Assembly (NCBI GenBank): GCA_016744115.1 | Contig: JADGEZ010000005.1 | Location: 1-64,000 of the forward strand | Direction: 5' to 3' | Length of the DNA stretch: 64,000 bases | Source of the DNA: Sulfurimonas sp. | Lineage (GTDB): Bacteria > Campylobacterota > Campylobacteria > Campylobacterales > Sulfurimonadaceae | In this document: piece by piece, positions 1 through 64,000 of the stretch | Position numbering within the stretch: the stretch's first letter is position 1 | How the letters are laid out: the number at the start of each line of letters is the position of its first letter | The notes under the pieces: generated by a model | The model's database searches: none | The model's input: only the letters and a program-made list of their open reading frames with translations | What the model was told of the DNA's origin: nothing | Position numbers and translations under genes: made by a program

Positions 1-219
1 ATACTTAATGCCATTTAACATAGGATTACAAGAGAGTGAATTATAGAAAAATTCTTCGGCTATATCTCCTTGGTTGTTGGATATATTTCCTACTAATTTA
101 GCTATCTTATCAAGTCTTTTATCTGCTTCAATTTGTCTTTTATCATATCTTTCATCTGATTCTTTTTGAGATGTTTTCAAATCTAAAATTGCATTTGCTA
201 AATCTTCTTTTGTTAGCAT
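1..219 (-). CDS. DUF3782-like coiled-coil/PD-(D/E)XK protein, copy 1 (cut by window edge)
   Basis: The N-terminal 73 codons are visible; the gene continues beyond base 1. The start is the ATG at 219-217, in the same context as the other two copies. The visible part (MLTKEDLANAILDLK... ending ...NPMLNGIKY) matches base for base the corresponding part of the copy at 2425-2946, and the identity continues into about 35 bases of upstream DNA. The nuclease motif itself lies off the window. It is therefore a recent segmental duplicate. The role is unknown; the family is usually annotated only as a nuclease-like domain of unknown function. Confidence 0.75.
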   Translation of the reverse strand, partial: MLTKEDLANAILDLKTSQKESDERYDKRQIEADKRLDKIAKLVGNISNNQGDIAEEFFYNSLSCNPMLNGIKY

Positions 220-298
220 AATTTACTCTTTACATTGCATTTCTTATATTATAGCTAAATTTGAACTTAAGTAAAAATATGCTTGATTCATGCGGTCT

Positions 299-365
299 GT
301 CATTCTCAGCTTGACTGGGAATCTAGTTCATAACTTAGTGGATATTCAACACAGGGGTGTAGTTG
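299..365. repeat. Composite repeat: type-a hairpin plus 'GGGGTGTAGTT' tail
   Basis: Bases 299-325 carry GTCATTCTCAGCTTGACTGG followed by GAATCTA, an imperfect hairpin with loop CTTGA (TCAAG on the other strand). A tail with GTGGATATTCAA and CAGGGGTGTAGTT runs to 365. The same unit recurs at 686-753 and 1093-1160, and its tail alone at 1548-1577. Each time it lies just 3' of a small minus-strand gene or precedes the next one. Confidence 0.75.
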
Positions 366-367
366 AT

Positions 368-562
368 TTACTGCTGTAACAATTGTAGAGTTTTTGCTAC
401 TGCGAAAGTTCCCCCTGCTCCTACTGCTACGCCATAAAATACTAGTCTCCATGCTTCGTATTTTACTTTTAGATTATCATTGTCTAAGTCTTGAATTACT
501 TTTCGCAAATCTGCTTTTAGTTTTTCTATTTGTAGTATCTCTTTTTCATCAATAGTTGTCAT
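368..562 (-). CDS. Small single-span membrane protein, paralogue A
   Basis: I do not recognise this 64-aa protein. Residues 1-40 are charged and probably helical (MTTIDEKEILQIEKLK...). Residues 41-60 form one hydrophobic Gly/Ala-rich segment (VFYGVAVGAGGTFAVAK). The N-terminus (MTTIDEKE-x-L-x-IEKLK) and the sequence before the start, GGAAACCCAAAATG, are shared with the gene at 765-947, while the C-terminal halves differ. The two are paralogues or share a modular 5' end. Shared start context and conserved N-terminus support a real gene. Function is unknown; a membrane-anchored accessory of the neighbouring nuclease-like genes is only a guess. Confidence 0.6.
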   Translation of the reverse strand: MTTIDEKEILQIEKLKADLRKVIQDLDNDNLKVKYEAWRLVFYGVAVGAGGTFAVAKTLQLLQQ

Positions 563-624
563 TTTGGGTTTCCTTGTGGATAATATTATATATAAAAATT
601 ATTAGAGGGGGATTAAGATGTAGG

Positions 625-753
625 AGATTCCGTGTCAAGCACGGAATGACGGGGGGGGGGGTCTGTCATTCTCAGCTTGACTCTCTGTCATTCTCAGCTT
701 GACTGGGAATCTAGTTTATAATTTGGTGGATATTCAATCACAGGGGTGTAGTT
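625..753. repeat. Repeat cluster: type-b hairpin, G11 tract, half and full type-a units, tail
   Basis: 627-650 is ATTCCGTG-TCAAG-CACGGAAT-GAC, a perfect 8-bp hairpin. It is followed by eleven G (651-661), one truncated type-a unit (about 663-684), a full type-a unit (686-713) and the GGGGTGTAGTT tail ending at 753. The order hairpin, G-run, hairpin, tail is repeated at 1060-1160. Confidence 0.75.
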
Positions 754-764
754 TTTTATATTTT

Positions 765-947
765 TTAGTTCATCTTAAAATATGCGGTTACAACAGCCGT
801 TGTTACAGCTACCGTTAATAAAAAAACTTTGATTGTGTCGTTTCTATGCTTTTTATCTTCTAATTTAAAATCAGTTTGTAACAGCTTTGATACTTCTAAT
901 TTTAATTTTTCGATTTCTAAAGTTTCCTTTTCATCTATGGTTGTCAT
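765..947 (-). CDS. Small single-span membrane protein, paralogue B
   Basis: This is a 60-aa protein beginning MTTIDEKETLEIEKLKLEV. It has a charged helical N-terminal part (about 1-40) and one C-terminal membrane segment (VFLLTVAVTTAVVTAYF). The first 16 residues nearly match the gene at 368-562, and the AAGGAAACCCAAAAATG start context is also shared, with AAGGAA a good ribosome binding site. The remainder has diverged. The product is unrecognised. Its position between two composite repeats mirrors that of paralogue A. Confidence 0.6.
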   Translation of the reverse strand: MTTIDEKETLEIEKLKLEVSKLLQTDFKLEDKKHRNDTIKVFLLTVAVTTAVVTAYFKMN

Positions 948-1008
948 TTTTGGGTTTCCTTATAGAGAATATTATATATTAAATAGATTAGAGGGATATT
1001 AACGCAAA

Positions 1009-1044
1009 AAGCCTCACTTAACTCCTTAGAGGAAAGTGAGGCTA
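1009..1044 (-). terminator. Rho-independent terminator (copy 1)
   Basis: AGCCTCACTT (1010-1019) pairs with AAGTGAGGCT (1034-1043). Read on the minus strand the stem ends in GCTTTTTGCG, so it is more convincing for minus-strand transcripts coming from 1477-1176. A close relative lies at 3139-3180; both are embedded in the same 'TTAACGCAAAAAGCC ... ACTTGG' context. Confidence 0.65.
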
Positions 1045-1059
1045 TTTACTTGGATAATA

Positions 1060-1160
1060 GATTCCGTGTCAAGCACGGAATGACGGGGGGTCTGTCATTC
1101 TCAGCTTGACTGGGAATTTTGTTTATAACTTAGTGGATATTCAATCACAGGGGTGTAGTT
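1060..1160. repeat. Composite repeat: type-b hairpin, G6, type-a hairpin, tail
   Basis: 1060-1083 is the ATTCCGTG-TCAAG-CACGGAAT hairpin, followed by GACGGGGGG. 1093-1117 is a type-a unit and 1133-1160 is the GTGGATATTCAATCACAGGG tail ending TGTAGTT. The arrangement is the same as at 625-753, and it sits directly 3' of the two-gene unit 1176-1477. Confidence 0.75.
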
Positions 1161-1175
1161 TCTAATTTTAATTTT

Positions 1176-1250
1176 TTATATAGATAAATAAGCCTCATAA
1201 CTAAAAAATATTATAACACCTAAAAAAGTTAAGCTGATAATAATTTCCAT
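1176..1250 (-). CDS. Putative 24-aa membrane microprotein
   Basis: This is a short reading frame starting at ATG 1250-1248 and ending at TAA 1178-1176. It encodes MEIIISLTFLGVIIFFSYEA followed by YLSI, a single hydrophobic span. A strong ribosome binding site, GGAGGAG, lies eight bases upstream, inside the last codons of the gene at 1253-1477; the gap between the two genes is two bases. The site and the tight coupling are the main support. The shape resembles KdpF-type or type I toxin-like microproteins, but no family can be assigned. Confidence 0.5.
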   Translation of the reverse strand: MEIIISLTFLGVIIFFSYEAYLSI

Positions 1251-1252
1251 AA

Positions 1253-1477
1253 TTATAACTCCTCCAATGAGTTTATTTTGATTAAAATAGATTTATTTAA
1301 AAAGTGTATAGATATTACTAACCATACAAGACCAAGAAAAGAAAGGATTAATCTTATAGTTGAGAGTGCAAAATTTGAACTTAACCAGCCTAATAAGCTT
1401 ATTAAAGTTACAACAGATATACCTAACCAAACTTTTAAATAATTGATTTTTTCTTTTATTAAATCTATTTTTGCCAT
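1253..1477 (-). CDS. Small two-span membrane protein
   Basis: This is a 74-aa protein with a short basic N-terminus (MAKIDLIKEKINYLK) and two hydrophobic segments at about 18-35 and 42-62, ending in an acidic tail (KINSLEEL). The function is not recognised. Its last codons supply the GGAGGAG ribosome binding site for the 24-aa frame that follows two bases later, so the two are probably translated together. The terminator at 1009-1044 lies downstream of the pair. Confidence 0.55.
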   Translation of the reverse strand: MAKIDLIKEKINYLKVWLGISVVTLISLLGWLSSNFALSTIRLILSFLGLVWLVISIHFLNKSILIKINSLEEL

Positions 1478-1547
1478 GAGTTGATTATATCATAAGTGTA
1501 TTAATATTAGGCGTTCCCATCAAGAGAGACGGTTGGAACGAGCAAAT

Positions 1548-1666
1548 GAGTGGATATTCAATCACAGGGGTGTAGTTATTAGATTCTGAATTGGCATGCC
1601 CTTTGGGTGCAAGTTCAGAATGACGATGGGGGGTGGTCTGTCATTCTCAGCTTGACTGGGAATCTA
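1548..1666. repeat. Repeat cluster: tail, long hairpin (type e), type-a hairpin
   Basis: 1548-1577 is the GTGGATATTCAATCACAGGG tail. About 1581-1623 is a longer palindrome in which ATTCTGAA / TTCAGAAT arms enclose an inner GCATGCCCTTTGGGTGC hairpin. 1640-1666 is a type-a unit. The type-e element has a second copy at about 3059-3101. Confidence 0.75.
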
Positions 1667-1695
1667 GTTTAGGATTATGGGGGATTGTCTTATAG

Positions 1696-2238
1696 CTAGA
1701 GTGTTTCTATAAGATCACCTTTTCTTTGTAGAAGTATTATGTTGTTGTTTTTTGCTTCTTTTTTTACATCATCGTTTATATGAAAACTTGCAAGTGCTAG
1801 ATGATGTGCATAGTCTTTGTATTCTGGATAGAGTATCTTAAAATTTTCTAATTTTTTTGTAACTAATTTTATTATATCTTTTGAATGAGCTTTGTACTTT
1901 GTTTCTATTATGGCTACATCTTTGCCATTTATCAAAACCATATCAAATTCATCTTCGATACCAAATCTTTTTCTTGTGATATTTTTATCTGTAATATCAT
2001 ACTTAATGCCATTTAACATAGGATTACAAGAGAGTGAATTATAGAAAAATTCTTCGGCTATATCTCCTTGGTTGTTGGATATATTTCCTACTAATTTTGC
2101 TACTCTTTGAACTGTGGCTTCTGTTTTAGCCTGTCTTTTATCCATCTCTATTTGAGATATTTTAAATTTCTCTCCCATCTCTTTTTGGGATTTATTTAAA
2201 TCTAATATTGCATTTGCTAAATCTTCTTTTGTTACCAT
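1696..2238 (-). CDS. DUF3782-like coiled-coil/PD-(D/E)XK protein, copy 2
   Basis: This 180-aa protein has two parts. Residues 1-50 are a charged heptad-like coiled coil (NKSQKEMGEKFKISQIEMDK). The remainder is a nuclease-like domain with the PD-(D/E)XK signature: Asp in EFDMVLINGK and the pair in VAIIETKYK. From AKLVGNISNNQGDIAEEFF to the end it differs from the copy at 2425-2946 at only two residues, whereas the coiled-coil parts differ widely and in length. The known family is annotated as DUF3782 or a restriction-endonuclease-like fold, without a firm role; an active nuclease is an inference from the motif. About 80 bases upstream are also shared with the other copies. Confidence 0.8.
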   Translation of the reverse strand: MVTKEDLANAILDLNKSQKEMGEKFKISQIEMDKRQAKTEATVQRVAKLVGNISNNQGDIAEEFFYNSLSCNPMLNGIKYDITDKNITRKRFGIEDEFDMVLINGKDVAIIETKYKAHSKDIIKLVTKKLENFKILYPEYKDYAHHLALASFHINDDVKKEAKNNNIILLQRKGDLIETL

Positions 2239-2314
2239 AATTTACTCTTTACATTGCATTTCTTACATTATATCTAAATTTGGACTTATGTAAAAACATG
2301 CTTGATTCATGCGG

Positions 2315-2413
2315 TCTGTAATTCTCAGCTTGACTCTCTGTCATTCTAAGCTTGACTGGGAATCTAGTTCAGCTTGACTCTCTGTCATTCTCAGCTTGAC
2401 TGGGAATCTAGTT
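2315..2413. repeat. Iterated type-a half-units
   Basis: Four partial or complete type-a units follow in a row. The truncated module CTCTGTCATTCTCAGCTTGA recurs with a 22-base period, and complete units with a GGGAATCTAG end close two of the runs. The cluster lies between nuclease-like copies 2 and 3. Confidence 0.7.
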
Positions 2414-2424
2414 TAGGATTATAG

Positions 2425-2946
2425 TTAAAGTGTTTCAATTATATCGCCTTTTCTTTGTAAGAGTATTATATTATTACTTTTTGCTTCTTTTTTTACATCA
2501 TCGTTTATATGAAAACTTGCAAGTGCTAGATGATGTGCATAGTCTTTGTATTCTGGATAGAGTATCTTAAAATTTTCTAATTTTTTTGTAACTAATTTTA
2601 TTATATCTTTTGAATGAGCTTTGTACTTTGTTTCTATTATGGCTACATCTTTGCCATTTATCAAAACCATATCAAATTCATCTTCGATACCAAATCTTTT
2701 TCTTGTGATATTTTTATCTGTAATATCATACTTAATGCCATTTAACATAGGATTACAAGAGAGTGAATTATAGAAAAATTCTTCGGCTATATCTCCTTGG
2801 TTGTTGGATATATTTCCTACTAATTTAGCTATCTTATCAAGTCTTTTATCTGCTTCAATTTGTCTTTTATCATATCTTTCATCTGATTCTTTTTGAGATG
2901 TTTTCAAATCTAAAATTGCATTTGCTAAATCTTCTTTTGTTAGCAT
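2425..2946 (-). CDS. DUF3782-like coiled-coil/PD-(D/E)XK protein, copy 3
   Basis: This 173-aa protein has the same layout as copy 2. A variable N-terminal coiled coil (about 1-42, with KRQIEADKRLDK) precedes a nearly invariant nuclease-like domain with EFDMVLINGK and IIETKYK. The N-terminal 73 codons are identical to the partial copy at the left edge, so copies 1 and 3 form one subtype and copy 2 another. The ATG at 2946 has TAAA-rich upstream sequence without a strong ribosome binding site. The role is unknown. Confidence 0.8.
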   Translation of the reverse strand: MLTKEDLANAILDLKTSQKESDERYDKRQIEADKRLDKIAKLVGNISNNQGDIAEEFFYNSLSCNPMLNGIKYDITDKNITRKRFGIEDEFDMVLINGKDVAIIETKYKAHSKDIIKLVTKKLENFKILYPEYKDYAHHLALASFHINDDVKKEAKSNNIILLQRKGDIIETL

Positions 2947-2987
2947 AATTTACTCTTTACATTGCATTTCTTATATTATATCTAAAT

Positions 2988-3103
2988 TTGACTCTCTGTC
3001 ATTCTCAGCTTGACTCTCTGTCATTCTCAGCTTGACTGGGAATCTTGTTTATGTGTTAGATTCTGAATTGGCATGCCCTTTGGGTGCAAGTTCAGAATGA
3101 CAG
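2988..3103. repeat. Repeat cluster: type-a half and full units, type-e hairpin
   Basis: Two truncated type-a modules precede a full type-a unit ending near 3046. The second copy of the 43-base type-e palindrome follows at about 3059-3101 and runs into CAGGGGTGTAGTT. A degenerate type-b unit (ATTCCGTGTCAAGCACTCAA) lies further on at about 3193-3216, beyond the terminator. The gene-free stretch 2947-3305 contains nothing else recognisable. Confidence 0.7.
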
Positions 3104-3138
3104 GGGTGTAGTTCCCAATGACGGAGGGGGATTAACGC

Positions 3139-3180
3139 AAAAAGCCTCACTTCTCTCGTTAGAGTGAAGTGAGGCTTTTT
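3139..3180 (-). terminator. Rho-independent terminator (copy 2)
   Basis: A perfect 15-bp stem AAAAAGCCTCACTTC (3139-3153) / GAAGTGAGGCTTTTT (3166-3180) has T-runs on both strands, so it can work bidirectionally. It lies 126 bases 3' of the giant DUF4214 gene and most likely ends that transcript. It is a variant copy of the terminator at 1009-1044. Confidence 0.75.
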
Positions 3181-3305
3181 ACTTGGGTTGTAGATTCCGT
3201 GTCAAGCACTCAATGACGAGATTTTGAGTACTCTATGACTTGTATTGTAGGTGTTTCCACCCAGAGGGGTGGGAACTAGACAAAACGAGTTTGAAACTTT
3301 TCTTA

Positions 3306-6300
3306 CTAAGCGAAGTCGTTTATAGTAAGAGAAGCGATAGTAACATCAGCTAAGTCGATTTGACCGATTAGTGTTGTTGCTACCGTTGTAGCAGCTGTAG
3401 TTGAAACAGCTGAATATACGCTTGCTACATTTGCATCAGTTGCACTTGTAACAAGAATCAGACCATTGACTGCTGTGTTAGCTGCAGTTACATAAGTGTT
3501 TACTGAACTATCAGTGTTAAGAACAATCTCACTGTTACTCAGAGTTAAACTACCTGCATTGTCATAAGTTGTAGCTGTACCCTTTTTTAACAAAGCTGTA
3601 AAATCTAGTGTATCACTAGCAGCACTTGAACCAGTTACAAAGTTTACGATAGTGTCATTACCAAAAGAACCAGTAAATACTACTGTGTCACTACTGTCAG
3701 CACTTGCGTTTGACTGAGTAGTTGTACTTGATGTACCAAGAACGATTACATCATTTCCTGTTCCAGCATCGATAGTGTTATCTGAACCGTTAGCAGCGAT
3801 TGAGTTTGAACCGTTAAGATCAACACCTCCATCAGATTGAGCAAAAGCTAATGTGTATGCTGTGTTTGCAGCAGCCGCAGGAAATGCAACTTCACCAGCA
3901 GCAAGTTGTAACTTACCAGCTACAGCTGTTGCACCAGCTGCTAATGGAGCTGTAAAGTTGATACTTAAGTCAGTTAAGTTCATAACACCGTCTATTAGAG
4001 ACTCAACTATAAATGTTCCTTCTGGACCATCTTTAACAACAAGAAGTTTAGAAAGTACAGCATCATCATTTACAGCAATTTTAAGTGCTTTTCTGATGTC
4101 GTAGCTTGTTGAACTTTTTGTAGTTGTACTATAGTCAAGATCGATAACTAAAGAGCTAAGACCTTTAAATGCAACTTGAACTTGACCTTTGATCCCTGTA
4201 AAAGAGCTAGTAGCTACAGTATCTAAAGTATTGATTTGGTTATCAGCAGCTAAGTTATTTGCAGTCCATACAGCGTCATCTGCTGCAACAGCTGCAGTTG
4301 TATTATAACCTTCGATGTCTGAAGTTATTACCTGTACAGTATTAACTGTTTGTACAGTAGAAGCAGCAACGGCTTTAGTACCAGTAGCATTTACACCTGC
4401 AGTAGTTGTAGAAATTGTACTTGTTACACCTGCATCAACATCAAGAACTTGTATAAGATCTTGAACACCAGCATCTGCGTATGTAAATGTAACTGTACCA
4501 GCAACATTTACTACAGTAGCAAATGTTGCATTTCCAGCAAAGGCATCAACTATAGCGTCACCTACAGAAGTTACAGATATAGCTGTAGTAGTAGTATCAG
4601 GTATAGTTACTGTAACACCAGCCACAGTAATAGTAGTTGCGTTTGTAGCATGACCAACACCAGCTGTAACAACAAGATCTTGTACTGCAGCAGTTCCGTT
4701 AGCTAAAGCAGCAGCTTCTACATTATCAGTAGCAGCGGCTACTGTAGAACCAACAGCAGTTGTAGTGTTTGAGATAGCTGCATGATTACCAGTTCCATTA
4801 AACTCAACAACTACCGTTGCAGCTAAAGCTGTAGCAGCAGTATAAGTAGCATCAGTATCAGTAGCATTTACAACCGTTGTATCCGTAGCAACAAAAGCTT
4901 TTGCTACAGAAGCATTAGCATTTAAGGCAGCAGCTACATTTGCAGCTACTGTTGCAGCAGTATCTGTAAGTGCGACATTTACTACTACATTTACACCATC
5001 TACAACAAATGTTGTTGCACCAGCAGTAGTTGCACCAGGAGCAAGAGATGTAATAGCGATAGTTTGCACTTCACTTACAGCTCCGCCATCAGCGATACCC
5101 ATAGTAGTTGCAACATTAGTACCAGTTACACTAACACCTGTAGTACCTGTATCTACGAAAGTGTTAAGTGTATCTACTCTAGCATTTGTAGCCCAAGTAA
5201 ATGCAACTGCACCAGCAGTGTTTACAACAGTAGCGTATGTTGTGTTTGCAGCAAAAGCAGCAACTACAGCGTCACCAACTTGTGTAGCAGTCCAACCCTC
5301 ACCAACATTTACAGCAACACCAGCAACAGTGATAAGACCAGTTCCACCTGACAATATACTAGCATTAGCAGCACCAAAAGTCATAGTTTGAACAGCAGCT
5401 GCACCACCAGTAGCATAAGCACCAGTAGCAGCAGTAGCAGCAGTAGTAACTGTAGTAGTTACACCAGCACCTGTGTTATCAGCATAGATAGTGTCGTTTC
5501 CAGCACCACCGTTGATGATCCAGTCGCCGTCGCCTGCAGTTGTGATAGTGTCGCTACCTTCTCCGCCATCAACTCTTAGGTTCTTAAGAGATTTGTGTGA
5601 AGCATACTCAGAAGCACTCATAGCATCAAGGTTAGTAGTGATAGTATCATCACCAGCTCCACCAGCTATAGAAACAGCGAAATCTGAATCAGCAACTAAA
5701 GCATCATCAACTGTTAGGTTAAATGTATCATTATTTGAACCTAAAGTGTATGTAAATGTGATGTTATCAGCAGATTCGCCTTTGTTATCTTCTTCGATAG
5801 GGTGAAGATATTTTATAACTGAATCATCAGTTAAATCAGCAGTGATATTTACTTCACCAGTCATAGCTGAAGCATTTACAGTACGAACATCTACAAGAGC
5901 GTCGATTCTTACATCTTCGTTAGCACCGATATTTTTAAAGTTTACAACTTCTAAAGTGTCATAGCTGTTTGCAAGCGTAGCACCTGTTAAAGATGAAGTC
6001 AATGAAGTCAACCAACTTGAACGATCAACCTCTACATTGAACTCTTGGATCCCTTTGCTTCCTGAATGTGTCCAGATAAAAGCGTTTGACATACTACCAA
6101 CTTTAAGATCACCACCTTGGCTTCCTTGTCCTACATCATCAAGAACTATCTTAGTTTGTGTAAGTGTTCCTGTTTCTCCTGGACCTTTGTCACCCATGTT
6201 TGCTTGTAAGTTGTTGTCTTCTGGTAATTTACCCTTGATTAACCATGAACCAGTACCTAAAGTGCTTGAGTCATTTGTAGAGATAAGGATCTCTGTTTTA

Positions 6301-7628
6301 GTACCAACATTTACACCTGTGACTGAGTTGAAAACATTTGTTGTTATACCTGTTGTAGCAGAAACATTTGTTAAACCTAATTCACCTTGAATATAGTCGT
6401 TGATAGTTTTTGCTAACTCTGTATAAGTTTTAGCCTCTTGGAACTTGTCTGGAGTTACGCTATATGTTTTTGAAGTACCAGCTTTATCAGTAAGAGTAAA
6501 TTCAAAACCAAGGTAAGGGTTATCAGCTAAAGGCTCATTGCTATCTGTTAATGTTTGAACATTAATAAGATCGATTGTTAGTTGAGCACCACTTGTTGTA
6601 GTCCCTTTGTCTGTGATATTATGTGCATTAAAAAGTAAAGCATAATCAACATCAACATCAGTTTGCTTCATCCCTACTAGAGTATCAGCAGAGTTGTTTC
6701 TTACATCTTCGACCACTAAGTTAGCTCTTGAATCAACATCCCAGAACTCAGTAGTACCGTTCATGTCTTGAGCGTCTATGTTAGACTCAGTGTTAGTTGG
6801 ATTTTGAGTATCGATATTGTTATCACCACTTACAGTTGTTGTACTTTGAACTCTTACTTCTAAAGTGTCAATACCATTAGTGATTGGAGTAATAGCTGTT
6901 TCACCGTTGTTTTCACCGTTGTCTAGTAATAATTTTAGTGTATCATTACCACCATTTCCGTTGATGATAGTACTATCATCAATATCACCAGCACGAGAGA
7001 TGAACATATCATCAGCAGTTGTACCTTCGATAGTTGTTCCACCTATGTTGATGATGTTAGTGCCTGGAGTTACAGTTATAGGATTTGCTGTTGCTACTGC
7101 ATCTACAGCAATTTTTGCTGTTGTTATAGAAGCGGCTGTTGCATCTACAACTAAACCATTTGTACCAAATACTAGAGCTGCAATCTCGTCTGCTTCTAAT
7201 TCACCAACTTTACTTACTGCATAATCAGAAACAGCTACTTTGTTTTTGTAAAAAAGTGCTGCATCTTTTGTAACTTGATCTGCATCAGCAAAAGCACTAC
7301 CACCTTCGTAATAGTTAGGGATAACAGAAATCATCTCAGCGATCATAGAACCTTTTGAGTTTCCTTGCTCTAAATAAGCAACCCAACCTGCTTTACCAGC
7401 AGCATCTACACCATCACCTTTACCTAAAATAGTAGCGTATAAGTGCGCTACAAAAGCTTCGTTTGAGTCTAAGCTAGTACCGAATTGTGCAATTGCTTCT
7501 GCATCTGCTAGCATTAAATCTGCAGCATCTGCTGCATTTTCTTCTGCCATCCATTTCTTGTTACCTGTACTTTCGCTCGCTCTGTTAAATATTGAAACAT
7601 ATAGTTCCGAAACTTGTGTTTGTGTCAT
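3306..7628 (-). CDS. DUF4214 / RTX-like secreted surface protein
   Basis: This 1440-aa Ala/Thr/Val/Asp-rich protein has no Sec signal. Two DUF4214-type units stand at the N-terminus (LYVSIFNRASESTGNKKW, about residues 9-26, and LYATILGKGDGVDAAGKAGW, about 63-82). Glycine-aspartate RTX-like nonapeptides appear near residues 655-715 (GGAGDDTI, GGEGSDTI, GGAGNDTI) and 1281-1296 (AGTGNDVI). A long low-complexity part contains an internal repeat (VGDAVVAAFAANTTYATVV near 783 and VGDAIVDAFAGNATFATVV near 1022). The C-terminus (LDFTALL ... SLTINDFA) is typical of type I secretion substrates. The family is known for calcium-binding, S-layer-like or adhesive proteins; the exact role is inferred. No type I secretion genes lie nearby. 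TAAGGAG precedes the ATG by six bases. Confidence 0.8.
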   Translation of the reverse strand: MTQTQVSELYVSIFNRASESTGNKKWMAEENAADAADLMLADAEAIAQFGTSLDSNEAFVAHLYATILGKGDGVDAAGKAGWVAYLEQGNSKGSMIAEMISVIPNYYEGGSAFADADQVTKDAALFYKNKVAVSDYAVSKVGELEADEIAALVFGTNGLVVDATAASITTAKIAVDAVATANPITVTPGTNIINIGGTTIEGTTADDMFISRAGDIDDSTIINGNGGNDTLKLLLDNGENNGETAITPITNGIDTLEVRVQSTTTVSGDNNIDTQNPTNTESNIDAQDMNGTTEFWDVDSRANLVVEDVRNNSADTLVGMKQTDVDVDYALLFNAHNITDKGTTTSGAQLTIDLINVQTLTDSNEPLADNPYLGFEFTLTDKAGTSKTYSVTPDKFQEAKTYTELAKTINDYIQGELGLTNVSATTGITTNVFNSVTGVNVGTKTEILISTNDSSTLGTGSWLIKGKLPEDNNLQANMGDKGPGETGTLTQTKIVLDDVGQGSQGGDLKVGSMSNAFIWTHSGSKGIQEFNVEVDRSSWLTSLTSSLTGATLANSYDTLEVVNFKNIGANEDVRIDALVDVRTVNASAMTGEVNITADLTDDSVIKYLHPIEEDNKGESADNITFTYTLGSNNDTFNLTVDDALVADSDFAVSIAGGAGDDTITTNLDAMSASEYASHKSLKNLRVDGGEGSDTITTAGDGDWIINGGAGNDTIYADNTGAGVTTTVTTAATAATGAYATGGAAAVQTMTFGAANASILSGGTGLITVAGVAVNVGEGWTATQVGDAVVAAFAANTTYATVVNTAGAVAFTWATNARVDTLNTFVDTGTTGVSVTGTNVATTMGIADGGAVSEVQTIAITSLAPGATTAGATTFVVDGVNVVVNVALTDTAATVAANVAAALNANASVAKAFVATDTTVVNATDTDATYTAATALAATVVVEFNGTGNHAAISNTTTAVGSTVAAATDNVEAAALANGTAAVQDLVVTAGVGHATNATTITVAGVTVTIPDTTTTAISVTSVGDAIVDAFAGNATFATVVNVAGTVTFTYADAGVQDLIQVLDVDAGVTSTISTTTAGVNATGTKAVAASTVQTVNTVQVITSDIEGYNTTAAVAADDAVWTANNLAADNQINTLDTVATSSFTGIKGQVQVAFKGLSSLVIDLDYSTTTKSSTSYDIRKALKIAVNDDAVLSKLLVVKDGPEGTFIVESLIDGVMNLTDLSINFTAPLAAGATAVAGKLQLAAGEVAFPAAAANTAYTLAFAQSDGGVDLNGSNSIAANGSDNTIDAGTGNDVIVLGTSSTTTQSNASADSSDTVVFTGSFGNDTIVNFVTGSSAASDTLDFTALLKKGTATTYDNAGSLTLSNSEIVLNTDSSVNTYVTAANTAVNGLILVTSATDANVASVYSAVSTTAATTVATTLIGQIDLADVTIASLTINDFA

Positions 7629-7661
7629 TTTTTCTCCTTAATATTAAGTTTACCTAGAATA

Positions 7662-7755
7662 TCTAGCTTAAGCTAGTTTGCTGTTTTTGGTATCGCAATC
7701 TAGTTTGACGATAAGCTAGACTTTTATTTAGCATGCATTCCTAGGGAAAACTAGG
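7662..7755 (-). promoter_or_regulatory. Structured 5' leader of the DUF4214 gene
   Basis: Between the predicted promoter and the start codon the DNA is crowded with CTAG palindromes. TCTAGCTTA (7662-7670) pairs with TAAGCTAGA (7712-7720). CTAGCTTAAGCTAG (7663-7676) is self-complementary. CCTAG-GGAAAA-CTAGG (7740-7755) would form a hairpin at the extreme 5' end of the transcript. A stabilised leader would suit a very abundant surface protein; this is an inference from structure alone. Confidence 0.5.
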
Positions 7756-7758
7756 CGT

Positions 7759-7764
7759 ATTATA
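7759..7764 (-). promoter_or_regulatory. Predicted -10 box of the DUF4214 gene
   Basis: The minus strand reads ATCATATAATACG, a perfect TATAAT with the same ATCATATAAT context as the one before manC. There is no good -35, as is usual in Campylobacterota. Transcription would start near 7752, giving a leader of about 124 bases. Confidence 0.5.
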
Positions 7765-7896
7765 TGATATTTAATCTTAAAGATTTCTTTATTTATGTGT
7801 TTTATTAGCTAAGAATATGTTGGGAGTAGTATAATTAGTTTTAATTATTTGGATTATAATCATTTCTTGTTTAAGGCTTGGAATTTTGGAGGAGTT

Positions 7897-7992
7897 AGAC
7901 CCTGAATCAAGTTCAGGGTGACGGAGGGTTGTTTAGGGTGATGAGGGTTGTTTAGGGTGATGACCTGTCATTCTGAACTTGATTCAGAATCT
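7897..7992. repeat. Type-c hairpin and coding type-d hairpin
   Basis: About 7898-7921 is ACCCTGAA-TCAAG-TTCAGGGT-GACGG. Two short GGGTGATGAGGGTTGTTTA-like repeats follow. About 7966-7989 is ATTCTGAA-TCAAG-TTCAGAAT on the minus strand and lies inside the 3' end of the acyltransferase gene. The rest of the gene-free stretch 7629-7951 is the leader and promoter of the DUF4214 gene. Confidence 0.7.
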
Positions 7993-8992
7993 TCTTAGAC
8001 AATTTAAATCTGTATTTTTTGATATTTTTTTCAATACTTAGAACTCCTACTAAAGAAATGAGCAATGATATTAGAAAGACTGTGAGACTATAGAGATATA
8101 TCTCTGTAGATTTATCTATGAATGAATAATATTCTAATATCCAAATTGCTAAAAAATGAGATAAAAACATACCGTAAGACAAATCACCTAAAAAATGGTT
8201 CATTGGCAGTTTTATTTTACTCTTGGCTAGATGTGTGACGATTGGGATGCCTATTAAGATGCCCATTATTGTTTCTCGCATATCGGAGCTATGCAAGATA
8301 TTTAACATGGCTAATGTTATTAACAATACAATCATAGTTATATATACCAATACTGGGAAAAATTTATCAAAGAGATCTGCCTTAGTGTTTTGAGAAGTGT
8401 TTCTATATATAGATAAACCTAAGATGAAAATAAATAGTACTCCAGGGAGTAACCTGTATCCAAAAAAATCAGTAGAGATATAAGCTAGATTTGCTACAAA
8501 AAATACACCTAAGGATAGGATGGCAACTGCTATTTTCACAGGTTTAAAATATATAATCAAGGGTAAGACTAAATAAGCTTGTAACTCTACTCCTAAAGAC
8601 CAAGCTGGTGGGACTAACCACCATTTTGGTTCTTGCAAGATAGAGTTCTCAAGAAGCATGTAGTAGTTTAGAGGGATCACTAAAAGATTGTTTAGTAATG
8701 CTGTGAGTTCGTATTTAGGAGAACCGTATTTTGTTAGAAATAAAAAAAGTAGTGTTAGGATAACTATAAAAATATACTGAGGAAATATCCTTAAGGCTCT
8801 TTCATAGTAAAAGGCAAGATATACGGGGGTTTTTGAGATAAATACCTTTGAAAAAAGACTACTAACTACAAATCCAGCAAGTATGTAGAAAATGACTACT
8901 GCTGCTACTCCAGGGTTTGCCCCATAAAAAGTTATTCCAAGATGAGAGAGTAAGACTAGGGTCGCTAAAAAAAAACGCAGATAACCAAACAT
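7952..8992 (-). CDS. Acyltransferase 3 family membrane protein
   Basis: This 346-aa integral membrane protein has about ten predicted spans. It opens with MFGYLRFFLATLVLLSHLG, the usual start of OafA/YrhL-type acyltransferases, with the conserved His in the first span and the Arg in YYERALRIFPQY. Such enzymes O-acetylate or otherwise acylate surface polysaccharides using cytoplasmic acyl donors. It is the last gene of the polysaccharide operon, 22 bases after the gene before it, so decoration of that polymer is likely. The final residues (ILNQVQNDRSSP) are encoded by one of the constant-loop hairpin repeats, so the natural C-terminus has been replaced or extended. Confidence 0.8.
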   Translation of the reverse strand: MFGYLRFFLATLVLLSHLGITFYGANPGVAAVVIFYILAGFVVSSLFSKVFISKTPVYLAFYYERALRIFPQYIFIVILTLLFLFLTKYGSPKYELTALLNNLLVIPLNYYMLLENSILQEPKWWLVPPAWSLGVELQAYLVLPLIIYFKPVKIAVAILSLGVFFVANLAYISTDFFGYRLLPGVLFIFILGLSIYRNTSQNTKADLFDKFFPVLVYITMIVLLITLAMLNILHSSDMRETIMGILIGIPIVTHLAKSKIKLPMNHFLGDLSYGMFLSHFLAIWILEYYSFIDKSTEIYLYSLTVFLISLLISLVGVLSIEKNIKKYRFKLSKKILNQVQNDRSSP

Positions 8993-9014
8993 ATAAATCC
9001 TTAGAGCATAACGC

Positions 9015-10853
9015 TTAGTCTTTTGAGACTATTAGTTTTATTTTGTGGGGGGAGGTGTTTTTGTATATGTAGCTCTTGTTGTATAGTATGTTAAAAGATA
9101 TATCGTATATGCCTTCTTGGAGATTTTTTGAGCTTATTGGGAACTCTAGGGTGTTTTCTTCTAGGGGGGTGTTTTCTTTTGTTGGGATTTTTCTTAGTGT
9201 TTTGTAGTTTTTGTCTTGGAAGATTACTAGAGATATGTCTGGGGCTTTTGATAGATGGCTTTGAAGCTTGTATGGTAAGATTAGGCTGAGGGTGCAGTCT
9301 TTTTTTAGGACTATATAGTAGGGGATGCTTAGAAGGTAAAAGCTTATCTCTTTGTTTATGAAGGAAAAGACTCCGTGTATCATGTTGCTGTCTATTAGTT
9401 TTTGTTTGTTTTTGTTAAAAAGTTCTTTGGAGAGGGTGAAAGGTTCTTGTAATCTCTTTTTTATGGCTAGTTTTTCTTCATAGGTGTTTGAGGGAGTAAA
9501 AAACTTGGTCTCGTAGAGTTCTTTATAGTAGTTTTCAAAGGAGATTTCATCTTGGGTAAAGGGGAGAGTAAACTGGTAAGGGCTTGCAGGCCAGTTTAGA
9601 GTTTGAAATACTTGTTTTATAAAAAGATGGGGATAATGTGTAAGAGCATAGTTAAAGTAAATACTCCATTCATCGAGGGCTTTGACTAAGGAAATCTCGT
9701 AAAACTCTTGGATTGCTTCTTTATAGATGGACTTGTTTATAATCTGTGGGCAATGAGAAGAGTAAGAGAGGAGTTGTTTGTAGTTTTTAGCTAGAAGTAT
9801 CTCTTTTGTGTTTTGTTGTCCTTTATCGTAGGGGGTGATGTTGTGGTGGTATTTGAGTAGGTCGTGGAAATAGTATGCTTTGTATTTGCCCTCTTTTGAT
9901 ATAAACTTTTCTTTTGATATGGGTTTTAGCATCTGGTTATCATCGTCTAGCATGATAAACTCTTCTTCTAATATCTCTAGGTTTGCTAGGGAGGCTCTTA
10001 GAAGAAAGTTTTTACTTTGATGGTCTTTTGAGGCAAAGTTTTTTATCTCTTTGTCTAAGATACTTGTTTCATCTATGATGGTGAAGGAGTGTTTTGTTTT
10101 TAAGTTTTGAAATATATCTATGTTTTTAGGGGAAGTTACTATGATGTACTCTTTTACAAAATCGCAGTACTTGTCGATAGTTTGTATGGTAGCTTGAAGG
10201 TTTTCAAAGTAGATGCTTATAAAAACAAACTGGAGTTTTTTTGAGTTTTTTTGCAGTACTAGGGTTTTTTCTTTGAGTATTTGGCTGGGTATTTGGCTTT
10301 GCTTTATCTTTTTTAGTTTGGCTTTATAAAGAGTTGGGTTATTGTAATATAGGGAAATGATTTGTATGATTTCATTGTCTGAGCCGTATTGTAAATAATC
10401 AAAGTGTTCACAATATGGACTAGAGTTTTTGTATGTAATGAGAATATTTTTTTGGCTTAGGTAGCTTTGGAGAGCCTCTTTACTTGGGTTAAGGTCTATG
10501 ACTAGGAAGATTTTTTGGTTTTTTTCATTTGTGAAGAGAAAATCAATATTTTTAAAAATTTTGCTTAGTTTTACTTTTTTGCTTTGGCTGTGGGTATCTG
10601 CTAATACTATATTTGCCTTTTGTGTGTTTGTGTTGAAGGTTTTGTCTCCTTGGAGTTCTTGTTTTATCTCTTGGAGGAAGCTTGCATCTAGGGTGATTTT
10701 TTGTGCTGGTTTTTTTTGAGGGAGTCCGTTGTCTCTTAGGTGCATTAGGAGCGGTTTTAGCTTTGGGAAGTACTTAAATACTTTTAGCGATATTTTTCTT
10801 AACTCATTGTTATAAGTGAGTTTGAAAAATAGGGCTAAGAGAAAGTTTTTCAC
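9015..10853 (-). CDS. Putative GT-A / Stealth-like glycosyl- or sugar-phosphate transferase
   Basis: This 612-aa protein is not firmly recognised. Residues 1-45 are an amphipathic segment (LRKISLKVFKYFPKLKPLL) that resembles the tail of the methyltransferase in the same operon. The middle has a GT-A-like stretch starting LQFVFISIYFENLQATIQTI, an acidic metal-binding motif (FIMLDDDNQML), and SSHCPQIINKSIYKEA followed by DEWSIYFNYALTHYP, reminiscent of Stealth-type phosphotransferases. The end looks like a beta-sandwich (EGIYDISFNILYNK). The start is GTG directly after the TAG of the preceding gene. By context it adds a sugar or sugar-phosphate to the exported polysaccharide. Substrate is unknown. 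Confidence 0.55.
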   Translation of the reverse strand: MKNFLLALFFKLTYNNELRKISLKVFKYFPKLKPLLMHLRDNGLPQKKPAQKITLDASFLQEIKQELQGDKTFNTNTQKANIVLADTHSQSKKVKLSKIFKNIDFLFTNEKNQKIFLVIDLNPSKEALQSYLSQKNILITYKNSSPYCEHFDYLQYGSDNEIIQIISLYYNNPTLYKAKLKKIKQSQIPSQILKEKTLVLQKNSKKLQFVFISIYFENLQATIQTIDKYCDFVKEYIIVTSPKNIDIFQNLKTKHSFTIIDETSILDKEIKNFASKDHQSKNFLLRASLANLEILEEEFIMLDDDNQMLKPISKEKFISKEGKYKAYYFHDLLKYHHNITPYDKGQQNTKEILLAKNYKQLLSYSSHCPQIINKSIYKEAIQEFYEISLVKALDEWSIYFNYALTHYPHLFIKQVFQTLNWPASPYQFTLPFTQDEISFENYYKELYETKFFTPSNTYEEKLAIKKRLQEPFTLSKELFNKNKQKLIDSNMIHGVFSFINKEISFYLLSIPYYIVLKKDCTLSLILPYKLQSHLSKAPDISLVIFQDKNYKTLRKIPTKENTPLEENTLEFPISSKNLQEGIYDISFNILYNKSYIYKNTSPHKIKLIVSKD

Positions 10854-12899
10854 CTAGTTTTCTTCTATGCTGAGTGACTTAAACTTTATGGCTAGGATTC
10901 TTGAGTCTTTAGCACTTGCTCGTTTTGCGTTTGGTAGGCTAAAGCTTATGGTGTTGATGTTTGAATCATTGAAGTAAGAGTTTTTTGGCATAAGGTGTAT
11001 GAGTTTATCGCCTCTTATCTCTTTGTTTTTTAGCATGAGATTGCCGTTTAGGAAGATGCTGATGTTTTGTGTTCCTAGAGTGTCTATATCTAGGACTATG
11101 GTAGTGGTTTTATCTGTAGTTTTGATATATTTAAAACTTATACTTGACTTAAATCTATTTGTCCATCTATGGGAACTCTCCGCAGAAGAGAAACCTTCAA
11201 AAATCATGTTTGTAGTGTCAAAATACTCTTTTTCTTTTACTGCTCTTAGAGAAGAGAAGCCTATCTTACTCATAGCAGGTATCATTATGTTGTAATACTC
11301 ATCTATGTGATTGTATCTATCTTCGTATATCTCTTTTGTTTTACAAGCATTATTTTTACAGTACCAACCTGAGCTTAGTCTATCTAGGACTATATCCATT
11401 ACAGCGTATAGGTTTACTTTGTCGTATTTTACAATGCTTCCTTTGTCCATTATGAGTAAGAAGTTATCAAACATCCCTCCCTCTAAACCATAGGTTTTAT
11501 AGCTATCTTTGTTGTCTAAAACTGGAAGATGATCACTATAGAGAATCACGAGGGCATTTGGAGAGATCTTTTGTATGTTTTTTAAATATTTTTTTATAGA
11601 CTTCATTCTATAAAACTGCTGGTTTATCGCTCTTTGGGTATGATCACTTAGGTTTAACTCTTCTATGTTTAAAACTGTAATCTCTTGAGGTCTTTTTGGG
11701 TTTTTCATCTCATGAAAAGCATGTCCCCATACTGAAAACATATAGTTTAAAATCGGTTTATTTGGATATGTTTTTTCAATATAGTCATTGTTTTGCTTAT
11801 ATAAATCATCATCATAGATAGCGTACTCGCCTTGAGATATTTTATCGTTACTTAGATAAGATGTTTTATTTTCAAAGTACTCTTTTGGGTAGTTTATATC
11901 TGAGAAGCCTAAACTTTTTAAAGCCTCATAAGAGGGTTGTGGTTTAAATGTGTTTGTGAAAATCGTACTGTAGCCCATTTTACTCAAGATTGTAGGTAAA
12001 CAATTTGTAGAACTTCCTTTAAATTCTGTGAGTTCAAAGGCTGAAAATTTTTGTAGGGCTGGGACTCCACATAAAACTTCAAACTCTGATTGGATAGTAC
12101 CACCACCATATATTGGGGCTCTGTGTCTTGAGGCATTTTTTATTTTTGGGATTTCTTTGTTTAGTTTTAGATTTGTTAAACGCTCTGGGCTAAAAAATGA
12201 TTCTAAACCTATGATGTATATGTCTCGTTTTTGAATTTTAGATTTTAAGCTTGATACGATAGTGTTTAAATCTTCTTCTTGGTTTACTTTATGGTGTTTG
12301 ACTTTTAATCTGTTTTGAGACTTTACAAGTCCTTCGTAAATAAAGGAGTTGATTCTTCCTGTTTTTTGATAATCATAATAGGTTTTATCGTCTGACCAAA
12401 ATTCTTTTTTTTCAAAGGCTAATTTTTGAAATAAGACTATAAAATAGGATGAGATAGGGAATATTGGACTCAGTAATAGTGTCAAAGATAAGATAATTAT
12501 TGTGTAAGTTAAGAGGATTTTTTTTACTATTTGGTATTTATATGTTAAGTATATACTCATACTGTTGATCAGAAAAAAAGCAGCATACGCTAAAGAGCCT
12601 TTTGATTGGATGAGGGCTTCTACTAATAATGGCACATGAGATAAATAAGTAAAATCAAGGTTTCTATTATAAACTAAAGAAGCAAAATCTAGGACTAGAT
12701 AAAAGGAGATAATAATAAAAGGTATGATATACGCTTTTTTCCTTAATACTAAATAAGAAAGTGTATAAATGATAGTGAGAAGCAGAAACTCTAGGGGAGA
12801 GTTTTCAAGAAGGTTTATCCCACTATAATAACCTTTACTCAAAAGAGTATATCCATAAATTAAAATAGCTGTTATTATATAAAAGAGTGCAAACTTCAT
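10854..12899 (-). CDS. LTA synthase / sulfatase-fold phosphoglycerol-type transferase
   Basis: About four or five N-terminal membrane spans (residues 1-175) precede a periplasmic sulfatase-fold domain. Visible catalytic elements are GLESFF (metal-binding Glu), GGGTIQSEFEVL with the nucleophile Thr near residue 268, FSVWGHAFHE, and ILYSDHLPV (Asp-His metal ligands). Enzymes of this fold move phosphoglycerol or phosphoethanolamine from lipids onto glycans. A beta-rich tail of about 110 residues follows. I chose the ATG at 12899, not the longer frame from 12950, because it gives a TAATG overlap with the preceding stop and has AAGGA upstream. By position it decorates the operon's polysaccharide after export. 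Confidence 0.75.
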   Translation of the reverse strand: MKFALFYIITAILIYGYTLLSKGYYSGINLLENSPLEFLLLTIIYTLSYLVLRKKAYIIPFIIISFYLVLDFASLVYNRNLDFTYLSHVPLLVEALIQSKGSLAYAAFFLINSMSIYLTYKYQIVKKILLTYTIIILSLTLLLSPIFPISSYFIVLFQKLAFEKKEFWSDDKTYYDYQKTGRINSFIYEGLVKSQNRLKVKHHKVNQEEDLNTIVSSLKSKIQKRDIYIIGLESFFSPERLTNLKLNKEIPKIKNASRHRAPIYGGGTIQSEFEVLCGVPALQKFSAFELTEFKGSSTNCLPTILSKMGYSTIFTNTFKPQPSYEALKSLGFSDINYPKEYFENKTSYLSNDKISQGEYAIYDDDLYKQNNDYIEKTYPNKPILNYMFSVWGHAFHEMKNPKRPQEITVLNIEELNLSDHTQRAINQQFYRMKSIKKYLKNIQKISPNALVILYSDHLPVLDNKDSYKTYGLEGGMFDNFLLIMDKGSIVKYDKVNLYAVMDIVLDRLSSGWYCKNNACKTKEIYEDRYNHIDEYYNIMIPAMSKIGFSSLRAVKEKEYFDTTNMIFEGFSSAESSHRWTNRFKSSISFKYIKTTDKTTTIVLDIDTLGTQNISIFLNGNLMLKNKEIRGDKLIHLMPKNSYFNDSNINTISFSLPNAKRASAKDSRILAIKFKSLSIEEN

Positions 12900-15800
12900 T
12901 AGGAATCCTTTAAAATATTTTGCAGTAATTTTTGTGTACTTTGCTCCCATGTTAGATAGGGCATCTCTATAGATTTTGGGTGTAGGTCTTGCTTGTATAA
13001 GTCAAGCCATTGTTTTAGTGTCTCTGCCAAGGGGATGGGGCTGCGTGTATCCTCATAATAATAAGCATACTTAGAAGCAACTTCTTTAAATACTGGAATA
13101 TCTCTTGCTATAATAGCCAACTTATGTTGGGCTGCTTCTATAAGAGGCAAACCAAATCCCTCTCCATAACTCGCTGCTATCAAACAATCTGAGACTAAAT
13201 ATAACTCTTGTAGATAAGTATTATCTACATTTTGGAGGATAAAAAGCCTTTGGTTTAGTTGTGGATGGTTTTGTACTTTTTGTAAAAAACTCTCAACTAG
13301 CCAGCCTTTTTTTCCAACAATGACAAGGCTTATATCAATATTTTTTTTCCATAATAACTCAAAACTTTCTAATGTCTGTGCATGTGCTTTTCTGGGTTCT
13401 ATCGTTCCTATCATTAGAAATGTTTTGCTTTTTTTAAATCTTTGAAGCTGTGATTTTTGCTCTTTAGATAGATTTGAGGGAGTGTCTAACTTCGTTATTC
13501 CTGCTCCTAGGTGAAAATAAGATATATTTTTTTTATTTGGCAGGTAGCTATGGAGTTCCTCTTTTACCGATTTTGATATAGCTATGAGAGAATGAAACTT
13601 TGCTATTGTTTTTATCCACGGTAGATAGTATTTTGTTGCTAAGGGTAGAAATGTGTCCGCTTGTAAAATAGGGAGTAAGTCATGGACTACAATAATTACT
13701 TTTACCCCTTTTTGTGAGATAAACTGTAAATAATCTTCCTGAAAAGGGATAATAGTGAGGTTTAAATCAACTCCTAAAAAAATATCATCTTCATAAAAGT
13801 CTATAGCTTTATCAAACAAAACATTTTGCGGAATATCTAAAAATTTTGAAACAAATTGATGTGCATAACGGTAACCTTGGCTGATCTCATCTGCATAAAT
13901 AGGCTCAATTTTATAGTGTTTAGGTGGGTTTTTGAGAAGCTCATTTAAGATATTTTTAACCACTCTTTGTATGCCTGTTTTAGAGTCTCTTTGTACTAAC
14001 TCTGATATATCTACAAAGAGTTGTTTCATTTTTGGCTGAGGAGTAAAGTTATAGGCTAGGGATTGTGAAATATTTTTTATACTACTATCACTTAATCTTG
14101 ATGTATCCTCTTTTAGAGAATTTATTAGGTTTGCTAAGGCTAGGTTTGAAGGCTTGTTGTAGATGCTTTCTATGGCTTGATTGTATTGTTTAGCACAGGC
14201 TACTGGCTCGTGTTTTGTTTGTATGATGTTTTGTGCATTTTGACTTAATGTTGTTCTGTACTCTTCATCTTCATAGAGCTTTTCTAGGGCTGATACTAGC
14301 TGTGTGTTTGTAAAGTCATCTTCTAGCATGTGTAGCGCTTGCTTTGAGAGTTCTGCCATAGAACCGTTGGCGTTTACAATGGTAGGGAGTGCATAATTCA
14401 TACAGTCTAAAACAGCTCCTGAAGTTTCACCTCTTGAGCTTGTTCTTAGCTGAACTGCTATATCTGCTGCTTGGAGGTAGGTATGAAATGTATTTGTATC
14501 GACCCATGAAGTGATGATGATTTTATTTTTTGAATTTGAGTTATTAATAGTATTTGTAAGTTCTGCTCCATAAGGAGTTGCTGGGTTTTCCCCTACAAAA
14601 ATAAGGTGACACTCTGAAATACTGCAAAGGGAAGATTCTAAGAATGCTTCTAATAAACGGTGATGGAGTTTTTTATCACCTATTAAACCAAAACTACAGA
14701 TAACAAAGGAGTCTTTAGCTAAGGATAGTTCCTCTTTTGCTGCAAGTTTATCGATTTTTTTAGCTGCTTGTCTTAGGTGTGGTATTACAAAATGATCTTT
14801 TTTTAGATCTTCGTTATACCAGTGTTTTATCAGGTCTATAGAGAACTGTGAATGCGTTATGATACCTAGAGCATTTTGTAAAACTCTAAGATTTAAAGGA
14901 TACTTACTTATCATTGCATCTACATCTTGTGTTTTGAAGTGATCATTTAGGGCGTAGAGACCATGATCGTGATAAAGGCTTTGAGTAAAAAGGTACTCTT
15001 TTTTTCCTGTAGATTCTAAGTTAAAAATAAGCGATGATATATAAAAATCATGAAGAACAACAATACCTGGAATTTTGTCCAACAAATCAAACATATGATC
15101 ATGAAAACTAGAGTTTCCAAAATGGTAGAGAACTCTTTGGTAATGTGAATGATGCTGTTTAAACTCTTCTTCTTGGATTATCTTGCAATTTTTTATAATC
15201 CATGTATCTGTAACTTGCGTCTGTTTTACAATGACATCAATATCATAATGCTTGGATAAAACAAGTAATAACTCTGCACTATAATCACTTATACCACTTT
15301 TCTCTGGGGGAAGAGGCGAAATGTAGGCTAGTTTTGCTTTATTTATAGGACTTAGCTTTACTTGAAGTTTTTTCATCTCTTGTATGGCTATTTTTGCTGA
15401 TGATTGCCATGAAAACTTTTGAGACTGTTCTTTAGCGTGATTTTCTAGGGACTTACAAAACTCTTCATCTCTTAAGACATGCTGAATTTTTGCTGCTATT
15501 GATTTGTCATCTTTTGCATCAAACATCGCTTCTTCTAAGCCCATAACTTCTATAAGGCTTGAGTTATTTCCACATATCACGGCTTTGTGGCACTGCATAG
15601 CTTCTAGGACTGGAAAACCAAAACCCTCATGGAGAGATGGAAATACAAAGACTTTACAAAGGTTATATAAACTGACTAAATCATTTTCTGATATATAGTT
15701 TGTAAATATCACATCTCTCTCATCTAAGCCATTTGCTTTGATGAGGCTAAGTAGTTGTTCTAGTTGCACTTGTGTAATGGCACATACTATAAGAAGTTGA

Positions 15801-16540
15801 AACTCTTGGATTAGGTCTTGGGGCAGGAGTGCATAAGCACGAATAAGACCCTCCACATTTTTACGATAATCTATACCCCCTGTGTACATAATAAAAGGCT
15901 TTGTAATCTTGTATGTGTTAAAGAGTTCTTTTTTTTGTGGGGGTGCAATTTCCATCGCTTTAAAATGGCTTTGCGAAGCTGCTGAGATATTTACTATACT
16001 ACTTAAATTTAAATATTTTATAGCCTCATCTTTTGAGGCAGTTGAGATAGACAATACTAAGTCTGCTTTTTTTAAGTACTCTAATTTTTCAAAATACCAC
16101 TTTTTCATTTGCGGATTATTTAGGTATATTTGTTCATGGACTAGAGGGATTAAATCGTATTGGATTACTGCTACTGGTATGTTTTTATTGAGAAGCTTTA
16201 TGCTTGTTATTGCCTCATCATTTGAACCCTCAAAGAGACTACTTATCATGATGAGTTGAGGATTAAGGCTCATTAAGTAGGCTTCATACACTTTTTGAGA
16301 TCTTTGATCATCTTCTGCTATGGGTGTCCAAACTTTGATGCTTTTTTTGCTTAGATAGGGTGAAAATATCTCTTTTATTTCACTTATACTCTCTGGAAAA
16401 AAAGCATTACAAAGTAGGATAAATTGATCTTCATCATTGTTATTTTCAAGCATGGCTTGGACTAGGGCTAGGGTGTATCTCCCTATACCTCTCTTTGCAT
16501 TTGATGCTTGCGCACCTTGCATATCAATAACTATACGCAT
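12899..16540 (-). CDS. Triple-domain GT4 glycosyltransferase (WbdA/MtfB-like)
   Basis: This 1213-aa protein holds three GT-B glycosyltransferases in one chain. Domain 1 (about 1-385) opens MRIVIDMQGAQASNAKRGIG and has HEGFGFPVLEAM. Domain 2 (about 395-790) opens AYISPLPPEKSGISDYSAE and has RGETSGAVLDCM. Domain 3 (about 837-1213) opens LFVDISELVQRDSKTGIQR and has GEGFGLPLIEAA. The E-x7-E signature of retaining GT4 enzymes is intact in domains 1 and 3 and reads E-x7-D in domain 2. The layout follows the polymannose polymerases of E. coli O8/O9a. With manC in the operon, mannose transfer from GDP-mannose is the best guess. It overlaps both neighbours by one base (TAATG). Confidence 0.85.
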   Translation of the reverse strand: MRIVIDMQGAQASNAKRGIGRYTLALVQAMLENNNDEDQFILLCNAFFPESISEIKEIFSPYLSKKSIKVWTPIAEDDQRSQKVYEAYLMSLNPQLIMISSLFEGSNDEAITSIKLLNKNIPVAVIQYDLIPLVHEQIYLNNPQMKKWYFEKLEYLKKADLVLSISTASKDEAIKYLNLSSIVNISAASQSHFKAMEIAPPQKKELFNTYKITKPFIMYTGGIDYRKNVEGLIRAYALLPQDLIQEFQLLIVCAITQVQLEQLLSLIKANGLDERDVIFTNYISENDLVSLYNLCKVFVFPSLHEGFGFPVLEAMQCHKAVICGNNSSLIEVMGLEEAMFDAKDDKSIAAKIQHVLRDEEFCKSLENHAKEQSQKFSWQSSAKIAIQEMKKLQVKLSPINKAKLAYISPLPPEKSGISDYSAELLLVLSKHYDIDVIVKQTQVTDTWIIKNCKIIQEEEFKQHHSHYQRVLYHFGNSSFHDHMFDLLDKIPGIVVLHDFYISSLIFNLESTGKKEYLFTQSLYHDHGLYALNDHFKTQDVDAMISKYPLNLRVLQNALGIITHSQFSIDLIKHWYNEDLKKDHFVIPHLRQAAKKIDKLAAKEELSLAKDSFVICSFGLIGDKKLHHRLLEAFLESSLCSISECHLIFVGENPATPYGAELTNTINNSNSKNKIIITSWVDTNTFHTYLQAADIAVQLRTSSRGETSGAVLDCMNYALPTIVNANGSMAELSKQALHMLEDDFTNTQLVSALEKLYEDEEYRTTLSQNAQNIIQTKHEPVACAKQYNQAIESIYNKPSNLALANLINSLKEDTSRLSDSSIKNISQSLAYNFTPQPKMKQLFVDISELVQRDSKTGIQRVVKNILNELLKNPPKHYKIEPIYADEISQGYRYAHQFVSKFLDIPQNVLFDKAIDFYEDDIFLGVDLNLTIIPFQEDYLQFISQKGVKVIIVVHDLLPILQADTFLPLATKYYLPWIKTIAKFHSLIAISKSVKEELHSYLPNKKNISYFHLGAGITKLDTPSNLSKEQKSQLQRFKKSKTFLMIGTIEPRKAHAQTLESFELLWKKNIDISLVIVGKKGWLVESFLQKVQNHPQLNQRLFILQNVDNTYLQELYLVSDCLIAASYGEGFGLPLIEAAQHKLAIIARDIPVFKEVASKYAYYYEDTRSPIPLAETLKQWLDLYKQDLHPKSIEMPYLTWEQSTQKLLQNILKDS

Positions 16541-17751
16541 TAGAAAGTTTCCTTTAGTTTGTTATATATAATTTTTGCCTCTGGTGAGAGTTCTTGTGAG
16601 TTTGGATTTTGAGTTCTTTGTTTAAAAGAATTTGAAGTGACGATTTTTTTTAATCTTGCTTTTGTTTTTGGGAAGTTCTTTAGTACATTAAGGGCAAAAA
16701 GTCTTAGTTTTGGACTTGTATTTATCTTAAAAATCAAATATTTTATACTTTTTTTGACTAGTTCTTTTAGGGAGATGAAGGAGAACGATTTAGCATATTT
16801 CACTAGCACTCTTAAGGGTTTTGTGATTTTAAATGAGTTGCTGTTGAGGAGTAAATGGTAGCTTGTATTTACTTCTTGGATTTGTGTATTTACTTGTTTG
16901 ACTTGTGTGTTTGCTTGTTTGACTTGTGTATTTGCCATTTCAACTTGCGTATTTGCTTGGTAAATAGCCTTATTAAACTTATTTTGAAGGTTTATTAACC
17001 TCTCTTCAAATTTTAGTACTAATTGATCTAGGGTTATTCCTATGTTTAGTGAAAAAGGCTCATCAAAGAGAGCTAAACTTTCATCTTTTGCTTGTTTTTG
17101 AGAGATGAGAGCGTAATCTGGACTTACAGATCCTATGATGTCCTTGATTGTCACATTTGTGGTGTCTAAGAGTTTTATGGATTCTTGGAGTCCTAAAGTT
17201 TTGCTTTTATAAAATCCATGGTGTTGAAGCAGGAACGATAAAAGTTCTGTAGGTATAGGTTTTGTATGCGTTGGATCAGTATAAAAGTTTTCTGTTGCAA
17301 CTTTAATGTTTTGTGCATTTGGTGTTTCTAATATCAGTAAACCTGCTGGTTTTAGAACTCTTACAGACTCTGAAACTAGAATATGTAAGTCTTCAAAAGA
17401 GATATGTTCTATGAGATGAAAAGCACTAATCACTTCTACGCTTTCATCTTCTTGAGCTTGCAAGTACTTTATAGCGTCTTGGCATAAAACACTTAAATTT
17501 AGTTTTGTGCAGGCTTCTAGCATATACTCATCAATATCTATGCCTATCCCCTCAAAAGAGTTCTCTTTGAGTAACTCTAACCACTCTCCTCTACCACAGC
17601 CTATATCTAAGGCCTTTGGCTTGGGATAAAGTTTTTTTAGGGGTTGTATAAACTGTACATAAATTTTTAGTCTATTTTTTATCTCTTGTCTACTGCCTCT
17701 ATGTTTATCTTCAAAAGCTCTGTAGAAGTTTTGTATTTTTTGATTTATCAT
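16540..17751 (-). CDS. SAM methyltransferase with coiled-coil heptad tail (WbdD-like chain terminator)
   Basis: Residues about 40-190 are a class I methyltransferase (ALDIGCGRGEWLELL, GIGIDIDEY, FHLIEHI). Residues 230-310 are a coiled coil that includes five exact heptads at 264-298 (YQANTQV, EMANTQV, KQANTQV, KQVNTQI, QEVNTSY). The C-terminus carries amphipathic basic helices (KLRLFALNVLKNFPKTKARL). In O8/O9a systems WbdD caps the growing chain and its coiled coil sets chain length; here the kinase domain of O9a WbdD is not visible, so a methyl cap alone is inferred. The stop overlaps the glycosyltransferase start (TAATG). The gene sits 36 bases after wzt. Confidence 0.8.
   Translation of the reverse strand: MINQKIQNFYRAFEDKHRGSRQEIKNRLKIYVQFIQPLKKLYPKPKALDIGCGRGEWLELLKENSFEGIGIDIDEYMLEACTKLNLSVLCQDAIKYLQAQEDESVEVISAFHLIEHISFEDLHILVSESVRVLKPAGLLILETPNAQNIKVATENFYTDPTHTKPIPTELLSFLLQHHGFYKSKTLGLQESIKLLDTTNVTIKDIIGSVSPDYALISQKQAKDESLALFDEPFSLNIGITLDQLVLKFEERLINLQNKFNKAIYQANTQVEMANTQVKQANTQVKQVNTQIQEVNTSYHLLLNSNSFKITKPLRVLVKYAKSFSFISLKELVKKSIKYLIFKINTSPKLRLFALNVLKNFPKTKARLKKIVTSNSFKQRTQNPNSQELSPEAKIIYNKLKETF
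16858..16962 (-). repeat. Five 21-base coding repeats (heptads)
   Basis: Five consecutive 21-base units encode the NTQV-type heptads of the methyltransferase tail. The middle units are nearly identical at the DNA level, for example GCAAATACACAAGTC and GCAAACACACAAGTC. Unit gain or loss would keep the frame. Confidence 0.85.
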
Positions 17752-17787
17752 GCTATGAAGTCATCATTAAAATATAATTTAGCTCTC

Positions 17788-19011
17788 TTAATCATCATCG
17801 TCCTTTTGAGTAAATGTTATAGTTGGGTTTAGTTTGCAGATCCCTAGAAAATTATTTCCTATTGTATCTAAAATTTCAAAAGATGTTGCATGATCTAGCC
17901 AGTGGGCACAATCTTGTAAATGTGTTTCATTTGAGTGGACGGCTGCTGTGATGGTGTATTTTCCCACTCCTATGTTTAGGGGAAGTGAAAAATTACATAT
18001 ATAATTTTTCTCTTTTTTTAAATCTATTTTCATATCATGATGAAATGTATTTGTTCCAAAAATATCTTGGGCAAACTTATCTCTTATCACAATGCCAACA
18101 GTCATGCACGAAATATCCTCAGTTGAATTTATATGAACCTGAATACTTACTGTGTCTCCGCTACTAATAAAGTTTGCATTTAGACTTTTAATCGCAACTT
18201 TTTCTATACGCACATCAAAAGTGCCAAAAGAACTCTTTTTTTCCTCTTTTATGAGCATTTTTTCTTCATCTTCATTTAAGGTGGCTATCAAAAAATTGTA
18301 GGTGTTGATTGTGTCTTCTGGCGTGCCTTGTTCTATCATTTTCCCATGATTTAGCAGTATGATTTTATCACAAAGTAATTTGAGTGAGCCTAAATCATGG
18401 GAGACATATATAATCGACATCTTATTTTTTTTTCTTTGTTTGAGTGCGTTTGTGCATTTTAAAGCAAAGTGTGCATCTCCTACGGATAAGGCTTCATCTA
18501 CTATTAGGATTTTTGGTTGTGAATATATGGCGATAGAAAAAGCCAACCTCATCTTCATGCCTGAGGAGTATGTACGGATAGGCTCATAGATATAATCCCC
18601 TAGTTCACTAAAGGAGATAATATCATCTAAGACCTTGTCAATCTCTTCTTTTTCCATCCCTATGAGAGTCCCGTTTAGAAAGATATTTTCATGTCCGTTG
18701 AGTTCATCATTGAATCCTGTTCCTAACTCTAGGAGGGCGGTAACTCTTCCATGTTTTATGATTTCGCCTGAACTTGGAGCGATAACACCTGCAATGATTT
18801 TTAAGATAGTTGATTTACCTGCTCCATTTACGCCTATGATTCCTAGGCTCTGACTCTCATATAAATCAAAAGAGATATTGTCATTTGACACAAACTCTCT
18901 ATGGTATGTTTTGTTTGTAAATAACTCTTTTAATCTGTCAATATTTGATTTATATATCTTGTAAATTTTTGTGATATTTTTGACTTCTAGGAGTTTATTT
19001 TGCTGTGACAT
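17788..19011 (-). CDS. wzt: Polysaccharide ABC transporter ATPase with Wzt C-terminal recognition domain
   Basis: Residues 1-245 form the ATPase: Walker A GVNGAGKST, signature YSSGMKMRLAF, Walker B ILIVDEAL and H-loop YVSHD. Residues about 262-407 form the beta-sandwich seen in O8/O9a Wzt proteins (FDVRIEKVAIKSLNANFISS ... GVGKYTITAAVHSNETHLQD), which binds the modified non-reducing end of the polymer. The length of 407 aa matches the two-domain form, not the short KpsT-like form. It pairs with the permease whose stop it overlaps by one base. The presence of this domain is the best evidence that the polymer is capped before export. Confidence 0.9.
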   Translation of the reverse strand: MSQQNKLLEVKNITKIYKIYKSNIDRLKELFTNKTYHREFVSNDNISFDLYESQSLGIIGVNGAGKSTILKIIAGVIAPSSGEIIKHGRVTALLELGTGFNDELNGHENIFLNGTLIGMEKEEIDKVLDDIISFSELGDYIYEPIRTYSSGMKMRLAFSIAIYSQPKILIVDEALSVGDAHFALKCTNALKQRKKNKMSIIYVSHDLGSLKLLCDKIILLNHGKMIEQGTPEDTINTYNFLIATLNEDEEKMLIKEEKKSSFGTFDVRIEKVAIKSLNANFISSGDTVSIQVHINSTEDISCMTVGIVIRDKFAQDIFGTNTFHHDMKIDLKKEKNYICNFSLPLNIGVGKYTITAAVHSNETHLQDCAHWLDHATSFEILDTIGNNFLGICKLNPTITFTQKDDDD

Positions 19012-19784
19012 TAGATAATATCCTTAATCGTGTTAATCATTTTCTTGTATAAGTATGCAGCTATTAGCAGGCTTGAAAATGATATAAGACTAATGATGAA
19101 AAGATTATACGCAGAGGGTGCTTTGGCAAATAAAAATATATCCTGATACAAGTGCATATAATGGTAAAGTGGGTTATATACCAAGACTAGAGGAAACTTG
19201 TCGGCTATCATCTCTTTCATATAGATAATGGGTGTCATCCAAAACCAAAGCTGCACTATGATGGGTACTGCTTCTTTTAAGTCTTTGAAAAATGGTACAA
19301 ATAAGGAGATTATAATTCCTAGGGAAAATGCGAAAATTGTTTGGAGTATCATGATGGGAATCATCCAAAGAAAAGTAAAGTTAACCGTGTAGTCAATGAG
19401 CAGTAAAAATACAACTCCTAAGGAGATAGAAAATAAAAAAAGTACAGTCTCTGTTATGAATATACTGAGATAAAAAACATAAACTGGGACACTTATCTTT
19501 TTTATAAGATGTGATTTTTCTGAGATAGCATTTGTTAGAAGTGATAAAAATTTACCAAAGGAGATCCACGCAAGAAGTCCTGGAACTATATAAATACTAT
19601 AGGCGTAAGTGTTGTCTATGATGTCTAGCTTCATCTTCATAAAATCTGAAAATATGACTGTATAAATAAATATCGTAATAATAGGCGAGAGGATATACCA
19701 TAACTGCCCTAGTCCTGTTCCTACATACCTTTGCTTAAAATCTCTTTTTGCGAAAGAAAATGCTAATAAAATATTGTGTTTCAA
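19011..19784 (-). CDS. wzm: Polysaccharide ABC transporter permease
   Basis: This 257-aa ABC-2 type permease has six predicted membrane spans and the family's amphipathic N-terminus (FAKRDFKQRYVGTGLGQLWY). It forms the inner-membrane channel for undecaprenol-linked polysaccharide with the Wzt ATPase. Its start codon is TTG (19784-19782), directly after the TAA of manC, with AAGG eight bases upstream. The gene overlaps wzt by one base (TAATG), so translation is probably coupled. Confidence 0.9.
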   Translation of the reverse strand: MKHNILLAFSFAKRDFKQRYVGTGLGQLWYILSPIITIFIYTVIFSDFMKMKLDIIDNTYAYSIYIVPGLLAWISFGKFLSLLTNAISEKSHLIKKISVPVYVFYLSIFITETVLFLFSISLGVVFLLLIDYTVNFTFLWMIPIMILQTIFAFSLGIIISLFVPFFKDLKEAVPIIVQLWFWMTPIIYMKEMIADKFPLVLVYNPLYHYMHLYQDIFLFAKAPSAYNLFIISLISFSSLLIAAYLYKKMINTIKDII

Positions 19785-21161
19785 TTAAGACCTTTTAAAA
19801 TCGTCTTCAACACGAATAATATCATCTTCGCCTAGATAATCCCCTATCTGAGCTTCTATTACAATGACTGGAACTTTACCATCATTTGCTAGTCTATGTA
19901 ACTCACCCATTTTTATGTATGTAGATTCATTGGCTCTTAGTGTAAATACTTTATCATCTACGGTGACGGTTGCGGTGCCACTTACTATAGTCCAATGCTC
20001 ATTTCTGTGCATGTGTTTTTGAAGTGATAATCGTTTGCCTACTTGAACTTCTATGCGTTTTATTTTATACTTTGGGGTATCTTCTAGTATAGTATATGTT
20101 CCCCATGGGCGATGCACCGTTAGGTGGATGTTATGGAGTTGGGTGGTTTTTTTCACCTCTTGGAGTACTTGTTTTAGTTTATGTGAAGATCCTTTTTTTG
20201 AGACTAAAAGTGCGTCCCCTGTATCTACAATAATCAAATCATCTATATCAACTGTCACTATGGTTCGCTCATCTCCATATATAAGATTGTTTTTACTTTC
20301 TATAGAGATATGGTTTTTGTTTATGGTGTTGTTATTTTCATCTTTTGGAAGCTCTTCATATAAGGCATCAAAACTTCCTAAGTCTGACCATTGTATATTT
20401 GAAGCGATAACTTTTACTTTTGAAGATTTTTCCATCACAGCATAATCAATAGAATCTTCGGGGATATTTTGCATATCTTGATCTTTGATTCTTCGTACAT
20501 CTCCTTGTGAAGCATTTTTAAAAGCCTCTAGGGAGCTTTCATAGATTTTTGGAGAATATTTTTTGATCTCTTCTAAAAAGACCCCTGCTTTGAAACAGAA
20601 CATTCCACTATTCCAATAATAATTTCCCTCATTTAAATACTCTGTAGCCTTCTTAATACTTGGTTTTTCATGGAAGGCTTTTACATCTTCTTTGTTAGTA
20701 GTGTCGGCTTCTATATAACCAAACCCTACTTCTGCAAATGTTGGCGTAATTCCAAATGTTACGAGCTTATCTTCTTGGGCCAATATATCTGCTCTTTTCA
20801 ACACTTTTTGATACTCTATTTCATCTTTTATGAGGTGATCACTTGGTGTTACTAGGACAATGGTATTTGGATCTAGTCCTAAGCAAGCTAAGGCTATGGC
20901 TGGGGCTGTATTTCTTCCATGTGGTTCTAGTAAGTATTTAGAATTTTGCTTGTTTAACTCTTCTAGTTGATCTAGGGCTAGGAAATACTGTTGGGTATTT
21001 GATACTATAAGTTCGGAATTACAAAACTTTGAATTTCTCTCAACTGTGAGTTGAAAAAGTGATTTATCATTAAAAATCTTTACGAACTGTTTTGGCATTA
21101 AGCTTCTACTTATCGGCCAAAGTCTTGTTCCATTACCGCCACATAAAATAATATTTGTCAT
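19785..21161 (-). CDS. manC: Mannose-1-phosphate guanylyltransferase / mannose-6-phosphate isomerase
   Basis: This 458-aa type II bifunctional enzyme matches the usual ManC/AlgA length. The nucleotidyltransferase part has GGNGTRLWPISRSLMPKQF, EPHGRNTAPAIALA and TPSDHLI. The C-terminal cupin isomerase part has RPWGTYTILED, KHMHRNEHW and IVSGTATVTVDD. It makes GDP-mannose from mannose 6-phosphate (with a phosphomannomutase not seen here). As first gene of the operon it strongly suggests a mannose-derived polymer, although GDP-mannose also feeds fucose, rhamnose and perosamine sugars. AGGA stands upstream of the ATG. Confidence 0.93.
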   Translation of the reverse strand: MTNIILCGGNGTRLWPISRSLMPKQFVKIFNDKSLFQLTVERNSKFCNSELIVSNTQQYFLALDQLEELNKQNSKYLLEPHGRNTAPAIALACLGLDPNTIVLVTPSDHLIKDEIEYQKVLKRADILAQEDKLVTFGITPTFAEVGFGYIEADTTNKEDVKAFHEKPSIKKATEYLNEGNYYWNSGMFCFKAGVFLEEIKKYSPKIYESSLEAFKNASQGDVRRIKDQDMQNIPEDSIDYAVMEKSSKVKVIASNIQWSDLGSFDALYEELPKDENNNTINKNHISIESKNNLIYGDERTIVTVDIDDLIIVDTGDALLVSKKGSSHKLKQVLQEVKKTTQLHNIHLTVHRPWGTYTILEDTPKYKIKRIEVQVGKRLSLQKHMHRNEHWTIVSGTATVTVDDKVFTLRANESTYIKMGELHRLANDGKVPVIVIEAQIGDYLGEDDIIRVEDDFKRS

Positions 21162-21220
21162 TTTGGTTCCTGTTAAAATTTTGCAATAAATTTATTTGAT
21201 AGCATGTTATCTAAATTGCT

Positions 21221-21226
21221 ATTATA
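21221..21226 (-). promoter_or_regulatory. Predicted -10 box of the polysaccharide operon
   Basis: The minus strand reads GCATCATATAATAGC, a perfect TATAAT about 60 bases before manC, sharing ATCATATAAT with the promoter of the DUF4214 gene. No clear -35 is seen. Confidence 0.5.
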
Positions 21227-21251
21227 TGATGCTAAAATGAGGGGAAAACTC

Positions 21252-21361
21252 CTGTCATTTTCAGCTTGACTGGGAATCTAAGGACTAGACCCTGAATCAA
21301 GTTCAGGGTGACGACAATCAAGTTCAGGGTGACGACAATCAAGTTCAGGGTGACGACAATC
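21252..21361. repeat. Type-a and type-c hairpins followed by three tandem half-units
   Basis: About 21253-21280 is a type-a variant (ATTTTCAG arm). About 21286-21312 is a type-c hairpin (ACCCTGAA-TCAAG-TTCAGGGT). Then the 21-base half-unit CAATCAAGTTCAGGGTGACG (plus A) is repeated in tandem up to the ribosome binding site of the next gene. Confidence 0.8.
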
Positions 21362-21376
21362 ACGTAGAGGTGAATT

Positions 21377-22327
21377 ATGAATAATATAGCTATAGTATGT
21401 TCAGGTGGTGATGTTTCTGGGATGAACCCTGCTTTAAAACATTTTGTAGAATACGCTTTAGATAATGGCTTAAATCCTTACTTTATTTATGATGGATATG
21501 AGGGTCTTATTGATGCTAGTATTATAAAAGTTGATTATTCTTATGTATCTGGGATTATTACTCGTGGTGGGACTATTATTGGGAGTTCTCGGAGTGGGAG
21601 ATTTATGCATAAAAAGTATAGAAAAATCGCAAAAAATAATCTTGATCTTTTAAATATCACTATGCTTGTTGTCTTGGGTGGTGATGGTTCTTTTAGGGGA
21701 CTAGATGTTTTTTATAAAGAACATGGGATTAAGTTTTGTGCTATTCCTTCTACTATAGACAATGATATATATGCAACAGACTACTGTTTAGGGGTTGATA
21801 GTGCCTTAAATATCATCAAAACTTCCATAGACGCTATAAGAGATACTGCTTCTTCTTTTAAACATGCTTTTGTGATAGAGACTATGGGAAGAGACTGCGG
21901 CTATTTGGCTCTTGTTTCGCACTTAACATCTGGTTCTGAGCTTTGTTTAATCCCTGAGAGGGAGTATGATTTAAAAGACTATGAAGAAAAATTTAAAAAA
22001 CAGATGCTAGAGGGAAGACGCTACTTTATAGCTATAGTGAGTGAGGGAATAAAACAAAACACCAATGAAATAGCTCAATGGTTTGAAAAAAAAATAGGAA
22101 TACAAACTCGTGTGAGCGTCCTAGGACATGTGCAAAGAGGTGGTAATCCTAGTATATATGATAGACTTATGGCGTATAGGTTTGTCACTCATGCTGTGGA
22201 TGCCCTAATTCAAGGCAAAGAAGAGTCTGTTGTTTGTTATGTCAAGAGTGGATTTTGTCTTAAAAGTATTGAAGAAGTTGTAGGGAAGAAGAGTTTAGAT
22301 GAGGATTTGTTAAGATTTTTGAAATAA
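21377..22327 (+). CDS. pfkA: ATP-type 6-phosphofructokinase
   Basis: This 316-aa protein is the usual length of bacterial ATP-dependent phosphofructokinase. It phosphorylates fructose 6-phosphate. Motifs are SGGDVSGMN (phosphate loop), GGDGS (near 101, the Gly form typical of ATP rather than pyrophosphate enzymes), PSTIDND (near 124, catalytic Asp), ETMGRDCGYLA, and LGHVQRGG. In the PSTIDND motif Ser replaces the Gly normally found in ATP enzymes (PGTIDND) and the Lys of pyrophosphate enzymes. AGAGG precedes the ATG. The upstream DNA is repeat-derived, so the promoter is unclear. Confidence 0.88.
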   Translation: MNNIAIVCSGGDVSGMNPALKHFVEYALDNGLNPYFIYDGYEGLIDASIIKVDYSYVSGIITRGGTIIGSSRSGRFMHKKYRKIAKNNLDLLNITMLVVLGGDGSFRGLDVFYKEHGIKFCAIPSTIDNDIYATDYCLGVDSALNIIKTSIDAIRDTASSFKHAFVIETMGRDCGYLALVSHLTSGSELCLIPEREYDLKDYEEKFKKQMLEGRRYFIAIVSEGIKQNTNEIAQWFEKKIGIQTRVSVLGHVQRGGNPSIYDRLMAYRFVTHAVDALIQGKEESVVCYVKSGFCLKSIEEVVGKKSLDEDLLRFLK

Positions 22328-22401
22328 TTTAATAATTTTATGATAGTATTAGATAAAATTATGCTAAGTATCAGATGGTGCTTAGATTTCAGGAGAATAA
22401 A

Positions 22402-23004
22402 TTGAGAAAAAATATTGTGTTATTGGTAGCGAGTTTTATGCTTGCGTTTGGTATGAGTGCTTGTACTGAGATGAAAATGGGGAAAAGTTTTGTTTTCTTT
22501 TCAGATGAAACAAAAGAAGCCTATGCAGGTATGATGGATATAGTAAGTTCTACAGGTGATCCAGCTCAAGCTATGATGAAAGAGTGGGAGATTTTAGATC
22601 CTGAATTAACAGAAGAAGAGATTTTTGACGAGATGAAAGATCTAGCAATAGAGTACAACATGAGATATGTTGGTGAAAAAAATATGTTCACTCTAACAGA
22701 GGCGGAAAACCCAACAGATGATAAGGTTGTTCATGCTAGGATTGGTGAGTTTTGTTCACTTATAATCGCTAAAAAGATGTTGAATCATTCTCGTTTTTAT
22801 GGTGGATTTATGCCTTGTCGTATTCTTTATGTTGAATATGGAAACGGAAAAAGATACCTAATCTCTATGGATATGGCGCTTGCAATATATGGCGGAACTG
22901 ATAAGAAAAAAATTAGTCCAGAACTTCTTGAAGATATGTTAGCCGTTAAAAAAGCTATGGAAGAGATTCCTGCAATAGCTGCAGGTTATGATATAGAAGA
23001 CTAA
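22402..23004 (+). CDS. Predicted lipoprotein, unknown function
   Basis: From TTG at 22402 the protein reads (M)RKNIVLLVASFMLAFGMSA then Cys, a clear lipoprotein signal with the modified cysteine near residue 21. The longer frame from ATG 22375 has no ribosome binding site and spoils the signal, whereas AGGAG stands seven bases before the TTG, so I chose the TTG. The mature part (about 180 aa) is acidic, with no domain I can name. It lies 75 bases after pfkA and converges on the PBP1A gene with only three bases between them. Confidence 0.7.
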   Translation: MRKNIVLLVASFMLAFGMSACTEMKMGKSFVFFSDETKEAYAGMMDIVSSTGDPAQAMMKEWEILDPELTEEEIFDEMKDLAIEYNMRYVGEKNMFTLTEAENPTDDKVVHARIGEFCSLIIAKKMLNHSRFYGGFMPCRILYVEYGNGKRYLISMDMALAIYGGTDKKKISPELLEDMLAVKKAMEEIPAIAAGYDIED

Positions 23005-23007
23005 ACA

Positions 23008-25008
23008 TTACCAAATAAGTTCCTCTTGAGGATCTACTTTTTGTTCTAGTCTAGGTGGTTTTGATATATCTGAAAAATATTCTTTTTTTCCAGATATATC
23101 CACTTCTATAATTCCCTCAGGTCTTTTGAACCTTCTTTGTATCTGTGGATAAAGTTTTAAGAGTTGGGTATAAAAATAGTTAAATGCCGGACCTGACACC
23201 CTCCCCCCTGTTTCTTTTTTGTGCATTGGGGTATTGTTATCATTTCCAAACCACACTACTGTCTCTATAGTTGGTGAATAACCTGCGAACCATCCGTCAA
23301 TATTGTCGTTTGTTGTGCCTGTCTTTCCCGCTATTTCTATCCCCTGCACTCTAGCTCTAATTCCAGTACCTCTATCAACTACACTTTTGAGTATGCTTGT
23401 CATCAAAAATGCTTGTTGTTCGTTTGTTATTTCTAAAAAACTTGGTGTAAACTCATGCAAAACTATATCTTTTTGATGCACACTATCAATGATATGCGTC
23501 TGAACTTGAATCCCTTTGTTTGCAAATGATGTATAGTATTTGGCTAAGGTATAAGGGGAGATTGTAAGTGTCCCTAAAGAGATAGACATATCTTGTGGTA
23601 CATTTTTAATCCCGAATTTTTTTAAACTTTGAAGCAGGTTTGAGAGTCCAATATCATCAACAAGGTTAATAGTCGCAAGATTACTAGAATGCACAAGGGC
23701 TTCTCTTAAAGATATAAGCCCTTTATAGTTTTTAGAATAGTTACGAGGTTGCCATTTCATCTCTTTTCCATTTTTTTCATACTTATATGTTTTTGCAATG
23801 TCTGTTAGTCTTGTAGCCCCTGAAAAACCTAAATCTAAGGCAACTTGATATATAAAAGGCTTAAAAGCACTCCCTGGTTGTCGTCTACCTTGTGTGCCTC
23901 TGTTAAAGGGGCTAATTTTATAATCATACGAGCCAACAAGAGCTAGTACATTTCCAGTACTTGCCTCTACACTTACTAAAGCTCCGTTTAAAAGTGAAGT
24001 ATTTGTATCTACATACTTAAACTCCCCTTTTGCTCTTTTTGCCCGAGAGATAGCCCTTTTTTTGTATCCCTCAATACGCTCTAATGACTTATCATAAGAA
24101 TATTTTACTGCCTTTCGGGCTACTTCTTGGAGGCGAATATCTATAGTTGTATAAACCTCATAGCCACCTGTTTTAAAGTCTTTAATTCCAAACTTTTTCA
24201 TTCTTCTTGAAACTTCATCTACTATAAAAGGAGCTTTATTTTGAGTCAGGGTTGTATCATATACTTTTGGAGTTTCGCTCACAGATTTTTCATAAGTTTG
24301 ATCGTCAATCCATCCAAGAACTTTCATTCTTTTTATAACACGGTTCGCTCTTCCCATGGAAATATCATAGTTTTTTGTAGGAGCATAAGTACTTGGTGCT
24401 TTTGGAAGTCCTACTAGAATTGCTATCTCTTTGAGTGTTAAATCATGAAGTTTTTTATGGAAATATCCATCTGCTGCGGTTTTAATGCCATAATAGCCAT
24501 GACCGAAATAAATTTCATTTAAGTATCTCTCTAAAATCTGTTCCTTGCTCAAAGCCTGTTCAAGTTTGATAGCATAAATAGCTTCTTTGATTTTACGAGA
24601 GAGTTTTTTTTCACGAGTAAGGAGCTTATTTTTTACCAGTTGTTGGGTGATTGTACTTGCACCTTGAACTGCTTTACCTGCTTTTATTACTTTTATGGCT
24701 GCACGAAAGATAGCGTCAATATTTACACCAGGATGCTCAAAAAATGTAGTATCTTCTATGGCAACTAAAGCTTCAATAGCACGAGGAGGTATCTCACTAA
24801 ATGATGCATAAAACCTATGTTTTTTATCGAAAATATTTGCTATTTTTTCACCATTTTTATCATAAATTCTACTACTAATGGGTGGATTATAGTCAACAAG
24901 AGAGGATATATCATAATCATACGATACATAATAGTATGTAAAAAGAGCAAATGGGGATAAAAATCCTAAGGCTAAAAGTGTTAAAAACATTTTTTTTATT
25001 ATTGACAT
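23008..25008 (-). CDS. mrcA: Penicillin-binding protein 1A, bifunctional transglycosylase/transpeptidase
   Basis: This 666-aa protein has an N-terminal anchor. The GT51 transglycosylase domain carries EDTTFFEHPG, QGASTITQQLVKN and RKIKEAIYAIKLE. The transpeptidase domain carries RRQPGSAFKP (active-site Ser near 377), HSSN and GKTGTTND. It polymerises and cross-links peptidoglycan on the periplasmic side. It is the last gene of a three-gene unit with a BioF-like enzyme and an ABC ATPase, separated by only two to four bases. Confidence 0.93.
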   Translation of the reverse strand: MSIIKKMFLTLLALGFLSPFALFTYYYVSYDYDISSLVDYNPPISSRIYDKNGEKIANIFDKKHRFYASFSEIPPRAIEALVAIEDTTFFEHPGVNIDAIFRAAIKVIKAGKAVQGASTITQQLVKNKLLTREKKLSRKIKEAIYAIKLEQALSKEQILERYLNEIYFGHGYYGIKTAADGYFHKKLHDLTLKEIAILVGLPKAPSTYAPTKNYDISMGRANRVIKRMKVLGWIDDQTYEKSVSETPKVYDTTLTQNKAPFIVDEVSRRMKKFGIKDFKTGGYEVYTTIDIRLQEVARKAVKYSYDKSLERIEGYKKRAISRAKRAKGEFKYVDTNTSLLNGALVSVEASTGNVLALVGSYDYKISPFNRGTQGRRQPGSAFKPFIYQVALDLGFSGATRLTDIAKTYKYEKNGKEMKWQPRNYSKNYKGLISLREALVHSSNLATINLVDDIGLSNLLQSLKKFGIKNVPQDMSISLGTLTISPYTLAKYYTSFANKGIQVQTHIIDSVHQKDIVLHEFTPSFLEITNEQQAFLMTSILKSVVDRGTGIRARVQGIEIAGKTGTTNDNIDGWFAGYSPTIETVVWFGNDNNTPMHKKETGGRVSGPAFNYFYTQLLKLYPQIQRRFKRPEGIIEVDISGKKEYFSDISKPPRLEQKVDPQEELIW

Positions 25009-25010
25009 TA

Positions 25011-25700
25011 TTATCTCCTAAATTCTCTATTTTTAAAATTTGCTTCGATTAAGCTTTTTGTATAAATGTTTCTTGGATTTTTCAGTATTTCTAACATTTT
25101 ACCATCTTCTACTACTAAACCATCTTTTATAACACAAATATCTTCGCAAAGAGATGCGGCTGCATTTATATCATGTGTTACAAAAAGAATTTTAAATCCT
25201 ATCTCAATTTGAAGTTTTTTAAGCAAGTTTAAGATTATAACTCTAGTGCTAGGATCGAGTGCTGTGGTTGGTTCATCAAGTAACATAAGTTTTGGTTTTG
25301 ATTGTATTGCCATTGCGATAACTACACGCTGAAGCTGTCCACCTGAAAGCTCTGGAGAAAATCTTTCTAATAGTTGAGTATCTAGCCCCACTTGTAAAAA
25401 TAATTCTTTTTGTTTTTCTTTGGAGATAAAAAATTGTTTCTTTATTTTTGTGAGTGGAGATAAGGCTGTAAAAGGATTTTGAGGAACAAATGATAAAGTA
25501 TCACCAGCTTTAAGTATAAAACCTGCATCATAATCTAAATCGCAAGTCATTGTTTGTGGTAGCATATTAAGAAGTGCTTTAAGTGTTAAACTTTTACCAC
25601 TTCCACTTTGTCCCACAAGGGCTAAAGATTTTTTTATATTAAAGTTTATATCAACTAATATTTTGTCTTTAAGTGAGATTTTTAACTTTTTAATTTTCAT
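25011..25700 (-). CDS. Stand-alone ABC ATPase of the Dpp/Opp type
   Basis: This 229-aa ATP-binding subunit has Walker A GQSGSGKSLT, Q-loop VPQNPFTALSPL, signature ELSGGQLQRV, Walker B LMLLDEPTTALDP and H-loop FVTHD. The PQNPFTALSP form is typical of peptide/nickel importer ATPases (DppD, NikD). It is shorter than those (about 320 aa) and lacks their C-terminal extension. No permease or binding protein lies nearby, so the partner is unknown. It is tightly packed between the BioF-like gene and PBP1A. Confidence 0.8.
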   Translation of the reverse strand: MKIKKLKISLKDKILVDINFNIKKSLALVGQSGSGKSLTLKALLNMLPQTMTCDLDYDAGFILKAGDTLSFVPQNPFTALSPLTKIKKQFFISKEKQKELFLQVGLDTQLLERFSPELSGGQLQRVVIAMAIQSKPKLMLLDEPTTALDPSTRVIILNLLKKLQIEIGFKILFVTHDINAAASLCEDICVIKDGLVVEDGKMLEILKNPRNIYTKSLIEANFKNREFRR

Positions 25701-25704
25701 AAAG

Positions 25705-26835
25705 TTATTGTAGCTGATTTATTTTTTGACATAGCTTTGTAAGAGACTCTGTACTCTCGCCTAGTCTTGCGATAACTCTTAAAATCGCTTTTTTAACAGT
25801 AGGCTGTCTTATTCCACCAATTGCATAGCCATCTTTTAGGAGTGAATTTTTAATATTGAGTACTTTTTGATTGTCATTAATCATTTTAGGCACTATCAGC
25901 CCATCTACCTTTATGCCTAAAATATCTTTTACTATCTCTTGCCTTTTTTGAATCTCTTTTTTTAAATCTTGCGTGTTTTGTAGAATATATTCTAAAGATT
26001 TATGCCCTAAAAGAGTGTCATAAAGAGAAAGAGAAGTAGCGTAAACAATAGGTTTAGCACGGTTTATAAGATACTCAACTATATGTGCTGATGCTAAGAT
26101 ATATGCTCCAAAACTACCATAAGCTTTTCCTAGTGTTCCCATTTTAATATGGTTCTTTTTTATCACAATGTTGTACAAATCAAAAACACCCATAAGCTTA
26201 TCGCCAACAACTCCTGAGCTATGGGCTTCATCTACTATCAAAATAGCGTCTTGCATTTGGCAAATATCAAAGACTTCTCTTTTTACTAAGTCCCCATCCA
26301 TAGAGTAAATTCCCTCAACGGCAACTATTTTTCTTTTAATATTTTTATATTTTATAAAAAGTTTTTGAAGCTCATTCATATCATTATGTTTAAAAAATTC
26401 AACATTAACATGCTCTAGTTTTGTGGCTAAAACTCCTGAAGCATGGTATCTCTCATCCATAAAAAGTATATCACCCTTTCTTACAAGAGACTCAATCATA
26501 GCAATATTTGCACTAAAGCCACTGCCTAAAATAATTCCATCTTCAAAGCCGTTTGCCTTACATAAAGCTTGTTCAAAATCTTTATGAATTTGATGATAAC
26601 CATTAATAAGAAGAGATGCTTTTGAGCTATGAGTGGGAAGTTTTTCTAAGTCTTTACAAGTTGCATGATGGAGTTCTTTTTTGTGTGAGAGTCCTAAGTA
26701 ATCATTTGACGCAAAATCTAAAACAGATGTATCAAGCACTCTGCGAGAACGGTATCTTCGTGATTTTTTTAAGGCTTTTAACTCATTTTTATAGTACAAG
26801 TATTTATTTCCATTCTTTTGAAGCTCTTTGAGCAA
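25705..26835 (-). CDS. bioF: BioF-like alpha-oxoamine synthase
   Basis: This is a PLP enzyme of the 8-amino-7-oxononanoate synthase family (376 aa). Conserved features are FASNDYLGLS, the His and Asp stretch VDEAHSSGVVG, and TLGKAYGSFGAY with the PLP lysine near residue 236. It condenses an acyl thioester with an amino acid, most likely pimeloyl-ACP and alanine in biotin synthesis. A related 2-amino-3-ketobutyrate ligase role cannot be excluded. The listed start is TTG at 26835, but the predicted transcription start falls at or after it; a second TTG at 26799, with GGA nine bases upstream, may be the real start. Confidence 0.8.
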   Translation of the reverse strand: MLKELQKNGNKYLYYKNELKALKKSRRYRSRRVLDTSVLDFASNDYLGLSHKKELHHATCKDLEKLPTHSSKASLLINGYHQIHKDFEQALCKANGFEDGIILGSGFSANIAMIESLVRKGDILFMDERYHASGVLATKLEHVNVEFFKHNDMNELQKLFIKYKNIKRKIVAVEGIYSMDGDLVKREVFDICQMQDAILIVDEAHSSGVVGDKLMGVFDLYNIVIKKNHIKMGTLGKAYGSFGAYILASAHIVEYLINRAKPIVYATSLSLYDTLLGHKSLEYILQNTQDLKKEIQKRQEIVKDILGIKVDGLIVPKMINDNQKVLNIKNSLLKDGYAIGGIRQPTVKKAILRVIARLGESTESLTKLCQKINQLQ

Positions 26836-26837
26836 TT

Positions 26838-26866
26838 ATTATAGTTTGTTCATTGCTATATGTCAA
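26838..26866 (-). promoter_or_regulatory. Perfect consensus sigma70 promoter for the bioF unit
   Basis: On the minus strand TTGACA (26866-26861) and TATAAT (26843-26838) are separated by exactly 17 bases. Both boxes match consensus. The -35 begins just before and the spacer overlaps the stop codon of the upstream Rpn-type gene. Confidence 0.7.
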
Positions 26867-27734
26867 GTGGGATTTTTAGCTGTTCTAACTCTATATTAGT
26901 TAATCCTGTACTTAACTTGATTATGTCAATACTTACTTTTTGTTCAATTAAGCTTTTAGCTATTTCAATATTTCTTATTTTTATAGCTTCAATTCCAGCA
27001 GCGATATAAGTACTTTGATAAATACTAGCTTCTCTTCTTAAACTTTCTTCTCTTCTATCATAATCTAATTTTTCATCATCAGGCATATTTAGATAATCTA
27101 ATATTTCTTTTGCTTTTAATAGTCCTTTAGCTTTTGGCTTATCTGAGATTGTTTCATTTTTTAAGAAGTTTATCCATTCATCTAAGGTATCTTTTGAGTT
27201 GTCATCAAAATTTTTAACTTTTATGAGATAATATTGAGGATATATTTTGTTTATCTCATTTGTTTTATATAAATCTTTTTGCATTTGACTTAGGTATAGT
27301 TTATTGTGAGTATGAATACCTTCAAAATTTGTAGTGCCTTTATAAATATAATCATCTCCATCACCAAAATCAAAATACAAAATTGATATTGAGATAACTT
27401 TTTTCACATCAGAATAAGCAAATCCCTCTTGCATATGTTCAACTATAACTTTACTTGTAGCATACAAAATTCTTTGCATATAGTCTGCTTCTCTACTGTA
27501 TTGTATCTCTATGATTACTATTTCATTATTTGAGTTTTTTACTTTTATATCTACTTGGTTATTTTTATCATCTTTTGTATCTTTGTTAGATTCACTTTCT
27601 AAAATTTCTAGGATTTCAATATCTTCTTTTAAAAGTTCTGATAAAAATCCTTCTAAGATTTCAAAGTTTACTTTACTTCTTAGTATTCTTTTTATTGCCC
27701 AATCAAATGAGATTAGTTTTCTTGTTTTGGACAT
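26856..27734 (-). CDS. Rpn-family PD-(D/E)XK nuclease / transposase-like protein
   Basis: This protein of about 292 aa is of the recombination-promoting nuclease type (PDDEXK_2). The nuclease motif is visible as VDIKVKNSNNEIVIIEIQYS (Asp, then Glu-x-Gln in place of Glu-x-Lys, as is usual in this family), followed by YMQRILYATSKVI. The N-terminus (FDWAIKRILR) is typical. Rpn proteins promote RecA-independent recombination and are often mobile. I chose ATG 27734 (MSKTRK) with AAAGGC upstream, rather than the frame opening at 27773. A constant-loop hairpin lies 100 bases upstream. Confidence 0.75.
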   Translation of the reverse strand: MSKTRKLISFDWAIKRILRSKVNFEILEGFLSELLKEDIEILEILESESNKDTKDDKNNQVDIKVKNSNNEIVIIEIQYSREADYMQRILYATSKVIVEHMQEGFAYSDVKKVISISILYFDFGDGDDYIYKGTTNFEGIHTHNKLYLSQMQKDLYKTNEINKIYPQYYLIKVKNFDDNSKDTLDEWINFLKNETISDKPKAKGLLKAKEILDYLNMPDDEKLDYDRREESLRREASIYQSTYIAAGIEAIKIRNIEIAKSLIEQKVSIDIIKLSTGLTNIELEQLKIPLDI

Positions 27735-27836
27735 TTTTATTTGCCTTTCATTTTTTATTATTATATCTAACATTTACAAAACACACTAAATCAAAGTTAA
27801 AAATACTAGCAATTCTGGGTCTAATTTATGAATGAA

Positions 27837-27866
27837 CTAGATTCCCAGTCAAGCTGAGAATGACAT
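27837..27866. repeat. Type-a hairpin repeat
   Basis: It reads ATTCCCAG-TCAAG-CTGAGAAT-GACA, a single unit in the divergent region between the Rpn-type gene and the methyltransferase gene. Confidence 0.8.
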
Positions 27867-27911
27867 TATCTGTTACAAAGCGTGCTTAAACTTCAAACAT
27901 TAAATATTGGG

Positions 27912-27917
27912 TACAAT
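27912..27917 (+). promoter_or_regulatory. Possible -10 box of the rRNA/tRNA methyltransferase gene
   Basis: TACAAT stands in GGGTACAATATGAGC, about 50 bases before the start. There is no convincing -35. Confidence 0.35.
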
Positions 27918-27967
27918 ATGAGCAAGAAATTGTTCCTACAAAATTTAACTTATAAGAAGAATACATC

Positions 27968-28717
27968 ATGCAAGACTCACAAGAATACAAAAATAAAAAA
28001 GCATTTTTTGATAGTGTTATTACACTTTATGGGCGTAATGTAATTATAGAAGTTTTACAAGACTCAAGCATAGAAGTTCACAAATTGCATATGGCAGATT
28101 CTAACAAGACTGATGGGGCTGTTAAAACTATTTTAGCACTTGCAAAAACACGAAATATTGAAGTCACTTATCATGCAAAAAATGCACTCTCTCGTATCTC
28201 TAAAAATGCTAAACAAGATCAGGGTGTGGCTATAGATATTATCTCTAAGACTTATCAAAATGTTCAAGAGATAAAAAAACTCAAAAGATATAAACTCATA
28301 GCACTAGATGGTATCCAAAATCCACAAAATCTAGGGATGATCATCCGTTCTTGTGCTGCTGGAAATATTGATGGCATTATACTTCCAAAAAAGAGTTCTG
28401 CTAAAATATCTCCACTTGTTATAAAAGCGAGTGCTGGGACACTTTTTAAATTAGCTATTTATTTTTGTAACACTTTGGGGGAGATTTTAAATGATGTGGA
28501 AGATACTAAAGTTTATCTCTTATCTTCTCATGCTAAAAATACTATCTATGATATTAAAATGGATGAAAAGAGTATATTTGTTTTAGGTAATGAAAGTGAT
28601 GGGGTTAGCAGCGATGTGGAAGCTCTTTGTAAGGATTCTATCTCTATCCCAATGCAAAGAGGCGTTGAATCTTTAAATGTTGCTGTGAGTGCTTCACTTA
28701 TTGCATTTATGGCTTAG
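27968..28717 (+). CDS. SpoU/TrmH-family RNA 2'-O-methyltransferase (RlmB-like)
   Basis: This 249-aa protein has an N-terminal substrate-binding part and a C-terminal SPOUT knot. Motif 1 is LDGIQNPQNLGMIIRS with the catalytic Arg, motif 2 is VLGNESDGVS, and motif 3 is IPMQRGVESLNVAVSASL. It methylates a ribose 2'-OH with SAM, most likely at a guanosine of 23S rRNA by similarity to RlmB; TrmH tRNA activity cannot be excluded. The TAG stop is also the first three bases of a downstream hairpin repeat (TAGATTCCCAG). Confidence 0.85.
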   Translation: MQDSQEYKNKKAFFDSVITLYGRNVIIEVLQDSSIEVHKLHMADSNKTDGAVKTILALAKTRNIEVTYHAKNALSRISKNAKQDQGVAIDIISKTYQNVQEIKKLKRYKLIALDGIQNPQNLGMIIRSCAAGNIDGIILPKKSSAKISPLVIKASAGTLFKLAIYFCNTLGEILNDVEDTKVYLLSSHAKNTIYDIKMDEKSIFVLGNESDGVSSDVEALCKDSISIPMQRGVESLNVAVSASLIAFMA

Positions 28718-28817
28718 ATTCCCAGTCGAGCTGAGAATGACATTTCTTGAGCTGAGAATGACATTTGTTTAGATTCCCAGTCAAGCTGAGAATGACATTG
28801 GGTTGAGCTGAGAATGA
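28715..28817. repeat. Type-a hairpins and three half-units between convergent genes
   Basis: One full unit (about 28717-28742, with TCGAG in place of the TCAAG loop), one half-unit (GAGCTGAGAATGACATTTCT region), a second full unit (about 28773-28796) and a final half-unit up to 28819 follow in series. They fill the whole gap between two convergent genes and may act as terminator-like hairpins. Confidence 0.75.
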
Positions 28818-29864
28818 CTACTGAAAAGAATCACTTTGGAAATCAAAATCTTTTTGATAATCTTTACATAAAACAAATTCTACACCCATTGTATCTATTG
28901 CGTGGCAAGAACTGCATCTATTAAATGCAAAAGGATACAGTTGTTTACAGTTATCGCAAGTATACTCAAAGCTAAGACTAGCGTTTACTTTTCCTTGTAG
29001 CTCAATCAAAATATCAAATTCAAATATATCACTCTTTGCTGAATATTTTACATCTCCACGAGCAGTATATAAATCTCTGAGATAATTATTTTGTTTTATT
29101 ACCTTAAGGTTCAAGTCTTCTTTTTTAATACGCCATAGTATATCTACTATTTTCTCACTTTTAGAACCATCAAAATGTTCCCAAGCAAGTTTAGGATTTA
29201 CGCGAAACAAATACTCAAATACCATATAAGAAAGTTGATGCGATTCATTATATAACTCCACAAACTTGAGTGCTTTGTCTTCTTGTGAAATTTCAAAATC
29301 ATTTAAAAGTGCTAAAGACTTTAAATATATATCAGCACATGAAATGTCTTTTTTGAGTTCACTTAATGGTTCTAAGACTTCCAAGGCTGACTTATAATCT
29401 TTCATAAACTCATATACAAGGAGAAGTGTTTCTAGTGCCTGTGGTGTGCGTGGATTTTTGCGAAGTATTTCTAAAAATATCTGTTTTGAACGCTCTAAAA
29501 ATCCTGCCTTAAAATAAGTTTTTCCAAGAAGATACATAATCTCTTTTTGATTGTTTTCATCAATATGATTTAAAATTTCTGTGTATATCTCTATACATTT
29601 ATCATAGTTTCCACTTTTAAAATAAGATGATGCTAAAAGCATCCACGATTTTTGAGAAAGTTCATCACGCGAAACTAAATCTTTGAGTTCATCTTTTGTT
29701 GGCAGTGTGCGAAACTGTTTTAAAAATTTATCTAGGTCTTTATAATCTTCTTTTCTCTTATACCTACCCCACCAATACGATAAAAAAGTGATTATAAAGA
29801 TTAATGCAAAGAATATGATTATTGAAAAAAGGGGATCTCTAAACTCCAAAAAGAAAATATTCAT
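28818..29864 (-). CDS. LapB/YciM-like TPR protein with C-terminal zinc ribbon
   Basis: This 348-aa protein has one N-terminal membrane span (about 10-32), followed by a cytoplasmic part with several TPR helices (for example SWMLLASSYFKSGNYDKCIE and MYLLGKTYFKAGFLERSKQI). It ends in a rubredoxin-like pair CDNCKQLYPFAFNRCSSC. This matches LapB, which in E. coli ties lipopolysaccharide synthesis to LpxC turnover. The assignment rests on architecture; sequence similarity cannot be scored here. It starts two bases after the stop of the gene at 29868-30335. Confidence 0.7.
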   Translation of the reverse strand: MNIFFLEFRDPLFSIIIFFALIFIITFLSYWWGRYKRKEDYKDLDKFLKQFRTLPTKDELKDLVSRDELSQKSWMLLASSYFKSGNYDKCIEIYTEILNHIDENNQKEIMYLLGKTYFKAGFLERSKQIFLEILRKNPRTPQALETLLLVYEFMKDYKSALEVLEPLSELKKDISCADIYLKSLALLNDFEISQEDKALKFVELYNESHQLSYMVFEYLFRVNPKLAWEHFDGSKSEKIVDILWRIKKEDLNLKVIKQNNYLRDLYTARGDVKYSAKSDIFEFDILIELQGKVNASLSFEYTCDNCKQLYPFAFNRCSSCHAIDTMGVEFVLCKDYQKDFDFQSDSFQ

Positions 29865-29867
29865 CTC

Positions 29868-30335
29868 TTAATCATACACAACAATGCCATAGTCATTTTT
29901 TAAATTATAAAAAGTACAAGTTCCAGCAAAATCTAAATCTTTCATTTTCCCTAAATGTACAATCGAATTTTTTGAAACTTTAATCCCGTTTTCACGAAAA
30001 AATTTCTTTATATTTACAAATTTGACATCTTCTACAAATTTATACTCAAATTCTTTGTGAAGCTTCATCTTATCCAAAGTGAACAAATGTTCATTTACAT
30101 GGAGTTGATCAGATGCAAACTTTATAGGGAGGTGTCCTGAGAGGTCTGTTAGTCTTTCTTCTATGTAAGAGTGTTTTGCTGGTAATGTCTCTTTTTGAAG
30201 AAAAATATATTTATTATTTAACTTTAGGTTTGGTGTATTTTTCCAATATTTATAGGCTGGATTTGATACACCTAACTTTATAGATATTTCTCTCCAAAGC
30301 CAAAATGAATTTAATGTATTTGGTAAATGAGACAT
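29868..30335 (-). CDS. Conserved-looking hypothetical protein, 155 aa
   Basis: I do not recognise this protein. It is soluble and basic, with a helix-turn-helix-like N-terminal stretch (WLWREISIKLGVSNPAYKYW) and a beta-rich C-terminal half (IVHLGKMKDLDFAGTCTFYN). AAGGAG precedes the start, and a TATAAT lies 34-39 bases upstream, so it probably heads the unit with the LapB-like gene. A DNA-binding role is possible but weakly supported. Confidence 0.6.
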   Translation of the reverse strand: MSHLPNTLNSFWLWREISIKLGVSNPAYKYWKNTPNLKLNNKYIFLQKETLPAKHSYIEERLTDLSGHLPIKFASDQLHVNEHLFTLDKMKLHKEFEYKFVEDVKFVNIKKFFRENGIKVSKNSIVHLGKMKDLDFAGTCTFYNLKNDYGIVVYD

Positions 30336-30368
30336 TAATCATAACTCCTTGAGAGATTTTTATAGCTC

Positions 30369-30374
30369 ATTATA
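30369..30374 (-). promoter_or_regulatory. Predicted -10 box before the 155-aa gene
   Basis: The minus strand reads GTTATATAATGAG with a perfect TATAAT. A transcription start near 30362 would leave a leader of about 27 bases containing AAGGAG. Confidence 0.45.
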
Positions 30375-30397
30375 TAACTTTTATTTTAAGAGTTTTA

Positions 30398-31462
30398 TTA
30401 AAATACACTTGTCACCAATTTTGTAACAACAAAACCACCAATAACTAACCATATAAACATAGATAAAGCAGTATATACAGTAGCAAGTCCCAATCCACGA
30501 AATTTTGAAAATATAGTTCCCATACCTAAGGCAGTCATAGCCATAGTAAGTAAAAAAGTATCTATCTCGTTAATAATATCTACAATATTTTGAGAAATAA
30601 TGCCTAAAGAATTAAATCCAGCCATTGCAATGAAATAAACTGCAAACCAAGGGATAACTAACTTAACACTAGTACTAATTCCAGCAGATTTTTTAGCCTC
30701 ATAAGATAAGTAAATGCCAAGTACAATAAGTAAAGGTGCTATCATAATCACTCTTGTCATTTTAACTATAACAGCTGAATTAGCCATCTCTATTGGACTT
30801 GCTGCGATTGATGCAGGAACTGCAACAACCTGTGCAACTTCATGAATAGTGCCACCAACATAAATGCCAAACTCTTGGGGGGACATATGTAAAAATCCGC
30901 TTGAGGGTTCAATGATACTCATATAAAGGACAGGATACATAAACATAGAAATAGTTCCAAAAAGTACAACCATAGAAACTGCAATAGCGGTTTTATGCTC
31001 CTGGGCTTTTAAAACTGGCTCAGTTGCTAAAACTGCGGCTGCTCCACATACTGATGCCCCTGAGGCAATAAGTATAGATGTGTCTCTATCAATTTTAAAA
31101 AATCTAATACCTAAGTATGTACCCATTAAAAACGTAGTGCTAAGCATGATAAGTGAAACCATAAATCCACTCATTCCAAGCTCTGCGATTTGCTGAAAAG
31201 TTATACGAAAGCCATAAAAGACTATAGCAAATCGAAGTATTTTTTTTCCACAAAAGGTGATGCCAGTTCCCCACTCTTTTGGAATTTGATTATGCAGAGT
31301 ATTTGCATAAATAATCCCCATTACTATACCGATAACAAGAGGGGAAATTCCCAAAAGTTTTATTGAGCCAATATTTGAGATAAAAGTAGCAACTGTTGCA
31401 AAGATTGCTACAAAGAGTATGCCGCTTATCGTTCCTTTTTTATTTTGTGTAGAAAATGCCAT
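30398..31462 (-). CDS. YeiH/UPF0324-family putative sulfate exporter
   Basis: This 354-aa membrane protein has about ten spans. Conserved family stretches are GISPLVIGIVMGIIYANTL, FCGKKILRFAIVFYGFRITF, ASGASVCGAAAVLATEPVL and GGTIHEVAQVVA. The family is annotated as putative sulfate exporters, though direct transport data are sparse. In a sulfur-oxidising bacterium sulfate or sulfonate export would make sense; that is inference. CGGAG precedes the ATG. Confidence 0.8.
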   Translation of the reverse strand: MAFSTQNKKGTISGILFVAIFATVATFISNIGSIKLLGISPLVIGIVMGIIYANTLHNQIPKEWGTGITFCGKKILRFAIVFYGFRITFQQIAELGMSGFMVSLIMLSTTFLMGTYLGIRFFKIDRDTSILIASGASVCGAAAVLATEPVLKAQEHKTAIAVSMVVLFGTISMFMYPVLYMSIIEPSSGFLHMSPQEFGIYVGGTIHEVAQVVAVPASIAASPIEMANSAVIVKMTRVIMIAPLLIVLGIYLSYEAKKSAGISTSVKLVIPWFAVYFIAMAGFNSLGIISQNIVDIINEIDTFLLTMAMTALGMGTIFSKFRGLGLATVYTALSMFIWLVIGGFVVTKLVTSVF

Positions 31463-31485
31463 TATAACTCCGATATAATTTATAA

Positions 31486-34400
31486 TTATTGTACATTCAC
31501 ATCAAGCTTTGATCTTATTAGTTGATTTTCATCACTTGTTACTATGATAACATCGAGTTCATTTACCCTAGTAGTTTCTATCCCTTTGTCATTAATAAGA
31601 TATGATTTTAGGACTCTACTTCTCTTTTTTGCAAGTTCTTGCATCTCTTTTTCACTTATAATTTGAAACTCTATACATAATTTTACAAGTGCTTTTAAAT
31701 ATTTTCTATCAAAAGCATCACCCTCATATTGTTTTTCTAGTCTCTCTTGCAAAACTTCAATTTTATTATCATCTTTAGCATCTTCATAAATATTTTCTAA
31801 CAAATCTATAGTCATTGCATTGACTCTTTCTTCTTCATTTTTAGCACCTGATTTTTTTACTACTAGAGCAATTAATTTTTCTTTTTGCAATGCTTTTTTA
31901 TCAAGACTTAAGTCATAAGCACCACCAATACTCAAAATTATTTTCGGTCTTTTTACTAAAAGTTTTGCTATATTATCAAGTTTTTCTCTCTCTGATGCTA
32001 AAATGATACTTGAACCTGCTTCAAATTCAGCATATTTCAACTCATCCCCTCCAATACCAAGTAAAGAACCTAAAAATGTAAAAGGTGATGCAACCGCTTT
32101 TAAGATCAAATTTCCAAAGGTTTTCCATACTAATGCACCATACTTAAAATCTGGCTCATCAACATTGCCTCGAACTGGCATCTCTATATCAATGATTCCA
32201 TCACCATCTTCAAGAAGTGCTACAACAAAACCAAGAGGAAGCGAACCACCCTTAATATCTACCTCTTCTCCAAGCTTAATTTTTTTGATAATGATACTAT
32301 TTTCACCTTGAAGCTGTGAATCTTGTATATCATAGTTAAAATTTAAAAAGAGCTTGCCATCATCTATATGATAGCCTGCAAAGGTGCGACTATATCCACT
32401 CATCGCTGAGAGGTCAAGATTTCTAAAGTTAAAATCTAAATCTGTAAATAGTTTAGGATTTGATGAGTTTACACTGCCTTTTAATTTCGTAGATCCATAT
32501 TTATCAATATCACCTGCTAAGTCTATATAACTTGTTTCATGAGGATTTGTCGAAATAGCATAAATAACACCATTTAAGTTGTGTATATTTGTTTTAAAAT
32601 CTATGGCTAAGGAAGAATCAGAGAAAGTTGCACTTCCATTTTTGACATTAACTTTCATAATTCGCATAGGAAATGCTTCTCTAGTATCGGCGTTTGTACT
32701 TTTTTCTAGTTCTTTAGTAGTGTTTTTATCAATATTTTTTGCTAAACCTGCAAAATTCATACTTTTGTTTGCATCAATATTTGCATTTACATAAAAAGCA
32801 TCTACATCCACTTCATTTACAAAGAGTCTATTAGGACTTGTTTCTAAGGTAAACTCTTTTAGATTCACTTCATTAAAAGACAACAAAGAAGACTTATCCC
32901 TAGAATCACTTAGAAAAATCTCTTCTAATTTGAATGAACCATCTACAATCAAATCTGCTTTACTCTTAGATACTGCGTACTGTGTTTTAGTTTTAAAGCT
33001 CATGTATCCATCATCAAGACTTACAAAAGCATTCTTTTGCAAATAGGGAGTAAAATCTTTGAGGGCAAGCCTCTCAAGAGATAGTTTTCCTTTTTGTTTC
33101 AAAGGTGTATGTCTGATGCTACCTCTTGATTTCATATTTGCAGAACTGTTTACTCGTGAAGAAAGTTGATAACTCATCCACGAATACTTTTTGGAATCTA
33201 TATTTTTGATGTTTAAATTGATTTTATCAACTTGTGCATAAATGATAGGACGCATCTTTTGATCTTGAAAACTTAGCTTTGCATCTTTAAGAGTGAGACT
33301 ATTTAAACGAACTTTATACTCTTTTTCTTTTTTATATACTTGTTTTTTCTTAGATTTTAACACTCCGCTTTTACGAGGGACTAACAAGTTATCTATATTC
33401 ATAGAACCATCTTTTAAACTTTTAATTCTTATATGAAGATTTTTAATATTTGTATCATTTATACTTACTTCTTTAGTGTTTGTGTTTAAGCTTATACCAC
33501 TAATATTTAAATCACTAAAAGTCATCAAACGCTTATTGTTACTTTTTTTATTGAGGGCAAAATCACTTAAAAGTATATTAGCATTTTGTACATCTACTAT
33601 TAAACTTGAATTTACATCTACTACATTTACATCTGCATCAAAATTTGCTTGAAGACTTCGTAGTTTAATATCATAAATTTTCAACTCTTTTTTTGCCACC
33701 TCATCAATGTATGGCACAAAGCGTTCTACATCTAAACCTGAGCATAAAGTACTTGTCTTTGCGTCAAGCACTTTATGAATTATGCTTCCAAAAGACTTAC
33801 ATTTAAAGGAATCATTTACTAAAAAATCCATTTGGTAAGCCAATGGTCTTGTTCCATCTAATGTGATATTTTGTGCATAAAGATTTAACTCATTGAGAGA
33901 ATTATTTACATTTGGCTTTACACCCTTATCTTCAAAATCAACTTTTATCTTCTCTAAAGAGAGTGTATCAACTAAGATACTCCACGGTTCTTGTTTCACT
34001 GCATCTTTTTGTTCTAGTATGTTACTTTGGGGTTTAGTATTAAATTTTATATATTCTTGCCAATCAATAGTTTTATTTTCATCTCTTAAGACCTTAATAT
34101 CCAAACTCTCTAAAGCTATCTTTTGTATATGAATATCTTGAGAAAAAGGTTTAATAGTAGCATTTTTGATAAAAAAACTCTTTAAACCTAAAACATCTGT
34201 GTAATTTCCTTTTGGTTTGAGTCTTAAACCATCAAGACTTAGGTTTAGATTCCAAAGTCTTGTTGCCTCAAGATTAGAACTATTAAAATTATACTGAGTA
34301 TGAAGGGAGAGTTTTCCATTGGCTACTTCAAGGTTAAGGGAATCTTTTATATATCTCCATTGCGAATATAATTTACTCGCTTCATAATCAAGTGAACCTT

Positions 34401-35037
34401 GCACAATGAAAGGTTCCAATCCAAGAATTTTACTTTTTAAATCAAAAAATCCACCATCTTCAAGTTTCATGTACATTCTCAAATGAGCATCACTTGTCTT
34501 CATATTTTTAGTATCTATGTCTTTTAATTCAAAGCCTAAAGTATCCACTCTAAAGCTAAACTTGCTTTGTTGAGAGTAATCTTCATAATTTAAACTCCCA
34601 TTGATAAGGGAAATTTTATCTACAATAATTCGTGGTATTTGAGATTTAGTATTTTTTTTCTTAACTTCTTTGGTATTTTTTTTAGCTAAAGCATTAAAAT
34701 TAATTGTTTTATCTTTGTTTAAAACTAAGAAAAGGTCAGGTTCTTCTATAATTAATTCTTTTATATAAATAGTAAAACCAAGTAAAGAATAAAACTCTAA
34801 GTCTAAAATAATTTTTTTAGTATTAATAAGCTGTATCTTATCTAAAGAGTATAATTCTAAACCTTGTATTTCTAAACGGAATAAAAAAGGGTTAAAGTAA
34901 AGAGTATCTATCTCAAGTTGCGCATTTGCATTTTCTTTTACCCCATTAATAATCTGTGGTTTTAAAATTAAAGGAACAGCGATAAAGCCAAATAAGGTAT
35001 AAAAAAGAAGTGAGTAAAGAAGGATTTTTTTTAACAA
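31486..35037 (-). CDS. Giant DUF748 / AsmA-like envelope protein
   Basis: This 1183-aa protein has one N-terminal span (LLYSLLFYTLFGFIAVPLIL) and a long beta-rich periplasmic body. Repeated units of the AsmA/DUF748 kind are visible, for example LYFNPFLFRLEIQGLEL near the start and GYSRTFAGYHIDDGKLFLNF followed by LDFNF-like strands near residue 890. The C-terminus resembles an OmpA-like or DUF748 terminal domain (LSIGGAYDLSLDKKALQKEK). Proteins of this superfamily bridge the periplasm and are linked to lipid transport and outer-membrane integrity. It starts at TTG 35037 with GGAG six bases before. It runs head-to-tail with the YeiH-type gene. Confidence 0.78.
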   Translation of the reverse strand: MLKKILLYSLLFYTLFGFIAVPLILKPQIINGVKENANAQLEIDTLYFNPFLFRLEIQGLELYSLDKIQLINTKKIILDLEFYSLLGFTIYIKELIIEEPDLFLVLNKDKTINFNALAKKNTKEVKKKNTKSQIPRIIVDKISLINGSLNYEDYSQQSKFSFRVDTLGFELKDIDTKNMKTSDAHLRMYMKLEDGGFFDLKSKILGLEPFIVQGSLDYEASKLYSQWRYIKDSLNLEVANGKLSLHTQYNFNSSNLEATRLWNLNLSLDGLRLKPKGNYTDVLGLKSFFIKNATIKPFSQDIHIQKIALESLDIKVLRDENKTIDWQEYIKFNTKPQSNILEQKDAVKQEPWSILVDTLSLEKIKVDFEDKGVKPNVNNSLNELNLYAQNITLDGTRPLAYQMDFLVNDSFKCKSFGSIIHKVLDAKTSTLCSGLDVERFVPYIDEVAKKELKIYDIKLRSLQANFDADVNVVDVNSSLIVDVQNANILLSDFALNKKSNNKRLMTFSDLNISGISLNTNTKEVSINDTNIKNLHIRIKSLKDGSMNIDNLLVPRKSGVLKSKKKQVYKKEKEYKVRLNSLTLKDAKLSFQDQKMRPIIYAQVDKINLNIKNIDSKKYSWMSYQLSSRVNSSANMKSRGSIRHTPLKQKGKLSLERLALKDFTPYLQKNAFVSLDDGYMSFKTKTQYAVSKSKADLIVDGSFKLEEIFLSDSRDKSSLLSFNEVNLKEFTLETSPNRLFVNEVDVDAFYVNANIDANKSMNFAGLAKNIDKNTTKELEKSTNADTREAFPMRIMKVNVKNGSATFSDSSLAIDFKTNIHNLNGVIYAISTNPHETSYIDLAGDIDKYGSTKLKGSVNSSNPKLFTDLDFNFRNLDLSAMSGYSRTFAGYHIDDGKLFLNFNYDIQDSQLQGENSIIIKKIKLGEEVDIKGGSLPLGFVVALLEDGDGIIDIEMPVRGNVDEPDFKYGALVWKTFGNLILKAVASPFTFLGSLLGIGGDELKYAEFEAGSSIILASEREKLDNIAKLLVKRPKIILSIGGAYDLSLDKKALQKEKLIALVVKKSGAKNEEERVNAMTIDLLENIYEDAKDDNKIEVLQERLEKQYEGDAFDRKYLKALVKLCIEFQIISEKEMQELAKKRSRVLKSYLINDKGIETTRVNELDVIIVTSDENQLIRSKLDVNVQ

Positions 35038-35138
35038 ATAAACTCCGTATTAGCATGAATATACTAAGTCTATCTTATTATGTATTAGAGTTTTATTTAC
35101 TCAACGATAAATAGAAGTTAAGAAAACCTGCTCAATCT

Positions 35139-35213
35139 GTCACCCTGAACTTGATTCAGGGTCTAATTTATATAGAATAAGGACTAGATTCCCAGTCAAG
35201 CTGAGAATGACAA
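35139..35213. repeat. Type-c and type-a hairpin repeats
   Basis: About 35140-35163 is the type-c hairpin read on the minus strand (ACCCTGAA-TCAAG-TTCAGGGT). About 35188-35212 is a type-a hairpin. They lie between ccoG and the DUF748 gene. Confidence 0.8.
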
Positions 35214-35231
35214 TAACTTTTATTCACCGTA

Positions 35232-36662
35232 TTATTTACTAGCTTTAAGTATGTCTAGTTTCGGAAATGTAAACACAGCATCTCTATAAACAACAACATC
35301 TTTTCTATCTAAAGAATACGCTCTAATCTTAATAGGGATAAGAGTATCTCCTCGGTTATTTTTAGATAAAACTTCTGTAGTTCTTAAGATAACAACTTTC
35401 TTCTTTTTTATACCTGGAACTGCTGTAAATTCTTTTCTAGGTTTAGCGATAATAATTTTTCCCTCCATCCCTTTTGGTGGGATAACTTCAAAATAAAATT
35501 TCATTGTTTTATTTTGTGTATTTTGCAGTAAAAAGACATAGGCATTATCAACTCTTACCTTACCATCGGGCATAAGTTTTGTAGAATATACTCTAGATTC
35601 TTTGTTGATATTTAACAACATATTTTCTTTTGTCGAACCCATCATTGCTAAGATAACCATAAGACCAACAAGTAAAGCTATGTAGCCGAGTATTTTTGCA
35701 CGAAAAAATTGTGTTTTACCTTTTTTCTCTATCACTTCATACTCACTTGACCAAGTCACTAAAGATGGTTTTCCTAGTTTTCCCATAACGGTAGTACAAG
35801 CATCAACACATTCAAGGCAGTTTATACACTCTAGTTGTAAGCCTTTGCGAATATCAATATGCGTAGGACAAATTGTCACACAAGACTCACAAGTAGTACA
35901 CTCAGCATGAGATTCATCCGATTGAAGGTCTTTTTGTTTTGTGTATTGTTTATCATGATTATCATCATAAATATGCCCACCACGATGTGTATTATAAAGA
36001 GACATAACTGTATGTTCATCATACAAAACAGATTGAATACGAGAATAAGGACAAATATAAGAACAAAAATCTTCTTTTAAAAATACGATGTCATAGACAA
36101 GAAACAATGCAATACCTGTCATTATCCCAATAAGTGCCCAATGGTTTTGATAGTCAGCTAAATATACAAAAAAATCTTCTGGAGGAACAAAAAACCAGAG
36201 AAAGTTTGACGCAGCTAAATAACTAGCAAAAAAAGCAATGAGTATCGCTATGGCTTTTTTAACCTTGTTTTTAGTCAAAGTCATATCTGGTTCTTTTTGC
36301 TTGTTTTTAATATTTTTACGCATTCCAAGAATTTTAGTTTCTATCAAATCACGATAGATGGCTCGAAAAGCAGTTTGAGGACAAACCCATCCACAAAAGA
36401 CACGCCCACCCATGGCGGTCATCCCAAAGACTCCAAGAAACATAAACATAAGTAAGAATGGCATAAGATACAACTCTTGCATATCAAACTGAACAAATGC
36501 TAAATGTAGCTTCAATTTATCAAAACTTAAAAGGAAAAAATGATTTCCATCAATAGTTATCCATGGTAAAATTATAATAAATAATGTTGCAATAAAATAC
36601 ATATAATATCGCTTAATTCTCCATTTCATCGGTATTTTATAGACTTCTTTTTTTTCACTCAT
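35232..36662 (-). CDS. ccoG: Cytochrome cbb3 oxidase maturation protein, polyferredoxin
   Basis: This 476-aa membrane protein has about five spans. Iron-sulfur and metal motifs are GRVFCGWVCPQTAFRAIYRD, FCSYICPYSRIQSV, and two [4Fe-4S] clusters CTTCESCVTICP and CINCLECVDAC, followed by an Ig-like periplasmic tail. CcoG (FixG, RdxA) reduces Cu(II) for the assembly of cbb3 oxidase. The ATG at 36662 forms a TGATG overlap with the preceding stop and follows AAAGGGG; a GTG three bases earlier is also possible. The ccoNOP genes are not in the window. Confidence 0.92.
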   Translation of the reverse strand: MSEKKEVYKIPMKWRIKRYYMYFIATLFIIILPWITIDGNHFFLLSFDKLKLHLAFVQFDMQELYLMPFLLMFMFLGVFGMTAMGGRVFCGWVCPQTAFRAIYRDLIETKILGMRKNIKNKQKEPDMTLTKNKVKKAIAILIAFFASYLAASNFLWFFVPPEDFFVYLADYQNHWALIGIMTGIALFLVYDIVFLKEDFCSYICPYSRIQSVLYDEHTVMSLYNTHRGGHIYDDNHDKQYTKQKDLQSDESHAECTTCESCVTICPTHIDIRKGLQLECINCLECVDACTTVMGKLGKPSLVTWSSEYEVIEKKGKTQFFRAKILGYIALLVGLMVILAMMGSTKENMLLNINKESRVYSTKLMPDGKVRVDNAYVFLLQNTQNKTMKFYFEVIPPKGMEGKIIIAKPRKEFTAVPGIKKKKVVILRTTEVLSKNNRGDTLIPIKIRAYSLDRKDVVVYRDAVFTFPKLDILKASK

Positions 36663-37315
36663 CACTTTACCCCTTTTTCATTTGGACAAACTATAGAATT
36701 TATAAGTTTATCTTGCGAATTTTCTGACACATCTACTAATAAAGAACTTGAAACAACTTGTTTTAACTCACGAGAATCTATATAATCCTTAAGTGAGCTT
36801 CTACTAACATCTAACCTTCTTGCCATCTCGCTCACGCTTTTTTTGTCTTTTATAAAAACAATAATCTCAGAAATGTATTGATCAAACTTAGAACTAGATT
36901 TACTTCCTTTAGGTCTGCCAATAAGTTTTTTACCTTGTATTTGTAAGGTTTGACGAAGTTGATCTATTAAGGCGAAAATTAACATCGCTTCACTTTGTCT
37001 TGTTATTATAACAGATTGTTTTATAAAATGAACCTTTGAATGATGTTTTAAAAGACAAGAAAACATTTCTGCTACATCTTCCATATTTGAGCTTAAAACC
37101 CATGTATCATATATAAGTATAGTTGCTCCATCTTGAGATTGAAAGTTACTTGTTACATGAGTTCTCTCATCTAATCTTTTATTTTGCGAGACATGATCTA
37201 TAAACTGTTCATCAATCTTTATACCATTGGCAATCGCATAAGCGTTAATAACTTTAAGCTGCTCTCCTGCAGGATGAAAATATTTATCTGCTCTTATGTA
37301 GGCTATAGTTTTCAT
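36662..37315 (-). CDS. Serine-recombinase-like DNA-binding protein lacking catalytic residues
   Basis: This 217-aa protein has the full layout of a small resolvase/invertase. The N-terminal domain is MKTIAYIRADKYFHPAGEQL ... IDEQFID, and a Hin-like helix-turn-helix follows the linker GRPKGSK (SVSEMARRLDVSRSSLKDYI). The active-site serine of YxRxS is replaced by Asp (YIRAD). The LDRLGR stretch reads YDTWVLSS, losing both arginines, and the AER helix motif is absent. It is therefore unlikely to cut DNA and is better read as a transcription factor. A perfect palindrome covers its own promoter. It overlaps ccoG by one base. Confidence 0.75.
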   Translation of the reverse strand: MKTIAYIRADKYFHPAGEQLKVINAYAIANGIKIDEQFIDHVSQNKRLDERTHVTSNFQSQDGATILIYDTWVLSSNMEDVAEMFSCLLKHHSKVHFIKQSVIITRQSEAMLIFALIDQLRQTLQIQGKKLIGRPKGSKSSSKFDQYISEIIVFIKDKKSVSEMARRLDVSRSSLKDYIDSRELKQVVSSSLLVDVSENSQDKLINSIVCPNEKGVK

Positions 37316-37344
37316 TTTAGCGGTTAAACTCCATTTATATAAGG

Positions 37345-37384
37345 TTTAATCGTCATTATAGTTAAATATGACGATTAAAGTCAA
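37345..37384 (-). promoter_or_regulatory. Promoter with overlapping 12-bp palindromic operator
   Basis: On the minus strand TTGACT (37384-37379) and TATAAT (37360-37355) are 18 bases apart. Inverted repeats TTTAATCGTCAT (37345-37356) and ATGACGATTAAA (37368-37379) are perfect 12-bp arms, 11 bases apart. One arm fills the spacer next to the -35 and the other overlaps the downstream edge of the -10. The predicted transcript starts near 37348, 33 bases before the recombinase-like gene. Autorepression is the natural reading. Confidence 0.7.
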
Positions 37385-37731
37385 GTATGCTATATTACCC
37401 ATACAAGTTCCTTTTCTAAAGGCGTTCGAGCATAGTCTATCTTATTTAGTCTTGAGTTTTTGTCTTGGGTAAATCTCTATTTTGCTGTTTAGAAATAGTT
37501 TCAATATTTCTTAAGTAGGAACTGTGTAGTATATTTATATGATTTATTTTTCTAGTATTAGAGTGATAGGCTTTTGAGGTTATTCAAATTCTTATATGGT
37601 GTAAAGACTTTACTATGATGATTCTAAACTGTCACCTTTATAACTTTAACTAGATTAATACTTCTTTTAAAAAGTCACAAAACTTTAAAAAAAGATGAAT
37701 TAGTCATAAAAAAATTACACGAGGATACAAA
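37385..37731. other. Divergent intergenic region before the FixH/Cus operon
   Basis: This gene-free stretch lies between divergent units. I see no reading frame or clear promoter boxes. ATGATGATTCTAAA at about 37615-37628 resembles one arm of the operator ATGACGATTAAA, but the match is weak. CGAGGA, before the ATG at 37732, is the ribosome binding site of the next gene. Confidence 0.4.
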
Positions 37732-38112
37732 ATGAAATCAATTACAAAACTAGCCTTAGCACTTCTTCTAGGGGCGTCTTTACTTCAAGGTGCTGCCTTT
37801 GAGAAAGTTGCAAAATCTCGTGCTACACAAGTTCATCTAAGTTGCGAGAAACCACTCACTACTGGTAACAATACGATAAATTTTGAAGTAGGACATAAAA
37901 ATTACAAAGATGCCAAGATGAGCGTAAAAATCTTCATGCCAGCGATGCCAGGTATGCCATATATGGAAAGTATAAGCGAGTCAAAGAGTTTAGGTGATGG
38001 TAAATTCACAACAAATATAAATATTTCTATGTCTGGAACATGGCAAGTGCATATCTTTTTAACTCCAAAAAGTGGTAAAAAAGTAAGAGCTAAAACATCG
38101 TTTAATATATAA
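37732..38112 (+). CDS. FixH/YtkA-like periplasmic protein
   Basis: This 126-aa exported protein has a signal peptide (ITKLALALLLGASLLQGAA) and an Ig-like YtkA/FixH fold. It carries a methionine-rich motif, MPAMPGMPYM, and a C-terminal SGTWQVHIFLTPKSGKK. Such domains are found beside copper transporters and cbb3 maturation genes. The Met-rich loop suggests Cu(I) or Ag(I) binding. It heads the operon with the TolC/CusB/CusA genes, 11 bases before the next. Confidence 0.75.
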   Translation: MKSITKLALALLLGASLLQGAAFEKVAKSRATQVHLSCEKPLTTGNNTINFEVGHKNYKDAKMSVKIFMPAMPGMPYMESISESKSLGDGKFTTNINISMSGTWQVHIFLTPKSGKKVRAKTSFNI

Positions 38113-38123
38113 AACTTAGAGAA

Positions 38124-39317
38124 ATGAAACTCTTATTATCACTTGCATTTCCCTTATTGCTTTTGGCGATACCCTTAGAAGTTCTTATAGAAAATGCAAA
38201 AAATAATCATACTTCTTTAAAGTCTTTAGAACAAAGAGTATCAATGCTTGATAATGATTTAGAGATGAGCAAAAACTTTGTAGACCCAATGCTATCCTTA
38301 ACCGTGAGTGATGTTCAGTTGGATGATATAGCTAATCGTTCTCTTGAGAGAATGCAATACCTTGCCTTAAATTTTCAACAAAAAATTCCATATTTTGGAA
38401 AAAGAGATGCTTTAGCCAAGAGAATAAATGCAAGAAAAGTAAAAGAGATTTTAAGTATAGATGAGATGCGAGTGAAGCTAGTTCGTGAAATAAAAATAGC
38501 AGCGTTTTCTATCTGGCAAAAAGAAGAGGGGCTAAAAATTACACAAGAGTATATACGCCTCACAAAACAAAATATAGAACTATACTCTACACTAAGTAGA
38601 AGTGATTCTCTCTCTCACATGAGTATAATGTCCGCTGAAATGACACTTTCCCAACTTAAGATCAAACGGAGTAGATTGGAGAGTTCTTTAAAAGTAGAGT
38701 ATCAAAAAATCTCCTATTTAAGTGAAATGGAAGTAGATACTGTAGAGATGGATATGAAAATGTACAAGCCAAAAGACTTAGAACAGTATATTGATAATAA
38801 AAATTTTAATATATCTTACAAAATAAAAAAAGCGAGTTTAAAAGAAGCAAATGAGGATGTAAAAGTTCAAGAGTTAAATTACTATGCTGATCCTATTCTT
38901 AGTCTTGGATATTTTCGTAGAGAGTCTTTTGAGGATTATATAAACATCGGTATAGCCTACTCTTTGCCAATATACGGCACACAAAATGCCCTAAGTGAAA
39001 AATCAAGAAAAGTTGTTTTAGCTAAGAAAAGTGAAGTGCTAAATTTTGATAATCTAGTACTGTCTCAAATACATCAAGTGTATGCAAAAATTCAGAGTGC
39101 TTATGCTGTTCATACTATCATAAAAGATGAGAGTATGCCGCAGATTGAGCATATGTTTGATTTAAGTTCTAGTTCTATTAAAAGTGGTGATGAGCTTTTT
39201 TTATATATAGAGCTTTTGGAGAAAAAACTCTCTCTTGATGAGAAAAATATTGGAGTAGTAGCCGTGTATCATAAAAATATTGCCTCCTTAGAAGCTCTAG
39301 TTGGAGAAATGAAATGA
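38124..39317 (+). CDS. TolC-family outer-membrane efflux protein (CusC-like)
   Basis: This 397-aa protein starts with a signal peptide (LLLSLAFPLLLLAIP). It has the long alpha-helical, repeated layout of outer-membrane efflux proteins (IENAKNNHTSLKSLEQRVSM and later KKSEVLNFDNLVLSQIHQVY). It would form the outer-membrane channel of the tripartite pump. It overlaps the adaptor gene by four bases (ATGA). Specificity for copper or silver comes from the neighbours, not from this protein. Confidence 0.82.
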   Translation: MKLLLSLAFPLLLLAIPLEVLIENAKNNHTSLKSLEQRVSMLDNDLEMSKNFVDPMLSLTVSDVQLDDIANRSLERMQYLALNFQQKIPYFGKRDALAKRINARKVKEILSIDEMRVKLVREIKIAAFSIWQKEEGLKITQEYIRLTKQNIELYSTLSRSDSLSHMSIMSAEMTLSQLKIKRSRLESSLKVEYQKISYLSEMEVDTVEMDMKMYKPKDLEQYIDNKNFNISYKIKKASLKEANEDVKVQELNYYADPILSLGYFRRESFEDYINIGIAYSLPIYGTQNALSEKSRKVVLAKKSEVLNFDNLVLSQIHQVYAKIQSAYAVHTIIKDESMPQIEHMFDLSSSSIKSGDELFLYIELLEKKLSLDEKNIGVVAVYHKNIASLEALVGEMK

Positions 39318-40294
39318 GATTTTTATTATTAATAATGACACTTATATTAACATCTGTTCATGCGAGAGAAGCGACTGTACAACAGTTATTTAATGTTGTG
39401 ACTGTAAAAGTTGAACAAAATAATCATGCCAAAAGTATGAATAGTTTTGGTTTTGTTAAAGTGGATGAATCAAGAGTTTATGATGTAAGTCCAAGGTTTG
39501 GAGGTTTTGTAGAAATCCTTTATGCAGATAAGATTTACAAGAAAGTGAGCAAGGGGGAAACTTTAGCAAAAGTATATTCTCCTGAAGTTTTAAAAGCTAA
39601 AGATGAGTATGCTACCTCTTTGCTGTACTCAAAAAATAAGGCTATGGTTGAGAGTGCTATGACAAAGCTACATCTCTTAAAAGTACCAAAAAACGAGATA
39701 AACGCAAAGTTAAAAAATAGAGATTTTACCACCATCATTTCACCTACGAATGGATATATCTTTAAAAAAAATCTTAACAACAACTCAGCATTTTCTGCAA
39801 AACAAGTTCTTTTTGAGATTGTAAATTTAGATACTGTATGGGTTGAGGTAAATATCCATCAAAACCAACTAAGACTTTTAAAAGGGGTTGATACATTCAT
39901 CTTAAAAACTCCCTCACAAGAAAAAACTTTCACAGCAACAAATAGTGGGATTTATCCAAACCTTGATACAAGCCAAGAGAGTTTTACACTAAGATTAGAA
40001 GTGAAAAATCCAAACTTAGAACTTAAGCCTGGAATGTATATGAGTGTTAGTATAAATCAAAAAAAAGCTACTTACCTTACTCTTCCCTCAACTGCCGTAA
40101 TCCGAAAAAATGGAGTTTTTTATGTTTTTGTAGTTGGAGAGTATGAGGGAGAATACGAACCACTTCAAATAGAAGTAGAAGTTTTAAACCCTGATACTTA
40201 TATAGTGAAAAATGGTCTCATTCAAGGCGATGAAGTTGTAAATAACGCTCTTTTCATGATGGATAGTGATGCCCAAGTAAATGGTTTATATTGA
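39314..40294 (+). CDS. RND efflux periplasmic adaptor (CusB-like)
   Basis: This 326-aa protein has an N-terminal signal (LLLIMTLILTSVHA). The barrel-sandwich hybrid shows in VSKGETLAKVYSPEVLKAKD and ISPTNGYIFKKNLNNNSA, followed by beta-barrel and membrane-proximal parts (LKPGMYMSVSINQKKATYL). It links the inner-membrane pump to the outer-membrane channel. It is shorter than E. coli CusB (407 aa) and lacks the Met-rich N-terminal metal site; the FixH/YtkA-like protein may supply that function (inference). Confidence 0.82.
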   Translation: MRFLLLIMTLILTSVHAREATVQQLFNVVTVKVEQNNHAKSMNSFGFVKVDESRVYDVSPRFGGFVEILYADKIYKKVSKGETLAKVYSPEVLKAKDEYATSLLYSKNKAMVESAMTKLHLLKVPKNEINAKLKNRDFTTIISPTNGYIFKKNLNNNSAFSAKQVLFEIVNLDTVWVEVNIHQNQLRLLKGVDTFILKTPSQEKTFTATNSGIYPNLDTSQESFTLRLEVKNPNLELKPGMYMSVSINQKKATYLTLPSTAVIRKNGVFYVFVVGEYEGEYEPLQIEVEVLNPDTYIVKNGLIQGDEVVNNALFMMDSDAQVNGLY

Positions 40295-40318
40295 TTCATT
40301 ATATTAAAGGATAGAGAT

Positions 40319-43300
40319 ATGATTGAAAAAATAATAGACCTAAGTATAAAAAACAGATTTTTAGTTCTCTTCCTTGCCGTATTCCTTAGTTTCACCTCCT
40401 TTTGGGCTTTGAAAAATACTCAACTTGACGCTATACCAGATCTCTCTCCTCCGCAGGTTATAGTACAACTTAACTGGGCTGGGCAGTCTCCTGAAATTAT
40501 CGAAGATCAAGGAACATATCCCCTTGTATCTGAGTTTTTATCTATCGCTAATATTGAGACTGTTCGTGGTTTTTCAACTTATGAGAATGCTCTTATATAT
40601 ATTATTTTCAAAGAGGGGGTAGATTTATATTGGGCTAGAACTCGTGTTTTAGAACAGTTAGCTTCGATTCAATCCTCTTTACCTGATAACATGGAAGTCT
40701 CTCTAGGACCTGATGCTAGTGGTGTTGGTTGGGTATATGAGTATGCACTTACATCAAAAACGAAAAATTTAGCAGAGCTTAGATCCTTACAAGATTATTA
40801 TTATAAATACGCACTTTTAGGGGTCGATGGAGTAAGTGAAGTTGCCTCAATAGGTGGCTTTGTTCCTACATATCAAGTAAGTGTAAAAAATGAAACACTG
40901 ATTAGATATAACCTCAGCATCCAAGAAGTAGCTGCAACTCTAAAAAACAATAATAACGATACGGGCGGACGGATTGTTATTCAAAACGGCTATGAGTGGA
41001 TGGTTCAAGCTAAAGGTTATGTGAAAAATCTTGATGACATTCGAGCTTTAAGAGTTGCAACAAAAGCAAACACTCCTGTTACAATTGGCGATATTGCAAG
41101 AGTTGAGTTAGTTCCATCAGTTAGGCGTGGTATGGCTGATTTAAATGGAGAGGGTGAAGTTGTTGGGGGAATCGTAATGGTTCGTTATGGCGAGGATGTT
41201 TACTCAACCATTAAGAGAATTGAGAAAAAAATGCTTGATTTAAAAGTTGAGGGGGTTGAGGTTGTTGAGACTTATAACCGTTTAGAGCTTATAGAAAAAG
41301 CGGTGGATACCTTAAAGTTTACCCTTATCGAAGAGAGTGTTATTGTTATTATCATCATAGCCCTTTTCTTGATGCACTTACGCTCTTCAATCATTGTAGT
41401 AATTATTTTACCCCTAACCATTGCAAGCACTTTTTTGCTGATGAAATTTTTTGGGATTGATTCAAATATTATGAGTCTTGGGGGAATTGCTATTGCTATT
41501 GGGGCGATGGTTGATGCTACTATCGTTATGATAGAAAATGCACATAAGACTATCATCAAAACACAAAAGAAAAAAGGAAACTCTCTCACTAAATCAGAAC
41601 GATTTGATGCGATTATAAGTTCTTCTAAAGTTGTTGGTCGTCCTATATTTTTTGCACTCTCTTTAGTGGTTGTTTCATTTTTACCTATCTTTGCACTCTC
41701 AGGTCAAGAGGGTTTACTTTTTACTCCACTAGCCTACACTAAAACATTTGCGATGATGGCAGGAGCAATTTTATCTATCACCTTAGTGCCTATTTTAATG
41801 TTGTATTTTGTAAAGGGGAAAATCTTATCAGAAGATAAAAACCCACTCAACAGATTTTTTATCTGGATTTATACCCCCATCATCGTTTACGGCTTAAAAG
41901 TAAAATATCTCATTATAGTTGCAGTAATCCTATCGCTTGGATATATGTACCCTCTATATGAAGGTCTTAAATGGGAGTTTATGCCACCATTAAATGAGCA
42001 GAGTGTGATGTATATGCCTGTAACTCCCTATGGGATTAGTGTAGATCAGAGTAAAATACTTACCCAAAAAACGGATGCTATTATCAAATCATTTCCTGAA
42101 GTTGATATTGTATTTGGCAAAGGTGGTCGTGCAACTTCGGCTACTGATCCAGCTCCACTTGGGATGATTGAGACTATTATTACCTTTAAGCCAAAAGATG
42201 AGTGGAGGGAGGGGATGACACATGATAAACTAATGTCTGAGCTTGAAGATGCCTTGCAAGTTCCAGGGCTTATAAACTCATGGACTTATCCAATTCGTGG
42301 TCGTATAGATATGCTTTTGAGTGGTATAAGAACGCCCATTGGAATCAAGCTTTATGGTAAAGATGCTCAAGGACTTCAAAAATATGCAAAAGAGATAGAA
42401 TCAGTACTGCGTAAATTTGGACAAACCCTTTCAGTATTCGCAGATCAGGCAAGTGCAGGATACTATCTTGATATTGACATAAATGAAGAGTCTATTGCGA
42501 GATATAGCGTCACTAAGAACTATCTTTTAGAATATGTATCCTCAGCTATTGGGGGGATGAAAATATCTACTATGTATAAGGGAATAGAGCGTTATCCGAT
42601 AGCTTTGCGTTTTGAAGAGGAGGAGAGAAGAAGTATTGATTCGATTAAAGATATCATGATAAAAACTAAATTAGGCTTTGTTCCCCTTGGCACTTTTGCT
42701 AAAATCGCTTATAGAGAGAGTGCCTCTGTGATTAAAAGCGAGATGGCGTCACCTGTTACATTTATATATATCACTCCTCAAATTGGGGTATCTGCTACAG
42801 AGTATAAGCAAAAGGCGAAAAAGTTATTGGCAAGCGTTAAGTTACCTGCTGGTTATTATATAGAGTGGGCAGGGCAAAGTGAGTATCTTGACGCAGCTAT
42901 GGCTAAAATCATTTGGATTATTCCTGCTGTTTTAGTTCTTATATTGATATTAATTTACTTTGCACTTAAAGAGTTAATCCCAACTTTGATAGTATTTTTA
43001 ACTCTCCCCTTTGCACTTCTTGGTGGATTGATGTATATAGAGATTTTAAATTTTAACATGTCCATAGCCGTAGTAGTTGGTTTCTTAGCACTCCTTGGAG
43101 TAGCAGCAGAGACGGCTATAGTGATGATAGTGTATCTACAAGAAGCGGTAGATGAAGCCAAAGAGAAGTTCAAAGATAGCTTTGGAAGAAAAGAATTAAG
43201 AGATGCAATCTATGAGGGTGCAGTTGCAAGAGTTCGACCAAAACTCATGACAGTATTTGCAATTTTAGTAGGACTTTTACCTATCATGTTTATAAACGGA

Positions 43301-43444
43301 GTAGGAAGCGAAGTGATGCAACGCATAGCCGCCCCTATGATAGGAGGAGTTGTAAGTTCTGCTGTTTTAAGTCTTATCATTATTCCGATCTTGTATGATA
43401 GTTATGTTAAGTTTAGTGTTCCTAAACACAAGGCACTTAACTAA
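40319..43444 (+). CDS. cusA: Heavy-metal RND efflux pump (CusA-like)
   Basis: This 1041-aa protein has twelve spans and two large periplasmic loops. It matches the HME-RND family closely: LDAIPDLSPPQVIVQLNWAG near the start, the transmembrane proton-relay stretch GAMVDATIVMIENAHK, and EFMPPLNEQSVMYMPVTPYG in the periplasmic part. It uses the proton gradient to expel monovalent copper or silver; the Met-rich stretches favour Cu/Ag over Zn/Co/Ni. AAAGGA precedes the ATG. The gene ends 26 bases before the convergent radical SAM gene. Confidence 0.88.
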   Translation: MIEKIIDLSIKNRFLVLFLAVFLSFTSFWALKNTQLDAIPDLSPPQVIVQLNWAGQSPEIIEDQGTYPLVSEFLSIANIETVRGFSTYENALIYIIFKEGVDLYWARTRVLEQLASIQSSLPDNMEVSLGPDASGVGWVYEYALTSKTKNLAELRSLQDYYYKYALLGVDGVSEVASIGGFVPTYQVSVKNETLIRYNLSIQEVAATLKNNNNDTGGRIVIQNGYEWMVQAKGYVKNLDDIRALRVATKANTPVTIGDIARVELVPSVRRGMADLNGEGEVVGGIVMVRYGEDVYSTIKRIEKKMLDLKVEGVEVVETYNRLELIEKAVDTLKFTLIEESVIVIIIIALFLMHLRSSIIVVIILPLTIASTFLLMKFFGIDSNIMSLGGIAIAIGAMVDATIVMIENAHKTIIKTQKKKGNSLTKSERFDAIISSSKVVGRPIFFALSLVVVSFLPIFALSGQEGLLFTPLAYTKTFAMMAGAILSITLVPILMLYFVKGKILSEDKNPLNRFFIWIYTPIIVYGLKVKYLIIVAVILSLGYMYPLYEGLKWEFMPPLNEQSVMYMPVTPYGISVDQSKILTQKTDAIIKSFPEVDIVFGKGGRATSATDPAPLGMIETIITFKPKDEWREGMTHDKLMSELEDALQVPGLINSWTYPIRGRIDMLLSGIRTPIGIKLYGKDAQGLQKYAKEIESVLRKFGQTLSVFADQASAGYYLDIDINEESIARYSVTKNYLLEYVSSAIGGMKISTMYKGIERYPIALRFEEEERRSIDSIKDIMIKTKLGFVPLGTFAKIAYRESASVIKSEMASPVTFIYITPQIGVSATEYKQKAKKLLASVKLPAGYYIEWAGQSEYLDAAMAKIIWIIPAVLVLILILIYFALKELIPTLIVFLTLPFALLGGLMYIEILNFNMSIAVVVGFLALLGVAAETAIVMIVYLQEAVDEAKEKFKDSFGRKELRDAIYEGAVARVRPKLMTVFAILVGLLPIMFINGVGSEVMQRIAAPMIGGVVSSAVLSLIIIPILYDSYVKFSVPKHKALN

Positions 43445-43470
43445 GTATTATTGGCAATGGAGAGCATTTA

Positions 43471-44721
43471 TCATAGTAAAAACTCCATATCTAGTTTATT
43501 CGCATAAGAACTTAGCATTGCTCTCTCAAAATCATTGTTTGTGGAGTACTGGTAGCCAAATGTTTTTTCCCACATTTGATGTTCTTCCATGCAAAGATAA
43601 AAAAACACTTTTCTATGCCACGGTTTGAAACTTTGGTAAGCATGTCTAAACATCTCTATTTTTGTTGTATCAGGATAAGAAGTTTTTCCACTAGCATCTG
43701 CGTGAGGGATTTGTGTTATCTTTGTTCTAAACTCACGGTTACGAAGTTGTTTTATTACTGGTTTTATAAATGTGAGCGTACCAAAACTAATGAGGGCAAC
43801 TTCATCTGCAAGAAACTCATTTATGAGCTTGTCATATACTTCTTTGTATTGTGACAAATAGTTTTCATACTCTACTATAGGGTGAAAATGAAAACCGACT
43901 TTGACACCTTTGTCAGATAACTTTCTCGCTGCGGCTACTCTTTTGTTGAGTGATGCGGTTAGATGTTCTTCGTTGTCTATAATGGTTTGAGTATTAAGAG
44001 AGTAGGTGCAGATGATGTTTTTAGGTACATCATTTTCTAAAAAATACTTAATGTTATCTGATTTTGTTTTGAACTCTAAAATTACATTTGGATTTTCTTT
44101 TGCAAAACGAAACAAGGCATCTAAAATCCCCTCACGGTTTCCCCACATCAAAGAATCAGAACTCTGTCCTGTTCCTATGTGATAAGTTTTACCTTTATCT
44201 AGCTTGAGATTTAAAAGTTTATCTTTAAATCCACTATCAAAGGTGATGGTGTTTTGGTTATAAAAGCTTTGAATAGAACAGTAAGAACAGTCAAAACCAC
44301 AAGACTCAACTGCATCAAGGGTTAAAAGGTTACAGCAACGAGTTTTTTCTGATGCTACAGGACAAAGCCCTAAACCAAAGCCTTTTTTATCTTCTGTCGT
44401 AAAAGTATATTTTTGCTCTTTTGGAATGTTTTTGAGTTCAAAATTTTTATAAGAGTTTGGGCTATTACGAATATCTTCATAGGCTTTACGAAGACGAGTA
44501 AAGACAACTTTTTTTTGTTCATGATCTGGAAAAATTTCCATAATTCTTTTTTCATCCCACATACCAAGGTCTCTAGCCATATCTATAATTTGCTTTAGCT
44601 CTTGATGAGAAAATTTTAATTGTAAAGATTTTTCTTTTATGAACGATTGTTCATCATCTGGAAGTTTCTTATAAAAAGTATTTGAAGTTGCGGAGTTAAA
44701 TTTTTCTAGGTATTGATTCAT
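43471..44721 (-). CDS. Spore photoproduct lyase-like radical SAM protein
   Basis: This 416-aa protein has a radical SAM cluster motif CGFDCSYCSIQSFYNQ (C-x3-C-x2-C). An upstream cysteine region (LGLCPVASEKTRCCNLLTLD) and the downstream HFHPIVEYENYLSQY and KTSYPDTTKIEMF are typical of the spore photoproduct lyase family. True lyases repair the thymine dimer of spores by radical chemistry. This host should not form spores, so the substrate may be another DNA lesion or something else. It is a single-gene unit. Confidence 0.75.
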   Translation of the reverse strand: MNQYLEKFNSATSNTFYKKLPDDEQSFIKEKSLQLKFSHQELKQIIDMARDLGMWDEKRIMEIFPDHEQKKVVFTRLRKAYEDIRNSPNSYKNFELKNIPKEQKYTFTTEDKKGFGLGLCPVASEKTRCCNLLTLDAVESCGFDCSYCSIQSFYNQNTITFDSGFKDKLLNLKLDKGKTYHIGTGQSSDSLMWGNREGILDALFRFAKENPNVILEFKTKSDNIKYFLENDVPKNIICTYSLNTQTIIDNEEHLTASLNKRVAAARKLSDKGVKVGFHFHPIVEYENYLSQYKEVYDKLINEFLADEVALISFGTLTFIKPVIKQLRNREFRTKITQIPHADASGKTSYPDTTKIEMFRHAYQSFKPWHRKVFFYLCMEEHQMWEKTFGYQYSTNNDFERAMLSSYANKLDMEFLL

Positions 44722-44750
44722 ACCTAGAATTTTAGCAAAAAACTTTTAAT

Positions 44751-45668
44751 CTATTCACTTAGTTCTTGAAGTATCTCTATAATCATAATATGAGTCTCAC
44801 GAACTGCTGTAACAGTATCTTCATCATTTATATCAAGATCTTTAATCCAGTTATCAATAGATGGGAAAGCTATGTGCATATTTTCTTCATCTTTTTTCTT
44901 GTACATTACTAGAGAAAAAGGAGCGTAAGCACCAGCATCAGGATGATTTTTGGATACTGGAAATATTGCGTTAAATCTAATGATTGAATATGTGTCGAAA
45001 AAATCATAATCTTTATGTTTAAAACTATAAGATTTTGGTACTAAAAATCCAACTGGACTTAATTCACCCTCAAACTCTTCCTTAAATTCATCTTTTACAT
45101 CAGCATAACTTGCCCCATCTTCAAGCTCAAGTTTGATTGTAAATTCACTTCTTAGTTCTTTGTTTGTATTGGCAGAATGTTTTACAGAGATATATTTACC
45201 ATTTGGCAATGCTTTATGAAGTGCCTTATCAACCGCTTTTGAGTATGCAATCAAGTCTCGGTTTGTTACTGGAATATTCGTGATTCTAGACATTCCTGCT
45301 AAAGAGAGAGTTGCGATGTTGATAGTCCCCTGCTTACCTGAATAAATCGACATTGACAAAGGTGTAATCAAGCCAATACTAGGATATTTACTCATAAGTT
45401 TTGTGACTAACTTAGCATGAGTAAAAATCGCAAGATTGTACTTTTTATGATGAACTTTTGCGTATCTTTTTGAAAAGATTGAGTTCATGTCATTGTTCAC
45501 ATCAACATGAACGCCACTTTCATTAAAAGCTTTTTCTATAGTTTGAGCATTTATCTTAGCTTTTGGGTTACTAGAACTAAATACTTGAAGATTTTGCGAG
45601 GCATTTGCTAAACTTATATTTAAGCCTAGTAGCAAAAATAGAAACATTACTTTAAAAAAAATTTTCAC
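44751..45668 (-). CDS. Exported protein with two DUF302-like domains
   Basis: This 305-aa protein has a signal peptide (FFKVMFLFLLLGLNISLANA) and two halves that both look like DUF302 folds. The first is around residues 35-150, with KYNLAIFTHAKLVTKLMSKY. The second is around 175-300, with YDFFDTYSIIRFNAIFPV and FSLVMYKKKDEENMHIAFPS. DUF302 proteins occur beside metal and sulfur metabolism genes; the function is unknown. The start is GTG (45668) with AAGGA five bases before it. Confidence 0.7.
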   Translation of the reverse strand: MKIFFKVMFLFLLLGLNISLANASQNLQVFSSSNPKAKINAQTIEKAFNESGVHVDVNNDMNSIFSKRYAKVHHKKYNLAIFTHAKLVTKLMSKYPSIGLITPLSMSIYSGKQGTINIATLSLAGMSRITNIPVTNRDLIAYSKAVDKALHKALPNGKYISVKHSANTNKELRSEFTIKLELEDGASYADVKDEFKEEFEGELSPVGFLVPKSYSFKHKDYDFFDTYSIIRFNAIFPVSKNHPDAGAYAPFSLVMYKKKDEENMHIAFPSIDNWIKDLDINDEDTVTAVRETHIMIIEILQELSE

Positions 45669-45751
45669 TTGTATCCTTTAAATTTGTGTTTTGTATTTTA
45701 CACTATTTATGATAAATATACTTAGTCTTGTACTATAGAACAATTTAATTG

Positions 45752-46185
45752 TTAGGTAAATCCCATGAAAAATAAAACAAACCTTAATATATTTCTGCTC
45801 AAATAGTTCAGCTGTAAAATCATCTCTATGCTGGCAATTACGTTTAATATATGCCCTATTACTTAATGGTTTTACCTGTTGGAAGTACTTTCTTATTTTT
45901 ATTGGCATTTAAAAATAACTGATAAAGATTAACAGTGAAACTTCTTAAAATAGTTATTGAAAAAGGTTCTTTATGAGCTATGTGGTCATCTTCATCAGTA
46001 AGCATATCTAAATGATAGTGATATGTTTCTACTCTCCAGTGTTGCAGTATCTTTTGATGAAACTCTTTTGCTGTTGTCTTAAAATTAGCCATTAGACTTC
46101 TTTTGTTAGGAGTATAAGCAAGATCCCTCCCTATTTTAGAAATTATTGATTAAGATTTGTTTTATTTTTCATGGGATTTACCTAA
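45752..46185. mobile_element. Internally deleted insertion sequence with perfect 30-bp terminal inverted repeats
   Basis: TTAGGTAAATCCCATGAAAA (30 bases to 45781) is exactly inverted at 46156-46185. The enclosed 434 bases hold only the C-terminal part of a transposase. Past the 30 bases the inverted match continues with one mismatch (c/tCTTA). I see no clear target-site duplication. The intact arms suggest a recent or still mobilisable non-autonomous element. Confidence 0.8.
45790..46092 (-). pseudogene. Transposase C-terminal fragment, frameshifted
   Basis: The first frame (46092 downwards) reads LQHWRVETYHYHLDMLTDED ... SITILRSFTVNLYQLFLNAN, the 'HW-x-E ... D-x-ED' end of ISAs1/IS4-like DDE transposases with the final catalytic Glu. 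Near 45870-45905 the sense continues in another frame (KYFQQVKPLSNRAYIKRNCQ ... DDFTAELFEQKY), so a frameshift is present. The N-terminal two thirds, with the other catalytic residues, are missing. The family assignment is tentative. Confidence 0.7.
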
Positions 46186-46272
46186 TGACCAAGAATAAGT
46201 TATTTACCGTAGGCTATGCTTAAGTAAGTCTTTGTTACACTCACAGCAGTAAACTAAAACAAGGTTGCAGTT

Positions 46273-47319
46273 GTGGATTTCATAACTCTTTTTTTGAATG
46301 CTCTTGTTGAGCTTTCTCATTCTATGTCACCTTATATACTTTTTGGACTTCTTTTTGCAGGGATTTTACATGAGCTAATTCCTGAATCTATTGTGACAAA
46401 ACATCTTGGAAATGAAAATATTATATCTGTTATAAAATCAACCTTGTTTGGCATTCCTTTACCTGTGTGTTCTTGTGGGGTTATACCACTTGCTACAAGT
46501 ATCAAAAAAAGTGGGGCGAGTAAAGGGGCTACACTTTCTTTTTTAATCTCTACGCCTATCACTGGAGTTGATTCTATCTTAGTGACTTATGGGATGTTTG
46601 GCTGGATTTTTACGATTTATAGAGTTTTTACTTCTATGATAATCGCAACAGTTGCAGGAATATTAACAAACCTTTTAGACAAAGAAAAAGCAAAACCTGC
46701 TTTTAGTAGCTTTAAACCCGTTTCTTGTGGATTTGGGGTAAAAGCTCCAAAAGTAAAAAAACCTCAAGAAAAAAAGAAATTTTCAATCAAAAGAGTTTTT
46801 AGCTACTCTTTTGGAACACTCTTTAAAGATATTTCAAAATCTTTGTTTATTGGTTTAGTTTTAGGAGCTTTAATCACCATAGCCATTCCTCAAAACTTAA
46901 GTGAGCTTTTGATGGATAACTCATGGTTTTCTTATCTTCTAGCAATTGCAATTGCTGTGCCTATGTATGTTTGTGCAACTGCCTCACTTCCCATTGCAGC
47001 GGCTTTAATGATAGCAGGGGTAAGTCCTGGAGCAGCCTTTGTATTTTTAACAGCAGGTCCTGCTACCAATACTGTTACAATTGGGGTGGTTAAAACTATG
47101 CTTAGTAAGACTTCCCTTTATATTTATCTAGGTACTATTATTGTTGGTAGCATTATGTTTGGTTTAGGGCTTGATTATATTTTTAATATTAATGATATTG
47201 ATGCTAGTAAACTTGTCCATTTTCATGAAGAATTTGGATTGATTGAGATGATAAGTTCGAGTATTCTTTGGGTGTCTATCCTCTATTTTCTAGTAAAACC
47301 TTATTTGAAAAAAGCATAA
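46273..47319 (+). CDS. SO_0444-type Cu/Zn efflux permease (DUF318/ArsP-like)
   Basis: This 348-aa membrane protein has about eight to ten spans. The signature is FGIPLPVCSCGVIPLATSIK with a Cys-x-Cys pair, and its repeat later is VPMYVCATASLPIAAALMIA with AGPATNT. These permeases export copper, zinc or arsenicals. The cytoplasmic loop is rich in Lys and Pro (VKKPQEKKKF). The start is GTG (46273) with AAGG upstream. Its TAA is directly followed by the ATG of an ABC exporter, so the two are probably co-translated. Confidence 0.8.
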   Translation: MDFITLFLNALVELSHSMSPYILFGLLFAGILHELIPESIVTKHLGNENIISVIKSTLFGIPLPVCSCGVIPLATSIKKSGASKGATLSFLISTPITGVDSILVTYGMFGWIFTIYRVFTSMIIATVAGILTNLLDKEKAKPAFSSFKPVSCGFGVKAPKVKKPQEKKKFSIKRVFSYSFGTLFKDISKSLFIGLVLGALITIAIPQNLSELLMDNSWFSYLLAIAIAVPMYVCATASLPIAAALMIAGVSPGAAFVFLTAGPATNTVTIGVVKTMLSKTSLYIYLGTIIVGSIMFGLGLDYIFNINDIDASKLVHFHEEFGLIEMISSSILWVSILYFLVKPYLKKA

Positions 47320-49089
47320 ATGATTAAAAATGAGATAAGTCTTAAAACTATTTTTTCTTTAGTCTTAGATAAAAAGCCGTCCCTTGTTTATGGTCAATTC
47401 ATTACACTTTTAGCTGTTTTGATTTCTGTGCCAATTCCTCTTATCCTTCCTATGATGGTTGATGAGGTATTGCTTGAAAAACCTGCTAATTTTGTGCAAA
47501 CTATTAACTTTTTTATTGGCGAGACAAATGCTTTTGTTTATGTACTTATTGTTACCTTTGCGGTGATTTTTTTGCGAGTTTTTTACTATATTTTAAGTGC
47601 AGTAATTACAAAAATCTTTACTAAAATATCAAAATATGTAACCTTTATGATTCGTAAAAGACTCATAGAACATCTTCAAATTACCTCTATGAATGAGTAT
47701 GAAACATTAGGCTCAGGAGCAATAACTTCAAACCTTATAACAGATGTCAATACCTTTGATGCTTTTATCATCAACACAATCTCAAAATTATTTTCGGCAA
47801 TACTTACACTTATAGCGGTTAGTATTGTTATGCTTATGCTCGATCCCATTTTAGGTTTAATGATTTTGATTATTCAGCCATTAAATGTATTTATGTCTAA
47901 AAGAATGTCAAAAGTTGTGGGAGAATTGAAAAAAAATGAAAATGATGCCATTGAAAAGTTTCAAAATAGTGTGGGCGAAACATTGGAGCTTTATGGACAA
48001 ATCAAAGCTTCTAATAAAGAGGAGTATTTTTTTTCTGATGCAATAAATCGTGCCAAACAAATTCAAACAAGTTCAAATGAGTTTAATTTTAAAAGTGTTA
48101 TTTATGAAAAACTCTCTAATACCATCTCCTTGTCTATGTTTGAAATTCTTCGTGCATCAGGCTTTTTACTCGTAGTCTATAGTGATTTAAGTATAGGTAT
48201 GATGTTTGCGATGTTTGGATACATCTGGTTCATTATGACTCCTGTGGCTGAAATACTCTCCATCCAGTATAGCTACGCTTCTGCCATGGGTGCGTTAGGA
48301 AGAATTAACAAGATTTTAGCCCTAAAAACAGAAACAACAGGCTCAAATATCATAGATTCAAATAAGCTAGATATTGGTGTAAAAAATCTTGATTTTTCTT
48401 ATTCAAATGATAAGAAGATTCTTAAAAATATCTCACTTAACATAAAACATGGAAGCAAAATAGCTCTTATTGGAGCGAGTGGAAGCGGAAAAACTACACT
48501 AGCACAAGTGCTTTCAGGATTTTACGAAAAAAAATCTGGAGAACTAAAATACAATGGCGAGGTTATTGAAAATATTGCTAAAAAATCTTTAAGAGAGAAA
48601 ATATTTTTAGTGCTTCAAATGCCCATCCTTTTTAATGCTAGCTTAGCTTTTAACATAAGCATGGGAGATGACAAGATCACCGATAAACAGATTAAAGAAG
48701 CACTAGACATAGCCCAACTAAGCGAGATGATAAACGAGATGCAAGACGGCTTACAAACCATAGTAGGACATCATGGTGTAAGACTCTCAGGTGGACAAAG
48801 ACAGCGTTTAAGCATAGCTAGAATGGTAATAGCAAACCCAAGTGTAGTTATCTTTGATGAATCAACATCAGCCCTTGATGTGCACACAGAAGCCAGTTTA
48901 CAAACAGCACTTATCCCAATCTTAAGAGACAAAACACTCATAACCATAGCCCATCGTTTAAGTACAGTAAAAAATGCTGATACCATTTATGTTTTAGATA
49001 ATGGTTCTATAGTCGAGCATGGAACACACGAAGAACTAGAAGTTAAAGAGGGTCACTATAAGGAGTTTGTTAAAAATCAGTTACTTTAA
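47320..49089 (+). CDS. ABC exporter half-transporter (membrane plus ATPase)
   Basis: This 589-aa protein has six membrane spans (about 20-310) fused to an ATPase with Walker A GASGSGKTT, signature VRLSGGQRQRLS, Walker B VVIFDESTSALD and H-loop IAHRL. It works as a homo- or heterodimer, exporting lipids, peptides or metal conjugates; the substrate cannot be read from the sequence. The gene abuts the Cu/Zn permease gene without a gap, which hints at a role in metal or thiol-metal export. Confidence 0.85.
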   Translation: MIKNEISLKTIFSLVLDKKPSLVYGQFITLLAVLISVPIPLILPMMVDEVLLEKPANFVQTINFFIGETNAFVYVLIVTFAVIFLRVFYYILSAVITKIFTKISKYVTFMIRKRLIEHLQITSMNEYETLGSGAITSNLITDVNTFDAFIINTISKLFSAILTLIAVSIVMLMLDPILGLMILIIQPLNVFMSKRMSKVVGELKKNENDAIEKFQNSVGETLELYGQIKASNKEEYFFSDAINRAKQIQTSSNEFNFKSVIYEKLSNTISLSMFEILRASGFLLVVYSDLSIGMMFAMFGYIWFIMTPVAEILSIQYSYASAMGALGRINKILALKTETTGSNIIDSNKLDIGVKNLDFSYSNDKKILKNISLNIKHGSKIALIGASGSGKTTLAQVLSGFYEKKSGELKYNGEVIENIAKKSLREKIFLVLQMPILFNASLAFNISMGDDKITDKQIKEALDIAQLSEMINEMQDGLQTIVGHHGVRLSGGQRQRLSIARMVIANPSVVIFDESTSALDVHTEASLQTALIPILRDKTLITIAHRLSTVKNADTIYVLDNGSIVEHGTHEELEVKEGHYKEFVKNQLL

Positions 49090-49226
49090 AAGTTGCCTTT
49101 AAATGCTTGCTTTAAGATGGATGGAAAGTTCTCTTGAGCATGATGATGTGTAAATTATTTAGATAGGTATGAAAAAATGAAAATCCAACTGTAGGTAAGT
49201 AAAGATAAAGCAAGGGTTTAGTAGAG

Positions 49227-49257
49227 ATGACATTATACAAGGGAAATATGCTACAAT
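49227..49257 (+). promoter_or_regulatory. Predicted promoter of the ABC-F gene
   Basis: ATGACA (49227-49232, five of six to TTGACA) and TACAAT (49252-49257) are 19 bases apart, about 46 bases before the start. The remaining gap 49090-49226 shows nothing recognisable. Confidence 0.4.
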
Positions 49258-49303
49258 GTAGTAAAGTATCTATTCTTAAATATTCCACAATTAAAAGGCA
49301 ATT

Positions 49304-51136
49304 ATGATACAACTATCTAATATCTCTAAAACTTTTTCTTCTCAAGAACTTTTTTCTAAGCTTAACTTTAAGCTCAATTCTGGCAATAGAGTAGGTCTTG
49401 TTGGTAGGAATGGAAGTGGAAAATCAACTCTTTTTAAACTAATATTAGGGGAGTTAAGTGCTGATGAGGGTGATATTATTATCCCTAAAAACTATAAGAT
49501 AGCTACACTTAAACAGCATCTTACATTTAGTGAAAAAACCCTTCGTAAAGAATCCTCTTTAGCCTTAGAAAAAGAGATGAAATACGATACTTATAGGGTT
49601 GAAAAAATTCTCTTTGGTCTTGGATTTGTTCAAGAGGATTTAGAAAAAGATCCTCTCTCCTTTTCTGGTGGTTTTCAGATTCGTATCAACTTAGCAAAAC
49701 TTCTCGTAACCGAGCCAAATTTACTGCTCTTAGATGAACCTACGAACTACCTTGATATTGTTTCTTTGCGTTGGTTAAAAACATTTCTACGGAGTTTTGA
49801 GGGCGAGCTTATTTTAATAACTCATGATAGAGACTTTATGGATGGAGTTTGTACACACACTATGGGGATTGTGCGTAAAAAACTAGAAATTATTCAAGGA
49901 GATACCCAGAAGTTTTATAAACAAGTCTTAGCAAATGATGAGCTTCATGCTAAACATAAAGTGGCTCAAGATAAAAAAGTAAAAGAACTCGAAGAGTTTA
50001 TCGCAAAAAACAAGGCTCGTGCCTCAACAGCATCTCTGGCTCAATCAAAGGTAAAACAGCTAGAAAAGATGGATAAACTCGATGACTTAGGTTTTGATAA
50101 TGACTTAGAGTTTAACTTTAATTATAAAGAGATACCTGCAAAAGTTTTACTTGATGTCAAAGAATTGAGCTTTGGCTATAAGCCTGAAAATGTCTTATTT
50201 AAAAATATCACATTTACACTTGAAAAAGGGGAATGTCTAGGTATCATCGGGAAAAATGGAAAAGGAAAATCAACACTTTTAAATACTATCGCTAAAGAAT
50301 TAAAACAGCTTAGCGGAGAAGTAGCGTATCATGGAAGTACCTCATTCGCTCACTTTGGACAAACGAATATCGCACACCTTAGTGATAAAAATACAGTCAT
50401 GGATGAGGTCTATGTAGGAAACCCTAAGCTATCGGAATCTCAAGTAAGAAGTATTTGTGGTGCTATGATGTTTAGCGGTGATGAGGCAAAGAAAAAAATA
50501 TCTCTTTTATCTGGTGGTGAAAAATCACGAGTGATGCTAGGTCAAATTTTAGCAAGAGATGTAAACTTACTTTTTTTAGATGAGCCAACTAATCATCTTG
50601 ATATGAAGAGTATTGAAGCACTGACTCTTGCAATTAAGAATTTTAAAGGTTGTGTTATTATCGTAACGCACTCCGAGGAGTTACTTCGCCGTGTTTGTGA
50701 TAGGCTAATAATATTTGCAAAAAATACTGCTGAGTATTTCGATGGTGGCTATGATGAGTTTTTAAATAAAATAGGTTGGCAAGAGGATGAGGCTGAGGAG
50801 AAAATTAAAGTAGCTCCAAAATCAAACAATAAAGAAAACAAAAAACTCAAAGCTGATCTTGTGAGGCAAAGAAATAAAATCACTGCACCTTTAAAGAAAA
50901 AAATTCAAAAATTAGAGCTAAAAATAATGGAGCTTGAAGAGAAACTAGAAGCAGACCATCAAGAACTTATAAAAGCTTCAAATAAAGGAGACTCTGCATC
51001 ACTCATGGAAATCTCAAAATTAGTTTCAGATGAAGAAAAACAAGTTGAAAAACTCTTTGAAGAGTTTGAAGAGTTTTCTATAGAACTTGAAGTTATTGAT
51101 GAAGACTACGCCAAAAAAATAGAGGAAGTATCATGA
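49304..51136 (+). CDS. ABC-F family ATPase (Uup/YheS-like)
   Basis: This 610-aa soluble protein has two ATPase domains: GRNGSGKSTLF with LSFSGGFQIRINLA and LLLLDEPTNYLD, then GKNGKGKSTLL with LLSGGEKSRVML and LFLDEPTNHLD. A charged linker (FIAKNKARASTASLAQSKVK) lies between them. A C-terminal coiled coil (about 510-610) is of the Uup/YheS kind. ABC-F proteins act on the ribosome, resolving stalled complexes. AAAGGC precedes the ATG, and the gene overlaps the acetyltransferase gene by four bases. Confidence 0.88.
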   Translation: MIQLSNISKTFSSQELFSKLNFKLNSGNRVGLVGRNGSGKSTLFKLILGELSADEGDIIIPKNYKIATLKQHLTFSEKTLRKESSLALEKEMKYDTYRVEKILFGLGFVQEDLEKDPLSFSGGFQIRINLAKLLVTEPNLLLLDEPTNYLDIVSLRWLKTFLRSFEGELILITHDRDFMDGVCTHTMGIVRKKLEIIQGDTQKFYKQVLANDELHAKHKVAQDKKVKELEEFIAKNKARASTASLAQSKVKQLEKMDKLDDLGFDNDLEFNFNYKEIPAKVLLDVKELSFGYKPENVLFKNITFTLEKGECLGIIGKNGKGKSTLLNTIAKELKQLSGEVAYHGSTSFAHFGQTNIAHLSDKNTVMDEVYVGNPKLSESQVRSICGAMMFSGDEAKKKISLLSGGEKSRVMLGQILARDVNLLFLDEPTNHLDMKSIEALTLAIKNFKGCVIIVTHSEELLRRVCDRLIIFAKNTAEYFDGGYDEFLNKIGWQEDEAEEKIKVAPKSNNKENKKLKADLVRQRNKITAPLKKKIQKLELKIMELEEKLEADHQELIKASNKGDSASLMEISKLVSDEEKQVEKLFEEFEEFSIELEVIDEDYAKKIEEVS

Positions 51137-51597
51137 GTAAAGACTTGTATTTTTTACGCTCATCAGAACAAAAGATTTTAAAAGACATGCTTAAATTTGC
51201 ATATCCATCTAATTCTCTAGATTTGAAAAAACATTCAGAATTTTATGGACTAAAATCTACTGACTTAGGTTTATATGCCTTAGTAGATAATGAAATTGCA
51301 GGAGCTATTTGGCTTAGAAAATATGAAAATGATGAGATTCCTATGATGAGTGTAGCCATTGTTCCAAAATACAAAGGAGAGGGGATAGGTTCTTATATGA
51401 TGAAACAGTTTTTGCAAGAGGCAGGAGCTTTATACGATAAGGTTACTATAGATATATCTCATAAACAAAAATCTATAAAATTTTATGAAAAATTTGGTTT
51501 TTACAAAATAAATGATTTTGTGCTTGCGAAAAAACTAGAAAAAAAAGAAGTTATTCGTCCTAATGATGCTTATGACGCATCAAAATGGATGGATTAA
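51133..51597 (+). CDS. GNAT-family N-acetyltransferase
   Basis: This 154-aa protein has the GNAT core. The acetyl-CoA motif is VPKYKGEGIGSYMMKQFL (the Q/R-x-x-G-x-G/A type), followed by the C-terminal KSIKFYEKFGFYKINDF. The target is unknown; ribosomal proteins, antibiotics or metabolites are all possible. It overlaps the ABC-F gene (ATGA) and converges on the diguanylate cyclase gene with a four-base overlap. Confidence 0.8.
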   Translation: MSKDLYFLRSSEQKILKDMLKFAYPSNSLDLKKHSEFYGLKSTDLGLYALVDNEIAGAIWLRKYENDEIPMMSVAIVPKYKGEGIGSYMMKQFLQEAGALYDKVTIDISHKQKSIKFYEKFGFYKINDFVLAKKLEKKEVIRPNDAYDASKWMD

Positions 51598-52961
51598 AGA
51601 GAAAACTGGAAGTTACCTTTCTCCTCTTTTTTGGCTCTATACATAGCTGCATCAGCTTTTTTCAGTAATTTTTCCCCAGATTGAGTACTATCTGTATAGA
51701 TACTAACCCCTATACTTACTGATAACTTTAATGTATGCCCATCAATTATAAGAGGTTCTTTAAATACATCAATAAATTTTTGAGCAATAGTAGATATATC
51801 TTTTTTTTCTTGGATCTCTTTGAGGATAAGTGTAAATTCATCTCCAGCCAAACGGGATAAAACATCATTGGCTCTTGTGCAGGATAAGAATTTTTGACAT
51901 ACCATTTTTAAAGCCGCATCACCCATTGCATGACCAAAAGTATCATTTACTTGTTTAAAATAATCTAAATCCATAAAAAGTAAGGCTAAAGAACTTTTAT
52001 GCCTATTTGCGTCCTTAATACTTTCTTCTAATCTATCCATAAATAAAACTCTATTTGGTAAACCTGTTAAATGGTCATGCGTTGCTTCATGCTCTAAGAG
52101 TTTAGATTTTTCTTCAAGCTCCGTTGTTAGTTTAATATATGAGCTAACATCTCTTGCAGATTCTATAATCCCAATGCACTCATTCGCTTCATCAAATAAT
52201 GGAGAAGCGGCTATTTCTAAAAATTGTACTTTATCATTTGGAAGTATATGCTTATATAATAGTTTTGTTTTTTTTCCACTTTGAAGAACTTCTTTTAAGG
52301 GGCAAGGCTCATTAATACCTTCGCAAGGTGTATTTCTGTTGTATGAAATTTCATAGCATTTTGGTGAGGATGGATCAATAAATGTTCGTCCCCTTACTGA
52401 TTCTTGGACCGCATTATTCATAATTTTAACACTATAGTCTTTATTTATAATCATAACTGGATCATGGATACCATTTATAACAGTCTGTAAAAACTTATGT
52501 TCTTTTTCGATTTTCAATTGTTCATTTTTTCTTGTAGTAATGTCTAAAATAAAGCCATAAAGAGTAGAAGCTTTATTGTTCGTATCTTTTCCTAGGCGGA
52601 TAATATCTAAAACCCAAATTGTTTCGCCATCTTTTTTAAGCATTCTGTATTCCATGCTATGATCTTGTCCATCTTTTGTTTGTGTTAAACAATAAGATGG
52701 GACGAAGTCTCTATCTTCTGGATGTATCATCTGTATCCAAGATGACATATTCGTCCATTCTTCTATCTTATAACCTAATATTTTTTCAGCACCTGATGAA
52801 ATAAAAGTGAATTTATCTGCGTGTAAGTCAAACTCCCAGCTAAGACCATTAAGATTATCAAGTAAAAATTCTAAGCTTTTATTATTTTCAAAAGATGAGT
52901 TTACTTGAAGAATAAGTTCATCTTTAGTCAGTGTTTCTAAAATCTTATTATTAAAAACCAT
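51594..52961 (-). CDS. Diguanylate cyclase with two PAS domains
   Basis: This 455-aa protein has two N-terminal PAS domains (about 35-145, with WEFDLHADKFTFISSGAEKI; about 155-270, with VINGIHDPVMIINKDYSVKI). The second contains a cluster of cysteines (CYEISYNRNTPCEGINEPC), like redox- or metal-sensing PAS domains. The GGDEF domain (about 290-455) has the active variant RLAGDEF and a product-inhibition site RAND exactly five residues before it. It makes cyclic di-GMP. No membrane span is seen. Confidence 0.87.
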   Translation of the reverse strand: MVFNNKILETLTKDELILQVNSSFENNKSLEFLLDNLNGLSWEFDLHADKFTFISSGAEKILGYKIEEWTNMSSWIQMIHPEDRDFVPSYCLTQTKDGQDHSMEYRMLKKDGETIWVLDIIRLGKDTNNKASTLYGFILDITTRKNEQLKIEKEHKFLQTVINGIHDPVMIINKDYSVKIMNNAVQESVRGRTFIDPSSPKCYEISYNRNTPCEGINEPCPLKEVLQSGKKTKLLYKHILPNDKVQFLEIAASPLFDEANECIGIIESARDVSSYIKLTTELEEKSKLLEHEATHDHLTGLPNRVLFMDRLEESIKDANRHKSSLALLFMDLDYFKQVNDTFGHAMGDAALKMVCQKFLSCTRANDVLSRLAGDEFTLILKEIQEKKDISTIAQKFIDVFKEPLIIDGHTLKLSVSIGVSIYTDSTQSGEKLLKKADAAMYRAKKEEKGNFQFSL

Positions 52962-53040
52962 TATGAACCTTTATCTTTAAGTGTTTATTTATCTTAACAT
53001 AAAAATCTTGTAAACGATAATTTTTTTTGACAAATAAAAT

Positions 53041-53580
53041 TTATCTTAGAAGATTTTTTATCTCTTTTTCTATTTTTATGGGATTTGTAGAGGGAGAGTA
53101 ACGCTTGATAACTTTTCCATCTTTATCAACTAAGAATTTTGTAAAATTCCATTTTATAGAATCAAATCCTAAAAAACCACCTTTTTCTTTTTTAAGAAAC
53201 TTATAAAGAGGATCAGCATCATCTCCGTTTACTTCTATCTTGGAGAACATATCAAAGTGAACATCATACTTAGATTTACAAAAGAATTTAATCTCTTTAT
53301 TTGTTCCTGGTTCTTGCTTGGAAAATTGATTTGATGGAAACCCCAGAATCATAAAATTTTTCTTTTTATGTGCTTGATATAATTTTTCAAGCCCTTCGTA
53401 CTGGTAGGTTAATCCACATTCACTTGCTACATTTACGATAAGTAAGACTTTCCCCTTATACTTTTTCATCGACACTTCTTTGTTGTCGATATTTTTTATA
53501 TTAAAATCATATATACTCATTGTCGTATCTCCTGCATATATAGCACTTAGCAATGCTAAAAAAATAAATAAATATTTCAT
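53041..53580 (-). CDS. Exported glutathione peroxidase family protein
   Basis: This protein of about 179 aa starts MKYLFIFLALLSAIYAG, a signal peptide, so the enzyme is periplasmic. The catalytic tetrad is visible: Cys in NVASECGLTY, Gln in GFPSNQF, and Trp and Asn in KWNFTKFLVDKDG. Cys-type members usually use thioredoxin-like donors and reduce peroxides. I chose the ATG at 53580, just after the moeA stop, instead of the longer frame from 53613 that lies inside moeA. Confidence 0.85.
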   Translation of the reverse strand: MKYLFIFLALLSAIYAGDTTMSIYDFNIKNIDNKEVSMKKYKGKVLLIVNVASECGLTYQYEGLEKLYQAHKKKNFMILGFPSNQFSKQEPGTNKEIKFFCKSKYDVHFDMFSKIEVNGDDADPLYKFLKKEKGGFLGFDSIKWNFTKFLVDKDGKVIKRYSPSTNPIKIEKEIKNLLR

Positions 53581-53581
53581 C

Positions 53582-54793
53582 CTAAAAATTTTCCAGTAAA
53601 ATGACATTAACAAATGTTCCAGCTTCTAAGTTTTTATCCTCTTCTCCGCTAATCATTAAGGCACTATTGTTTAACATATTTGTTAGTATTGCTGAACTAC
53701 CTACTTTTTTACCATCAAAATTGACGAAGTATTGTCCATCCTCTAGGCTTACATTGCAGGCTGTAAATTCCGTAAAACGACTGCGTTTGTTAAAATCTTC
53801 TGAGAGTTTTGCCTCTACTATTTGAAATGAATTTGTTTTTCCTAGCATTTTAGTGATGAGTGGAAGAGTGTAAAGGATAGCCGTCACGGTTGAGGAGTAT
53901 GCAAAACCAGGAAGTGCTAAGATGAACTTGTTTTCTCTTTGTGCTAGCATGATATGACGACCAGGCTTGATGCTCACACCCTTAAATATCACTTCTGCTC
54001 CAAGGCGAGGGACTATGTCTTTTACAAAATCATAATCACCAACACTTACTCCACCAGTACTTACTAGAATATCAGCACAAGAGAGAGCATTTTCAAAAGT
54101 TTTCATTATCGAGTCTTTGTCATCTCCCACCGTTCCTAGTTGAATAACCTCAGCTCCAGCTGACTCAAAAAGTGCGGCTAAAGTGTAGTTGTTTGAGCTT
54201 CGTATTTGTGCTGGATTAGCACTCTCTTGCCCTAGGTCTAAGATCTCACTTCCTGTTGCTATAACCGCTATTCTTGGACGCAGAACTACATTTACCATAA
54301 CACAATTAAGTCCAGCCATTACACCTATCTCAGCAAAGCCTATTTTAGTCCCTTTTTTAATTAAAACATCTCCAGCCTTATAGCCCTCTCCAATAGGGCG
54401 AATAGAAGAGCCACGAGGCACTTTTTTTTCAATAATTATTTTTCCATCCACTGCATCAACATTCTCAATTTGGATAAGAGTATCTGCTCCCTCTGGCATC
54501 TTTGAACCAGTAAAAGTTTTGATGCAAGTTCCTTTTTTCACTATCCTTGTTTCATCATTTCCAGCGGGATTACTCCCTGAGATGCTAATAGACTTTGAAT
54601 CTAAATCAGAATAAATGACCGCATAACCATCCATTGCTGCTGTTGGAAATTTTGGGTCATTGTACGAGGCTACAATATCCTTAGCTAAAACTCTCCCTAG
54701 TGAAGAACTTAGGGGGATATTTTCATTTTTGCATAAATGAACCTCTAGTAAATTCAACATATTTTGACTAGCTTCAAAAGACAATAAAGTCAT
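53582..54793 (-). CDS. moeA: Molybdopterin molybdotransferase
   Basis: This 403-aa protein matches MoeA length and motifs: FPTAAMDGYAV, GTCIKTFTGSKMPEGADTLIQ (N-terminal), TGSEIL, SNNYTLAALFESAGAEV, and STGGVSVGDYDFV. It inserts molybdate into adenylylated molybdopterin. The start overlaps moaE by four bases (ATGA), and the end is followed at once by the glutathione peroxidase gene. Confidence 0.92.
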   Translation of the reverse strand: MTLLSFEASQNMLNLLEVHLCKNENIPLSSSLGRVLAKDIVASYNDPKFPTAAMDGYAVIYSDLDSKSISISGSNPAGNDETRIVKKGTCIKTFTGSKMPEGADTLIQIENVDAVDGKIIIEKKVPRGSSIRPIGEGYKAGDVLIKKGTKIGFAEIGVMAGLNCVMVNVVLRPRIAVIATGSEILDLGQESANPAQIRSSNNYTLAALFESAGAEVIQLGTVGDDKDSIMKTFENALSCADILVSTGGVSVGDYDFVKDIVPRLGAEVIFKGVSIKPGRHIMLAQRENKFILALPGFAYSSTVTAILYTLPLITKMLGKTNSFQIVEAKLSEDFNKRSRFTEFTACNVSLEDGQYFVNFDGKKVGSSAILTNMLNNSALMISGEEDKNLEAGTFVNVILLENF

Positions 54794-55236
54794 GTACTTA
54801 CTCCTAATAATCCGCTCCCCTTGATACGAGTTGAGCGTTCAAGGGCATAGATTCTTTTTTTATTTTTAAGATCATATTTCCAAATAGGTGCAGATGCTTT
54901 AAAATCTTCAACAAAGAGATCTATAAATTCTAATGCTACTCTTCTCTTTGGTGAAAAAATAGCAGCTATGTAAGATGATTGATGCACTAATACATCCCCA
55001 CGAGAATGAGCCATTTTAATGATGGCATTTTTTTCTTTTGCTTTGTCTTGCCAACCTTGAAACCATTTTTCTAAGATAGGTTCATAAATGTCAAAACTAA
55101 GTCCATCAATCCCATCTTCATCACGAATAGTGCCTACAAAAGGGATAAATGCACCATAATTTTGAGTAGATTCTTGGCAATACCATTTTTTTAAAATACT
55201 TGGAATATCTAAACCACCATCATAAAGTTCAAGCAT
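54790..55236 (-). CDS. moaE: Molybdopterin synthase large subunit
   Basis: This 148-aa MoaE has GAFIPFVGTIRDEDG, the shared HSRGDV region (AHSRGDVLVHQSSYIAAIFS) and the active-site lysine region SAPIWKYDLKNKKR. With MoaD it transfers sulfur to precursor Z. It lies three bases after moaD. Confidence 0.9.
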   Translation of the reverse strand: MLELYDGGLDIPSILKKWYCQESTQNYGAFIPFVGTIRDEDGIDGLSFDIYEPILEKWFQGWQDKAKEKNAIIKMAHSRGDVLVHQSSYIAAIFSPKRRVALEFIDLFVEDFKASAPIWKYDLKNKKRIYALERSTRIKGSGLLGVST

Positions 55237-55239
55237 CTC

Positions 55240-55461
55240 TTATCCACCACAAACAGGAGGAAGCATAGAAACTTTATCCCCATCTTTGAGTGCAAAATCA
55301 AGAGAAGAAACAAGAGTATCATTAACAGCTATTGCAGAGTTAGCTAACCACTCCGTCATTTCTGGAGTTTTTTGCAAAATTGTTGCGAGTTCTTGCAGGT
55401 TACTTATCTTAAGATTTAAAGATTCTTTTTGTATTGGTCCTAAAAATTCTACTTTAACCAT
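55240..55461 (-). CDS. moaD: Molybdopterin synthase sulfur carrier subunit
   Basis: This 73-aa ubiquitin-like protein ends in LPPVCGG, the C-terminal Gly-Gly that is thiocarboxylated. FALKDGDKVSMLPPV is typical of MoaD. It is the first gene of moaD-moaE-moeA-gpx. Confidence 0.9.
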   Translation of the reverse strand: MVKVEFLGPIQKESLNLKISNLQELATILQKTPEMTEWLANSAIAVNDTLVSSLDFALKDGDKVSMLPPVCGG

Positions 55462-55567
55462 GAATTTGCTCTCCTAATGTATATTGAGGAGATTATATCT
55501 CTTATAGTGTTAATAAATAGACTTCTTATAAAAATCATTCTTCAGGTTTACTAACAAAACAAAGAGG

Positions 55568-55573
55568 TATAAT
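55568..55573 (+). promoter_or_regulatory. Possible -10 box close to the lapG start
   Basis: GGTATAATATATATATG has TATAAT only six bases before the ATG at 55580. If used, the transcript would be leaderless. The overlapping AGAGG at 55563-55567 is an alternative reading as a distant ribosome binding site. Confidence 0.35.
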
Positions 55574-55579
55574 ATATAT

Positions 55580-56203
55580 ATGAAATTTATAGCCTATGCT
55601 TTTAGTATCTTTTTTATTCTAAACATTATGCCTTTGCATGCAAAACTTATTACAGAACCTCTTCTTAAAAAAGCTGAAAAAAAATATACGATTAAGTCAA
55701 AAAATAGATTTCTTGACCTTAGAGACAACCTTATAAAAAATCTCAAAAATGAAAATGTAATGAAACAACTCAATAAGGTAAATACCTGGGTAAACTACAT
55801 AAGATATAGAAGCGATAAAAAAGTTTATGGGCTAAGTGATTACTGGGCAACTATGTATGAGTTTATTGGAAAAGGGATGGGTGATTGTGAAGATTATACT
55901 ATCGCAAAGTACTATATACTTAAAGAACTTGGTATAAGTCCAAAACGCTTAAAATTTACTTATGTAATTTATAAAAGTCGTAAAGGTAAAAATATTTCAC
56001 ATATGGTTCTTTCTTATTTAAAAGTTCCTAAACCAAAAAAGCAGAGTGATATTTTAATTTTAGATAACAACAACCGCTTAGCCCTGCCAGCATCAAAGCG
56101 TAAAGATATTGTAAAGGTAATAAAAATGATCAATGGTGACACCGGAGCTAAATCAAAAAAATGGAAAAAACTAGAAGCTGGAATGAAGCAAAAGAAACTT
56201 TAA
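55580..56203 (+). CDS. lapG: LapG-like periplasmic cysteine protease
   Basis: This 207-aa protein has a signal peptide (FIAYAFSIFFILNIMPLHA). The transglutaminase-like BTLCP domain has the triad Cys in GMGDCEDYTIAKYY, His in ISHMVLSYL and Asp in ILILDNNNRL. In Pseudomonas LapG cuts large RTX adhesins from the cell surface when cyclic di-GMP is low. It is followed after 13 bases by a LapD-like gene, the usual regulator. No LapA-type adhesin or type I secretion genes are nearby. Confidence 0.85.
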   Translation: MKFIAYAFSIFFILNIMPLHAKLITEPLLKKAEKKYTIKSKNRFLDLRDNLIKNLKNENVMKQLNKVNTWVNYIRYRSDKKVYGLSDYWATMYEFIGKGMGDCEDYTIAKYYILKELGISPKRLKFTYVIYKSRKGKNISHMVLSYLKVPKPKKQSDILILDNNNRLALPASKRKDIVKVIKMINGDTGAKSKKWKKLEAGMKQKKL

Positions 56204-56216
56204 AAAGGAAAAAAAG

Positions 56217-58142
56217 ATGACATTATTTAAACAAATCGGGCTAGTAGTATCTTTTATTATTATCGTTATGCTTGGTGCAATTATGATTATAAATTATAAG
56301 TCGGCAAAACAGGACATGATACAATCTCTTTATGAAACTACGGCAAATAATATCTCAACACTCAGTAACAATTTAGCTGATGCTAGTGAAGATTACGCAC
56401 TTTTGGTAACTACCATTGATGCAGAATTTGACAGTGGTTATTATCAAAAAATCGAGTATATCTCAAATGATGCCAAATCTGATTATGTCCAAGTTGATAA
56501 TGACTTAGTAGAGGGTGTTCCACTGTGGTTTGTTAGATTTACAGATATAAAACTACAAAGTGTCTCATCCGATGTTTCTTCTGGGTGGAATATGGCTGGA
56601 GTTGTTCATGTCACAGGAGATGTTGGTATAGTTTATAAAGCCCTTTATAAGATGTTCATTAATTTACTTTATGTCTTTGTTGTTTCTGTTGTGAGTGCGC
56701 AAATAGTCCTTAGTGTATTACTTCATTTTGTTTTAAAACCACTTTATAGAGTACAGCGTCAAGCAGAAGCGATCCTTAAAAATGAGTTTTTGATTCAAGA
56801 AAAAATCCCTTTTACAACTGAATTTAGAGATGTTGTTTATGGAATGAATGCTATGGTTAAAAAAGTTGAAGAAATTTTCAACAAAGGAAATGAAGCAGCA
56901 CAAAGAAACAAAGAACTCCTTTATAATGATCCAACAACAAAACTTTTTAACCGCAGATACCTAATGTTAAAGTTGTCTGATCTGATAAAACTTGAAAATA
57001 AGGCAAATGGTGGGACAATTATATTTATTGCCCTAAGTGGTGCTGAAGTCTTGAACCAACAGCTAGGGCGTAAGAAAGCAGATGACATGTTCTTTGAACT
57101 TGGAGATATTTTCAATGATGTTTGTAGAAAATATGATAGTAAAGTGATAGCGAGAGTTAATGGAACAGAATTTACTCTTATGATTCCAGATTGTGACGCT
57201 GGTGATGCTAAAGAGATGGCATTGAGAATTAGCTCAAGATTTGAAGAACTTATAGCCTTTAATAAACTTGATGCTAAAGAAGTATTTATAGTTCTAGGTC
57301 TATACAGATATAAACCTACTGTTACAATAAGTGAACTTTTAACTCGTGCTGATAATGCTTTATCTCAAGCAAAAGTCGATGACAATACCAATATTTGCCT
57401 TTATGAAGAAAAAGATGATGAGAATGCGATGGGTAAAGAACAGTGGCGTGAGATTATAGAAGACTCTATATCAAATAATTATTTTAGCTTAAGATTTTGG
57501 CCAACACTTAACGCAAAAACGAAATCTCTTGACCATAATGTAATGACCTTTACAATAGATGGTGGAGAGAATAAACGCTTTTTTTATGGTGATTTCATAG
57601 CACCTGCTATTAATCTTGGGCTTGTATCTAGGATGTACATTGTTACTCTTCATGACTTAATTACTACGAGACATGAAGAACTTGATGGGAGTGTTTGTTC
57701 CATCCGTTTATCAAATGACTTTATCAAAGATTCTGATGCCTTTGATGAACTTAGGACTCTATTTAAAAAGTATGCAAAAACTTTAAACTTTAAACTTTCA
57801 TTTGAAGTGACTGATAGTTTTGCTATCAATAATACGATAGTGGTAAAAAGCTTTGTTACTCTCTTTGCAAAATATGATTTTGGGTTTGGGGTTAATTCCT
57901 TTACAGGAGAATCAAATGACTTTACTTATCTCAAAGAACTTAATCCGAAATTTATAAAAGCAGACTGTGCATTTTTACTCGATCAATCTAAAGATTCTAT
58001 GTCAGCACTTCAAGTGATTACGGATTCTTTAGGAATTGAGATAGTAGCTACATTTGTTAAAACTACAGATGAACTTGAGCAACTACAAGCTATGCATATA
58101 AACTCAATTCAAGGACCCGTAACAGACTTGATAAACAAATAA
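56217..58142 (+). CDS. lapD: LapD-like cyclic di-GMP receptor (degenerate GGDEF-EAL)
   Basis: This 641-aa protein has two membrane spans flanking a periplasmic domain of about 130 residues, then HAMP (about 170-225), GGDEF and EAL domains. The GGDEF motif reads NGTEF (315-319) and the EAL core reads FEVTD (about 529), so both enzymes should be inactive and the protein should bind rather than make or break cyclic di-GMP. Trp124 follows Gly123 in the periplasmic loop, like the Trp that P. fluorescens LapD uses to hold LapG. It is the second gene of the lapG-lapD unit. Confidence 0.85.
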   Translation: MTLFKQIGLVVSFIIIVMLGAIMIINYKSAKQDMIQSLYETTANNISTLSNNLADASEDYALLVTTIDAEFDSGYYQKIEYISNDAKSDYVQVDNDLVEGVPLWFVRFTDIKLQSVSSDVSSGWNMAGVVHVTGDVGIVYKALYKMFINLLYVFVVSVVSAQIVLSVLLHFVLKPLYRVQRQAEAILKNEFLIQEKIPFTTEFRDVVYGMNAMVKKVEEIFNKGNEAAQRNKELLYNDPTTKLFNRRYLMLKLSDLIKLENKANGGTIIFIALSGAEVLNQQLGRKKADDMFFELGDIFNDVCRKYDSKVIARVNGTEFTLMIPDCDAGDAKEMALRISSRFEELIAFNKLDAKEVFIVLGLYRYKPTVTISELLTRADNALSQAKVDDNTNICLYEEKDDENAMGKEQWREIIEDSISNNYFSLRFWPTLNAKTKSLDHNVMTFTIDGGENKRFFYGDFIAPAINLGLVSRMYIVTLHDLITTRHEELDGSVCSIRLSNDFIKDSDAFDELRTLFKKYAKTLNFKLSFEVTDSFAINNTIVVKSFVTLFAKYDFGFGVNSFTGESNDFTYLKELNPKFIKADCAFLLDQSKDSMSALQVITDSLGIEIVATFVKTTDELEQLQAMHINSIQGPVTDLINK

Positions 58143-58145
58143 AAC

Positions 58146-58535
58146 TTAGATACTTCTAAAGGCTAATGCATCAGCAAGAGCCTTAGATATGTCTTTTTTA
58201 TAAAGAGGGTTAGACTTTAAGAGTTCTTTATCGAAATTAAGTATTATATTTGTATTTGTATTTGGATGAAGTGTAATTCTAAGTATAATCTCCTCATATA
58301 TAGAAAATTTATCTATTTTAGAATAATCTTTTAAGATTATCTCTGTAATATCTTTTAATTCTGTAGAACTTAAGGATTTATCTTTTAATCTCATAACTAC
58401 TCTTTTGAGTTCATTTTCTTTTTCAGCTATATTACTAAGAGGTTTTTTTTTACTAACTTTAAAAAATAAAATGAAAAGTATCCCTAAGAGAAGAACTAAA
58501 AAAATTCCAAGAATTAAAAAAATACTTATTTCCAT
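58146..58535 (-). CDS. Hypothetical single-span membrane protein
   Basis: This 129-aa protein begins with one strong membrane span (FLILGIFLVLLLGILFILFF). A charged helical part (about 30-129, ENELKRVVMRLKDKSLSSTE) follows. The family is not recognised. It starts directly after the stop of the metal-binding lipoprotein gene and converges on lapD with three bases between them. Confidence 0.65.
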   Translation of the reverse strand: MEISIFLILGIFLVLLLGILFILFFKVSKKKPLSNIAEKENELKRVVMRLKDKSLSSTELKDITEIILKDYSKIDKFSIYEEIILRITLHPNTNTNIILNFDKELLKSNPLYKKDISKALADALAFRSI

Positions 58536-58934
58536 TTATTTACCACACTTTCCAGCAGCACATTTCATAGATGGCACAGCTTCTTTTAGAGCTTCTTTTT
58601 GGCTTTTCTTAAACACTTTATATCCTATGTTTGAGATAACTTCTGAAATCTCTTTTTCATTTGTTTGTGTTTTGTCATACACGACAATTGTCGTTTTTTC
58701 AGTATGGGACGCGTTTACACTTACTACACCCTTTATTTTTGAAACATATCCTTGTATGCTAGACTCACAAGATTCACAAGTCATTCCATCAACATTAATA
58801 AGAGCTTTATGAATATTTTTTTGCTTTATAATCACAAGTTCCTTTTCTTCTTTTGGCTTATCCAAGCATGAAACAAAACCTAAACTTAGTGCTATACTTA
58901 AAACAATAGTATTAAACCTTTTTGTATACGACAT
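58536..58934 (-). CDS. Lipoprotein with heavy-metal-associated (HMA) domain
   Basis: This 132-aa protein has a lipoprotein signal (IVLSIALSLGFVS then Cys near residue 23). It continues with an HMA/MerP-like domain whose metal site is GMTCESC, and ends in MKCAAGKCGK, a second possible metal-binding pair. A surface- or periplasm-anchored Cu/Hg-binding chaperone is likely. It pairs with the 129-aa membrane protein. Confidence 0.8.
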   Translation of the reverse strand: MSYTKRFNTIVLSIALSLGFVSCLDKPKEEKELVIIKQKNIHKALINVDGMTCESCESSIQGYVSKIKGVVSVNASHTEKTTIVVYDKTQTNEKEISEVISNIGYKVFKKSQKEALKEAVPSMKCAAGKCGK

Positions 58935-59040
58935 ATCTACTTCCTTTATTTATTGTTTAAAATTATACTCTTATTTTTAATACTAGCAAAATGATAATAA
59001 GAAGTTAAGCACAATTCTAATACACTTAAGATTTAGAAAA

Positions 59041-59194
59041 TAGACTTCTTATCACTTCCGTAGGACACTTTATAGAGAGCTTTACTCAGCGTTAAATAAC
59101 CCCAACCGTAGCTTTGGCTACGCTTGAGAATATTTGCCTTGATTAAAACTCTCTATAAAGTGCTGAGACATATAGGAGTTTTGCAAGAAGTCTA
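59041..59194. repeat. MITE-like nested palindrome
   Basis: TAGACTTCTT (59041-59050) is inverted at 59185-59194. Inner arms CACTTTATAGAGAG(C/T)TTT (59066-59083 and 59145-59162) pair over 18 bases with one mismatch. A central hairpin CGTAGC-TTTG-GCTACG lies at 59107-59122. No reading frame is present. TAGACTTCTT also occurs at 46093 and 55518. A non-autonomous transposon remnant or a structured RNA are the two readings. Confidence 0.65.
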
Positions 59195-59226
59195 ATAGTA
59201 TTTATCTACTAGAAGAGAGTGTTGAT

Positions 59227-60564
59227 ATGGATAAACAAAATATCTTAATTATTGATGATGACAACAAAAGTATACATCTCGTGACCTCAGCACTTAATAT
59301 TAGTAATTTATATAATATACATTTTGCAATAAATGCAAAAAATGGGATAGAACAATTAGAACTTCGAGAACATTCTCTAATTATACTTGATGTTAATAGT
59401 CCACAATTAGATGCAAATGAAACTGTTAAAATTATAAAAAATAGTTCTCTACAAAATCAAATACCTATTATTTTTCTCTCTGAAATTTCTCCTGCAAAAC
59501 CGTTTCGTAAAGAAGAATTTTTGCGTAAAGTTAAAAGGAATATAAAACTTTACTTATCAAGAAAAAAACAAATAGAAATAGATGATACAAAAATACTTTT
59601 AGAACAGTATAAGATTGCAACAGATGCAGGTTCATTAGTTTCAAAAACAGATGCACGAGGAATTATTACTTATGTAAATGATAGGTTTTGTGAAGTGAGT
59701 AAATACTCTCGTGAGGAGTTAATAGGAAATCCTCACAATATCACAAGAAGTCCAGATGTTAGTAAGGATACTTTTAAGGATTTGTGGGAAACAATCTTAG
59801 CAAAAGAGACATGGAAAGGGACAATCAAAAATAGAGCAAAGGATGGAAGTCCTTACTATGTAGAATCAACTGTTATGCCTATTTTAAATGCAAATGATGA
59901 AATAGTTACTTATATTAGTATCAGAACAGATATTACATCAAGAGAGATTACACTTCGAGAGGGAATACTATCCTCACAAAAAGAGATTTTAAATACATTA
60001 GGGGAACTCGGAGAGTGGCGTTCAAAAGAAACAGGAGAACATGTAACTAGAGTCTCTTTGTTTTCTGAGATGCTAGCAAAGGCTTATGATTGCAGTGAAG
60101 AAGAGATACAACTTATAAAAATGGCATCTCCTATGCACGATATTGGCAAGGTGATTATTCCAGATAATATTTTACTCAAACCTGGTAAACTTACTAAAGA
60201 AGAGTCTTTAGTTATGCAGAATCATACACTGTATGGTTGGGAAATTTTTAATAAATCCAAGAATGCTCTCCTCCAAGCTGCCGCACTTATTGCTCATCAG
60301 CATCATGAGCGATGGGATGGTACAGGGTATCCTAGAGGTATAGGTGGTGAAGATATTCATGTTTTTGGTCGTATTACTGCTGTTGCAGATGTATTTGATG
60401 CTTTAACTCAAGAAAGAGCCTATAAAAAAGCATGGAGTCTTGAAAAAACTTTAGATTTTATGAAAGATGAAAGTGGTAAAGCTTTTGATCCCAAAATCAT
60501 TGATTTACTTTTAGAAAATATTGATGAAATAATTGAGATTAAAACTCTACACACTAAAGAGTAG
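59227..60564 (+). CDS. Response regulator with PAS and HD-GYP domains
   Basis: This 445-aa protein has three parts. The receiver domain (about 1-120) has acidic pocket IIDDD, phospho-acceptor Asp in LIILDVNSP, and Lys in PAKPF. The PAS domain (about 130-240) has SKTDARGIITYVNDRFCEVS. The HD-GYP domain (about 250-445) has GEHVTRVS, MHDIGK at 303-308, and HHERWDGTGYP. It should hydrolyse cyclic di-GMP under control of a histidine kinase not seen here. It converges on rnhB with an 18-base overlap. Confidence 0.88.
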   Translation: MDKQNILIIDDDNKSIHLVTSALNISNLYNIHFAINAKNGIEQLELREHSLIILDVNSPQLDANETVKIIKNSSLQNQIPIIFLSEISPAKPFRKEEFLRKVKRNIKLYLSRKKQIEIDDTKILLEQYKIATDAGSLVSKTDARGIITYVNDRFCEVSKYSREELIGNPHNITRSPDVSKDTFKDLWETILAKETWKGTIKNRAKDGSPYYVESTVMPILNANDEIVTYISIRTDITSREITLREGILSSQKEILNTLGELGEWRSKETGEHVTRVSLFSEMLAKAYDCSEEEIQLIKMASPMHDIGKVIIPDNILLKPGKLTKEESLVMQNHTLYGWEIFNKSKNALLQAAALIAHQHHERWDGTGYPRGIGGEDIHVFGRITAVADVFDALTQERAYKKAWSLEKTLDFMKDESGKAFDPKIIDLLLENIDEIIEIKTLHTKE

Positions 60565-61107
60565 CCCCTCAAGAGCTTTTATCTTATAACTTCGTCTATG
60601 AATGGCACAGTACCCATACTTTTTAATCATCTCAATATGTAGTTTCGTCCCATAGCCTTTATGTTTTTCAAATTGATACTGAGGATATTTTTTCGACTCT
60701 TCTAAAATATCTCTATCATGAGTTACTTTAGCGATGATTGATGCTGCACTCACTTGAGGTACTTTTCCATCTGCTTTAACCATCGTCTCTAAACTTTTAA
60801 CTCCAAAAGTACTATTTCCATCAAAAAGATAATTTTCACACTTTAATGTATTCATAATCTCTTTTAAAGCACTTGCCAAACACTTGGAAATTCCATCTAA
60901 ATCAATCTCTTTGGCTGAGAATTTTACCACATGATACAAGCTTTTGAGTATAATCTCTTCATAAAGCAGCTCTCGTTTTTTTTCACTTAATTTTTTTGAA
61001 TCATTTAAGCCTTTTATTTCAGCATTTAAAATACACCCAGCAACAACTAAGTCTCCAGCAATTGGTCCACGACCCGCTTCATCTATTCCGCATAATCTTT
61101 CTAACAT
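60547..61107 (-). CDS. rnhB: Ribonuclease HII
   Basis: This 186-aa enzyme has the catalytic GIDEAGRGPIAGDLVVAG, LNDSKKLSEKKRELL, the DGNSTFG strand and AASIIAKVTHDRDI with the further acidic residue. It removes RNA from RNA-DNA hybrids. I chose ATG 61107 (GGGGGAT upstream) instead of the frame opening at 61134, which lies inside the neighbouring gene. Confidence 0.9.
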   Translation of the reverse strand: MLERLCGIDEAGRGPIAGDLVVAGCILNAEIKGLNDSKKLSEKKRELLYEEIILKSLYHVVKFSAKEIDLDGISKCLASALKEIMNTLKCENYLFDGNSTFGVKSLETMVKADGKVPQVSAASIIAKVTHDRDILEESKKYPQYQFEKHKGYGTKLHIEMIKKYGYCAIHRRSYKIKALEGLLFSV

Positions 61108-61108
61108 T

Positions 61109-62173
61109 TTAATCCCCCAAAGCCCAGATATCAAAAGGAATCATCTCCACACTTGAAAGAGGGTGGGAGATAAGCCCTTCAGTATTCATGGTAATTGCAG
61201 TAATTTTTTCAATATTATGTGTGAAAATAAAAGCTTCAAGCTGTTCTACTCTTTTAAACAAAGCTCTTTCATCTGAAAAAGGTATACAAAGAATTATCTC
61301 ACTTAGATTTGGTATATAAAACTCTATTTGCTCTTCATAGTAAGAGTTCACACCTGATTTTAATAACTCTAAATATACCATATTCTCAAATAATCTTCCA
61401 AAATGTTTATCCGTAGTTAAGGCACTTTTTAAAGATATATCACACAGATATACTTTTTTTGTAGCCTTGGAGTGTTCAAATTTTTCTAAAGTATGGATAT
61501 ATTTCTTTGAAACAAGAGAATCAAAAGACTTATAAAGCTTATCCTTAGAAATCTTTCTTGTCACTTTTAATCTTTCGTATATAGCAAATGGGGAAAGCTT
61601 TTGAGACATCATTTTTGTACAAAACTTGAGTATATCAAACTCCATTTCACTAAGTGAAGAGATAAGTGTTTTTTGTATATAAAGAATTCTTTTATCTGAG
61701 TGTAACTTATGAATGGATGGGAATCCACCTAGTTGAAAAAAATGGTTTAAGGCACTTGAATCATACTTATGCTCATAGGCTAAAAATTCTTCATAATCTA
61801 AAGGATAAAGTTGTAAAGTTTGAAGAAAATCTATATCATGGTAATGTACGCAAGAGATAATAAGTTGTGATACATTGAAAAAATGAATTTGGGGAGTATA
61901 ATTATCTAGCACAAGTACATTGATTTTATTCAAGATACAAAACTTTGATAAATCAATATTTAATTGAGTAAAATCAATACGAATATCTTCACAATCAATA
62001 TAAAGATAAGAACTCTTCTTCAAGCTTAAAAGGTAGTTCTTTACAAGCTTAGTTTTACCACTTTGAGAGATACCATTTATCTGATAACTTTTGTCTTCAA
62101 TACTTGCTTTTCTATCTATATATTTATCTATGTGTAAGTCAGTCTTATAAAACTCTTCTAGTAGTATTTCCAT
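61109..62173 (-). CDS. AAA ATPase, AAA_14/DUF4143-like
   Basis: This protein of about 354 aa has Walker A INGISQSGKTKLV and Walker B INVLVLDNY. The following LYPLDYEEFLAYE and FQLGGFPSIHKLHSDKR, and the C-terminal DUF4143-like part (FGRLFENMVYLELLKSGVNS, then YYEEQIEFYIP), are the usual signs of the family. Its role is obscure; several members act in stress or toxin-antitoxin-like functions, but no such claim is made here. I chose ATG 62173 (GGAT upstream). It ends one base before rnhB. Confidence 0.75.
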   Translation of the reverse strand: MEILLEEFYKTDLHIDKYIDRKASIEDKSYQINGISQSGKTKLVKNYLLSLKKSSYLYIDCEDIRIDFTQLNIDLSKFCILNKINVLVLDNYTPQIHFFNVSQLIISCVHYHDIDFLQTLQLYPLDYEEFLAYEHKYDSSALNHFFQLGGFPSIHKLHSDKRILYIQKTLISSLSEMEFDILKFCTKMMSQKLSPFAIYERLKVTRKISKDKLYKSFDSLVSKKYIHTLEKFEHSKATKKVYLCDISLKSALTTDKHFGRLFENMVYLELLKSGVNSYYEEQIEFYIPNLSEIILCIPFSDERALFKRVEQLEAFIFTHNIEKITAITMNTEGLISHPLSSVEMIPFDIWALGD

Positions 62174-62278
62174 ATTTATCCAGTACATTGGGAGTGAAGT
62201 TTCAATTCAATTTTATCAAACAAAATTTTTCGGCATAAACAAAGTCTTAAATGAAAGAAAATTATACACTCAATAGCA

Positions 62279-63778
62279 TTAGTTTTGTCTTTTGTTAAAG
62301 CCCGATGTTCCCTGTTTGGAATTTTGAACAAAGCTTTTACTCCAAGGTTTTAAGTAGCTTGGAATGGCACGACCTTTGAGTTTCATCATGTCTTCTAACA
62401 TACTATCTGCTACGACTTGTTCATTAATTTTTTTGACCTCACAAAGATAGTTAAAAAGTAGTTCCCCTAACCTTTGTAAAGATATTTTCCATGTAGAATT
62501 AGTTTGCTCATATATCCAGATACCAAAGGCATGAAAGTTTTTATAAACACTTTGCTCCTTCCAAAGGAGTTGGATGCTTTTTTTAAAGTTTCCGCTATTG
62601 TAGGTTAAATCCCAAAACCGTGCAAAGCGTTTCATCATTTGAATATCATCAAAGCTAAGGTCTTTATTTTTTAAAATATCATAAGGTGGAATATCGCTAT
62701 AGACCATCTCGTAGTCAATATCGTGACGCTTTATATGTGTACCTGAAAGCTTTTTGAGTATTCCTATTTGAATCTCACAAGAACTCAACTTTACGAGTGC
62801 ATCAAGGTTTTTGCCAAAAATCTCTAAGCCCTCCCCAGGTAATCCGACAATCAAATCAAGATGAATATGTGCCTCAGTTTCATTTTCTAAAAAAGTAATA
62901 TTTTCTTTGATTTTATCGAGTTTAAGTATGCGAGAAATATTTTTTGCAACTTTAAGGTTGAGTGTTTGTATCCCAATTTCAAGTTGGAGTGCTCCATGAG
63001 GGAAAAGTTTCATCTTTTCTTTTAAGGAATCTGGAAAATGATCAGGTATCACTTCAAAGTGTGCAAAGTATGATTCTTCTTTTTCTAAAAAAAAGTCTAA
63101 AATTCGTTTGGCTGATCGAATGTTGAGGTTAAAGGTTCTATCTACAAACTTGAAGTTTCTAGCCCCTCTTTGCCAAAGTTTTTCAAACTCATCTAAGACA
63201 TTTTCAAGATGAAAAGCAAGAACTTTTTCATCCATAGAAGAGAGACAAAACTCACACTCAAAAGGACAACCGCGAGAAATCTCTACATAAATGTAACGGT
63301 TTTGTATATCTTCATCTGTATAAAACTCATAGGGAAGCACAAGTTCTTTAAGGTTTGGAGTAGTCATTGTTATAATTTTTTCTGTAGGAAAAACAGCATT
63401 TTTCAAATCTTTGCATAAGTCGTAAAAACTTACTTCACCCTCGCCTTGGATGATATAATCAGCATCATCAAGATTTACTCTAAATGGAAGATAAGTCACT
63501 TCAGGACCACCAAGTATGATGATAATCTTAGGAGACACTTTTTTAAGTATGTGAATAAGTTCAGCTATCTCACTCACATTCCAAATATAAACACCAAGTC
63601 CAATAACATTAGGCGAGTGCATGAGTAATTTTTCTGCAATAGTTTGTATGGCATCGTTGATACTAAATTCTAGTATTTGAGTATCATCTTGAAGCTCATT
63701 AAGATTTGCATAAAGATAACGAAGACCTATAGAAGTATGCGTATATCTAGCATTTAAAGTAGTTAAGAGTATTTTCAT
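62279..63778 (-). CDS. B12-binding-domain radical SAM protein (DUF4080)
   Basis: This 499-aa protein has an N-terminal cobalamin-binding Rossmann fold (MKILLTTLNARYTHTSIGLR, IIIILGGPEVTYLP, YIIQGEGEVSF). The radical SAM core has SRGCPFECEFCLSS (C-x3-C-x2-C) and DLIVGLPGEGL, and the DUF4080 C-terminus follows. Such enzymes methylate or rearrange unknown substrates. The canonical DxHxxG cobalamin motif is not seen, so B12 binding is uncertain. Confidence 0.82.
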   Translation of the reverse strand: MKILLTTLNARYTHTSIGLRYLYANLNELQDDTQILEFSINDAIQTIAEKLLMHSPNVIGLGVYIWNVSEIAELIHILKKVSPKIIIILGGPEVTYLPFRVNLDDADYIIQGEGEVSFYDLCKDLKNAVFPTEKIITMTTPNLKELVLPYEFYTDEDIQNRYIYVEISRGCPFECEFCLSSMDEKVLAFHLENVLDEFEKLWQRGARNFKFVDRTFNLNIRSAKRILDFFLEKEESYFAHFEVIPDHFPDSLKEKMKLFPHGALQLEIGIQTLNLKVAKNISRILKLDKIKENITFLENETEAHIHLDLIVGLPGEGLEIFGKNLDALVKLSSCEIQIGILKKLSGTHIKRHDIDYEMVYSDIPPYDILKNKDLSFDDIQMMKRFARFWDLTYNSGNFKKSIQLLWKEQSVYKNFHAFGIWIYEQTNSTWKISLQRLGELLFNYLCEVKKINEQVVADSMLEDMMKLKGRAIPSYLKPWSKSFVQNSKQGTSGFNKRQN

Positions 63779-63819
63779 AGAGAGATTTTAGCATAATATT
63801 CTCTCTTAATTATATTCAA

Positions 63820-63848
63820 ACTTGGTTTAGCTCCTAGAATAAACCAAG
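63820..63848 (-). terminator. Possible terminator of the gene at the right edge
   Basis: CTTGGTTT (63820-63827) pairs with AAACCAAG (63841-63848). It lies 11 bases after the stop codon on the minus strand, with only a short T-rich tail. Confidence 0.45.
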
Positions 63849-63858
63849 CCCATTTCAT

Positions 63859-64000
63859 CTAATTGCCTAATTCTCCCTTTGGTGCTAGCTTAGGGATAAG
63901 GTGTTCATACTTAGCATCTGTGAGGGTGTTTAAGAATGCTTCTAGTGCCATAATTCTTCTGTCTGGAAGAGGCTCTGTAGCAACTAAAACACTTGTATTT
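63859..64000 (-). CDS. C-terminal end of a gene, possibly a cytochrome c peroxidase-like protein
   Basis: The last 46 codons are visible and end at TAG 63861-63859; the gene continues beyond the window. The peptide includes PDRRIMALEAFLNTLTDAKY, and FLNTLTD resembles the C-terminal 'FL-x-TLTD' of dihaem cytochrome c peroxidases and related c-type cytochromes. The haem sites would be outside the window, so the assignment is weak. Confidence 0.45.
   Translation of the reverse strand, partial: NTSVLVATEPLPDRRIMALEAFLNTLTDAKYEHLIPKLAPKGELGN

Follow-up and report, generated by a model that had tools for sequence, protein, structure and literature searches.

A non-catalytic serine recombinase as the proposed repressor of its own ccoG operon in Campylobacterales

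What becomes of a serine recombinase once its chemistry is gone? The question is raised by a gene within the window (the whole stretch of 64,000 nucleotides of Sulfurimonas DNA that was analysed), which encodes a protein of resolvase type, stands directly before ccoG and carries inverted repeats over its promoter. A sequence-only reading of this locus had described the product as a catalytically dead recombinase that probably represses its own promoter through a reused hix-like site, and had suggested a link to copper or respiration. The explanation that we favour, and consider likely, is that this non-catalytic, exapted recombinase serves as a transcription factor and represses the ccoG operon to which it belongs. 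The computed support consists of catalytic-residue loss, fold, synteny, conserved sites, gene-site co-occurrence and vertical inheritance, from which we infer binding, repression, activation and the nature of the signal.

Resolvase fold and catalytic residues

The protein belongs by descent to the serine recombinase superfamily, since its N-terminal resolvase-type fold is recognized both by Pfam Resolvase (25.4 bits, gathering score 23.3) and by structural alignment. An AlphaFold2 model built from an alignment of 74 relatives has a mean pLDDT of 86.5 and superposes on the catalytic domain of gamma-delta resolvase over 115 residues (Z 13.8, rmsd 2.8), and the top Foldseek matches of the model are resolvase-DNA complexes, including those of Tn3 with site III and of gamma-delta (1gdt). 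Among curated names the Mpi invertase model matches best, at 34.5 bits far below its cut-off of 272, and a sequence search of the PDB returned a designed helical repeat as the sole noteworthy match. The complete resolvase/invertase layout noticed in the earlier reading, with a helix-turn-helix (HTH) after GRPKG, is borne out by the model helices and the conserved linker. A C-terminal HTH follows a long helix and a GRPKG-like linker, the GRP and G of which are invariant in the order-wide alignment (n = 74), and helices are predicted at residues 110-130, 143-156, 161-168 and 172-181. The window protein scores below the cut-off of Pfam HTH_7; the HTH is the best-conserved part of the family and is near-invariant among 65 genus and 74 order-wide orthologues.

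Residues were assigned by aligning the family with gamma-delta resolvase (with key residues of the reference checked) and with L075, an intact-looking recombinase from the same genus that served as a second yardstick. Where gamma-delta resolvase has S10, R68, R71 and E124, the window protein has Asp, Val, Ser and Lys, respectively, while R8, Q19 and R45 are retained. Because an aspartate aligns at S10, the catalytic serine is lost rather than shifted, and with the arginines also absent the protein is indeed dead in the sense that had been claimed. Moreover, the loss is common to all of its relatives: R68 and R71 of the LDRLGR motif occur in none of 138 members and Ser10 is absent in 137, so the whole family is dead and the window protein is no local accident. 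The sole member with a Ser aligned at position 10 (L138) lacks R68 and R71 too. R8 is kept in the window protein and in 120 of the 138 members, and R45 in all of them.

Two cysteines, Cys87 and the C-terminal Cys210, are among just 16 invariant columns of the order-wide alignment, and 89 proteins of the family contain exactly two cysteines. This pattern suggests that the protein may sense thiols, redox state or Cu(I) through the pair.

A second degenerate serine recombinase family was encountered in f7 genomes (L163:2989-3660 and L164:2968-3609), with Asn replacing S10, Val replacing R68, and R71 kept. In both genomes the gene lies close to coaD-tmk-hisS, so that this family is apparently chromosomally fixed as well.

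Features of the locus in the window, with strand and basis of assignment
Feature	Position	Strand	Basis
Dead serine recombinase gene, 217 aa	36662..37315	-	ORF, Pfam Resolvase, AlphaFold model
Helix-turn-helix region, residues 143-186	36758..36889	-	Column conservation in 65 genus and 74 order-wide orthologues; helices in model
Asp10 codon, where the catalytic Ser is expected	37286..37288	-	Alignment with gamma-delta resolvase
Invariant Cys87	37055..37057	-	Cys in 138/138 members; invariant column
Invariant C-terminal Cys210	36686..36688	-	Cys in 137/138 members; invariant column
ccoG, cupric reductase for cbb3 oxidase assembly	35232..36662	-	TIGR02745 436 bits, cut-off 316.7
-35 hexamer TTGACT	37379..37384	-	Sequence; TTGAC beside half-site B in orthologues
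-10 hexamer TATAAT	37355..37360	-	Sequence; conserved within genus
Half-site A position (TGACGAAATAA in relatives), degenerate here: CTTGTATGGGT	37397..37407	-	Sequence compared with relatives
Half-site B, TTTAATCGTCA, right behind TTGAC of the -35	37369..37379	-	Conserved order-wide
Half-site C, TGACGATTAAA, right behind the -10	37345..37355	-	Conserved in family f1
Half-site D, TTTAACCGCTA here (consensus TTTAATCGTTA), just 5' of start codon	37318..37328	-	
YtkA-like / outer-membrane efflux / membrane fusion / RND operon opposite the regulator	37732-43444	+	

Distribution and the link to ccoG

Orthologues are present in 64 of 135 Sulfurimonas genomes (a protein search matches 65, one of them weakly), and a profile finds the family in 98 of 397 genomes of the phylum at E values of about 1e-33 or better, with a clear gap down to 3e-13; both are counts in which genes may be hidden in incomplete MAGs. 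Contig scans with the single protein as query gave no match; with the alignment as query they gave 166 stretches, of which 80 were retained, and Sulfuricurvum was among the relatives found.

Directly after the gene and on the same strand comes ccoG, at all loci for which enough DNA is available (with a broken ccoG match in L126). The overlap of the two genes, which had already been noticed, is a single base between the stop codon of the regulator and the ATG of ccoG (TGATG, 36664-36660). CcoG is a cupric reductase for assembly of the cbb3 oxidase, and its loss in C. jejuni cuts oxidase activity by about half (PMC8267372). Since ccoG scores over the cut-off in 127 of the 135 genus genomes and the regulator is found in only about half of them, roughly half of the genus has ccoG without the regulator. 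The sequence-only reading had drawn its suggestion of copper control partly from a Cus-type operon on the opposite strand. That operon is present, but in no other genome examined does it adjoin the regulator, and a connection between the two is unsupported. The link to ccoG is much stronger.

In the gene tree, the host families f1, f8, f9, f10, f11 and f3 form clades, f11 being nested in the f4 clade. The whole family stands apart from other recombinases with a support of 0.93, and the f1 node has a low support of 0.44. Because the tree tracks host families, the catalytic loss appears to be ancient. The pattern fits vertical inheritance of the family, and DNA cleavage is, as judged from these sequences, a function lost in an ancestor of Campylobacterales.

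A 39-bp dyad at the promoter and at other loci

The perfect 12-bp arms 11 nt apart that had been seen over a TTGACT-18-TATAAT promoter are exactly as described. They read TTTAATCGTCAT and ATGACGATTAAA and lie at 37345-37356 and 37368-37379, one inside the 18-nt spacer between the -35 and -10 hexamers and the other touching the -10 edge. Just two such repeats, this one included, occur in the window, against 0.17 per window in first-order simulations, and such a repeat turns up in 0.05% of simulated upstream regions. The exact arm has two copies genome-wide, both at this promoter, so that a search for it elsewhere yields nothing further in the genome; it is the halves of a longer dyad that are conserved before orthologues.

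Upstream regions of the genus orthologues contain four half-sites in alternating orientation, A (TGACGAAATAA), B (TTnnnTCGTCA), C (TGACGATGAAA) and D (TTTAATCGTTA). The conserved unit is TGACGnnnnAA-N17-TTnnnnCGTCA, a dyad of 39 bp with 11-bp halves, the right half adjoining the -35. The 138 upstream regions contain 85 cases of convergent TGACG...CGTCA at exactly 39 bp and 23 more at 38 or 40 bp (108 within one base pair), against a tallest convergent peak of 2 in 200 shuffles. A near-perfect A/B core occurs in 123 of the 138 regions. In Sulfurimonadaceae (f1), a second dyad, C/D, spans +1 to the start codon, and the C to D distance is 39 in 32 of the 47 f1 regions where both were found.

Outside f1, A/B alone persists and C is absent. 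Because C is missing there, and because A/B also recurs alone at a second operon (see below), the operator unit is taken to be the 39-bp A/B dyad and not a hix-like 12-bp palindrome. A/B and C/D are adjacent, and the palindrome thus consists of the facing inner halves, B and C, of two neighboring dyads. The window genome has lost half A and retains D in degraded form, and its C-D outer distance is 38 bp where most relatives have 39. That leaves B and C intact here, which explains why the palindrome drew attention. That the protein controls its own promoter therefore remains most likely, in modified form: paired sites embedding the gene's own promoter, as in res-type systems, are conserved before orthologues across the order, but the unit is different from the one envisaged.

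Covariation between the A and B halves is weak outside f1, its level being reached by 82 of 2000 shuffles in a test confounded by relatedness. Coevolution of the HTH with its site (TCGTCA or TCGCCA with Lys or Arg at position 176) was judged by eye and was not clean enough to retain. Four f4 genomes (L110, L115, L116 and L125) have an extra TGACG half-site about 20 bp 5' of half A, giving three halves, not two.

A second dyad recurs in six f1 genera, about 110 bp 5' of a gene for a small membrane protein. The operon encodes this single-helix protein of about 65 aa and then an M48-type peptidase, the latter named by reading its sequence. The small protein shares the conserved stretch EPxLExIxDYxTLKGEKKxVVW... 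in L246, L255, L269 and L302; it has no match in Pfam or NCBIfam, and an Rfam and tRNA search at the second locus found none. In most of 16 second-target loci a TANNNT box begins 41-42 nt past the dyad, which would place the dyad center near -73, an activator-like position.

Extra dyads lie at L300:2501-2539, before a sulfide:quinone oxidoreductase-like gene, and at L306 and L307:2501-2539, before a c-type-cytochrome-like lipoprotein gene (both genes named by reading the sequence), hinting at a respiratory regulon. Inclusion of ccoNOQP was considered and rejected, as 14 genomes have no dyad 5' of ccoN but only stray half-sites. In the genome of the window itself, further dyad sites number 6 against 7 for the control, no excess over chance.

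Mode of action and relation to known systems

In the mechanism that we propose, a former serine recombinase that lost cleavage in a Campylobacterales ancestor would have become a dedicated transcription factor, its dimer binding the 39-bp dyad, in which a 17-bp spacer separates two convergent TGACGnnnnAA halves. On its own promoter, the dimer would occupy A/B over the -35 and spacer and, in Sulfurimonadaceae, C/D over +1 to the start codon. Because these dyads cover promoter elements, a bound dimer should silence the operon of regulator and ccoG, a case of negative autoregulation. At the small-protein/M48 operon, a dimer bound near -73 could activate. Sensing of a redox, thiol or Cu(I) signal probably falls to the invariant pair of cysteines and would tie expression of the CcoG copper reductase to copper or respiratory state. 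Recombinases bind paired promoter sites, so the step to a repressor is easy in principle.

The same sites might instead allow the protein to activate its own operon, A/B serving much like a class II activator site, though this seems unlikely. The A/B center lies at about -40 from the inferred start, and the placement near -73 at the second operon is activator-like too. However, the -35 and -10 of the operon are near-consensus, with half B in the spacer, and the f1 C/D dyad, reaching from +1 to the start codon, fits blockage.

A little less probable again is that an unrelated regulator of ccoG binds the dyads, with the dead recombinase carried along as a co-regulated passenger, such as an architectural protein or another enzyme's partner. 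Its gene lies within the controlled operon, as that of a passenger would, but the dyad tracks the gene. When genomes were searched for TGACGNNNNAA-N17-TTNNNNCGTCA, with the reversed pattern as control, the 397 phylum genomes yielded 43 that were positive, of which 42 belong to the 98 gene bearers and 1 to the 299 others; the control gave 3 matches in total. Within f1 the dyad is present in 28 of 33 bearers and in none of 18 non-bearers, and in the DNA 5' of ccoG it is present in six of eight bearers and in none of six genomes lacking the gene. Six M48 loci with the small protein but without the gene (two from one genome) also have no site. Loci of this kind in bearers were partly picked by the site itself, so the per-genome counts are the unbiased figures. 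That the HTH is the best-conserved part of the protein also speaks against a passenger.

That the protein still recombines DNA, or assists recombination as a cofactor, with a displaced nucleophile and paired sites used as res-like sites, is highly improbable, for although the paired half-sites over the promoter resemble res, where TnpR autoregulates too (PMC7157771), and R8, Q19 and R45 are retained, no member out of 138 retains R68 or R71, all but one lack S10, and the gene is fixed beside ccoG across families with a phylogeny that tracks the host.

Repression of the ccoG operon by a dead recombinase would make this protein a candidate regulator of ccoG, and hence of copper supply to the cbb3 oxidase, in Campylobacterota. 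With the chemistry lost and a vertically inherited regulator and conserved operators kept across many genera, the transition from recombinase to repressor becomes testable, and the annotation 'recombinase family protein' is probably misleading for some genes of these genomes. On balance we lean slightly toward a broader view, in which an ancient, order-wide family of transcription factors has arisen from a dead serine recombinase, reads a 39-bp operator code of its own, governs a small respiratory regulon and controls CcoG by means of a two-cysteine sensor. Such a class is not described in the part of the literature covered, and a search of this partial coverage, which makes for weak evidence, found no described non-catalytic serine recombinase regulator.

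Among known systems, regulators of the CueR, CsoR and Rrf2 types may share a role with the window protein, namely control of copper or respiratory functions through cysteines, but its fold is unrelated to theirs. The Hin, Gin and Mpi invertases resemble it in the HTH behind a GRPKG linker, and the Mpi model is its best, if sub-threshold, name match. Unlike them, it has lost the catalytic residues, and no invertible segment was seen: the exact 12-bp arm occurs only as the promoter pair, not as a pair of sites flanking a segment. Its half-sites are also spaced far wider than those of hix.

The closest likeness is to TnpR and res of Tn3 and gamma-delta, which share the resolvase fold with a C-terminal HTH, several dyads and a promoter inside the sites. 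Tn3 resolvase autoregulates via res sites containing its own promoter (PMC7157771), and one resolvase dimer tolerates differing spacers, with 9 bp more in Tn3 site II than in site III (PMC9943657). In contrast to TnpR, the family of the window protein has no catalytic Ser or arginines and no transposon, is fixed beside ccoG, and has a dyad length constant at 39 bp, additional sites at other places in the genome and two invariant cysteines. Taken together, it looks like a resolvase of which the regulatory half alone has been retained.
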